A stretch of 35,929 bases of DNA from a bacterium. Lineage in GTDB: Bacteria > Elusimicrobiota > Elusimicrobia > UBA1565 > UBA9628. The position numbers were made by a program, and so were the translations under genes. The DNA lies in assembly GCA_021783355.1 (NCBI GenBank), contig JAJXTZ010000006.1, forward strand, positions 1-35,929, given 5' to 3'. Within the stretch, counting starts at the first letter, position 1, and every line of letters begins with the position of its first letter. The notes beneath the pieces are model-generated. The model had not been told where the DNA came from. It was given only the letters and a program-made list of their open reading frames with translations, and ran no database searches. Shown here in pieces: positions 1 to 35,929 of the stretch.

Positions 1-555
1 CCCGGCGGGCCGCGGCGTGGCGCCGTTGGGGATCGTCCGGACCGATCCGCCGCAGGCCGCGGCGACCTTCGCGGAGCAGTCGGCGGAGACGGAGACCAGT
101 TCGTCGCTGAGAGCGCGCGCCAGGCGCCCCCGCCAGCCGCGCCACAGGGCGCGCAGTCCCGTCCCGAGGTTCGGCTCGTTGTGCACGGCGAGCACCACGC
201 GCGGCGCGCGCGCGAGGCGCGCCGCCAGCAGGAACCCCATGGTCAGCGAGGTCGGGGGAAAGCCTCCGGAGCTCACCAGCACCGCGTCCGGACGCGCGGC
301 CGCGATCGCCGGGACGAGGCGCAGGGCCGCGGTCGCGGTCCCCGGGGCGCCCGGCTCGGCGTCGGACGGGACCGGGAGGGTCGTTAGGGTCGCGCGGCCG
401 GCGAGCTCGCTCTCGTACACGGGCCGCCCGGGGTGGGTCCCGTTGAGAGCCACGGTCCACGCGTCGCCCGAGGGCCAGGCGCGCAGAAGCTCGATCATGA
501 CGGCGTCGTCGCCGCCGAACCGCGGGCTTTGGAGCAGAGCCAGGAGTCGCGCCAC
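1..555 (-). CDS. Glycosyltransferase family 4 (partial, N-terminal part)
   Basis: Incomplete gene running off the left edge; 185 codons are visible with no stop. My reading of the minus strand gives a Rossmann-like N-terminal half of a GT-B glycosyltransferase. It has a possible acceptor-side segment (VLVSSGGFPP), a LAVHNEPN stretch, and a linker ending VRTIPNGA near residues 172-179, the usual boundary before the nucleotide-sugar domain in GT4 enzymes. The EX7E motif would lie outside the window. The GTG at 555 is the first start after the methyltransferase stop (10 bases upstream), so the two are co-transcribed. Role inferred: adds a sugar to the surface glycan made by this operon, on the cytoplasmic face of the inner membrane. 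Donor and acceptor cannot be told. Confidence 0.7.
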   Translation of the reverse strand, partial: MARLLALLQSPRFGGDDAVMIELLRAWPSGDAWTVALNGTHPGRPVYESELAGRATLTTLPVPSDAEPGAPGTATAALRLVPAIAAARPDAVLVSSGGFPPTSLTMGFLLAARLARAPRVVLAVHNEPNLGTGLRALWRGWRGRLARALSDELVSVSADCSAKVAAACGGSVRTIPNGATPRPAG

Positions 556-564
556 GCCCGGCTC

Positions 565-1299
565 CTAAGCGCCGCCGGCGCGGAACAGGCCCACGAAGGC
601 CGTCTCGACGGCCGTCGGCCAGCGGGAGTCCGCGGCGCGCATCAACGCCCCGTAGCCGGGAGCGCGCCAGGCCAGGGGCACGCGATGGAAGAAGAAGGTG
701 CCGTAGTCCCGCTCCAGAGCGAAACCCGAGCGGGCCAGGAGCTTGAGGAAGCCGGGCTTCGTGAAGAAGCGGACGTGGGGGAACTCCCACTCCTCGGCGC
801 CGGGGAAGAAGCCGTAGGTGTCCATGTCGCCGGTGAACAGGAATTTCAGCCGGCCGAAGAGAGTGAAATGGTTGGGGACGAGGCAGAGCAGGCGTCCGCC
901 GGGCTTCAGGGAGGAGCGGATCCGGCCCAGGAGGGCGGCGGGATCGAGCAGATGCTCGAGGACGTCCTTACAGAGCGCGAGATCGTAGGCGCCCTCGGGG
1001 ACGCCCAGCGGAGCGCTCGAGAAATCGGGGCAGGAGACCGTCGCGTCGTAGCCGGCCGCGCGCGCCCTCTCCAGCGCGTAGGCGCTGGCGTCCACGCCGG
1101 TCAGACGCGCGCCCGCGGCGTCCTTGAAATAGCGGCCGAAGACCCCGTTGCCGCAGCCGACGTCCAGGACCTCGCGCGGTCCCGGCCTCAGGAGGGTCAG
1201 CGCGTCGTCGTAGACGGGGCGCATGTAGTCGCCCGCGATGGCGTCGATGTACTCGTTTCTGAAGGCGCCGAACTCGCCCGGCGGAGCGGCGGGCTTCAA
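565..1299 (-). CDS. Class I SAM-dependent methyltransferase
   Basis: A 244-residue protein with a clear motif I, VLDVGCGNG (about residues 44-52), an acidic GVDAS strand end near residue 70, and LCKDVLEHLLDP as motif-IV-like segment, which is typical of the Methyltransf_11/UbiG-like group. The C-terminal third has FF-rich segments and probably binds the acceptor. It starts at TTG 1299, whose bases overlap the TGA of the kpsF-like gene (TTGA), so translation is probably coupled. An internal ATG exists at residue 26 but would remove conserved sequence. In a glycan operon the likely job is O- or N-methylation of a sugar or glycan end. The acceptor is not deducible, and a quinone or small-molecule methyltransferase is the alternative. 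Confidence 0.75.
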   Translation of the reverse strand: MKPAAPPGEFGAFRNEYIDAIAGDYMRPVYDDALTLLRPGPREVLDVGCGNGVFGRYFKDAAGARLTGVDASAYALERARAAGYDATVSCPDFSSAPLGVPEGAYDLALCKDVLEHLLDPAALLGRIRSSLKPGGRLLCLVPNHFTLFGRLKFLFTGDMDTYGFFPGAEEWEFPHVRFFTKPGFLKLLARSGFALERDYGTFFFHRVPLAWRAPGYGALMRAADSRWPTAVETAFVGLFRAGGA

Positions 1300-2279
1300 A
1301 GCCCGCGCGCCCGCAGGTCGTGGATCTGGACCAGGCCGACGGCGCGGCGCTTGCGGTCCACGACGGGAAGGACGTTGAACGGCGTCCGGCGATCCTCCAT
1401 GATGGCGATCGCCTTCGCGGCCGAGTCCTCCGGACGGACCGTGACCGGACGGGGGTTCATCACCTCGCGGATGGAGAGCGAGAACGGGCTGCGTCCTCCC
1501 TGGAGGACGCGGCGGATGTCGAAGTCGGTGACCAAGCCGAGGAAGCGCCCGCGCGCGTCCACGACCGAGGCGGCGCCGGCTTGGCGCCGCGTGATCTCGA
1601 TCAGCAGGGCCTTCACCCCGGCGTCGACGCGGACGACCGGGTTGTCCTCTCCCGCGCGCATCACGTCGGCGACGGTCAGGGTCAGGCGGCGGCCGAGGCG
1701 ACCCCCGGGATGGTTGCGCGCGAAGTCGCGCGCGCCGAAGCCTCGCCGCTTCATCAGGGCGACCGCGAGGGCGTCGCCGACCGCGAGGGCGACGGTCGTG
1801 CTCGCCGTCGGGGCGAGGTTGAGCGGGCAAGCCTCCTCCACGACCGGGGTGTGCAGGACGACCGCGGCATGGCGCGCCAGCGTCGAACGCGGGCTGGCGG
1901 TCAGCGCGACGAGCTTGGCGCCGCGCGCGCGCAGGTGCGGCAGAAGGGCGTTGAGCTCGTCGGACTCGCCGGATTTGCCGAGGGCCAGGACCAGGTCGTG
2001 GCGCTGGACCAGGCCCATGCCGCCGTGCATCGCCTCGGTCGGGTCCAGATAGACGGCGGGCGTGCCGGTCGAGGAGAAGGTCGCGGCGATCTTCTGCGCG
2101 ATCGCTCCGGACTTGCCGACTCCGGTCAGGATGACCTTCCCGCGGCAGGACGCCAGCAGCTCGACGGCGCGGGCGTACGAGCCGTCCACGGCCGCGCGCG
2201 CGCGGCTCAGGGCGGCCGCCTCGCAGGCGAGCACGCGGCGAATCTCGGCGAGGACGGCGGCGCGGCGATTCTTCGGCAT
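1296..2279 (-). CDS. kpsF: KpsF/KdsD-type sugar-phosphate isomerase (SIS + 2 CBS)
   Basis: 327 residues. An N-terminal SIS domain carries GVGKSGAIAQKIAATFSSTG and a second sugar-phosphate loop (LGKSGESDEL), followed by two CBS motifs (ADVMRAGED... and REVMNPRPVTV...). This is the length and order of D-arabinose-5-phosphate isomerases, which convert ribulose-5-P to arabinose-5-P for Kdo. The stretch TEAMHGGMGL has Gly where the family usually has Asp after the conserved His (HGD). I start at ATG 2279 rather than TTG 2297 because an extended -10 element ends 8 bases before the ATG. Neighbouring NulO genes raise the alternative that it isomerises another sugar phosphate, but Kdo supply is the default reading. 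Confidence 0.85.
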   Translation of the reverse strand: MPKNRRAAVLAEIRRVLACEAAALSRARAAVDGSYARAVELLASCRGKVILTGVGKSGAIAQKIAATFSSTGTPAVYLDPTEAMHGGMGLVQRHDLVLALGKSGESDELNALLPHLRARGAKLVALTASPRSTLARHAAVVLHTPVVEEACPLNLAPTASTTVALAVGDALAVALMKRRGFGARDFARNHPGGRLGRRLTLTVADVMRAGEDNPVVRVDAGVKALLIEITRRQAGAASVVDARGRFLGLVTDFDIRRVLQGGRSPFSLSIREVMNPRPVTVRPEDSAAKAIAIMEDRRTPFNVLPVVDRKRRAVGLVQIHDLRARGL

Positions 2280-2287
2280 CCCGGGAG

Positions 2288-2296
2288 ATTCTACCA
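2288..2296 (-). promoter_or_regulatory. Extended -10 promoter of the kpsF-like gene
   Basis: The minus strand reads TGGTAGAAT, ending 8 bases before ATG 2279. It lies in the gap after the preceding gene's TAA (2300-2298). The predicted transcript starts about 2 bases before the ATG. No good -35 box or Shine-Dalgarno was seen. It would give kpsF and downstream genes an internal promoter in the long operon. Confidence 0.5.
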
Positions 2297-2297
2297 A

Positions 2298-3470
2298 TTA
2301 CCCGGCCGCGCCTCGCGTCGCGAGCTCTCGGGAGAAAAAATCGAGGTAGGCGTCCCGGCTCAGCCGCCCTTCCGTCTCCGGCGAGACGAGATAGCGGCGC
2401 TTGTAGGCGTCGTAAAGGCGCGGGTCGGCGGAAGGCGCCAGCTCGTCCTCCTCGCGCGGGCGGTCGAGGACCGCGCAGGTCCGGCCCAGGGTCTTCGCCA
2501 CGCAGGCGGGGAGGAGGTCCAGGCGGATGCGGCGGTAGCGGCGGGCGATGTCGTCGGTGGTGAAGAAGAGCAGGGGCTTGGCGTCCAGGACGGCGTAGCT
2601 CAGGGCGGTGCTGTAGCTGGTCAGCGCGAACTCGCAGAAGCGCACGAGGGGGCGCGCCGCTCCGCGCAGGATCTTGCGGCCGCCGAACGGGTTGTCGCGA
2701 TAGTCCGCCTTCGGGTGGGCGGCGACGATCATCTCCACGCCGTGCCGCCTTTCCAGGCGCTCGAAGTGGGCGTTCAGCAGAGCGTAATAACGCGACGGTT
2801 CCACAAGAGTCTTGAGGCCCAGGAGCTTGAAGTCCGGATGATGAGGGAGGTATTGGTCCAGGAAGACGGCGTACCGGCCGGCCGCGGGAGGGCGATCGGA
2901 GTCGCGCGCCTCCAGCCAGTCGTCGTAGTCGTAATGGTTGATCGGCACCACCCGGGCGGGGCCGGCCTCCTCGCGCGCGGCCTCGCCGGCGGCGAAGACC
3001 ACGCCGGGAGCTCGGACCAGCCCGGCGCGCCGGGCCGCGAGCGCGGCGCGCTTGAGCCCGAAGTGGGCGATTTTCCCGGGGTCCAGCAGGAGGGGGAGGT
3101 TCTCGCCGAGACGCCGCAGCGGCGAACCGGTCGGGACGGGCATCACGCCGGACACGACCGCCCCCAGGCGCGCGGGCGAACGGCTCAGCAAGCGATGGGC
3201 GCGATAGGTCTTGGGCTCGTAAGGCAGGGCCGTGACGATCAGCGTCTCGGCGACGCCGGGCTCCTTCAACGCCGCGCCGAGCTCCCGCCAGGAGCGGAAC
3301 GCGCGCGCGTACGGGCGGGCGACCTCGCGGCCGGGCAGCGAATGGCCGTACAGCGGCGATAGGTCCCAATAGGAGACCGGGATCCCTCTCGAGGACAGGA
3401 AATCGAGCGGGAGAAGACGCAGCAGGGTCTCGTTGAGCGGGGTGTAGCTCGCGAAGACGACCGTCTTCAT
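2298..3470 (-). CDS. Putative GT-B surface-glycan transferase, sialyl/polysialyltransferase-like
   Basis: 390 residues, no signal peptide. I do not recognise a named family with certainty. The C-terminal half has AAHPKADY (His252-Pro253) and, about 32 residues later, TSYSTALSYAVLDAKP (Ser287-Thr288). An HP motif followed by an S/T-S/T motif and a KP-ended helix is the pattern of bacterial GT-B sialyltransferases (families GT38/GT52) and of capsule glycerophosphotransferases. The gene sits between legC and kpsF with an ATGA overlap to legC, so it is co-expressed with CMP-nonulosonate synthesis. The inferred role is transfer of a nonulosonic acid or Kdo residue onto a glycan. The start at ATG 3470 is fixed by that overlap. 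Confidence 0.5.
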   Translation of the reverse strand: MKTVVFASYTPLNETLLRLLPLDFLSSRGIPVSYWDLSPLYGHSLPGREVARPYARAFRSWRELGAALKEPGVAETLIVTALPYEPKTYRAHRLLSRSPARLGAVVSGVMPVPTGSPLRRLGENLPLLLDPGKIAHFGLKRAALAARRAGLVRAPGVVFAAGEAAREEAGPARVVPINHYDYDDWLEARDSDRPPAAGRYAVFLDQYLPHHPDFKLLGLKTLVEPSRYYALLNAHFERLERRHGVEMIVAAHPKADYRDNPFGGRKILRGAARPLVRFCEFALTSYSTALSYAVLDAKPLLFFTTDDIARRYRRIRLDLLPACVAKTLGRTCAVLDRPREEDELAPSADPRLYDAYKRRYLVSPETEGRLSRDAYLDFFSRELATRGAAG

Positions 3471-4618
3471 CCGGCCGCGGCCTCGACGGCGGCGGCGGCC
3501 ACCTCGCGGACCTGCGCATCGGTCAGGCTCGCGCTCGACGGCAGGCAGACCGAGGTCCGCCACAGCCTCTCGGTGACCGGGAGGGGGGCGCGCGGGGCGT
3601 CGCGGTACATCGGCTGCAGGTGCGCCGGGGCCCACATCGGCCGCGCGCCGACGCCGCGGGCGCGCAGGGATTTCAGGACCCGCGCGGCGGTCTCGGCGTC
3701 CCGGGCGAGGACGGCGTTCAGCCAGAAGTTGCTGCGGGAGCCCGCGGGCTCCCAGAAGAGGCTCAGCGCGGTTCCGGCGAAGGCGTCCCGGTACGCGGCG
3801 GCGATCTCGCGCTTGCGCGCGACGAAGCCGTCCAGCTGCTCGAGCTGGGCGCAGCCGATCGCCGCGTTCACGTTCGGAAGGCGGTGGTTGTACCCCACCG
3901 CGTCGTGCCAGAACGCGTCCGCGTCGGATTTCGCCTGCGTGGACAGGTGCTTCGCGCGGGCGGCCAGGGCTTCGTCGTCGGTGACCAGCGCCCCCCCGCC
4001 GCCGGTCGTCGCGATCTTGTTGCCGTTGAAGCTCAGGACGCCGGCGCGCCCGAAGGAGCCGAGCGGGCGTCCCCGGTAGGAGGAGCCGAGGGCCTCCGCG
4101 GCATCCTCGATCACCGGGATGCCGCGGCGCGCGCAGGCGTCCAGCAGGGGCTCCAGGCGCACCGAGCGTCCCAGGGCGTGCATCGGCACGCAGGCGGCGA
4201 CCCGGCGGCCGCTTCCGCGGCGCACGCAGGCGCCGCCGCGCGTCTCGGTCTCCGCGGCCAGGAAGGCCTCCAGCGCGTCGGGGTCGAGGCCGAAGGTCGG
4301 CTCCTCGACGTCGGCGAAGAGGGGGACCGCCCCTTGATAGGCGACCGCGTTGACCGTGGCGAGGAAGGTCAGGCTCGGGACGATCACCTCGTCGCCGGCG
4401 CGGACGCCGATGAGCCTCAGCGCGAGGTCGAGCGCCGCCGTGCCGTTGACGAGGGCGACCGCGCGGCGCGTCCCGCAGACGCGGGCCAGGTCCGTCTCAA
4501 AGCGGTCCACGAACTTCCCCGCCGAGGACACCCAGCCGGTGTCCAGGCATTCCTTGACGTAGGACCACTCGTTGCCGGCGAAGACCGGCTCGTGAAGGGA
4601 GAGGGGCTTGGTCGTCAT
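3467..4618 (-). CDS. legC: LegC-type PLP-dependent sugar aminotransferase
   Basis: 383 residues of the DegT/DnrJ/EryC1/StrS fold. The N-terminus (LHEPVFAGNEWSYVKECLDT, residues 8-27, then GWVSSAGK) is the signature of the LegC/LLPSF_NHT_00031 subgroup. The PLP lysine is Lys201 in SFNGNKIATTGGGG, and Asp172 (IEDAAEALG) would contact the pyridine nitrogen. The expected reaction is transfer of an amino group from glutamate to C4 of a 4-keto-6-deoxy-GlcNAc nucleotide. The ATG at 4618 overlaps the TGA of the ptmE-like gene (ATGA). It lies in the same operon as the matching epimerase, acetyltransferase and synthase genes, which supports the pathway assignment. PseC-type activity is less likely given the N-terminal signature. 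Confidence 0.85.
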   Translation of the reverse strand: MTTKPLSLHEPVFAGNEWSYVKECLDTGWVSSAGKFVDRFETDLARVCGTRRAVALVNGTAALDLALRLIGVRAGDEVIVPSLTFLATVNAVAYQGAVPLFADVEEPTFGLDPDALEAFLAAETETRGGACVRRGSGRRVAACVPMHALGRSVRLEPLLDACARRGIPVIEDAAEALGSSYRGRPLGSFGRAGVLSFNGNKIATTGGGGALVTDDEALAARAKHLSTQAKSDADAFWHDAVGYNHRLPNVNAAIGCAQLEQLDGFVARKREIAAAYRDAFAGTALSLFWEPAGSRSNFWLNAVLARDAETAARVLKSLRARGVGARPMWAPAHLQPMYRDAPRAPLPVTERLWRTSVCLPSSASLTDAQVREVAAAAVEAAAG

Positions 4619-5685
4619 CGGGGGAACAGGTCTCCAAATTCCTTCTCGGCGCGCCGGAACTCCTGCGGACCGCCGATGTCGAGCCAGTACTCCTGCACCG
4701 GGAAACAGGCGACCCCGCCGCGGCGCCGCGAACGGATGATGTTCAGGAATTCCGGCATGTCGCAGGCGCGGCGCTTCGGCAGCCACGCCAGCGCGCGAGG
4801 GTCCAGGACGTAGATGCCGGCGTTCACGAGGAAGCGCTGGGTCGGCTTCTCGACGAAGCGGCTGAGACGCCGGCGCGACTGCTCGACGACGCCGTACGGG
4901 ACCTGGATCTCGTGGCGCTTGACGCAGATCGTCGCCAGGCCCTTCTCCGCCGCGTGGAAATCGAGCAGGGCGGCGAAGTCCACCTTGGTCAGGATGTCGC
5001 CGTTGAGGACCAGCAGGGGCTCCTCGAGGCGGCGCTTGATCAGGCGCAGGGCTCCCGCGGTGCCCAGCGGGCGCGGCTCGCGCACGTACTCGATCTCCAC
5101 GCCCCAGCGCGAGCCGTCGCCGAAGTGCCGCTCGATCTGCTCGGCGAGGTAATTGACGGTGAAGGTGAAGCGGGTGAAGCCCGCCGCGGCCATCTGCTCG
5201 AGCAAGTGCTCTAGGATCGGCTTGTTCCCGAGACGCAGCATCGGCTTGGGAGTGTTCGCCGTCAGGGGCCGCAGGCGCTTGCCCGCGCCGCCGGCCATCA
5301 CGACCACGCGGTTCGGGTGGCGCGCCGGGACCGTCATGTAGTCGGACAGCGCGGCCAGGCCGGTCAGGCGTCCGCGCCGGTCGACGATCGGCAGATGCGA
5401 CTTGGTGTGGAGGGCGAAGAGCGCGGAGAGCTTCTCGGGACTGGTCCCGTCGGGGACGACCAGAGGCTTGCGGTTCATCGCCTTCGTCACGGGAGAGGAG
5501 AGGCCCGCCCCGCGCAGGAGCGCGCGCCGGATGTCGATGTCGGTCACCACTCCCGCCAGCCGCCCGGACTCCTCGACGACGACCGCGAACCCGACGCGGC
5601 TCTTGGTCATCGCGCCCATCGCGTCGCGGACCTTGGCCGACGGCGCCAGGACGATCTCCGGATGTCGGGCCAGAAAATCCTTCAT
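4615..5685 (-). CDS. ptmE: PtmE-type CBS-domain sugar-1-phosphate nucleotidyltransferase
   Basis: 356 residues. Two CBS motifs (residues about 1-120) are followed by a nucleotidyltransferase domain beginning VVVMAGGAGKRLRPLT and containing TPKPMLRLGNKP, LNGDIL and a C-terminal WLDIGGPQEF segment. This CBS + NTP_transferase order is that of Campylobacter PtmE, a GlcN-1-P guanylyltransferase in the GDP-linked legionaminic acid pathway. Lipid A or UDP-GlcNAc enzymes do not have the CBS front end. The CBS pair suggests allosteric control by an adenine nucleotide (family knowledge). ATGA overlaps occur on both sides. Base specificity (GTP versus UTP or TTP) cannot be read from sequence by eye. Confidence 0.8.
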   Translation of the reverse strand: MKDFLARHPEIVLAPSAKVRDAMGAMTKSRVGFAVVVEESGRLAGVVTDIDIRRALLRGAGLSSPVTKAMNRKPLVVPDGTSPEKLSALFALHTKSHLPIVDRRGRLTGLAALSDYMTVPARHPNRVVVMAGGAGKRLRPLTANTPKPMLRLGNKPILEHLLEQMAAAGFTRFTFTVNYLAEQIERHFGDGSRWGVEIEYVREPRPLGTAGALRLIKRRLEEPLLVLNGDILTKVDFAALLDFHAAEKGLATICVKRHEIQVPYGVVEQSRRRLSRFVEKPTQRFLVNAGIYVLDPRALAWLPKRRACDMPEFLNIIRSRRRGGVACFPVQEYWLDIGGPQEFRRAEKEFGDLFPR

Positions 5686-6326
5686 CGGCTCCTCCGGAGG
5701 CGCGCGCCGCGTCCCAGCGCCTTGCCGCCGTCGGGCACCGCGGCGCGGACCACGGCGCCCGCGGCGACGAGCGCGCCGGCCCCGACCCTTATCCCGGGGA
5801 GGACCACGGCCCCGGCCCCGACGAAGGCGTCGGCCCCGATCCGGGCCCCGCCGAGGATCACCGCCGCGGGACCGACGAACGCGTGGTCGCCGACCGCGGC
5901 GTCGTGCTCGACGACCGCGGCCGTGTTGACCACCGCGCCGGCGCCGATCGAGGCGCCCGGGTGGACGACGGCGCGGGTGAGCACCTGCGCGCCGGGGCCG
6001 AGCCGGGCCGACGCGGAGACGACCGCGGAGGCGGCGACCACCGGCGGCAGGTCGGCGCCGGCCGCGGCCGCGGCCTCGAAGACCGCACGCCGTCGGCGGG
6101 TGTCCTTCAGGCCGCCGACGCCGATGGCGGCGGAATAGCGCGCCGGAGGGTAGCCGGCGAGCGCCTCGTCGCCGCCGGCGACTCGGACGCCGTCGATCGA
6201 GGTCCCATGGATCGAGCGGTCGGAGTCGAGGAAGGCCGCCACCTCCAGTCCCGACGAGCGCAGCGCGTCGGCCACGACGCGGCCGTGGCCTCCGGCTCCG
6301 AGGATCACGAAGGGCTTGGCGCTCAT
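5682..6326 (-). CDS. neuD: NeuD/PglD-type left-handed beta-helix acetyltransferase
   Basis: 214 residues. A short N-terminal Rossmann segment with VILGAGGHGRVVADAL (residues 7-22) is followed by hexapeptide repeats from about residue 95 to 205. His141 in VVEHDAAVGDHA matches the general-base His of PglD-like enzymes, which acetylate the 4-amino group of UDP- or GDP-4-amino-sugars with acetyl-CoA. In this operon it would act after LegC to give the N,N'-diacetylbacillosamine nucleotide (LegH role). Coupled by ATGA overlaps to legG upstream and ptmE downstream. A NeuD-like O-acetyltransferase acting on the finished nonulosonic acid is the main alternative. Confidence 0.8.
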   Translation of the reverse strand: MSAKPFVILGAGGHGRVVADALRSSGLEVAAFLDSDRSIHGTSIDGVRVAGGDEALAGYPPARYSAAIGVGGLKDTRRRRAVFEAAAAAGADLPPVVAASAVVSASARLGPGAQVLTRAVVHPGASIGAGAVVNTAAVVEHDAAVGDHAFVGPAAVILGGARIGADAFVGAGAVVLPGIRVGAGALVAAGAVVRAAVPDGGKALGRGARLRRSR

Positions 6327-7492
6327 CCGAACCTCCCGGGCAGGTCGCGGAAGGACTTGAAAGGGAGCCGCGGGTCGCGCAGGGCCCGCGCGATCGCCGC
6401 GACGATGCGGGCCGACGACGCGCCCCCGTCGTAGGGATTCGAGCCGTCGCAGCGGCGACGGAACGCCGGCGACAGGGCGCGGCGCAGGGCGGCGGCCGCG
6501 GCGGCCGCCGTCGGCCGAGCGTCGATCACCGACGAGGCGCGCAGCCGCCCCTTCTGCCGATCGCCGATGTTGACCGTGGGCACGCGCAGACTCGGCGCCT
6601 CGATGATCCCGCTGGAGGAGTTGCCGATGACCGCGGAGGCGAGGCTCACGAGGCTCGGGTAGGCGACGCGGCCCAGGGACGGCGCGAGCGCCGCGCGCCC
6701 GGGCCGGGACGCCGCCCACGCGCGCGCGCGGCGGTTGATCGCGGCTCCGCCGGCGTCGGCCCCGGCGAGGGTGACGACGGCGGCGATCCCGACGGCGTCG
6801 AGGGCTCCGAGGGCCGCGTCCACGACGGAGAGGCCGACTTCCCCGGCGGTCTCCGGGTGGCAGGTCGCGACGGCGAACGGGCGGTCCAGGTCGAGCCCGA
6901 CCAGACGCTCGAGGTCGGCGCGGGGCGCGCGCCGCAGGTGGCGGAGGTTCTCGATCCCGGGCGCGCCGACGAGGACGACGCGGCGGGGGTCTTCTCCCAT
7001 CTGCAGGATCCGGCGCCGGTACGCGGCGGCGGCCGGGAAATGGAGCTGGCTCATCTTCGTCACGGCGTGGCGGACCTGCTCGTCGATCACGCCTTCGCTG
7101 GACTCTCCGCCATGCAGGTGGGCGATCGGCACCCCGGCCGCGACCGCGGCCGAGCAGGCGGCGAGAAGCTCCCAGCGGTCGCCGAGCACGAGCAGGAGGT
7201 CGGGCTTCAACCGTCGGTAGGCCGCCGCGAAGCCCGTCGCCGCCGGGCCCAGCGCGCGGGCGACGGCCGCGGCGTCGTCCCCGCGGGGCGCGCTCGCCAC
7301 CCGCGCGTCGACGCGGAAGCCGTCCCGTTCGATCTCCCGCACGGTCATCCCGCGGCCGGCGTCCAGGTGAGAGCCGCAGGCGATCACGCGCAGGCGCAGC
7401 TCCGGATGCTCCGCGATTGCGCGCATCGTGCGGTGGAGCAGGCCGTAGTCGGCGCGGGAGGTGGTGACCACGGCGACGGTCTTGCGGCTCAC
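6323..7492 (-). CDS. legG: LegG/NeuC-type hydrolysing NDP-sugar 2-epimerase
   Basis: 389 residues of the GT-B-like UDP-GlcNAc 2-epimerase fold. It begins SRKTVAVVTTSRADYGLL and carries LVLGDRWELLA, AHLHGGESSEGVIDEQ and NSSSGIIEAPSLRVPTVNIG, all hallmarks of the hydrolysing NeuC/LegG branch. The reaction removes the nucleotide and inverts C2 to give a free ManNAc-type sugar, here most likely 2,4-diacetamido-2,4,6-trideoxymannose. It starts at GTG 7492, overlapping the TGA of the synthase gene (GTGA). Its position directly after the synthase gene and before the acetyltransferase matches nonulosonate clusters. NeuC (sialic acid) cannot be excluded, but LegC and the acetyltransferase beside it favour LegG. 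Confidence 0.85.
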   Translation of the reverse strand: MSRKTVAVVTTSRADYGLLHRTMRAIAEHPELRLRVIACGSHLDAGRGMTVREIERDGFRVDARVASAPRGDDAAAVARALGPAATGFAAAYRRLKPDLLLVLGDRWELLAACSAAVAAGVPIAHLHGGESSEGVIDEQVRHAVTKMSQLHFPAAAAYRRRILQMGEDPRRVVLVGAPGIENLRHLRRAPRADLERLVGLDLDRPFAVATCHPETAGEVGLSVVDAALGALDAVGIAAVVTLAGADAGGAAINRRARAWAASRPGRAALAPSLGRVAYPSLVSLASAVIGNSSSGIIEAPSLRVPTVNIGDRQKGRLRASSVIDARPTAAAAAAALRRALSPAFRRRCDGSNPYDGGASSARIVAAIARALRDPRLPFKSFRDLPGRFG

Positions 7493-8514
7493 AGGCAGTC
7501 CTCGGTCAGCGGCTCGTCCCGGCGCAGGCCGCGCTTGAGGGCCCGGCCGAGCACGCGCTCGATTTCCGCCGGGGAGACGCCGGCGGCAGGGCGCTTGGCG
7601 GCGAGGTCGGCGGCCGCGAGCGTCCGGCCGGCCGGCAGATCGCGCGCGGCGACCAGGCCGCGACGCGCGACCGCGCGGTTCTTTTCCTCGCACGGGGCCG
7701 GCCGCTTGACGCCGTCGCCGAGGGCCGCGGACACGGAGCGGATCTGTCGGACCATCTCCGTGAATTCCGCGGGTTCCAGCGACGCCGCGTGGTCCGGGCC
7801 GGGCAGGGCCCGGTCCAGGGTCAGGTGCTTCTCGATCACGGAGGCTCCGAGCGCGGCGGCGGCCACGGCGATCTCGGTCCCGAGCGTGTGGTCGGAGTAG
7901 CCGACCGGCAGGCCGAGCTCGCGCGCCATCGCGGTCATCGCGCGCAGATTGACCTGCTCGGGAGGCGCCGGATATTCGGTCACGCAGTGGAGGACCGTCA
8001 GCGGCGCGCCGGAGACGGCCTGGATCCAGCCGACGGCGCGGCGGACCTCGGCGAGGTCGCTCATGCCGGTGGAGAGGATGACCGGGCGGCCCTTCCGGGC
8101 CACGTGCTCGATCAGCGCCTTGTGGGTGATTTCGCCGGAGGGGATCTTGAACCGGGGCACCCCGAGCCGCTCGAGCATGTCGGCGCTCTCTTCGTCGAAC
8201 GGTGTGGAAAGGAACTCCAGGCCGGCGGCGCGGGCGCGGGCCTGGAGGCGGCGGTGGGCCGCCTCGTCGAGCTCGAGCTTGGACAGCATGGCCCGCTGCC
8301 CGTCCTTCATTCCGGCGGCCGCCTGGTACGGGGCCAGCTCCGCGGCGTCGCCGGCGAGGGCGTCGGCGCGGAAGGTTTGGAACTTGACCGCGTCCGCGCC
8401 CGCGGCCTTCGCCGCGTCCACCAGGCGCTCGGCGAGGAGGAGGTCCCCGTTGTGGTTGACGCCGGCTTCAGCGATGACGAAGACCCGGCCTGAGTTCGGG
8501 GTCGCCGCGGGCAT
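7489..8514 (-). CDS. legI: LegI/NeuB-type nonulosonic acid synthase
   Basis: 341 residues. A TIM-barrel NeuB domain shows IAEAGVNHNGD (14-24), VKFQTF (Lys44), STPFDEESADML, FKIPSGEITH, LHCVTEYPAP, VGYSDHTLG and IEKHLTLDRALPGPDHAASL. A C-terminal SAF/antifreeze-like domain begins near residue 285. It condenses phosphoenolpyruvate with a C6 sugar to make a nine-carbon acid. The GPDHAASLEP segment is of the NeuAc/Leg type rather than the pseudaminic type. ATG 8514 is 20 bases after the aminotransferase stop. Together with LegC, LegG and the CMP-synthetase at 18143-18874 this supports a legionaminic-acid-like product, with sialic acid as the alternative. Confidence 0.9.
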   Translation of the reverse strand: MPAATPNSGRVFVIAEAGVNHNGDLLLAERLVDAAKAAGADAVKFQTFRADALAGDAAELAPYQAAAGMKDGQRAMLSKLELDEAAHRRLQARARAAGLEFLSTPFDEESADMLERLGVPRFKIPSGEITHKALIEHVARKGRPVILSTGMSDLAEVRRAVGWIQAVSGAPLTVLHCVTEYPAPPEQVNLRAMTAMARELGLPVGYSDHTLGTEIAVAAAALGASVIEKHLTLDRALPGPDHAASLEPAEFTEMVRQIRSVSAALGDGVKRPAPCEEKNRAVARRGLVAARDLPAGRTLAAADLAAKRPAAGVSPAEIERVLGRALKRGLRRDEPLTEDCL

Positions 8515-8534
8515 TGGACTCCCGCCCTCCGCTC

Positions 8535-9671
8535 TCAGCGGGGGCCTGCCGCCCGCGCGGCGTAGAAGTCGCGAATAGACGAGGCCACCCACTCGAGTTG
8601 TTCGCGCGCGAGTTCGGGGTACACGGGCAGGCTCAGGATGCGCCTCGCCTGAGCTTCGCTGACCGGGAAGCTGCCCAGCGGCTTGCCGAGCGGCTTGGCG
8701 GCGTCCTGTACGTGGATCGGCTGGGGGTAGTGAACCGCGGTGTCGATGCCGCGTCCGGCAAGGAAGGACTTCAACTCGTCACGGCGCTCGGCCTGGACGA
8801 TGAAGGTGTGGTAGACCGCCCTCTCGTGCGGCTGGTCGCTCGGGACGGTCAGTCCGGGGACGCCGGCGAGCGCTGTCTGGTAAAAAGCGGCGTTGCGCCG
8901 CCGCTCCTCGGTCCAAGCGTCCAGATGCTTGAGCTTCACCAGCAGCATCGCGGCCTGCACGGTGTCGAGACGCGAGTTCGAACTCCAGACCACGCAGTTG
9001 TCGCGCGTCTTAAGGCCCAGGTTGCGCATGAGGCGGATCTTTTCCGCGAGGGCGGGATCGCTCGTGACGGCGGCACCGCCGTCGCCGCAGGCGTTGAGGG
9101 TCTTCAGCGGGTGCAGGCTGAAGCAGCCGACCGCGCCGAACGAGCCGACGCGCCGGCCCTTGTACTCGGCCAGGACGGCCTGCGCGCAGTCCTCGATCAC
9201 GGGAATCCCGCGGCGTCCCGCTATCTCCAGGATCGAGTCCATGTCGGCCGGGCGGCCGGTGAGGTGCACCGGGATCACGGCCTTGGTCCGCGGCGTGATC
9301 GCGCGCTCAAGAGCGGCCGGGTCCATGTTGTAATCGTCGCGCACGTCGACGAGGACGGGGGTCGCGCCGATGACGGCCGCGCACGAGGCGCTGGCGACGA
9401 AGGAGTTCGCCGCGGTGATCACCTCGTCGCCGGGGCCGACGCCGAGCGTGCGCAGGGCCAGAATCAGCGCGTCGGTGCCGGAGTTCAGGCCGACCGCGTG
9501 CTTCGCTCCGCACAGGGCGGCGAGCTTCGTCTCGAAGAGCTCGACCTCCGGGCCGAGGACGAACTGGCCTCGGTCGATGACGGCGCCGACAGCTTCCAGA
9601 AGTTCCGCTTTCAGCGGCCTATGCTGTAAGGCGATATCAACGTAGGGAACCTTCACGGCGGCGGCGCTCAT
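8535..9671 (-). CDS. DegT/DnrJ/EryC1/StrS-family sugar aminotransferase
   Basis: 378 residues. PLP enzyme fold with GLNSGTDALILALRTLG, PVHLTGRPADMDSI, Asp161 in VIEDCAQAV and the PLP lysine Lys190 in CFSLHPLKTLNACGDGG. The SLHPLK form marks the ArnB/perosamine/QdtB-like branch, distinct from the LegC copy (SFNGNK) in the same operon. Its ATG overlaps the TGA of the E1 beta gene (TGATG), tying it to the TPP enzyme. Expected activity: glutamate-dependent amination of a 3- or 4-keto nucleotide sugar. It resembles the second copy at 19841-20965 in motif and length. The substrate is unknown; acting on the E1 alpha/beta product is my inference from gene order. Confidence 0.85.
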   Translation of the reverse strand: MSAAAVKVPYVDIALQHRPLKAELLEAVGAVIDRGQFVLGPEVELFETKLAALCGAKHAVGLNSGTDALILALRTLGVGPGDEVITAANSFVASASCAAVIGATPVLVDVRDDYNMDPAALERAITPRTKAVIPVHLTGRPADMDSILEIAGRRGIPVIEDCAQAVLAEYKGRRVGSFGAVGCFSLHPLKTLNACGDGGAAVTSDPALAEKIRLMRNLGLKTRDNCVVWSSNSRLDTVQAAMLLVKLKHLDAWTEERRRNAAFYQTALAGVPGLTVPSDQPHERAVYHTFIVQAERRDELKSFLAGRGIDTAVHYPQPIHVQDAAKPLGKPLGSFPVSEAQARRILSLPVYPELAREQLEWVASSIRDFYAARAAGPR

Positions 9672-10717
9672 CAGAAGGGTCCTGTGAACGAGGCGTCGGG
9701 GATGTCGAGTTTCTCCGGCAGCGGGCGCGGCGAAAAGCCTCGTCCCAACTGCCGTGCGGCGGCGGCGGCGATGTCGTTGGCGTGCGGGTAGCAGTACTGG
9801 GCCAGGCCCGGCGTGGACGGGATCGGGCAGTCGGGCAGGGTGAGCCGGATCGGGGCGGTCTTCAGCGCGTCGAACGCGTGCTCGGTGGCCAGCGCGAGGA
9901 TCTCGGCGGAGATCCCAGCCAGCGCCCAGCCGGTGTCGGCCATCACGAGGCGCCCGGTCTTGCGCACCGAGGCCAGGAGGGTCTCGCGATCCAGCGGCCG
10001 GACGCTGCGCAGGTCGATCACCTCGGCCGAGATGCCGTCCTCGGCAAGGAAGTCGGCCGCGCGAAGGCACTCGAGCGTCATGTAGGAGACGCCGACAAGA
10101 GTCACGTCGGTCCCGTTGCGCGCGACGCGGGCCTTGCCGATCGGCTCGCGGATGGGGCCTTCGCGCACGGGCCCTTTCACGTTGTGAAGCCAGCGGTGCT
10201 CGATGAAGATCACCGGGTTGTCGTCCTCGATGGACGAGATCAGCAGGGCCTTCGCGTCCGAGGGGGTCGCCGGCATCACGACCTTGAGGCCGGGGATGTG
10301 GGCGAACCAGGAGTGCAGGCTTTGCGAGTGCTGGGTGCCCTGGCCCCAGCCGCGGCCGATCAGCAGGCGGATTGTGAGCGGCACGGAGGCCTTCGCGCCG
10401 AACATGTAGTGCCACTTGGCCGCCTGGTTGACGATCTGCTCCATGGCGAGCACCGCGAAGTCCATGCGCTGGTGGACCATCACCGGGCGCATCCCGACCA
10501 GCGCGGAGCCCACGGCGACGCCGGTCATGCCGTTCTCGGCGGTCGGCATGTCCAGCACTCGCGCCGCGCCGTGTTTCTCCTGGAGACCCAGCGTCGTGCC
10601 GAAGACGCCCTTGGGGTCAGGGACGCCCAAGCCCATCAGGTACACGGACGGGTCGCTAGCGAGGCAGTAGTCCAGCGCCTCGCGGATCGCCTGCGCGTAG
10701 CGGAGATCGCGGGTCAT
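9671..10717 (-). CDS. TPP-dependent E1 component, beta subunit (transketolase C-terminal type)
   Basis: 348 residues. Pyr-binding and transketolase C-terminal domains typical of PdhB/AcoB-like proteins: LRYAQAIREALDYCL at the start, DMPTAENGMTGVAVGSA with the glutamate that activates TPP, HQRMDFAVLAMEQIVNQAAKW, then the C-terminal LVGVSYMTLECLRAADFLAE and IDLRSVRPLDRETL. It forms the alpha2beta2 enzyme with the gene just upstream (ATGA overlap at 10717). No lipoyl E2 or E3 gene is in the window, so an oxidative 2-oxoacid dehydrogenase complex is unlikely to be the role here. In a sugar cluster it could move a two-carbon unit from pyruvate or a ketose onto a ketosugar. That is inference. Confidence 0.85.
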   Translation of the reverse strand: MTRDLRYAQAIREALDYCLASDPSVYLMGLGVPDPKGVFGTTLGLQEKHGAARVLDMPTAENGMTGVAVGSALVGMRPVMVHQRMDFAVLAMEQIVNQAAKWHYMFGAKASVPLTIRLLIGRGWGQGTQHSQSLHSWFAHIPGLKVVMPATPSDAKALLISSIEDDNPVIFIEHRWLHNVKGPVREGPIREPIGKARVARNGTDVTLVGVSYMTLECLRAADFLAEDGISAEVIDLRSVRPLDRETLLASVRKTGRLVMADTGWALAGISAEILALATEHAFDALKTAPIRLTLPDCPIPSTPGLAQYCYPHANDIAAAAARQLGRGFSPRPLPEKLDIPDASFTGPF

Positions 10718-11742
10718 GCCGCCACCCCCGTCCGGGGGGCTTTCGCGGGAGCCGGAGCCTCGGCGTACACATCGGTGAGGAGTTCGCAGGCGTCCGGATA
10801 GGGGCGCGACTTTGCCCATGCGAAGGCGGCGTCTATCTCGGCCGCGAACTGGGCGAGCATGGCTTCCTTTTCTCCGGCGGCGAGAGCCTTCGCGGCGCGC
10901 AGGGCCTTCTCACAACGGGTCAGCGGGTCGCGCCTCTTCCACTTCAAGAATTCGGCCTCGGTCCGGTAGCCGATGTCGTTGTCGTAATTCGGCCCGCAAT
11001 GTTCGCGCCAGCGGTACGTCTCCAGTTCCAGGAAAACAGGGCCGGCCCCCGAGCGCGCGTGCATCGCGGCCTTTTCGGCAAGAGCCTTGGTCGCCATCAC
11101 GTCGTTGCCGTCGCCTTTCAGCGCCTTCATCCCGTGCGCGGCGGCGAGCGCCGCCAGTGGGCGCTTCGGCTGGCGGACCGACAGCGGCGAGTAGACCGAG
11201 TACAGGTTGTTCTCGCAGACGAAGACGATCGGGAGCTTCTTGAGCGAGGCAAAGTTCATCGCCTCGTGGAAGACGCCCTCCTCGGTGGAGCCCTCGCCGA
11301 AGAACGCGGCGACGACGCGGTCCTCGCCCTTCATCCGGACGCCGAAGGCCACCCCCGTCGCGATGGCGATCGTCGCGCCGACGATCGGGGTCGCGCCGAG
11401 GAAGCCGACCGATGGGTCGATCAGGTGCATCGAGCCGCCCTTGCCGACGCTGCAGCCGTCCGCGCGGCCGTAAAACTCGGCCAGCATTGCCTTCAGATCC
11501 CCGCCCTTTCCGAGGTAGTGGGCGTGCGAGCGGTGCGTGCTCAGCGCGTAGTCGTCGGACTTCAGGCCCGCGTAGACGCCGACGGCCGGGCCTTCCTGGC
11601 CTATGCTCAGATGGATCGGGCAGCGCATCTCCTGCTCGGCGTACCGGGCGGCGATGGCCTCTTCGATCGCGCGGATGCGGAGCATCCGGGCGTAAAGGGC
11701 CTTGAGAGGGCCGAGGAGCTTCGGAGGAGCCTTGGGCGTCAT
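10714..11742 (-). CDS. TPP-dependent E1 component, alpha subunit
   Basis: 342 residues, with the PdhA/AcoA-like order: LYARMLRIRAIEEAIAARYAEQ, HLSIGQEGPAVGVYAGL, THRSHAHYLGKGGDL, GKGGSMHL, then the TPP motif FFGEGSTEEGVFHEAMNFAS...CENNLYSVYS. The usual GDG is GEG here (149-151), paired with Asn178-Asn179, and a second GDGNDV lies at 210-215. I start at ATG 11742, not ATG 11760: the upstream codons themselves contain the extended -10 TGGTAAAAT. Overlaps the beta gene by ATGA. It leads the 11-kb operon into the nonulosonate genes, so it is expected to be expressed with them. Substrate unknown. Confidence 0.85.
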   Translation of the reverse strand: MTPKAPPKLLGPLKALYARMLRIRAIEEAIAARYAEQEMRCPIHLSIGQEGPAVGVYAGLKSDDYALSTHRSHAHYLGKGGDLKAMLAEFYGRADGCSVGKGGSMHLIDPSVGFLGATPIVGATIAIATGVAFGVRMKGEDRVVAAFFGEGSTEEGVFHEAMNFASLKKLPIVFVCENNLYSVYSPLSVRQPKRPLAALAAAHGMKALKGDGNDVMATKALAEKAAMHARSGAGPVFLELETYRWREHCGPNYDNDIGYRTEAEFLKWKRRDPLTRCEKALRAAKALAAGEKEAMLAQFAAEIDAAFAWAKSRPYPDACELLTDVYAEAPAPAKAPRTGVAA

Positions 11743-11750
11743 CCGCGGTG

Positions 11751-11759
11751 ATTTTACCA
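11751..11759 (-). promoter_or_regulatory. Extended -10 promoter of the E1 alpha / nonulosonate operon
   Basis: The minus strand reads TGGTAAAAT, ending 8 bases before ATG 11742. It lies in the 47-base gap after the ABC transporter stop. The predicted start is within about 2 bases of the ATG, giving a leaderless or near-leaderless message. No clear -35 box was seen. Confidence 0.5.
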
Positions 11760-11789
11760 TTTCCGAGTCTCGATTCGCGGGGGGCGGGC

Positions 11790-13589
11790 TTAGTCCGCCG
11801 CGGGCGAGCCTGAAGGCTCGGACATCAAGCGGGCGAAATGGGGGTTTCGGGACAGGAGGTCCCGATAGCGGCCGGCGTCGAGCACCCGGCCTCTTTCCAG
11901 AACGACGACCCGGTCGCCGAGCCTAACCGTCGAGGCCCGGTGAGCGATTACGATGAGAGTCAGTTGCCCCTTGAGGCCCTCCAGAGCCTTGGCCAAGTCC
12001 GTCTCGGTGATGCCGTCGAGGGCGCTCGTCGGCTCGTCCAGGATCATCACGGACGGCCTGCGGTAGAGGGCGCGCGCGATGCCGAGCCTCTGGCGCTGAC
12101 CGCCGCTGAGGCGGGACCCGCGTTCGCCCACGCGTGTGCGGTAACCATCCGGAAGGCCCTCGATGAAATCCGCGATTTGCGCGAGTTCGGCGGCGGATCG
12201 CACCCGGCCGAGGTCGATCTTCTCGGGTTCGATTCCAAAGGCGATGTTCTCCGCGATCGTCGAGTCGAACAGGAACACCGACTGAGGGACGAAGGCGACG
12301 GCGCGGCGCCAGCGGGGAAGGAGGTCGTCGTCGAGCGCCAGTCCATCGACGGTGATGCGGCCGCTCTGGGGGCGCTGGAGGCCGAGGAGGAGATCGGCCA
12401 GCGTCGACTTCCCGGCTCCGGAACCGCCGGCCAAGGCGAGGAATTCGTCGCGTCGGATAACCAGGTCGAGACCCTCGAACACGGGGGCGTCCTGACCGGG
12501 ATAACGGAAGACCGCCTTTTCCACCCGGATCCCATCCCGAAGGACGAAGGCCGGGACGTCGTTCCCCGCGTCGCGCGGAGGCACCGACAAAAGCTCGACG
12601 ACGTTGTCGAACACGGAGCGGAACTGGTGCATCTGCGACGCGGCGCCGGAGAACTTCAGCAGGGACGGCAAGAGGCGATAGCCGGCCACGGCGTAGAGCG
12701 ATAGCAAGGTCACGACGCGCACCGGGTCGTTGCCGCGAGAAAGCTGCCACAGCGCGACCCCCAGGAGAACGCTCGCGGCGACGGCCTGGACGAGGCTGCT
12801 CGGGAGGGCTTGAAGTATCAGGGAGCGGCGATAGGAGGTCGCGTGATCCTGCGCGTAGGTCTCGAAAGTGCGCGCGAAGTGAGCCTCAGCTCGCGCGGCC
12901 TTGATCTCCTTCGCCGCGCCGAGAAGTTCGAGGCAGTGCTCGAAACGGCGTCCCGAAGCCTCGTCATTGAGCCGGCCGAGGGTCGAAATGCGCCGGCGGA
13001 TCGCCAGATAGCTGCCTCCGACCATCACGCCGATTCCTAACAGGACCGTCGCGCCGAGGCGCGGGTCGGCCCACAGAATCAGGCCGGTCAGCAGAAGGAT
13101 CGTCGCGGATTCGGAGGCGGCCGTCATCCATGACTGGAGAACCGAGTTGGCGACGGCATCCGTCTGCACGAGCACGTCCTTGGCCTGCTGACCGGAGTGG
13201 CTCGTTAGGAAGAACGGATAATCCTTCTCGAGATACGCACGCAGCATCCGGGACGATAGGCGCGGCATCTGATCCGTGCAGAAGCGGGTCAGCATCGCGC
13301 TCTTGAGAAAGACGAACGCGTTCGCCGAGACGAGGAAGACTATCGCGGCCGCTCCGCAGAGCATCAGGAACGCCCTCGCGTCCGGGCACCCGCTGGCGGT
13401 GAACAGACGGTGGAGCGTCGGCTGGGTGTGGATGAGCTCGGGCCGGCTCAGGAGAGCCAAAAAAGGCATGACCGACCCGACCCCGCCCAGCTCCATGAGG
13501 CCCCCGAACAGACCGAGGCCGAGGACCGCCGCCGCGCGGCGTCGCTGTCCGGGCAGGATGTGTCGCCAAAGTTTGAACGTCAAATCCAT
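11790..13589 (-). CDS. ABC exporter, fused permease-ATPase (PglK/MsbA-like flippase)
   Basis: 599 residues. An N-terminal six-helix exporter domain (about 1-320) is followed by an ATPase: Walker A AGGSGAGKST, Q-loop FVPQSVFLFD, signature LSGGQRQRLGIARAL, Walker B VMILDEPTSALD and switch His in VIAHR. Half-transporters of this length flip lipid-linked oligosaccharides (PglK) or lipid A (MsbA). Next to a glycan operon, a glycan-lipid flippase in the inner membrane is the likely role. It has its own promoter (TGCTAGAAT at 13631-13623, with a 33-base gap to the ATG), and the next gene begins 47 bases after its stop. Its base composition looks less GC-rich than the genes on either side (sample lines 62-67% GC against up to 85%), possibly a separate origin. 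Confidence 0.85.
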   Translation of the reverse strand: MDLTFKLWRHILPGQRRRAAAVLGLGLFGGLMELGGVGSVMPFLALLSRPELIHTQPTLHRLFTASGCPDARAFLMLCGAAAIVFLVSANAFVFLKSAMLTRFCTDQMPRLSSRMLRAYLEKDYPFFLTSHSGQQAKDVLVQTDAVANSVLQSWMTAASESATILLLTGLILWADPRLGATVLLGIGVMVGGSYLAIRRRISTLGRLNDEASGRRFEHCLELLGAAKEIKAARAEAHFARTFETYAQDHATSYRRSLILQALPSSLVQAVAASVLLGVALWQLSRGNDPVRVVTLLSLYAVAGYRLLPSLLKFSGAASQMHQFRSVFDNVVELLSVPPRDAGNDVPAFVLRDGIRVEKAVFRYPGQDAPVFEGLDLVIRRDEFLALAGGSGAGKSTLADLLLGLQRPQSGRITVDGLALDDDLLPRWRRAVAFVPQSVFLFDSTIAENIAFGIEPEKIDLGRVRSAAELAQIADFIEGLPDGYRTRVGERGSRLSGGQRQRLGIARALYRRPSVMILDEPTSALDGITETDLAKALEGLKGQLTLIVIAHRASTVRLGDRVVVLERGRVLDAGRYRDLLSRNPHFARLMSEPSGSPAAD

Positions 13590-13622
13590 GTGGGAGGGCC
13601 GCGGGGCCGCCGGCGTCGCCTG

Positions 13623-13631
13623 ATTCTAGCA
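13623..13631 (-). promoter_or_regulatory. Extended -10 promoter of the ABC exporter
   Basis: The minus strand reads TGCTAGAAT, ending 33 bases before ATG 13589, so the message would have a leader of about 27 bases. It sits back-to-back with the plus-strand promoter at 13657-13665 in an 81-base divergent gap. Confidence 0.45.
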
Positions 13632-13656
13632 TTGAGCGAACCGCGCTCGATCGGTT

Positions 13657-13665
13657 TGATATAAT
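13657..13665 (+). promoter_or_regulatory. Extended -10 promoter of the unknown plus-strand gene
   Basis: TGATATAAT ends 5 bases before ATG 13671. A start site 6-7 bases downstream of the hexamer would fall on the ATG itself, which implies a leaderless mRNA. No -35 match at standard spacing. Confidence 0.55.
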
Positions 13666-13670
13666 GCGTC

Positions 13671-14825
13671 ATGCGTCTTATCTACGACGATCTGGTCCGC
13701 CACTATCTCGACAGCCTCCACTCGAAGCTCCGCAATTTCGCGGTCGAGCCGGAGTTTCTGGCGACCTGGGTCCACGACGAGGACGACGCGGTCAGCCTCT
13801 CGGAGCTTTTCGCCGCCGCGCAGAGCGCGGGTTCGCGAGAACTGTCGATCGTCGTCGGCGCGAAAACCGCCTCGAGACTGGACCGGGCGCGGCTGGAGTC
13901 CATGCTGAAGGTCCGTGGGGCGCCGCGCGTGGAGACGGAGGCCGACGGTTCCTGGCTGGTCACGGTGGCCCTCTCCGCCCGCCCCGCGGCGGCGCCGGAG
14001 TCCGCGGTCTCCCCCCAGGTCCGCGCACGCGCGGGCTTTGTCGAGAAAACCGCCCCGGCCGAGCGGCGGCCTGGAGAGCTTCATCCCGCGTACCGGACGG
14101 CCATCGAGCGTCTTGCCGGCTCCCCGCTCTTCGAGGGCGCCGCGCCCGACGCCCCGACGGGGGGGCTTGTCGTCGAGGCCGCCGAGGGGCCGGCCGTGCT
14201 AGCGGTGGCCGTCGCGACCAACGGCGTCGTGGCGGATGCCAGGCACCGCGGAGCGACCGGAAACCTGCGCGGCCTGCTGGATGGCCTGTGCGCGCTTCTG
14301 CCCGGGCGATCCTTCCGGGAAGGGCGCGACCACGCGATCGTGCGCCTTGAGGCCCACCTGCGCGACCGCGCGAAGCCCTCTCCGGCGCGCGGCGTCGTCA
14401 CGCCGCGAACCGCCGATCCGGCCTTCGCGCTGCCGGAGCGTCTGGTGCGCGCGGCTTACGCCGACTGGGCCGGGAAGGCCGGGGCCGAGGCCGGCTGGAA
14501 CTTCTGGGACGACCGCCCCGCCGCCGCGTGGCTGGCCTTGCCGGCCGAGGAGAAGCTCTCCCGCGCGAAGACGGCCGTCGCCGCTGCCTGCGGGACGCTC
14601 GGCGTCGACGCCGCGGGCGTCGAGGTGCTGGAACTGCTCAACGAATGCCGGATCGTGCTGGCGGCCACGCCGCTGACGATCGCGCCGGAATTCGCGCCGA
14701 AGGTGATGCGCCTGGAGCGCCTGGTCAAGGAGGCTCTGGATCCGCGCATCGAGGTCCAGTTGGAGAGCCTTGAGGACCGCAACCGCCGGGCCCAGCGCAC
14801 CCAGCGCACCGACAAGCTGGTCTGA
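13671..14825 (+). CDS. Unknown protein, possible cysteine-less NifU/IscU-like middle domain
   Basis: 384 residues, soluble, no signal peptide; I do not recognise the family. The first 110 residues are an alpha/beta segment. A linker rich in Ala, Pro and Arg follows. Residues about 140-235 (HPAYRTAIERLAGSPLFEG, then AVLAVAVATNGVVADARHRG and LCALLPGRSFREG) recall the strand-helix course of IscU/NifU scaffolds (NDEG-I-DARF... then GKSLDEA), but the metal-binding cysteines are absent. The last 120 residues are helical with an ELLNECRIVL stretch and a charged C-terminus. It is the only plus-strand gene between the two glycan operons. It is convergent with the radical SAM gene (24-base gap) and has a leaderless-type promoter. 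The scaffold idea is weak. Confidence 0.7.
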   Translation: MRLIYDDLVRHYLDSLHSKLRNFAVEPEFLATWVHDEDDAVSLSELFAAAQSAGSRELSIVVGAKTASRLDRARLESMLKVRGAPRVETEADGSWLVTVALSARPAAAPESAVSPQVRARAGFVEKTAPAERRPGELHPAYRTAIERLAGSPLFEGAAPDAPTGGLVVEAAEGPAVLAVAVATNGVVADARHRGATGNLRGLLDGLCALLPGRSFREGRDHAIVRLEAHLRDRAKPSPARGVVTPRTADPAFALPERLVRAAYADWAGKAGAEAGWNFWDDRPAAAWLALPAEEKLSRAKTAVAAACGTLGVDAAGVEVLELLNECRIVLAATPLTIAPEFAPKVMRLERLVKEALDPRIEVQLESLEDRNRRAQRTQRTDKLV

Positions 14826-14849
14826 CGGGCGCCCGAGGAGGGCCGCGGT

Positions 14850-15980
14850 TTAGACGAAGTTTAGGTGCTCGGGCGGCGTCCCGCCCGGCGCGCGCGGCTC
14901 GATCTCGCCCTTCATCACCCCGTCCAGGTATTCGTTGACCTTGTGCTGGAGACAGAGGGAGCCGCACATCTTCTGGGCGTTGAAGTCGGGGCTCGCGAGA
15001 TAGTTCATGACCTCCCAGTAGCGGTCCCCGCGGACGATGTCCTTGAAGCGCTCCTGGGTGATGTTGCCGATGTGGAACTTCTTGTACTTCTCGTTGAAGA
15101 GCATCCCGCACGGCGCGACCAGGCCCGAGCCGGACAGCTGGATCATGAAGGGCGGCCCGTAGCAGCGCTGGTAGCTGCGCTTGCCCTCGGCCTCGATCTT
15201 CGACCACTTGACGACGACCTTGTACTCGTCGTCGGACAGGGCCTCGGCCTCGCGCAGCTTGTCGTACATCGGTTTGTAGCCGGCGTAGTCGACGCCGAGG
15301 AAGCCGTCCTCGTTGTCCGAGCAGTGCTTGATGACCAGATAGTCCGGACGCAGTTCCTTGCCGAGCATGGCCAGCGGCAAGATCTGGTCCTCGTATTGCG
15401 GCATCAGCACCATCTGAAGGCCAATCGTCGTCTTCAGGCCCAGCTCTTTCTTGATGCGGACCATGTCGCGGATGTTCTGCACGACCTGATCGAAATACGC
15501 TTCCTTGACGCCCATGATCTCGGCGTAGCGGGCGCGCTCTCCGGCGGTGATGTTGACCCGCAAGTAGGTCAGGTGCGGCATCACCTGGCGCAGCTTGTGC
15601 TCGGTCAGCACATAGGCGTTGGTTCCGACCGCCATCGAAATGCCCAGCTCGCTGCCGCGGATCACGCTGTCGACAAAAACCGGCGAGATCGTGCTCTCGC
15701 CGTCGGAGACGAGGCTGATGGCCTTGACGCCCAACTCCGCGCAGTCGTCGAGGAAGTCCATCATCACCTGTTTGGTGATCGGATAGCGCTCGTTCTCCTG
15801 CATCATCGCGTAGCAGTAGTGGCACCCGAAGTTGCAGGCGCGCGTCAGGGCCATGTCGATCGTGATCGGGGCGACGCGTTCGCCGCGCAACCAGGCCTGG
15901 ACGCGGTCCTGGTGCCAGGCGATCTTCGTGCCGTCGAGGATCAACTGGGTGTGCTCTTCGGAGAGGGAGGAGACGGACAT
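14850..15980 (-). CDS. Radical SAM protein with SPASM-like C-terminal cysteines
   Basis: 376 residues. The radical SAM cluster motif is Cys49-x3-Cys53-x2-Cys56 in TRACNFGCHYCYAMM, followed by a GGE-like SDGEST segment (91-96). Further cysteines at 272, 290, 338 and 342 (RCYGPPF, APCGMLFN, MCGSLC) are placed like a SPASM auxiliary cluster domain. Enzymes of this MoaA/PqqE-like layout modify peptides or carry out sugar and cofactor chemistry. In glycan clusters they can act on sugars, but the substrate cannot be read here. It has its own extended -10 promoter, ends 24 bases from the convergent unknown gene, and follows the TIGR04372-type glycosyltransferase by 38 bases. Confidence 0.85.
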   Translation of the reverse strand: MSVSSLSEEHTQLILDGTKIAWHQDRVQAWLRGERVAPITIDMALTRACNFGCHYCYAMMQENERYPITKQVMMDFLDDCAELGVKAISLVSDGESTISPVFVDSVIRGSELGISMAVGTNAYVLTEHKLRQVMPHLTYLRVNITAGERARYAEIMGVKEAYFDQVVQNIRDMVRIKKELGLKTTIGLQMVLMPQYEDQILPLAMLGKELRPDYLVIKHCSDNEDGFLGVDYAGYKPMYDKLREAEALSDDEYKVVVKWSKIEAEGKRSYQRCYGPPFMIQLSGSGLVAPCGMLFNEKYKKFHIGNITQERFKDIVRGDRYWEVMNYLASPDFNAQKMCGSLCLQHKVNEYLDGVMKGEIEPRAPGGTPPEHLNFV

Positions 15981-15986
15981 CGCGAT

Positions 15987-15995
15987 ATTATAGCA
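15987..15995 (-). promoter_or_regulatory. Extended -10 promoter of the radical SAM gene
   Basis: The minus strand reads TGCTATAAT, a perfect extended -10, ending 6 bases before ATG 15980. The predicted transcription start coincides with the A of the ATG, so the mRNA would be leaderless. It lies in the 38-base gap to the upstream glycosyltransferase gene. Confidence 0.6.
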
Positions 15996-16018
15996 GACCG
16001 AGCCGCCGGGCGCCCGCC

Positions 16019-17335
16019 CTATTTCCCGACGGGGCCGGCCTTGCGGGCGCTGCGCTCCCAGTTGGCCTTGACGAAGTCTTCGGAAAGGCTGCCGAGGGCC
16101 GATTCCAGGCGCGAGGCCATCCGGTAGCGGTTGTGCATGTCGTCGTAATGCGGCTTGAAAAGGACGCTGTCCAAGATCCTTCGCCCCTGGCGTAAGCGGA
16201 GCTCATTGGCTTCCCGCTGGAGCGGAGACGGCTCGGTCCGCCCGCTCTCAAGGCCGTCCAGGAACTCGACGATCGCGTCGCGAAGTTCTTCGGGGGAGTT
16301 CTCGACCAGTTCGTAGTCGTCGCCGATCTCGTGGAAATGCTGCGCTTCCCACGAGGACTCGAAGACTTCGCGGAGGGATAAGAAGCGGCCCTTGACGTTG
16401 GAAAAGACGTGCTTCGGCAGACCCCGGTCGCCGGGACGACGCGGATAGACGAAGGTCATGTTCGTCATGTTGGCGATCAGCATCGGCCTCTGGAAGAGAA
16501 AGGCCGTGTCGAGAATCCCCGACGACATCCCGACGTAGAAGCGGCACTCCGACAGGAGGTGCATGTCCATCAGGGCGCTCTTGAAGCGGGTGTGCGGGTA
16601 GTCGATCACGCGTTCCATCGAGGGCAGCGGCGTCATCGTCTTGTCGCCGAGACGCGCGACCCACCCGCCGCGGGCCGTGATCTCCCGGATCAGCGGGAGG
16701 TAATTCGCGATCGTCGCGTTGCGGCACGCGGAGGCTTGGTGGTCGCCGTAGAAGCCGCCCTCGCGGACGTGCAGGGCGGCGAACCAGGCGCCGTCCGGAA
16801 GGCCCATCTCCCGGCGCAGGGCTTGGGCCCGGGCGAGCTTCTCGGGCCGCAGGCCGACCGTCAAGGGCTTCTGGACCTCCGTCGTCCAGTCGTAGCTCTC
16901 GACGACCTTCCAGAGGAAGTCCGCGGGCTCCTCCTCGGGTTTCCACAGAGTCGTCGCTCCAAGGGTCGGATGGGTGAAGCGCCCGGGAAGATGCGCCCAC
17001 TGCCCGAGGACCTTGCCGAGGATCAGGCTCAGCGCCCGGAAGAAGCCGAACACGGCGGTCAGCGCCGTGCGGGCCAGAAAGAACGGCAGGGCCGGGACTT
17101 CGGCGCGGTGGGGGGAGACGACGTCGAAGAGTTCGCGGTTCGTCAGCGGGAAACGGAACTTCCACGGCAGGTCGAACGGATAGAGGATCACCAGCTTCTT
17201 GCCCTCGCGCCGGGCGCGGATCAGCCCGAATAGGATCTCCTCGGAGCAGTTGCCGATCACGGAGATGCAAGGCGTCAGGAAGACGAACGGTCCGCGCGCG
17301 TTGAGCCAATTGACGACGCGGTTCAGGGCCTTCAT
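16019..17335 (-). CDS. Putative glycosyltransferase, TIGR04372-like
   Basis: 438 residues. The middle carries FAALHVREGGFYGDHQ (186-200), RNATIANYLPLIREITARGG (205-224), ARLGDKTMTPLPSM and CRFYVGMSSGILDTAFLF. This is the pattern I associate with the TIGR04372 putative glycosyltransferases found in O-antigen and capsule loci, which look like GT-B folds with an O-fucosyltransferase-type HxRxx motif. No signal peptide; residues about 84-110 are hydrophobic and may attach it to the membrane. It ends the 16019-24540 operon, 13 bases after the SDR stop and without an obvious Shine-Dalgarno. Role: transfer of one sugar in the surface glycan; donor unknown. Confidence 0.7.
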   Translation of the reverse strand: MKALNRVVNWLNARGPFVFLTPCISVIGNCSEEILFGLIRARREGKKLVILYPFDLPWKFRFPLTNRELFDVVSPHRAEVPALPFFLARTALTAVFGFFRALSLILGKVLGQWAHLPGRFTHPTLGATTLWKPEEEPADFLWKVVESYDWTTEVQKPLTVGLRPEKLARAQALRREMGLPDGAWFAALHVREGGFYGDHQASACRNATIANYLPLIREITARGGWVARLGDKTMTPLPSMERVIDYPHTRFKSALMDMHLLSECRFYVGMSSGILDTAFLFQRPMLIANMTNMTFVYPRRPGDRGLPKHVFSNVKGRFLSLREVFESSWEAQHFHEIGDDYELVENSPEELRDAIVEFLDGLESGRTEPSPLQREANELRLRQGRRILDSVLFKPHYDDMHNRYRMASRLESALGSLSEDFVKANWERSARKAGPVGK

Positions 17336-17348
17336 CGCGCGGGTCCCG

Positions 17349-18146
17349 TCACCAAGCCGTCCAGCCGCCGTCGACGACGAGGTCGTGGCCGGTCACGTAG
17401 GACGAGAGGTCGCCGGCGAGATAGGCGACGGCGCCCTTGAGGTCCTCCTCGCGGGCCATGCGGCGCAGGGGCGCGCGCGCGCGGTAGCGCGCCTGGAAGC
17501 GCCTGGGCTGACCGCGCTCGATCCCGCCGGGGGAGATCGCGTTGACGCGTACGCGCGGCGCGAGCACGGTCGCCAGGTGCCGCGTCAGTTGGACGAGCCC
17601 GCCCTTCGACGCGCCGTAGCCGGCGGGGTTGGCCATGCGCGTCCCGGAGTAGAGGCTCATGTCCGGGCCGACGAGGCCGTAAATCGAGGAGAACAGGATC
17701 ACGGAGCCGCGTCCGGACGCTGCCAGCAGGGGCGCGGCTTCCTGCGCGAGGACGAACGCGGAGGTGAGGTTGACGCGCAGGGCCGCGTCGAAGGCTTTCG
17801 CGGACTGCCTTCGGAACGGTTCGGCCCAGCCCGCCACGCGCGTGGTGCCGACGAAGGCGGCGGCGTGGACGAGAATGTCGAGGCCTCCGAGGCGCCGGGC
17901 GGCGTCGCGGATCGCGCGGCGTGCCGACCGCTCGTCGGAGAGGTCGGCCGGGACGGCGACGGCGGAGCCTTCTGGCAATTCCGCGGCGCGACGGCGGCAT
18001 GCGGCCGCGTCGCGGTCCGCGACGGCGACTCGCGCCCCCAACTCCGTCAGCGCCTCGCAGACGGCCAGGCCGACGTGGCCCGCCCCGCCGGCGACGAGCG
18101 CCGCCCGCCCGTCCAGCCGCGACAGCTCCGCGATAGAACGCATCAT
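17349..18146 (-). CDS. SDR-family oxidoreductase, PtmA-like
   Basis: 265 residues. Classical short-chain dehydrogenase: cofactor loop GGAGHVG (20-26), an NxxS-like catalytic Ser153/154 in LFSSIYG, and Tyr177-x3-Lys181 in AGYGASKGG. The C-terminal VTGHDLVVDGGWTAW is typical of the fold. In Campylobacter legionaminate clusters an SDR (PtmA) lies beside the CMP-synthetase gene, and here the ATG overlaps that gene's TGA. A good Shine-Dalgarno (GGAGG) precedes the tandem ATGATG, so the second ATG at 18143 could also be used. Its precise reaction is not clear from sequence. FabG-like 3-ketoacyl reduction is unlikely in this setting. Confidence 0.75.
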   Translation of the reverse strand: MMRSIAELSRLDGRAALVAGGAGHVGLAVCEALTELGARVAVADRDAAACRRRAAELPEGSAVAVPADLSDERSARRAIRDAARRLGGLDILVHAAAFVGTTRVAGWAEPFRRQSAKAFDAALRVNLTSAFVLAQEAAPLLAASGRGSVILFSSIYGLVGPDMSLYSGTRMANPAGYGASKGGLVQLTRHLATVLAPRVRVNAISPGGIERGQPRRFQARYRARAPLRRMAREEDLKGAVAYLAGDLSSYVTGHDLVVDGGWTAW

Positions 18147-18874
18147 CGTCCCTCCTTCAGCCACGGCATCGGCAGGATCCCGCCCCGCGCGAGCGCCTCG
18201 GTCCGCCGGAACTGCGCGGCGTCGTCGATGGAGACGGCGCGCTCGTCCGGGACCTCGAGCATCAGGTGGCGTCCGGAACCCCGCCACTCCGACGCGCGGC
18301 GGACGAAGTCCGTCCGCCATAGGTATAGCAGGCCGTTGATCCGGTAGATGGCCGGGGCGTCCTGGCGGCGGGAGATGTGAGCCGCCTCCGGAAGCCAGTC
18401 GGTCATCAAGCCGTTCTTTTCGACGACGGTATGCCACAGAGGGTTGAATTCCGGACGCGAGACCGAGACGATTCCGTCCGCGTCGGAGGCGGAAAGGCGC
18501 GCGACGGCCGTCCGGACATCCTCGGGCAGGCGCGTCGGCGAGGTCGGGTCCAGCAGGAGCAGGAAGTCGTAAGGCCGCCCCTCGGCCTTCTCGACTCCCG
18601 CCAGCGCGTGCTTGAGCACGGGCCACATCGGCGCGTCGTCGCCTGCGAGCTCGGCGGGGCGCAGGAATGGGACCTCGCCGCCGTGCACGCGGGCGGCGGC
18701 GGCGATCTCTTCGGAGTCGGTCGAGACGACGCAGCGGGAGATCTCCGGGCACATCCGCGCCAGGCGGATCGAATGGGCGATCAGCGGCAGGCCCATCAGC
18801 GGGCGGAGGTTCTTCCCTGGCAGGCCGCGGGAGCCGCCGCGGGCCGGAATCACGGCGAGGACGCGGGCGCTCAT
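18143..18874 (-). CDS. legF: CMP-nonulosonic acid synthetase (LegF/NeuA type)
   Basis: 243 residues. It begins with the family motif VIPARGGSRGLPGKNLRPL and carries LLLDPTSPTRLPEDV and RRQDAPAIYRINGLLYLW, the canonical signatures of CMP-NeuAc, CMP-Leg and CMP-Pse synthetases. It activates the nine-carbon acid with CTP, the last cytoplasmic step before transfer. The matching synthase LegI lies 9.6 kb away in the neighbouring operon, so the pathway is split. Overlaps by ATGA with the Gfo/Idh gene upstream and the SDR gene downstream. Activity on Kdo (KdsB) is unlikely given the RINGLLYLW segment. Confidence 0.9.
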   Translation of the reverse strand: MSARVLAVIPARGGSRGLPGKNLRPLMGLPLIAHSIRLARMCPEISRCVVSTDSEEIAAAARVHGGEVPFLRPAELAGDDAPMWPVLKHALAGVEKAEGRPYDFLLLLDPTSPTRLPEDVRTAVARLSASDADGIVSVSRPEFNPLWHTVVEKNGLMTDWLPEAAHISRRQDAPAIYRINGLLYLWRTDFVRRASEWRGSGRHLMLEVPDERAVSIDDAAQFRRTEALARGGILPMPWLKEGR

Positions 18875-19827
18875 CCGGACCTCGCGCGGACGGCGTCGCA
18901 GACCGAGAGCGCCCGGACGCCGTCGTCGAGGGACGCGAGGCGCTCGTCGGCGAAGCCGTCGAGCGCGCCGAGGAACGCGCGCGCCTGATCCAAGAAGCGG
19001 GCGTCGGCGTCCTCAGCGGCGGCCTCCACCCGGGGCTGCTGGCCGACGAGGCTCAGCGCCGCCGTCCCGGCCAGCGCGTCCCATTCGAGGGTGCCGTGCT
19101 CGCCGTGGACGCTCAAGCGCCGCCGCGCCGGACGGGTCAGGTAGTCGAGGCCGATCGACAGCGTCCCCCCTCCGGGCAGCCGCCAGAGAATCTCGGCGAC
19201 CTCGTCGGAGGCCAGGCCGAGGCGGCCGAGGTTCGCGGCCGCCCCGGAGGCCTCGCGCGGGAAGCCGAACAGCCAGCCGGCGTAATCCACCTCGTGGATC
19301 AGGTCGCGCAGGACTCCGCCTTGCGCCGCGCCGGCCGCGTAGCCGGCACGGAGGTCGCGTCCGGGGCGCCAGTCGGGCAGGTACGAGCGGCACTCGACGC
19401 GGACCGCGTGGACGGCGCCCAGCTCGGGAAGCAACGCCCGGGCGCGGGACAGCGACGGGGAGAAGCGCAGCACGCAGGCGACGAAGGCCTTCCGGCCGGA
19501 GCGGCGCGCCGCGTCGGCGACGCGGCGGCCTTCCAGGGCGTCGACGGCGAGGGGCTTCTCGATCAGCGCGTCGAGGCCCAGCGCGAACGCGGCCTCGGCG
19601 ACGGCGGCGTGGCGACCGGTCTCGGTCGCGATCACACAGGCCGCGGCGCCCAGCGCCTTGGCCGCCGCGAGGTCCGCAACGGTCTCGACTCCGGCCGCGC
19701 GCAACTCGGCGGCGGCCTCCGGGCGCCGGGTCACGGCGAGCGGGCGCGCCCCGGCGGCGGCCAGGACCTTCAGGTGGCGGCGGCCGGCGCTGCCGGCGCC
19801 GACGACGGCGACGGCGCGTGCGCTCAT
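18871..19827 (-). CDS. Gfo/Idh/MocA-family NAD(P)-dependent oxidoreductase
   Basis: 318 residues. N-terminal Rossmann loop VAVVGAGSAGRRHLK (6-20), the family EKP (Glu90-Lys91-Pro92 in LIEKPLAVDA) and a catalytic-type HEVDY (178-182 in LIHEVDYAGWLFG). This family oxidises or reduces hydroxyl or keto groups of sugars, inositols and nucleotide sugars. It sits directly before the CMP-synthetase and PtmA-like genes, an order also seen in legionaminate loci with extra oxidoreductases, so a role in making an amino-sugar precursor or modifying the sugar is plausible. It starts 13 bases after the aminotransferase stop, with no clear ribosome site. Substrate unknown. Confidence 0.8.
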   Translation of the reverse strand: MSARAVAVVGAGSAGRRHLKVLAAAGARPLAVTRRPEAAAELRAAGVETVADLAAAKALGAAACVIATETGRHAAVAEAAFALGLDALIEKPLAVDALEGRRVADAARRSGRKAFVACVLRFSPSLSRARALLPELGAVHAVRVECRSYLPDWRPGRDLRAGYAAGAAQGGVLRDLIHEVDYAGWLFGFPREASGAAANLGRLGLASDEVAEILWRLPGGGTLSIGLDYLTRPARRRLSVHGEHGTLEWDALAGTAALSLVGQQPRVEAAAEDADARFLDQARAFLGALDGFADERLASLDDGVRALSVCDAVRARSG

Positions 19828-19840
19828 CCCGGGCGCGGCG

Positions 19841-20965
19841 TCAGGCCGCGTAGAACTCCTCGATCGACGAGATCATGTGCGCGATCTCCTCCTTGGTCAG
19901 GTGCTGGTGGACCGGGAGGGTCATCGTCGCCGCGGCGTCGGCCTCGGCCATCAGGAAGTCGCCCTTCTTGTAGCCGAGCGGGCGGCTGGCCGGCTGGAGG
20001 TGAAGGGGGATCGGATAGTGGACTTTCGCCTCGATGCCGCGTCCCTGCAGGAACTTGAGCAGTTCGTCGCGGCGCTGTGCGTGGAACTGGTAGAGGTGGT
20101 AGACGTGGGTCTCGCGGGGGTCGCGTTTCGGAAGTCTGATCTTCGGGGCGAGCTTGGCCAGCGCGGCGTCCAGCGTCTTGGCGTTGGCGATGCGGATGTC
20201 GGTGATCCAGCGGAAATTCTGGATCTCGCGGAGGCCGACGAGGGCCTGCAGGGAGTCCAGCCGACTGTTGTACGCGTAGAACGCGTACTCGTCGCGGCTG
20301 GACATGCCGTGGTTGCGCAGCAGGCGCAGCTTGTCGCGCATCTCGGCGGAGCTGGTCACGATCACGCCGCCGTCGCCCCAGACGTTGATGTTCTTGAGCG
20401 GGTGGAGGCTGAAGCCGGCCATCAGGCCCCAGGTGCCGCAGTTGCGGCCGTCAAAGGCGGCGCCGATGCCCTGGCAGGAATCCTCGATCACGGGGAGCTT
20501 GTGCTTCGAGGCGATCTCCATGACCCGGGGCATGTCCGGCGGCTGCCCGCCCCAGACGACGGGCATCAGGGCCTTCGTGCGCGGAGTGATTGCGGCCTCC
20601 ATCTTGCCGCAATCGATGACGCCCTTCTCGTCGCAGTCGACGAAGACGATCCGGGCTCCGGCGGTCTCGATGGCGCCGGCCGTCGCGACGAAGGTGTTGG
20701 CCATCGTGATCACCTCGTCGCCGGCGCCGATCCCGAGGGCCTTCAGCGACAGGAACAGCGCGTCGGTCCCTGAGCCGACGCCGACCGCGTACTTGGTCCC
20801 GATCAGGGCCGCGAACTTCTCCTCGAACTCGGTCACCGGCTTGCCGAGAGTGAAATCCCCGGACTGGACCAGCGCCTTGATCTCGGCGAGGACGCCGTCG
20901 ATGTCGGCGAATTGGCGCGGCAAATATGAATAGGGGACTTTAAGGGTCTTCGTCGCTGGGGTCAT
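19841..20965 (-). CDS. DegT/DnrJ/EryC1/StrS-family sugar aminotransferase (second SLHPLK copy)
   Basis: 374 residues. PLP fold with GVGSGTDALFLSLKALG, PVVWGGQPPDMPRVME, Asp162 (VIEDSCQGIGAA) and PLP lysine Lys191 in GFSLHPLKNINVWGDGG. It is the same length and has the same motif style as the gene at 8535-9671, but clearly diverged. GGAG six bases before ATG 20965 is a usable ribosome site. It lies after the nucleotidyltransferase-kinase fusion and before the Gfo/Idh gene. An oxidoreductase plus an aminotransferase of this kind is the usual pair for converting a sugar hydroxyl to an amine (as in 3-amino sugars); that pairing is inference. Confidence 0.85.
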   Translation of the reverse strand: MTPATKTLKVPYSYLPRQFADIDGVLAEIKALVQSGDFTLGKPVTEFEEKFAALIGTKYAVGVGSGTDALFLSLKALGIGAGDEVITMANTFVATAGAIETAGARIVFVDCDEKGVIDCGKMEAAITPRTKALMPVVWGGQPPDMPRVMEIASKHKLPVIEDSCQGIGAAFDGRNCGTWGLMAGFSLHPLKNINVWGDGGVIVTSSAEMRDKLRLLRNHGMSSRDEYAFYAYNSRLDSLQALVGLREIQNFRWITDIRIANAKTLDAALAKLAPKIRLPKRDPRETHVYHLYQFHAQRRDELLKFLQGRGIEAKVHYPIPLHLQPASRPLGYKKGDFLMAEADAAATMTLPVHQHLTKEEIAHMISSIEEFYAA

Positions 20966-20978
20966 GGTGTCTCCGTGC

Positions 20979-22526
20979 CTACTTCAGAAGGGTCTGGATG
21001 AACTTATAGAGGCCGGTCGGGTCTACGGATTCCCGATTGCCGACGATCTCGACGGCCATCGCGCCGACGCAGTTGGCCACCAATCCGAGCAGGTCGGGGG
21101 CGAACCCGAGGTGCGCGCAAGGGCTGGTGACCGCGAACAGCGCGTCGCCCGCTCCGGTGCGGTCGACCACGCGCGTGGCCAGCGCCGGGGTCTCCTCCCA
21201 GCCTGAGTCGGTGAGGATCGCCGAGCCCTTGTGTCCGCGGCTGACCAGGAAGGTCTTGGCGCCCAGGGCCTTGCGCAGGCGCGCGGACTCGGCGTGCAGG
21301 TCGCCGTAGCGGTTGCGGGCCGCGAGCCTCAGCTCCGGCTCGTCGATCGAGACGAAATCGGCGCGGGAGTAGTTCGTCACCGCGTTGAAGCCGTGGTTCG
21401 CGGAGTTCGACTGCGTGTTCAGCGCCAGGAATTTTCGCGAGCGGCTCAGCGTCTGGCGGAGCTTCGGCGTGAGCAGGCCGTGGCCGAAGTCGTTGACCAC
21501 GAGGAAGTCGTTCTTGGCCGCCGCGGACTGCAGCCGCGCGCCGAAGGCCTCCTCGTCGTGCTTCTCGAAGGGGGTGTCGTCGAGATACTGGATCTCGAAC
21601 ATTTTGGTCATGAAGTTCGGCTCGATGAAGCGGCGCTTCCGGACCGTCGGACGGTCGGCCGTGCGCACGGTCTCCATGCGCACGTTGGGCTTCAGCTTGG
21701 AGCGGAGGAACTCGGTCTCCTCGTCGTCGGGCCCCACGGAGGTCAGCAGGGTCACCTCGCGGCAGAAGCCGGCCAGATGGTTGGCGGTGGCGACGGCACC
21801 GCCGGCGAAGCGCTCGCGCGAGGAGTACTTCGTGGCGACGATGGTGTCCTTCGGAGTCTTGCCAAGGGGGATGCAGTAGAAGTATTCGTCGAGGATGGCC
21901 TCTCCGACCACGAGGGCCTTCAGGTCGGAGAGCCCGCGCAGGCGCGCGACGATCTCGTCGCTGGAGTGCTTCTGGCGCATGCGGTGCAGGTACTCCTGCG
22001 TCGCCTCCGGATAGGCGCTGAAGAAGCGGTTGATCAGGAAGCTGGAACTGGAGCGGAAGCCGCCCGTGACCACCAGGCGCCCGCCGACGGAGCGCACGGC
22101 GGCCTCCTCCTCGGAGATCTTCCCGGTCAGGTCCGCGCCGGCGTCGGCGTAATCCGAACCCTTTACGTAGAGATCGGGCTTGAGCAGCTTGATCGTCTCG
22201 ACGGCGGTCGGCCATTCGTTGAGGGCGACGAAGTCGATGAACTGGACCGCGGCGAGCGTCTCCAAGCGCAGCTGTTGGCCGAAGATCGGGCGTCCCGGCC
22301 CCTTGTTGACGAGCTTGTCGGGGGTGATCGTCACGACGAGGAGGTCGGCCATCTCGCGCGCCTCGCGGAAGTGGACCACGTGCCCGGGGTGCATCAGGTC
22401 GAAGACGCCGTGGCACATCGCGACGGTCTTCCCGGACTTGCGGGCCTTGGCCAGGATCGCGGCGAGCTCCTTGAGGCCCTTGATCTTGGGGTTCGCGGCG
22501 GGACGACGGGGCTTGGCGGTTGGCAT
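20979..22526 (-). CDS. Nucleotidyltransferase-PfkB kinase fusion (HldE-like, reversed order)
   Basis: 515 residues. Residues about 20-170 form a RfaE2-type nucleotidyltransferase: HGVFDLMHPGH (39-49) and LKPDLYVKGSDYAD. Residues about 210-515 form a PfkB sugar kinase with FAGGAVATANHLAGF, VVNDFGHG and DRTGAGDALFA, whose Asp is the catalytic base. In HldE of enteric bacteria the kinase comes first and the transferase second; here the order is swapped. The joint reaction would be phosphorylation of a heptose-7-P-like substrate at C1 and nucleotide transfer to it. No GmhA, GmhB or HldD of classical type is recognisable in the window. ATG 22526 is 2 bases after the upstream stop. Confidence 0.8.
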   Translation of the reverse strand: MPTAKPRRPAANPKIKGLKELAAILAKARKSGKTVAMCHGVFDLMHPGHVVHFREAREMADLLVVTITPDKLVNKGPGRPIFGQQLRLETLAAVQFIDFVALNEWPTAVETIKLLKPDLYVKGSDYADAGADLTGKISEEEAAVRSVGGRLVVTGGFRSSSSFLINRFFSAYPEATQEYLHRMRQKHSSDEIVARLRGLSDLKALVVGEAILDEYFYCIPLGKTPKDTIVATKYSSRERFAGGAVATANHLAGFCREVTLLTSVGPDDEETEFLRSKLKPNVRMETVRTADRPTVRKRRFIEPNFMTKMFEIQYLDDTPFEKHDEEAFGARLQSAAAKNDFLVVNDFGHGLLTPKLRQTLSRSRKFLALNTQSNSANHGFNAVTNYSRADFVSIDEPELRLAARNRYGDLHAESARLRKALGAKTFLVSRGHKGSAILTDSGWEETPALATRVVDRTGAGDALFAVTSPCAHLGFAPDLLGLVANCVGAMAVEIVGNRESVDPTGLYKFIQTLLK

Positions 22527-22528
22527 GG

Positions 22529-23539
22529 TCAGCGCTCGGCGGCGGGAGTGAGGTTGTCGAACCAGGCTTTCGTGGCCTGCTCGATGGACTGGGGCGTCCA
22601 GACGGGCGCGGTCTTCCAGTCGTCCAGGCGCTCGAGCATCTGGGCGACGCCGTCCTCCAAGGAGACCTTCGGCTCCCAACCGAGGACGCGGCGGATCTTG
22701 GAGATGTCGGCGAAGGTGCAGTCGGGCTCGCCGGGGCGCTTCGGGATGTGCGTGACCGGTCCGCCCAGCAGTTCGACCAAGAGTTTGACGCTGTAAGTGT
22801 GGCCGGAGCCGACGTTGAAGACTTCGCCGGTGACGCCCGAGTCGGCAGCCTTGACCAGCGCGGCGGCCACGTCCGTCACGAAAGTGAAGTCGCGGGTCTG
22901 CGTGCCGTCGCCGACGACGGTGTAGGGCTTGCCGTGGATCTTCTGCGCCAGGAAGACGCCGAAGACGGCGCCGTAGGTGCCCGAGGTCCGCGCGCGGGGA
23001 CCGTACACGTTGAAGAAGCGGGTTGAGACGACCGGCATGCCGTAAACCTTGCCCCAGTGCAGAACCAGTTCCTCCCCGAGGCGCTTGGTCAGCGCGTAGG
23101 GGTACTGCGGGCGGATCTCGGCCGTCTCCGGGGTCGGGTAAGCGTCGGGGATGCCGTAGCAGGAGGAGGAGGCGGCGTAGACGAAGCGCTTGACCTTCGC
23201 GGCGCGCGCGGCTTCCAGGACCGATTCGGTGCCGACGACGTTGGATCGGAAATAGTCGGTGGGACGCTCGATGGAAGGGACGATGTCGGCGAGCGCGGCC
23301 AGGTGGAACACCCGTTCGGCCCCGGCGAAATGCGGGGCGATCGCGGCATGGTCGGCGACGTCGGCCCAGACGACGCTGAGTGCCGGATTCGACGCGAGGT
23401 GCGACAGGTTCTGGGGGCGGCCCACGGAACCGTTGTCGATCGCGGTGACCAGCCAGCCATCGGCGAGGAGCCTCTCGACCAGATGGCTGCCGATGAAGCC
23501 CGCGCCTCCGGTGACGATCGCGCGGCGTCCGCCGCTCAT
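22529..23539 (-). CDS. NAD-dependent nucleotide-sugar epimerase (extended SDR)
   Basis: 336 residues. Cofactor loop IVTGGAGFIGSHLVERLL near the N-terminus, AASSSCYGIPDAYPTPE with the catalytic Ser, Tyr-x3-Lys in PYALTKRLGEE, FFNVYGPRARTSG and GDGTQTRDFTFVTDVA. This is the UDP-glucose/GlcNAc 4-epimerase-like branch. The Asp-Glu pair of 4,6-dehydratases is absent after the catalytic Ser, so I do not call it LegB. It overlaps the preceding epimerase by ATGA and is 2 bases from the kinase fusion. Product unknown; it may supply a galacto- or heptose-configured nucleotide sugar. Confidence 0.8.
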   Translation of the reverse strand: MSGGRRAIVTGGAGFIGSHLVERLLADGWLVTAIDNGSVGRPQNLSHLASNPALSVVWADVADHAAIAPHFAGAERVFHLAALADIVPSIERPTDYFRSNVVGTESVLEAARAAKVKRFVYAASSSCYGIPDAYPTPETAEIRPQYPYALTKRLGEELVLHWGKVYGMPVVSTRFFNVYGPRARTSGTYGAVFGVFLAQKIHGKPYTVVGDGTQTRDFTFVTDVAAALVKAADSGVTGEVFNVGSGHTYSVKLLVELLGGPVTHIPKRPGEPDCTFADISKIRRVLGWEPKVSLEDGVAQMLERLDDWKTAPVWTPQSIEQATKAWFDNLTPAAER

Positions 23540-24540
23540 GCGGCGGGCGCGGCGGGAGACGCCTTCATCGTCTTGACGTTGAAGTAGCGGGGGTCTTCCA
23601 GGCTGTTCGGGAGCTTGCCGGCTTTGAAGGCGCGGCAGAGGTCGCGGATCGCGTCCTCGACGGTATGCTTCGGCTGGAAGCCGATGTCGCGGGCGATCTT
23701 GTCGGAGCCGACGTGGTAGGAGCGCAGGTCGTCCGTCGGGCTGGTGACGATCTCGATCGGGGCCTTCTCCGGGAACTCCTCCTCGACGACGGCCTTGACC
23801 ATCTTCGCCAGGTCGGCGACGGTGTGGTTCTGGTAGCCCGCGTTCCAGATCTTTCCGTCGATCTTCTCGGCCGGGAGGGACAAGAGCTCGACGTAAAGGT
23901 CGGAGATGTCGTCGATGTGGATGTTCGGGCGCTTCTGGGACCCGCCGAAGACGGTGATCCGGCGCTTGTTCACCGCGAGGTTCGTCAGGATGTTGACCGC
24001 CAGGTCCAGGCGCGTCCGCGGAGAGTAACCGCAGACGGTGGCGGGGCGGATGACGACGGCGGTGAACCCGGGCGTCTTGAGACGCGCGAGGACCTCCTCG
24101 CACATGGCCTTGAACTTGCTGTAGTCGGTCAAGGGCTTAAGAGGGTGCGTCTCGTCCACGTTAGGCGACTCGCTGACGCCGTAAACGGAGCTCGACGAGG
24201 CGTAGATGAAGCGCTTCACGCCGGCGGCCTGAGAGGCTCTGACCATCGGCTCGAACGCGTCGAAGTTGATCGACTTGCCGAGCGCCGGATCCAGCTCGAA
24301 GCTGGGATCGTTGGAGATGCAGGCCAGGTGGATCACCGCCTCGCAGCCGGCCACCGCTTTCTTGTAGGCGGCAATGTCCCGCAGGTCCGCCGTGACGACG
24401 GTCAGGCGCGGATGGGGGGTGAGGCCCTGGTCGCCGTAGTACATGATGTCGTAGGCGACGACCTTGTGACCGGCCGCAATCAGCTTGGGGACGAGGGCGC
24501 AACCGACATAGCCGGCGGCGCCGGTGACGAGGACTTTCAT
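23536..24540 (-). CDS. NAD-dependent epimerase/dehydratase, first gene of the operon
   Basis: 334 residues. MKVLVTGAAGYVGCALVPKL carries the NAD-binding GxxGxxG, then IHLACISNDPSFELDP, YASSSSVYGVSESPNVDE with Ser/Thr catalytic side, YSKFKAMCEEVL for the Tyr-x3-Lys pair and RPATVCGYSPRTRLDLAVN. An extended SDR of the WcaG group common in surface-sugar loci. It starts at ATG 24540, 34 bases after a predicted transcription start. A longer form from 24582 would run into the promoter. A SASVD-like acidic residue after the Ser is not clear, so epimerase, reductase and dehydratase all remain possible. Confidence 0.8.
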   Translation of the reverse strand: MKVLVTGAAGYVGCALVPKLIAAGHKVVAYDIMYYGDQGLTPHPRLTVVTADLRDIAAYKKAVAGCEAVIHLACISNDPSFELDPALGKSINFDAFEPMVRASQAAGVKRFIYASSSSVYGVSESPNVDETHPLKPLTDYSKFKAMCEEVLARLKTPGFTAVVIRPATVCGYSPRTRLDLAVNILTNLAVNKRRITVFGGSQKRPNIHIDDISDLYVELLSLPAEKIDGKIWNAGYQNHTVADLAKMVKAVVEEEFPEKAPIEIVTSPTDDLRSYHVGSDKIARDIGFQPKHTVEDAIRDLCRAFKAGKLPNSLEDPRYFNVKTMKASPAAPAA

Positions 24541-24580
24541 GGTAATGGGGTTCCTGGGCGGGATATCCGCTTGCAGAGGC

Positions 24581-24610
24581 ATTTTATTGATTCCAGGCCC
24601 CATCCGTCAA
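24581..24610 (-). promoter_or_regulatory. Sigma-70-type promoter of the 16019-24540 glycan operon
   Basis: The minus strand has TTGACG (24610-24605), an 18-base spacer and TAAAAT (24586-24581). The predicted start near 24574 leaves a leader of about 34 bases, with AGGA 11-14 bases before ATG 24540. This is the only promoter in the window for which I see a good -35 box and a normal leader. Confidence 0.55.
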
Positions 24611-24650
24611 GGAACGGGCCTCCAGGAAGGAATAGGAAGGCGCAATTGAG

Positions 24651-24656
24651 TAAAAT
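24651..24656 (+). promoter_or_regulatory. -10 element of the lhgO-like gene
   Basis: TAAAAT ends 6 bases before ATG 24663, and TTGAG precedes it directly. The predicted start falls on the ATG, so the mRNA is probably leaderless. It is divergent from the promoter at 24581-24610 in a 122-base gap that holds nothing else I can support. Confidence 0.45.
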
Positions 24657-24662
24657 CAGAGG

Positions 24663-25865
24663 ATGGAGGCCTACGATTTCCTGGTGATCGGCGGCGGCGT
24701 GGTGGGGCTGTCGATCGCGCGCGAGCTCAAGGCGCGCGTCCCGGGGGCCTCGGTCGCGGTGCTGGACAAGGAGGACGGTCCGGCGCGGCACGCCAGCGGG
24801 CGCAACAGCGGGGTCCTGCACGCCGGCTTCTACTACTCCGCCGACACCCTCAAGGCGCGCTTCACGCGCGCGGGCAACCGGGCCTGGACCGAGTACTGCC
24901 GGCAGCGCCGACTGCCGCTGAGGGCCTGCGGGAAGCTGGTGGTCGCGACGCGCGAGGAGGAGCTGCCGGTCCTCGACGAGCTGCTGCGCCGGGGGCGCGC
25001 CAACGGGGTGCCCGTCGAGGCGGTGGACGAGAAGGCCGCGCGCGAGATCGAGCCGCGCGCGCGCACGCTCGGCCGCGCGCTGTGGTCGCCGAGCACGGCG
25101 ACGGTGGACCCGGGGGCTTGCGTGGCCGCGCTGGCCGAGGACGCGCGGCGCGAGGGCGTCGTCCTGCACTGGGGCCGCGCCTACGCGGGGAGAGCGGGAC
25201 GGCGCGTGCGCACCGCGAAGGGCGACCTGGAGGCGGGCTTCGTCGTCAACGCGGCGGGGCTGCAGGCCGACCGCGTGGCGCGGGACTTCGGCTTTTCGCG
25301 GCGCTACCGCGTCCTCCCGTTCAAGGGGCTCTACCTTTACTCGGACGAGCCGGCCGGGGCCCTGCGCGTGCACCTGTACCCGGTGCCCGACATCCGCAAC
25401 CCGTTCCTGGGGGTGCATTTCACGGTGACCGTGGACGGCCGCGCGAAGATCGGGCCGACGGCGATCCCGGCGCTGTGGCGGGAGAACTACGGGGGGCTGT
25501 CGGGCTTCTCGGCCCGGGAGCTCCTGGAGATCGCCTGGCGTCAGGCGGGGCTCCTCGCGTCTGCGGGGTTCGACTTCCGGCGGCTGGCCGTCGAGGAGAT
25601 CCGCAAGAACTCGCGGGGCGTGATGGTCGGTCTGGCCGCGCGGCTGGCGGACGGGGTGCGCCGGGAGGATTATCGCCGCTGGGGTCGGCCCGGCATCCGC
25701 GCGCAGCTGATGGACGTCGAGAACCGCACGCTCGTGATGGACTTCGTGCTGGAAGGCGACGGGAGATCGCTGCACGTCCTCAACGCGGTCTCGCCGGGCT
25801 TCACCTGCGCGATGCCCTTCGCGGCGCACGTCGTCCAGCGCGCGCTGGCCTCGGCCGGGCGCTGA
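24663..25865 (+). CDS. lhgO: L-2-hydroxyglutarate oxidase-like FAD enzyme (LhgO)
   Basis: 400 residues, DAO superfamily. FAD-binding FLVIGGGVVGLSIAREL at the N-terminus, SGRNSGVLHAGFYY (45-58), GKLVVATREEELPVLDEL, VNAAGLQADRVARDFG, and the C-terminal VSPGFTCAMPFAAHVV. These match LhgO/YgaF, which oxidises L-2-hydroxyglutarate to 2-oxoglutarate and passes electrons to the membrane quinone pool. Start at ATG 24663, 6 bases after a -10 element. It is a single gene, divergent from the glycan operon and convergent with the cytidylyltransferase gene, 7 bases between stops. Nothing links it to the glycan pathway. Confidence 0.85.
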   Translation: MEAYDFLVIGGGVVGLSIARELKARVPGASVAVLDKEDGPARHASGRNSGVLHAGFYYSADTLKARFTRAGNRAWTEYCRQRRLPLRACGKLVVATREEELPVLDELLRRGRANGVPVEAVDEKAAREIEPRARTLGRALWSPSTATVDPGACVAALAEDARREGVVLHWGRAYAGRAGRRVRTAKGDLEAGFVVNAAGLQADRVARDFGFSRRYRVLPFKGLYLYSDEPAGALRVHLYPVPDIRNPFLGVHFTVTVDGRAKIGPTAIPALWRENYGGLSGFSARELLEIAWRQAGLLASAGFDFRRLAVEEIRKNSRGVMVGLAARLADGVRREDYRRWGRPGIRAQLMDVENRTLVMDFVLEGDGRSLHVLNAVSPGFTCAMPFAAHVVQRALASAGR

Positions 25866-25902
25866 CGGCGCGTCAGCGCCGGCCTTTCTTGGGGGCCGGC
25901 GC
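25861..25902. terminator. Double hairpin over convergent stop codons
   Basis: First inverted repeat: GCTGAC (25861-25866), 5-base loop, GTCAGC (25872-25877); its arms contain the TGA stop of lhgO and the TGA stop of the opposing gene. Second: GCGCCGGCC (25876-25884), 9-base loop, GGCCGGCGC (25894-25902), 9 perfect pairs. No T-run follows on either strand, so a Rho-independent terminator is not certain. Confidence 0.4.
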
Positions 25903-26631
25903 GAGCTTGGGCATCGGCTGGGGGCGCTCGGAGCCGCGCACGCCCTGCTGCTGGAGCCAGTACTCGAGCTTGGGGACCTGCCACTGGCGGTCGATGGGGC
26001 CGCCGCCCAGCTGCTTGAGGGGCAGGATCTCGCGGCCCAGGTAGGCCAGCGGCCCGGAGGCCGGGGTCAGGGCGTCTAGCAGTCGCGGGCGGGCGACCGC
26101 CGCGCCCCAGTCCGGGAACCACGGCGCGCCGGCGTCCTCCACGCAGGCGGCGTACGGCGCCAGGCGCCCCTGCGGGGTCTCGCGCATGGCGCGACGGGGA
26201 TTCCAGCGGTCGTAGCGGGAGACGGTGGCGGCCGAGTCGAGCGCCGGGTCGTCAAGCAGGGCCTGGACGCCCTCGTCGATCAGCGTGGAGTTGACCGCGC
26301 CGGTGTTGGCGAACAGGATCACCAGCAGTTCCAGCGGGATCTTCTCCGCCTTCATGTCGTCGGCGACCTGGCGGTAGCCGTGCGCGACCAGGGCCTCGTC
26401 GCCGAGGCGTTCCTCGCCGTTCGGCGCGGGCGGCGTCAGGTTGGCGGCGCCGTACTGCGCGGCCACGCGCGCCACGGCCGGCGACGCGGTCTGCACGAAG
26501 AGGCGGCGCACGTAGCGCGCGCCCTTGGCGGCCAGCAGCGGGTAGGCGGCGAGCGGCCGGCCCAGGACCTCGGCGGTGCCGCCGGGGAAATCGGGGGCGT
26601 CGTCCGGGTCGACGAGGAGCGCGCAGATCAC
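25873..26631 (-). CDS. Divergent acylneuraminate-cytidylyltransferase-like protein
   Basis: 252 residues. The course resembles NeuA-type nucleotidyltransferases: a first strand ICALLVDPDD, then LGRPLAAYPLLAA, VRRLFVQTASPAVARVAAQYGA, ILFANTGAVNSTLIDEGVQA and DSAATVSRYDRWNPRRAM. But the N-terminal CTP loop (normally PARxGSKxxPxKN, as in the copy at 18143) is replaced by a DAPDFPGG segment without that lysine-asparagine pair. Activity is therefore doubtful, or it uses another nucleotide. It starts at GTG 26631, overlapping the glycosyltransferase stop (GTGA), and is the last gene of a three-gene operon. The C-terminus is basic (KKGRR). It may activate a modified acid sugar, or be a non-catalytic relative. 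Confidence 0.6.
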   Translation of the reverse strand: MICALLVDPDDAPDFPGGTAEVLGRPLAAYPLLAAKGARYVRRLFVQTASPAVARVAAQYGAANLTPPAPNGEERLGDEALVAHGYRQVADDMKAEKIPLELLVILFANTGAVNSTLIDEGVQALLDDPALDSAATVSRYDRWNPRRAMRETPQGRLAPYAACVEDAGAPWFPDWGAAVARPRLLDALTPASGPLAYLGREILPLKQLGGGPIDRQWQVPKLEYWLQQQGVRGSERPQPMPKLAPAPKKGRR

Positions 26632-27602
26632 GCGGCCACCTCCAGCTCCTCGACGGCGTCCAGGGCGACGGCGGCGGTGGCGTCCCACGAGTGGCGCTCG
26701 ACGGTGCGCACGCCCTCGCCGATGAGCTTCAGGGACAGCCCCGGCGTGGAGGCCAGGGTCACGATCTGCTCGGCCAGCGCGGCCGCGTTGCCGGGGGGGT
26801 AGAGCAGGCCGTTCTGGCCGTGCACCACCAGTTCGGGCACGGCGCCGGCCGAGGCGCCGATGACGGGACAGCCCTCGCTCATCGCGTGCAGGGCCAGCGA
26901 CGGGAAGCCTTGCCGGCCCGACGGCTCGATGTAGGCCTTGGCCGCGCGCAGGTACTCCATCTTCTTCGGGTGCGGCAGGTCGCCCAGGAAGGTCACGCGC
27001 GCGCCCAGCATCAAGGCCTGCGCGCGCTCCTTGAGCGCCGGCATGGCCGAGCCGTCGGCGACGACGGCCAGATGGCAGTCGAGACGGAGGCTGGACACGG
27101 CGAAGAGGACGGCCTCGAAGGCGGGCAGCGTGGACTCGTCGACCAGGCCCGCGGTCACCAGGCCGAAGCCGGACGGGCGCGCGGCGCGCATGGTCACCAG
27201 GGCGATCTGCTGGGCGAAGATCTGGTCGTAGGCGTACGGGACCACGCGCACGCGGCCCGCCTCCACGCCCCAGGCGGCGACGATGGCCTTCAGGTACTCG
27301 CTGGGGGTGAGCACGCGGGCGGCGGCCAGGGCGCGGCGCCGGGCCTCGGCCAGCGCGGCGTCGGGCGCGCCGACGTACGAGTCGATCAGGCGCAGGACCA
27401 CGGGCGTGCCGGCGGCGGCGGCGGCGTCCAAGGCGCGCGCCTGAAGGCTGTTGACCAGGACCGCGTCGGCCGGCGCGTCGCCCGCCGAGGCGGCGCGGAT
27501 CTCGCAGCGGTGGCCGCGCGCGACGGCGCGCTTGGCGATCTCGCGGCAGAAGGCGTCCTCGCCGTTGGGGGACGCGGGGTCGGGGACCAGGAGGAGGTTC
27601 AT
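26628..27602 (-). CDS. Glycosyltransferase family 4-like protein
   Basis: 324 residues, a short GT-B enzyme. N-terminal MNLLLVPDPASPNGEDAFC, mid-linker RVLTPSEYLKAIVAAWGVEA and VRVVPYAYD, and a C-terminal nucleotide-sugar domain with ARVTFLGDLPHPKKMEYLRA and EPSGRQGFPSLALHAMSEG. The GT4 EX7E positions read Gln and His (QGFPSLALH) instead of two glutamates, so catalysis may be altered. VPELVVHGQNGLLYPPGN is otherwise normal. ATGA overlap with the response-regulator gene, and GTGA overlap with the cytidylyltransferase-like gene. It probably belongs to surface-glycan assembly, though far from the main operons. Confidence 0.75.
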   Translation of the reverse strand: MNLLLVPDPASPNGEDAFCREIAKRAVARGHRCEIRAASAGDAPADAVLVNSLQARALDAAAAAGTPVVLRLIDSYVGAPDAALAEARRRALAAARVLTPSEYLKAIVAAWGVEAGRVRVVPYAYDQIFAQQIALVTMRAARPSGFGLVTAGLVDESTLPAFEAVLFAVSSLRLDCHLAVVADGSAMPALKERAQALMLGARVTFLGDLPHPKKMEYLRAAKAYIEPSGRQGFPSLALHAMSEGCPVIGASAGAVPELVVHGQNGLLYPPGNAAALAEQIVTLASTPGLSLKLIGEGVRTVERHSWDATAAVALDAVEELEVAA

Positions 27603-28153
27603 CGCGAGAAATCCGGGAAGTGCTTCTTCGCGCACTCCGGGCAGACGCCGTGGGAGAAGCGCGTGGTGGTGCGGTCGGACACGTACTCCTCGAGGTTCTG
27701 GTAGCCGCCCTTCTCGTCGCGGATGCGGCGGCAGTAGGCGCACATCGGGAGGATGCCCTCCAGGGTGCGCACGCGCTCGTTGAGGCCCACGATGCGCTCG
27801 GCCACGCGCAGGCGCATGCGCAGGGTGTCCACGTCGATGGGCTTCATCAGGAAGTCGTCGACGCCCTCGTCCATGGCCTTGGCGTAGTTCGCGTCGCCGA
27901 TGCGCTGGCCGGAGAGCAGGATGAAGTAGGTGTAGGGGCGCGACGGGTCGGCGCGCACGCGGCGGCACAGCTCCAGGCCGTCGATGTCCGGCATCACCCA
28001 GTCGCTGACGACGATGCGGCTGCCGGTCTTCAGGAACGCGTCCCAGGCGGAGGCGCCGTCGCCGGCCTCGACGACCTCGTAGCCGATCTTGCGCAGGGCG
28101 CCGAGGAGGAGGGCGCGGCTGGTGCGGTCGTCTTCGGCGACCAGGACATTCAT
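27599..28153 (-). CDS. CheY-like receiver with C-terminal zinc-ribbon-like tail
   Basis: 184 residues. Receiver domain with acidic pair (EDD, 7-9), phosphoacceptor Asp51 (VVSDWVMPDIDG), Ser81 and Lys104 (FLMKPID). After a short coiled link, Cys138-x2-Cys141 (PMCAYCRRIRD) and Cys171-x2-Cys174 (HGVCPECAKKHFP) could bind zinc. This tail is common in stand-alone receivers and PAS proteins of soil bacteria. No DNA-binding or enzymatic output domain, and no histidine kinase in the window. It is the first gene of an operon with a glycosyltransferase, so it may act by protein contact on glycan or motility functions. The start at ATG 28153 is supported by the promoter 7 bases before it. Confidence 0.85.
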   Translation of the reverse strand: MNVLVAEDDRTSRALLLGALRKIGYEVVEAGDGASAWDAFLKTGSRIVVSDWVMPDIDGLELCRRVRADPSRPYTYFILLSGQRIGDANYAKAMDEGVDDFLMKPIDVDTLRMRLRVAERIVGLNERVRTLEGILPMCAYCRRIRDEKGGYQNLEEYVSDRTTTRFSHGVCPECAKKHFPDFSR

Positions 28154-28158
28154 CGGGC

Positions 28159-28914
28159 CTATTTTACCAAATCGGCGCCCGTCGCCGGGGCGAGGAACAG
28201 CAGGAACTCGACGTTCCCCTTGGGGCCCCGCGCAGGGGACTCGATCAGGCCGCGCTCGGCCAGGCCCAGGCCGGCGGCGGCGGCGCGCACCTTGTCCACG
28301 GCCTGCCGGCGCACGGCGGGGTCGCGCGCCACGCCCTTGGGGGCCAGCTTGGGGCCGACCTCGAACTGGGGCTTGACCAGGACGACGAGCTCCGCCGGCG
28401 GGGCCAGGCACGGGACGACGAACGGCAGCACCTGCGCGGCCGAGATGAACGACACGTCCATGACGGCCAGCGTCGGGCGCGGGTCGAACCATGCGGGCTT
28501 CAAGAACCGCGCGTGGGTGTTCTCGCGGCTGACGACGCGCGGGTCGGCCTTCAGGCGGGAGTCGAGCTGGGCGGTGCCCACGTCCACGGCGTACACCCTG
28601 GCGGCTCCGCCTTGGAGGAGGCAGTCGGTGAAGCCGCCGGTGGAGGCGCCGACGTCCAGGCAGACGCGCCCCTCCACGGGCACGGAGAACGCGTCCAGCG
28701 CGGCCTTCAGCTTCAGCCCGCCGCGCGACACGAACGGGCAGGGGTCGGACTTGAGCGCGAGTTCGGCCTCGGCGGGGACGGAGTCGCCCGCCTTGCGCGC
28801 CGGGACGCCGTCCACCAGGACCAGGCCGGCCATCACGGCGGCCGCGGCCTTGGAGCGCGTCTCGAAGAGGCCGCGTTCGACGAGCAGGAGGTCCAGCCGG
28901 GCGCGTTTGGCCAT
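28159..28914 (-). CDS. tlyA: TlyA rRNA (cytidine-2'-O)-methyltransferase
   Basis: 251 residues. N-terminal S4 RNA-binding domain (RLDLLLVERGLFETRSKA, near 4-21), then FVSRGGLKLKAALDAF and an FtsJ-like methyltransferase: CLDVGASTGGFTDCLLQGGA for SAM, VMDVSFIS and LVKPQFEVG with the catalytic-type lysine. TlyA methylates ribose 2'-OH groups in 16S and 23S rRNA; some relatives are haemolysin-like by name only. GAGGA five bases upstream of ATG 28914 is a good ribosome site, one of the few in this window. Its last codons and stop form the promoter of the response-regulator gene. Confidence 0.9.
   Translation of the reverse strand: MAKRARLDLLLVERGLFETRSKAAAAVMAGLVLVDGVPARKAGDSVPAEAELALKSDPCPFVSRGGLKLKAALDAFSVPVEGRVCLDVGASTGGFTDCLLQGGAARVYAVDVGTAQLDSRLKADPRVVSRENTHARFLKPAWFDPRPTLAVMDVSFISAAQVLPFVVPCLAPPAELVVLVKPQFEVGPKLAPKGVARDPAVRRQAVDKVRAAAAGLGLAERGLIESPARGPKGNVEFLLFLAPATGADLVK
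28161..28169 (-). promoter_or_regulatory. Extended -10 promoter of the receiver gene, inside the tlyA 3' end
   Basis: The minus strand reads TGGTAAAAT, ending 7 bases before ATG 28153. Its last bases are part of the AAA-TAG end of tlyA, whose stop is at 28161-28159. The predicted start falls at the ATG, giving a leaderless message. Confidence 0.55.
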
Positions 28915-28930
28915 GGGGTCCTCGTATGAT

Positions 28931-28938
28931 AGTATAAC
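28931..28938. promoter_or_regulatory. Overlapping divergent -10 elements of tlyA and the folD-like gene
   Basis: Plus strand: TATAAC (28933-28938), 9 bases before ATG 28948, giving a leader of about 3 bases. Minus strand: TATACT (28936-28931), 16 bases before ATG 28914. The two hexamers share four base pairs, so both polymerases could not bind at once. Confidence 0.4.
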
Positions 28939-28947
28939 GCCCCGACC

Positions 28948-29829
28948 ATGGCCCGCCTCCTCGACTGCCGCGCCGTCGCCGCCCGCTATTTCGACTGGGC
29001 CGCGCGCGAGATCGCCGGGATGCGCCGCAAGCCGCGCCTGGCCACGGTGCTCTTCCGTCCGGAGAAGAACCCCGCCTCGCTCCAGTACCGCGACCTGATC
29101 GTGCGCGACGCGGCGCGCGTGGGCGCGACGGTGGACGCGCACGAGGCGGGCGACGAGGAGTCCCTGCTGGCGCTGGTGCGGCGCCTCAACGCCGACCGCG
29201 GCACGACGGGACTGATGCTCTTCTACCCGCTGCAGTGCGCGCTCAAGGACGAGGACGTGATGGACCTGGTCTCACCGCTGAAGGACGTCGAGGGTCTGCA
29301 CTCCACGAACCTGGGCTATCTGCTCAAGTACAAGCGCTTCCTCGACGAGGCGCGCGGCATCAAGTGCGTGGTCCCGGCCACCGCGAAGGCCGTGGTCAAG
29401 ACCCTGCAGGCCTACCCGGACCTCCGGATCGACGGGGCGTTCGCCGTGATCGTCAACAACTCGATGCGCGTGGGCAAGCCCCTGGGCCTGATGCTCGAGA
29501 ACCTGGGCGCCACGGTGGTCAAGGGCTACGACAAGACCGACCGCGCGACGCTCGAGGCCTGCGTGCGCCGCGCCGACCTGGTGGTCACCGCGGTCCCCGA
29601 CCCGGCCTTCCGGCTGGACCCGTCGTGGATCAAGCCCGGCGCGGCGGTGGTGGACGTCTCGTTCCAGGGCAACGCGGACCCGGAGGCGCTCAAGGAGCGC
29701 GCCGCGTTCATGACCGAGCCCGGCAACCGCGTCGGCGTCATGACGCGCGCGATGACCTTCGTGAACCTCGTCTACTGCGCCAAGAACGCGCCGCTGCGGC
29801 GCGCGTCCCGTGTCCCCGTCCTGGGCTGA
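28948..29829 (+). CDS. folD: FolD-family methylene-tetrahydrofolate dehydrogenase, Mtd1-like active site
   Basis: 293 residues, the FolD length and fold: PASLQYRDLI (42-51), a folate region KDVEGLHSTNLG (112-123), NAD(P)-binding NSMRVGKPLGLMLENLG and a C-terminal MTRAMTFVNLVY. But the residues needed for cyclohydrolase activity in bifunctional FolD differ. The catalytic-Lys position (Lys56 in E. coli, four after the conserved Tyr) is Ile51. The VQLPLP segment reads LFYPLQ (Gln98 becomes Phe92). The KDVDG Asp is Glu115, and PCTP is PATA. Yeast Mtd1, a monofunctional NAD-dependent dehydrogenase, has similar replacements (Thr57, Tyr98, KDVEG). I infer a dehydrogenase without cyclohydrolase. Followed by the EamA gene with 20 bases overlap. 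Confidence 0.85.
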   Translation: MARLLDCRAVAARYFDWAAREIAGMRRKPRLATVLFRPEKNPASLQYRDLIVRDAARVGATVDAHEAGDEESLLALVRRLNADRGTTGLMLFYPLQCALKDEDVMDLVSPLKDVEGLHSTNLGYLLKYKRFLDEARGIKCVVPATAKAVVKTLQAYPDLRIDGAFAVIVNNSMRVGKPLGLMLENLGATVVKGYDKTDRATLEACVRRADLVVTAVPDPAFRLDPSWIKPGAAVVDVSFQGNADPEALKERAAFMTEPGNRVGVMTRAMTFVNLVYCAKNAPLRRASRVPVLG

Positions 29830-30691
29830 CCTCGGGCTCGTCTACTGCGCCGTCGTCTGGGGCGCGACCTTCTTCCTGGTCAAGGACGCGCTGGCCGGCG
29901 TGGACCCGGTCGCGATGGTCGCCCTCCGCTTCCTGCTGTCGGCCGTCATGCTCGCGCCGTGGGCGCTGTCGCGCCCGTCGCGCGCGCGGCATCTGAAGGA
30001 GAGCGCGCTGCTCTCGGTCCTGCTCCTCCTCCTGTACGCGTCGCAGACCGCGGGCCTGGCCTACACCAGCGCGGCGAACTCCGGCTTCATCACGGGCCTG
30101 TTCGTGATCTTCGTGCCGCTGTTCCTGCTGCTCTTCTTCGGACGGAGGCCGACGCGCGTGCAGTGGGGCGCGTCGCTCTTGGCGCTGAGCGGGCTGTGGA
30201 TGCTGACGGGGGGCGTGCGCGCGGCGAACTTCGGCGACGCGATCACGCTGATCGCCGCCGCGACCTACGCCGGGCATCTCCTCGCCACCGACCGGATCGT
30301 CAAGGCCGAAGCGGACCTGGTGGTCCTGGCATTCCACCAGTTCTGGATGACGGGACTGATGGCCGCGGCGTGGGTCCTGGCCTCGGGACGCTCGTTCGCG
30401 GTGACCTCGACGGCATCGCTCGAGATCATCGTCTTCCTGGCCGCGGTGCCCACGCTGTCGGGCTTCTTCGTGCAGATGTGGGCGCAGAAGACCGAGCCGC
30501 CGGTGAAGGTGAGCCTCTTCTTCACGCTGGAGCCTGTCTTCGCCGCCGTCTTCGCCTGGACGGTCGGCGGCGAGGCCTTCTCCGCCAAGCGCGCGGCCGG
30601 CGGGGCGCTGATCGTGGCGGCGATGATGGCGGGCGAGGTGTCCAAGCTGGACCTGCGTCGCGGGCGGCGCAAGGAGGTCCTGCCGAGCTGA
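29810..30691 (+). CDS. EamA-family (DMT superfamily) permease
   Basis: 293 residues with about ten hydrophobic helices in two EamA repeats (ADLGLVYCAVVWGATFFLVK at the N-terminus, then GDAITLIAAATYAGHLLATD from the second half). The pattern GATFFLVKDAL and PLFLLLFFGRRP is typical of drug/metabolite exporters of amino acids, sugars or metabolites. It starts at GTG 29810, inside the end of the folD-like gene in another frame, an overlap of 20 bases that suggests co-transcription. The C-terminal tail is basic (RRGRRKEV). The substrate cannot be inferred. Followed by a 134-base GC-rich stretch with a hairpin, then a convergent gene. Confidence 0.85.
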   Translation: MSPSWADLGLVYCAVVWGATFFLVKDALAGVDPVAMVALRFLLSAVMLAPWALSRPSRARHLKESALLSVLLLLLYASQTAGLAYTSAANSGFITGLFVIFVPLFLLLFFGRRPTRVQWGASLLALSGLWMLTGGVRAANFGDAITLIAAATYAGHLLATDRIVKAEADLVVLAFHQFWMTGLMAAAWVLASGRSFAVTSTASLEIIVFLAAVPTLSGFFVQMWAQKTEPPVKVSLFFTLEPVFAAVFAWTVGGEAFSAKRAAGGALIVAAMMAGEVSKLDLRRGRRKEVLPS

Positions 30692-30721
30692 CCGTCCCGC
30701 CGGGATCCTCGGACGCGAGGG

Positions 30722-30738
30722 CGCGCGCTCAGCGCGCG
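30722..30738. terminator. GC-rich hairpin between convergent genes
   Basis: CGCGCGC (30722-30728), loop TCA, GCGCGCG (30732-30738): seven perfect pairs in the 134-base gap between the EamA stop and the HAD gene stop. There is no following T-run. The rest of the gap shows nothing else I can support. Confidence 0.3.
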
Positions 30739-30825
30739 GGAGCGGGCCGCGGCGCGGCCGCCGGAGGGACGCAGCGCAGGGCCTCGCGGGAGACGGTCCG
30801 GACGGGGCGCGCGCGGGCCACGCGG

Positions 30826-31431
30826 CTACTCCAGGCCCAGCTCTAGGAAGCGGCGGCGCAGGTCCTCGGCGCCGCGGTAGCGGATCGCGCGCAGTCCCAA
30901 GCGCCGCGCGGCCTCCACGTTGGGCTTGAGGTCGTCCACGAAGACGGTCTCCTCGGGCGCGGTCGCGGAGAGCTCCAGGGCCTTGCGGTAGATGGCGGGG
31001 TCGGGCTTGCGCAGTCCCAATTCGTGGGAGAGGATCGCGCCGCGCACCAGGCCGGGGAACGCGTAGCGCTCCCGGATGAAGTCGTAGTGCAGGGCGTTGG
31101 TGTTGGACAGGAGATAGGTGGGCGTTCCGGCGGCGGTCCGCTTCAGGATCGCGAAGGAGCCGCGGTCCAGCGTGAAGTGGTCGCACCAGAGCAGGCGGAA
31201 CTGGGGGAAAGTGCCCTTGTAGCCGAGTTCCTCCTGAAAGAGCGCGTAGAGCGCCTCGCCGCCGATCTCGCCGCGCTCGACGCGGTCGCCCAGGTCCGAG
31301 CGCCACAGGTACTTGGCGAGCTTCAGCGGGTGGCGCTTGACCGCGCAGGCGACCTTCGCCAGCACCTGGCGCGAGGAGAAGCGCAGGAGCACGTTGCCGA
31401 TGTCGAAGAAGACGGCGCGGACCGGGGGCAT
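30826..31431 (-). CDS. HAD-superfamily hydrolase (YihX-like)
   Basis: 201 residues. Motif I FFDIGNVLL with nucleophile Asp10, where the second Asp of the usual DxD is Gly. Motif II LLSNTNALH, motif III Lys in GLRKPDPAIYRKAL, and motif IV FVDDLKPNVEAA. Cap-1 helices lie between. This is the YihX/HAD-like phosphatase group (alpha-glucose-1-phosphatase and similar sugar phosphatases). Start at ATG 31431; TATAAT ends 9 bases before it, leaving a leader of about 3 bases. It is not coupled to the RMD1-like gene upstream (26 bases apart). The substrate is probably a small phosphorylated sugar or nucleotide, not readable from sequence. Confidence 0.8.
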   Translation of the reverse strand: MPPVRAVFFDIGNVLLRFSSRQVLAKVACAVKRHPLKLAKYLWRSDLGDRVERGEIGGEALYALFQEELGYKGTFPQFRLLWCDHFTLDRGSFAILKRTAAGTPTYLLSNTNALHYDFIRERYAFPGLVRGAILSHELGLRKPDPAIYRKALELSATAPEETVFVDDLKPNVEAARRLGLRAIRYRGAEDLRRRFLELGLE

Positions 31432-31440
31432 GGGACGGGG

Positions 31441-31446
31441 ATTATA
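31441..31446 (-). promoter_or_regulatory. -10 element of the HAD gene
   Basis: TATAAT on the minus strand, ending 9 bases before ATG 31431. It lies in the 26-base gap after the RMD1-like gene stop (31458). No TG extension and no clear -35 box. Confidence 0.5.
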
Positions 31447-31457
31447 GCGCTTCGGGG

Positions 31458-32567
31458 TCAACGGGATTTGACCAGGAACGGGACGAACAGCTCCAGCGCG
31501 ATCAGGATGATGACGATCCATTCCAGGAACTCCAGACGGGCCGTGGACTGCGCGGCCTCCATCTTGGCGTAGATGCTTTCCAGGGTGCGCAGCTTGCGGC
31601 GGATGCTCTCGTCCCAGGAGCCCAGGTGGTGGCGCTTGGCCAGCTGCTCGTAGAGGCGGGCCAGGTACTGGTCGCCCAGGAGCTTGAGCGCGTTGTTGAT
31701 GCCCTCGAAGAGCACCGCGCTCTCCACCTGCAGCTCGCCGATCTCGCGCAGCTCGCCGCCGCCGGCCGCGGGGAAGCCCCAGCGTTTCTGCGCGCGCCGC
31801 GACAGGGCCTCGTAGCACCGGTCCAGGGAGGCGTCCAGCTGGGTGTCCAGGTGGCGCAGCTCCAGGAGCTGGACCTGGCCGAACTCCAGCACGGCGCGGG
31901 TGTCGTCGGCGGCCTTGTCGAAGACCAGCGCCGAGACCCAGTCCACCAGGGTCAGGTCCTCCGCGCCGTAGGAGATCTGGCAGGCCAGGGCGTCCTGGAC
32001 CTCCTGCTCCGAGCGCAGGTCGGTGTCGGCGCGCAGGATCTGGGCGAGCATCGCGGGGCTCTCGGCCAGCAGACGCCGCGCCCCGTCCGGCTCGGCGAAC
32101 TCGCGGACCTGGAAGATCACGTAGTCCTCGTAGAAGCCGGAGATCAGCGGGCGGGTGACCGCGGTCTTGATGCCGCCCAGGAGCTCCTCGACGAGGCGCC
32201 GGCTGTCGGCCAGCAGGACCTCGTTGTCGTAGAGGTCCTCGGAGAGCTTGCGCAGGCCGGAGAAGGGTCCGGAGAGGGGGATCTGGTAGGTCACGCAGAC
32301 GGCGCCGAAGTCGTAGAGCACGGTCTCCACGGCCGGGGTGGCGACGAAGGCGCCCAGCGCGTGGGGCGTGGACACCTGCGTGACGCGCAGGGGCGTGGGC
32401 TCGAAGTCGAAGTACTTGGGCGCGCGGCGCTGGTGGCGGATCGGGGCGCGCTCGGTCATGGAACGCACGCTCTTCTCGGCGGCGTCCAGGGCGATGCCCA
32501 GGCCCACGTCGTAGGCGAACAGGACGAAGGCCGTGCCGTCCTTGACCACGGGGTCGTAGGCGCTCAC
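31458..32567 (-). CDS. RMD1/DUF155-family protein with C-terminal membrane anchor
   Basis: 369 residues. A soluble region with a beta-rich start (FVLFAYDVGLGIALDAAEKS, ETVLYDFGAVCVTYQIPLSG) and long helices (ELRHLDTQLDASLDRCYEAL, KRHHLGSWDESIRRKLRTLE) is followed by one transmembrane helix at the very end (LEFLEWIVIILIALELF, then FVPFLVKSR). The FLEWIVIILIALE-type end and the YDFG strand are the marks of RMD1/YagE/DUF155 proteins, whose bacterial role is unknown and whose eukaryotic members are mitochondrial. It starts at GTG 32567, overlapping the pseudouridine synthase stop (GTGA), so it is expressed after it. Confidence 0.7.
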   Translation of the reverse strand: MSAYDPVVKDGTAFVLFAYDVGLGIALDAAEKSVRSMTERAPIRHQRRAPKYFDFEPTPLRVTQVSTPHALGAFVATPAVETVLYDFGAVCVTYQIPLSGPFSGLRKLSEDLYDNEVLLADSRRLVEELLGGIKTAVTRPLISGFYEDYVIFQVREFAEPDGARRLLAESPAMLAQILRADTDLRSEQEVQDALACQISYGAEDLTLVDWVSALVFDKAADDTRAVLEFGQVQLLELRHLDTQLDASLDRCYEALSRRAQKRWGFPAAGGGELREIGELQVESAVLFEGINNALKLLGDQYLARLYEQLAKRHHLGSWDESIRRKLRTLESIYAKMEAAQSTARLEFLEWIVIILIALELFVPFLVKSR

Positions 32568-33517
32568 GACGCCTCCGGCGGACGCAACGGGAAGTCCGCG
32601 GGGACCGGAGCGCAGAACTCCAGGCGGCGCCCGTCGCGCGGGTGGGAGAAGGACAGGCGCCACGCGTGCAGCAGCTGGCGGTCGGCGCCCAGCGCGTCCA
32701 GGTCCGCGGGGGCGAGCTCGCGGCGCACCGCCTTCATGTACGCCTCGCCCGCGCCGTTGTAGAGCTTGTCGCCGACCAGGGGATGGCCCAGGTGCGCCAG
32801 GTGCGCGCGGATCTGGTGCAGGCGTCCGGTGCGCGGCTTGGCCGACACCAGCGACAGCCCGTCGCGGCGGGCCAGGCGCGAAAATTCCGTCACGGCCGGG
32901 GCGCCGGCCCCGACCGCCTGCTTGACCTTGATCTCGCCGCCCTCGGGGCCGATCGGCGCGTCCACGCGCCGGGTCTTCCAGGAGACCTGGCCGAAGACCA
33001 CCGCCAGGTACTCTTTTTTCACCTCGCGGGCCAGGAACTGCTCGTAGAGCCCGCGCGCCGCGGCCGAGTCCAGGGCCAGGACCATGGCCCCGCTGGTCTC
33101 CCGGTCCAGGCGGTGGGCGAGGAGCACGCGCCGTCCCAGCTGGCGGGTCAGCAGGGTGGTCACGGTGTTGTGCAGGATCTTGTCGGTGGGGTGGCTCAAG
33201 ACCCCGCCCGGCTTGTCGATGACCACGATCGCGTCGTCCTGATAAAGGAGAGGGATGGTCTCGTGCGGCACCGGGGGCTCCGCCGTGCGCGGGTAGCGGA
33301 TGAGGACCGTCTCCTCCCGGGCCACGCGCGAGGAAGGCTTGGGGGCGCGCCCGCGCAGGGTCACCCGCCCCTCGTCGATCAGCTTCTGGACCCGAACGCG
33401 GGAGTACTTGTGCAGGCGCAGGGCCAGGTACGCGTCCAGGCGCATCCCCTCGTGCTCCTTGAGCACCCGGAACGGCACCTCGACCCAGTCGTCGCCGACC
33501 CTCGTCGCGGCGGGCAT
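32564..33517 (-). CDS. rluD: RluA/RluD-family pseudouridine synthase
   Basis: 317 residues. N-terminal S4 domain (RLDAYLALRLHKYSRVRVQK) and catalytic domain with VIDKPGGVLSHPTD and LLAHRLDRETSGAMVLAL, where Asp in HRLDRETSG is the catalytic residue. KPRTGRLHQIRAHLAHLGHP and LVGDKLYN complete the family pattern. It isomerises uridine in 23S rRNA (or tRNA; the RluA, RluC and RluD subgroups cannot be told apart by eye). Start at ATG 33517; TGATATACT ends 6 bases before it, so its mRNA is probably leaderless. The downstream RMD1-like gene is coupled. Confidence 0.9.
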   Translation of the reverse strand: MPAATRVGDDWVEVPFRVLKEHEGMRLDAYLALRLHKYSRVRVQKLIDEGRVTLRGRAPKPSSRVAREETVLIRYPRTAEPPVPHETIPLLYQDDAIVVIDKPGGVLSHPTDKILHNTVTTLLTRQLGRRVLLAHRLDRETSGAMVLALDSAAARGLYEQFLAREVKKEYLAVVFGQVSWKTRRVDAPIGPEGGEIKVKQAVGAGAPAVTEFSRLARRDGLSLVSAKPRTGRLHQIRAHLAHLGHPLVGDKLYNGAGEAYMKAVRRELAPADLDALGADRQLLHAWRLSFSHPRDGRRLEFCAPVPADFPLRPPEAS

Positions 33518-33523
33518 GAGGCC

Positions 33524-33532
33524 AGTATATCA
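33524..33532 (-). promoter_or_regulatory. Extended -10 promoter of the pseudouridine synthase gene
   Basis: The minus strand reads TGATATACT, ending 6 bases before ATG 33517. The predicted transcription start is the A of the ATG. The remainder of the 115-base gap to 33633 shows nothing else I can support. Confidence 0.55.
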
Positions 33533-33632
33533 GCCCTCGCGGGGGGCGTCCAGGCGGACGGGTCGCGGCAGCCCCTCCGGTCCATTCGAACGCGGCATGC
33601 GAACTTGCCTGGAGGCCGGCCGCCGCGAAGTC

Positions 33633-35273
33633 CTAGCGCGCGGCTCGGGCCGCCGGGGGAGCGGGGGCGTAGAGCACCAGGTCCTTCTCGCGGAAGACGG
33701 GGACGAGGCCGTCGGCGCTCATCGTCGCCAGGACCCGGCGCACCGTCGCGGGGTCGGAGACCGCCAGCCAGTAGGCGGACAGCAGGACGCGGTCCGGGAC
33801 GAACGGTTCCAGCTCAAAGAAGGGATCGGGCAGCGCGTTCGGCAGTTTCTTGACGTAGCGCCGCAGGGCGAGTTGGGGCAGCAGATAGCCGTCGCACCAG
33901 ACCTTGGCGTCCGGCGGGATCAGGGCCATCGCGTCGGGGACCGCCTTCCGCCAGCTCGACGGCATGAGCCGCGGGCGGTAATACCCGGCCGACTGCACCG
34001 CGCCTAGGCCGGCGACGAGCAGGAGTCCGGCGGCGAGCAGGGTCCGGCCTCGTGGGGCCAGGCGTTCCAGCGCGACGCAGTAGCCGGCGACGGCGGCCCA
34101 GAGCAGAGGACCCAGGACGAAGCCGGCGTAGCTGCCGCCGAGCTGGTGGAACGGAAGCCGCCAATCGGCGAGCTGCTGGGGCAGCCACGGGACGAGGACC
34201 GCGAGCAGCGGCGCGCCCGAGACCAGGGGCAGGCCGCCCGCGAAGAAAAAGAGCTTTGCCGCGGTCAGGAGCTTGACGGGAGGGGTCACGAGGTTGACCG
34301 CGGCCCGCCACGGGCCGTGGATCAATCCCGCGATGGGGCCGTGCGAGACGTCCAGCCACGGGAACAGCGTCCAGGGGCTGGTGCTGCCCGGAGCCCAGTC
34401 GCCGCCTCGCATCGAGTCGATGAACGCCATCTCGCCGAACCAGCACAGGACGCAGGCCGCCGCCAGGGCCAGTCCCGTCTTGAGCCGGCGGTCCTCCCGC
34501 CGCGCCGCCAGATAGAGCCCGAACCCGGCGAGCACGAAGGGCGCCTGCTCCTTGGTGGTCAGCAGGAGCGCCGCCGCCGCCAGCGCCGCCGGCGTTTGCC
34601 CGCATTCCCAGAAATAGACTCCCCAGATGAAGATCGCGGGCGCCAGACTGCTGTCCTCGATGATGGTGCCGACCATCCCCAGGTAGAGCGGATGACAGGC
34701 GGCCAGCAAGGCCGCCAAGGACGCGTGGAGCGGGCTCTTGGTGCGCCGTCGGGCCAGCAGATAGACGCCGGGGATGACCGCGCCGACCGCGGCGCCGTAG
34801 ACGAGGGCGAAGACCGCGGTGCTGTCCCAAAGCCGCAGGAGCGGGGAAAGCAGGAGGGAGGTGAACGAGAAATGGAACGCCAGGTGCGTGGGAGGAGACA
34901 AGGTGCTGACGGCGCCGTAGCCGTGCGCGAAGTTCCACGCGAACTGGACGACGTTCGCCGAGTCGCGGGTGAGCTGGAAACTGGCGTACATCGCGAGCTT
35001 GACGAGGGCCGCGAAGGCCGGGACCGCCAGCCCGGCCGCCCAGAGCCCCGCGCGCCCGCCGCGCGTGCGCGCCGTTCTCCGGAACCAGGCCTCCGCTCCC
35101 GAATGCAGCGCGGGCCTCCACACGAGCGCGAGCGCCGCGAGCAGGCAGGCCGTTCCCAGGGCGAGCGTCGCGAGATTGGCGAACGAATAGACCCAGGAGG
35201 CCCAGAGCACCGCGTCAGGGTACAAAAATCCCCGACACGCCGGGTCCCCGGGCAGCGGTCCCGACGACGACAT
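33633..35273 (-). CDS. Polytopic membrane protein, DUF2079-like
   Basis: 546 residues with about 11-13 hydrophobic helices over residues 20-440 and a soluble C-terminal tail (about 440-546). Motifs DSANVVQFAWNFAHGYGAVS, AFHFSFTSLLLSPLLRLW, LLTTKEQAPFVLAGFGLYLA and HQLGGSYAGFVLGPLLWAA match the DUF2079 group, whose members resemble GT-C glycosyltransferases with a periplasmic loop after the first helix. Function unproven; lipid-linked sugar transfer is possible. I take ATG 35273 (AAGGGG just upstream) over GTG 35306, which lies 11 codons earlier in the same frame. Monocistronic, divergent from the secreted-protein gene with a palindrome at its start. Confidence 0.7.
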   Translation of the reverse strand: MSSSGPLPGDPACRGFLYPDAVLWASWVYSFANLATLALGTACLLAALALVWRPALHSGAEAWFRRTARTRGGRAGLWAAGLAVPAFAALVKLAMYASFQLTRDSANVVQFAWNFAHGYGAVSTLSPPTHLAFHFSFTSLLLSPLLRLWDSTAVFALVYGAAVGAVIPGVYLLARRRTKSPLHASLAALLAACHPLYLGMVGTIIEDSSLAPAIFIWGVYFWECGQTPAALAAAALLLTTKEQAPFVLAGFGLYLAARREDRRLKTGLALAAACVLCWFGEMAFIDSMRGGDWAPGSTSPWTLFPWLDVSHGPIAGLIHGPWRAAVNLVTPPVKLLTAAKLFFFAGGLPLVSGAPLLAVLVPWLPQQLADWRLPFHQLGGSYAGFVLGPLLWAAVAGYCVALERLAPRGRTLLAAGLLLVAGLGAVQSAGYYRPRLMPSSWRKAVPDAMALIPPDAKVWCDGYLLPQLALRRYVKKLPNALPDPFFELEPFVPDRVLLSAYWLAVSDPATVRRVLATMSADGLVPVFREKDLVLYAPAPPAARAAR

Positions 35274-35289
35274 TTTCCCCTTGAAAATG
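35271..35289. repeat. Palindrome between divergent genes (possible operator)
   Basis: CATTTTC (35271-35277), 5-base spacer, GAAAATG (35283-35289): a perfect 7-base inverted repeat in AT-rich sequence. It covers the ATG of the membrane protein gene and stands 34 bases before the start of the divergent secreted protein. It could be a protein binding site or a chance match. Confidence 0.25.
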
Positions 35290-35323
35290 GGTGCTTCCGG
35301 GGGCACACTCCAAGGAGACCCCC

Positions 35324-35929
35324 ATGTTCGCCTCCATCCTCGTCCTGACGCTCGCGGCTCCCGTCCGCGCCTCCGATCCCGGCGCCGACTTGGCGCGCGC
35401 GCGCGCCGCGGCCCGGATCAGTTTCCTGACCCAGGACCAGGGCGCGCCGCTGGCCGCAGAGGTGGTGACCCTGCCCGCGGAGCAGGACGACGAGACCCAG
35501 GCCCTGCGCCGCGCGGTGGGCGCCGTGGGCGAGATTCAGCGGGGCTGCCCCGCGCCGTGCGCGGCGCCGGAGGCGGTCCGCGCCTACCGGGACGGCGTCC
35601 TGCGCGCCGCGCAGGCCTTGGACCTGACCCCCGATCTGACGCGGGCCGCCCTCGCGCATTACCTGCCGGAGGGGCTGCCGCGACTGCGCTCGGAGCCGGG
35701 CCGGTCTCGGCCGGGGACGGCCCCCGATCCCGCGCTGCGCGCCCGGGCGGCCTCCCAGGTTCAGCTCGCGGGGTACGAGCGCAGCCGCGCCCAGGCCGCC
35801 GCGATGGACGGCCGCCGCGCCTCGTCCATGCGCGACGCCGTCGCTTACGCCGGCGCCCTGGGCCGTCCCGCGGCGCTGGACGGCCCTCCGGGCGGGCCCG
35901 CGCGCGCGTTCGGGGACGGGGCGGCGGGG
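35324..35929 (+). CDS. Secreted protein of unknown function (partial, C-terminus outside window)
   Basis: 202 codons read through to the window edge with no stop. A signal peptide is likely: MFASILVLTLAAPVRAS, cleaved after Ala in VRA (about residue 16), so the protein is exported. The mature part is helical and rich in Ala and Arg, with one Cys-x3-Cys (GCPAPCAAP, near residues 74-78) and no domain I recognise. It has a good ribosome site, AAGGAG seven bases before ATG 35324. Divergent from the membrane protein gene. Confidence 0.65.
   Translation, partial: MFASILVLTLAAPVRASDPGADLARARAAARISFLTQDQGAPLAAEVVTLPAEQDDETQALRRAVGAVGEIQRGCPAPCAAPEAVRAYRDGVLRAAQALDLTPDLTRAALAHYLPEGLPRLRSEPGRSRPGTAPDPALRARAASQVQLAGYERSRAQAAAMDGRRASSMRDAVAYAGALGRPAALDGPPGGPARAFGDGAAG

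Follow-up and report, generated by a model that had tools for sequence, protein, structure and literature searches.

Yeast MTD1 is a monofunctional NAD-dependent methylene-THF dehydrogenase. NAD-dependent monofunctional methylene-THF dehydrogenases are also reported from acetogens, e.g. Acetobacterium woodii, where they are paired with a separate cyclohydrolase, FchA, and operate in the Wood-Ljungdahl pathway alongside formate-THF ligase. With yeast MTD1 and the acetogen enzymes, the monofunctional NAD-linked methylene-THF dehydrogenase is an already known kind of enzyme.

In the related dehydrogenase/cyclohydrolases, a Lys acts as general acid/base in hydrolysis, a Gln positions this Lys and an Asp holds the pterin (PMC3338484); in the human DHCH, the Lys/Gln pair is said to aid hydride transfer as well (PMC3368264). 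The E. coli FolD variant K54N has ~19% of its dehydrogenase activity left and undetectable cyclohydrolase, while Q98H shows 8% dehydrogenase and about 1% cyclohydrolase; the mutants are viable, which the authors credit to spontaneous methenyl-THF hydrolysis (PMC5688156). The NADP 2'-phosphate is bound by an Arg, a His and a Ser in bifunctional enzymes, and Gly273 and Gly276 of the PGGVGP loop are named as key substrate-site residues of the human enzyme (PMC3368264).

The locus and its protein

The window analysed here is a stretch of 35,929 nucleotides (contig JAJXTZ010000006.1, positions 1 to 35,929) from an Elusimicrobiota MAG of 2.7 Mb in 260 contigs, 91% complete, referred to below as G000. 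It contains an ORF with an ATG at 28948 that is open through to a stop ending at 29829 and encodes 293 aa. This gene and its neighbours are described as follows:

28159..28914, minus strand: TlyA-like S4 plus FtsJ rRNA methyltransferase, divergent neighbour, 33 bp off; conserved neighbour in the family
28948..29829, plus strand: Mtd1-like FolD paralogue, 293 aa plus stop (ORF translation, Pfam, NCBIfam, AlphaFold model)
29810..30691, plus strand: EamA-type transporter, start overlapping the 3' end of the Mtd1-like gene; neighbour in most of the genus

Both Pfam domains and the fold place the protein in the FolD family (THF dehydrogenase/cyclohydrolase superfamily). PF00763 (THF_DHG_CYH, 56.8 bits) and PF02882 (THF_DHG_CYH_C, 85.6 bits) pass the Pfam cut-off, and the AlphaFold model, built with the clade alignment as input (mean pLDDT 88.9, pTM 0.88), shows the FolD/MTHFD fold, with TM 0.76-0.86 to solved structures among the best 50 PDB chains listed, yeast MTD1 (1EDZ) included. 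The bifunctional FolD models of NCBIfam are the best matches, yet all those listed fall far under the cut-off (top 123 bits vs 401). The window protein shares its two domains and fold with the bifunctional FolD enzymes of E. coli and Pseudomonas and with human MTHFD1 at an identity of about 26-31%, but has other residues at Lys54, at Gln98, at the site for the NADP 2'-phosphate and in the PGGVGP loop.

Catalytic and cofactor-site residues

To compare residues, the protein was aligned with yeast MTD1 (PDB 1EDZ, 100% identical to the MTD1 sequence), FolD of E. coli K-12 (locus L057) and homologues from Elusimicrobiota. The replaced positions correspond to the following codons:

29098..29100, plus strand: Ile51, replacing the catalytic Lys of YxxxK (E. 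coli Lys54); alignment
29221..29226, plus strand: Phe92-Tyr93, replacing Gln98-Leu99; alignment
29290..29292, plus strand: Glu115 (KDVEG), replacing Asp121, with Glu likewise in yeast MTD1; alignment
29455..29463, plus strand: Asn170-Asn171-Ser172, replacing G-R-S, whose Arg binds the NADP 2'-phosphate in bifunctional enzymes; alignment and PMC3368264
29527..29532, plus strand: Tyr194-Asp195, replacing His-Ser of the NADP 2'-phosphate site; alignment and PMC3368264
29719..29736, plus strand: PGNRVG (258-263), replacing the PGGVGP folate-site loop; alignment and PMC3368264

The initial annotation had placed Ile51, Phe92 and Glu115 at the Lys, Gln and Asp sites, and the alignment with E. coli FolD bears out these positions exactly: Tyr47 falls on Tyr50, Ile51 on Lys54, Phe92 on Gln98 and Glu115 on Asp121. 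Its statement that the same three sites are changed in yeast Mtd1 agrees with the alignment as well, in which MTD1 carries Tyr, Thr57, Tyr98 and Glu121 at the four columns. A shifted catalytic Lys is absent: the region aligns without gaps (YRDLIVRDA vs YVASKRKAC), and no Lys or Arg stands in register at the Lys54 site. The window protein lacks the catalytic Lys of YxxxK, Gln98 and Asp121 of a bifunctional FolD and has the Mtd1-type combination, with Lys and Gln gone and Glu for Asp. Seven residues are listed as key to substrate binding or catalysis in the human enzyme; of these, the window protein retains just the Tyr and a single loop Gly. The homologues grouping with the window protein, here called the Mtd1-like clade, have I, M or V at the Lys site, F, L or M at the Gln site and Glu at the Asp site in 32/32 members (30/30 in the order, plus 2 from another family). 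Because they are conserved in all 32, these replacements are not due to chance.

At the NADP 2'-phosphate site, the Arg, His and Ser columns are occupied by Asn171, Tyr194 and Asp195. Every aligned clade member has Asn at the Arg column, and most have Tyr-Asp at the His-Ser columns, unlike the paralogous second FolD of the order (FolD2) and the class outgroups, which keep Arg/His/Ser. From these replaced residues, we infer a preference for NAD over NADP. The folate loop reads PGNRVG in the window protein and is PDNRIG-like across the clade, vs PGGVGP; the altered folate-site residues include Tyr for Leu99 and Asn for the first loop Gly. The cofactor-site and loop changes fit an NAD-linked, dehydrogenase-only enzyme.

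Comparison with yeast MTD1 and the acetogen enzymes

Yeast MTD1 resembles the window protein in its FolD fold, in the replacement of Lys, Gln and Asp at the same columns (T57, Y98, E121) and in the loss of the PGGVGP loop, at 23% identity over the structural alignment. It differs in keeping the GRS Arg and in a long insertion in the second domain. The acetogen enzymes, likened here by description, differ in having formate-THF ligase as a partner, of which none was found above the cut-off among the 58 genomes of the class searched; G000, too, is without one.

In the tree, MTD1 has a very long branch and joins the Mtd1-like clade (98/97), but placing it among canonical FolDs or beside FolD2 is not rejected by AU tests (p 0.377, 0.367, 0.228). 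The clade may be bacterial kin of fungal MTD1 or may have converged on it.

Distribution, selection and gene neighbourhood

The Mtd1-like clade is present in 35 of the 56 genomes of one Elusimicrobiota order, distributed over three families. Elsewhere in the phylum, in an even sample of 295 genomes, just one further family of the class has it, in two of its genera. Two copies probably from the other family, L089 (5995-6831) and L090 (5020-5856), nest within the clade of the order (98/88 with L027), which suggests horizontal transfer of the Mtd1-like copy.

The Mtd1-like gene is under purifying selection and is not a sporadic mutant: the JC-corrected dN/dS of the window gene against five congeners is about 0.2-0.35, and that of L003 against L004 is 0.10. 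The reading frame is intact in all full-length clade members, many columns are invariant, and in most of the family tlyA stands immediately upstream in divergent orientation. From this conservation, the dN/dS values and the synteny, it follows that the gene is old, maintained and largely vertical in the window's family. An operon with C1 genes was looked for around it, and no recognised C1 gene adjoins. A plasmid search for close homologues returned ordinary FolDs alone, at ~32% identity.

The second FolD of the order

Most relatives carry FolD2, which is 28-36% identical to P0001; in the genus of the window, as in several others, its gene comes immediately after one of PanE/ApbA type. The loci examined were L032-L049, L102-L104, L130-L145 and L152-L163. 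In the tree, FolD2 forms its own clade, together with and nested among the class FolDs (99/97). At the Lys site, 39 of the 49 copies have Lys, five have Arg and five have I, A or Q; Gln98 is replaced in 49/49 (by E, D, V, H, I or L), and Glu stands at the Asp121 site in 48/49. The Asp-to-Glu change, which the initial annotation had counted among the Mtd1-type markers, is for this reason not diagnostic in this order. FolD2 and the Mtd1-like clade are both of the FolD family and both mostly have Glu for Asp121, but FolD2 mostly keeps the Lys and retains the GRS and HS[RK]T NADP motifs and PGGVGP. Class outgroups show the canonical Y-K-Q-L-P-D-G set in 8/9, and the full Lys-Gln-Asp set is absent from every FolD examined in the order.

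FolD2 without the Lys occurs in five genomes that have the Mtd1-like copy; the association between Lys loss and presence of this copy is not significant (5/30 vs 0/19, Fisher p 0.14). Some genera of the order have FolD2 without an Mtd1-like copy, and because such genera exist, FolD2 is presumably enough for growth there. For the same reason, a strict split with the Mtd1-like enzyme as dehydrogenase and FolD2 as cyclohydrolase is unsupported. What the Mtd1-like copy contributes is not obvious, as the genera without it manage on FolD2 alone.

A second folD was also sought in the genome of the window. Neither FolD2 nor the panE-like gene was found in the contigs of G000, an uninformative result, as the relevant contig ends short of the place. 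In relatives, both genes lie near a P5C-dehydrogenase-type gene, and the G000 contig with this gene (C77) stops after a hemolysin-III gene. In G012, FolD2, itself cut by the contig end, is located ~3 kb past the hemolysin-III gene; the syntenic contig of G017 also runs out, 1.7 kb beyond an aldehyde dehydrogenase gene. The absence of FolD2 from G000 is probably an assembly gap, and G000 was dropped as a case of a lone Mtd1-like enzyme since its syntenic contig ends before the FolD2 place. G002, 100% complete by estimate, is without FolD2, and its Mtd1-like copy is the sole FolD homologue found. On its contig C222 (L115, 5451-7366), the FolD2 place is taken by a kinase-like gene, 3 bp after the panE-like gene, and a response regulator.

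One-carbon gene context

G000 carries Formyl_trans_N, a domain of enzymes using 10-formyl-THF, in two genes and, because of these, presumably needs 10-formyl-THF. It also has one full-length FtcD (FTCD_N, FTCD, FTCD_C). The ftcD gene (L106 10110-11597, contig C187) has no recognised histidine-degradation genes adjoining; its product might serve in histidine breakdown or in a cyclohydrolase-like step. Of 58 relatives, 49 have the FtcD domain PF04961, whether or not they carry the Mtd1-like gene; a specific link between the two was dropped for this reason. The earlier claim that a cell with this enzyme then needs another route from methenyl-THF to formyl-THF proved too strong: spontaneous methenyl-THF hydrolysis lets the E. 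coli mutants live (PMC5688156), most relatives have FolD2, and an FtcD with PF04961 is present.

Proposed function and alternatives

We propose, with a probability of roughly two in three, that the FolD paralogue encoded by the window gene has specialised in the NAD-linked oxidation of 5,10-methylene-THF and hydrolyses methenyl-THF little or not at all. Judged from its residues, the protein probably works like Mtd1. The predicted loss of cyclohydrolase is well founded by analogy with the E. coli variants K54N and Q98H, in which this activity is undetectable and about 1%, respectively. The initial assessment (Mtd1-like, probably no cyclohydrolase) stands to this extent, with the three sites, the cofactor site, the C-terminal loop and the E. 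coli mutant analogy on its side; the Asp-to-Glu change does not serve as a marker here, and the need for another route was overstated.

In the proposed mechanism, methylene-THF would bind in the usual cleft, where the motif Tyr is kept and Glu115 takes the place of the pterin-holding Asp, and the hydride would be passed to NAD+. With aliphatic and aromatic residues in place of the Lys/Gln pair for hydrolysis, methenyl-THF would be released. It could then hydrolyse spontaneously or be processed by FolD2 (where the Lys is kept), with the cyclodeaminase-type domain of FtcD as a further, less certain candidate; alternatively, it might be reduced back. Both the direction of flux and the partner enzyme are what we infer here.

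A changed substrate is possible in view of the altered substrate-site residues. The enzyme could be FolD-derived but catalyse a different reaction or act on a different substrate (some other folate or pterin, or a compound that is not a folate), leaving ordinary methylene-THF oxidation and methenyl-THF hydrolysis to FolD2. The Tyr for Leu99, the Asn for the first loop Gly and the rebuilt C-terminal loop would be in line with this, as would the long branch of the clade (1.25 changes per column in the tree) and the retention of FolD2 in most genomes. We nevertheless consider it unlikely, as yeast MTD1, a known methylene-THF dehydrogenase, has the same kinds of change, G002 has the Mtd1-like copy as its only FolD homologue found, and FolD2 is without the Lys in the five genomes mentioned above. 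It is more improbable still that the enzyme has stayed a bifunctional dehydrogenase/cyclohydrolase and hydrolyses methenyl-THF via other residues or water: the FolD-type fold and domains and the NCBIfam matches, though far below cut-off, speak for it, but nothing basic occupies the Lys54 register, and E. coli FolD shows no detectable cyclohydrolase once this Lys is mutated (PMC5688156). A decaying, non-functional folD copy, to which the replaced active-site residues might point, can practically be dismissed given the intact frames, dN/dS well below 1, many invariant columns and conserved synteny.

Significance

Annotation of FolD as bifunctional usually goes by the domains alone, and a whole bacterial clade is likely mis-annotated in this way. 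The preferred reading, an NAD-linked dehydrogenase-only enzyme, would mean that the Mtd1-like copy probably yields only NADH and methenyl-THF, while the other FolD copy has an atypical active site. The order would offer a natural test of how necessary a cyclohydrolase is, given the self-hydrolysis of methenyl-THF, and a bacterial counterpart for studying the origin of fungal MTD1, or convergence on it. In pathway reconstructions from Elusimicrobiota MAGs, the cofactor balance would shift (NADH instead of NADPH).

A wider and rather doubtful proposal is that the order gave up the canonical Lys-Gln-Asp FolD altogether. The conversion of methylene-THF to formyl-THF would then be divided among a paralogue acting purely as an NAD-linked dehydrogenase, an atypical FolD2 (lacking the Lys in at least five of the genomes that have the Mtd1-like copy), FtcD and uncatalysed hydrolysis, with the dehydrogenase clade perhaps kin to fungal MTD1. 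In the literature searched, we found nothing on a conserved bacterial FolD paralogue with the full set of changes beside an atypical FolD2 order-wide.

Other genes in the window

Two further genes of the window were judged by eye. The one at 20979-22679 (minus strand) reads as a fusion in which a cytidylyltransferase half precedes a PfkB-type sugar kinase, opposite to the order in E. coli HldE. The one at 24663-25865 (plus strand) reads as an FAD-dependent L-2-hydroxyglutarate oxidase-like protein, whose gene adjoins a cluster of sugar-nucleotide and aminotransferase genes on the other strand (19841-24603).
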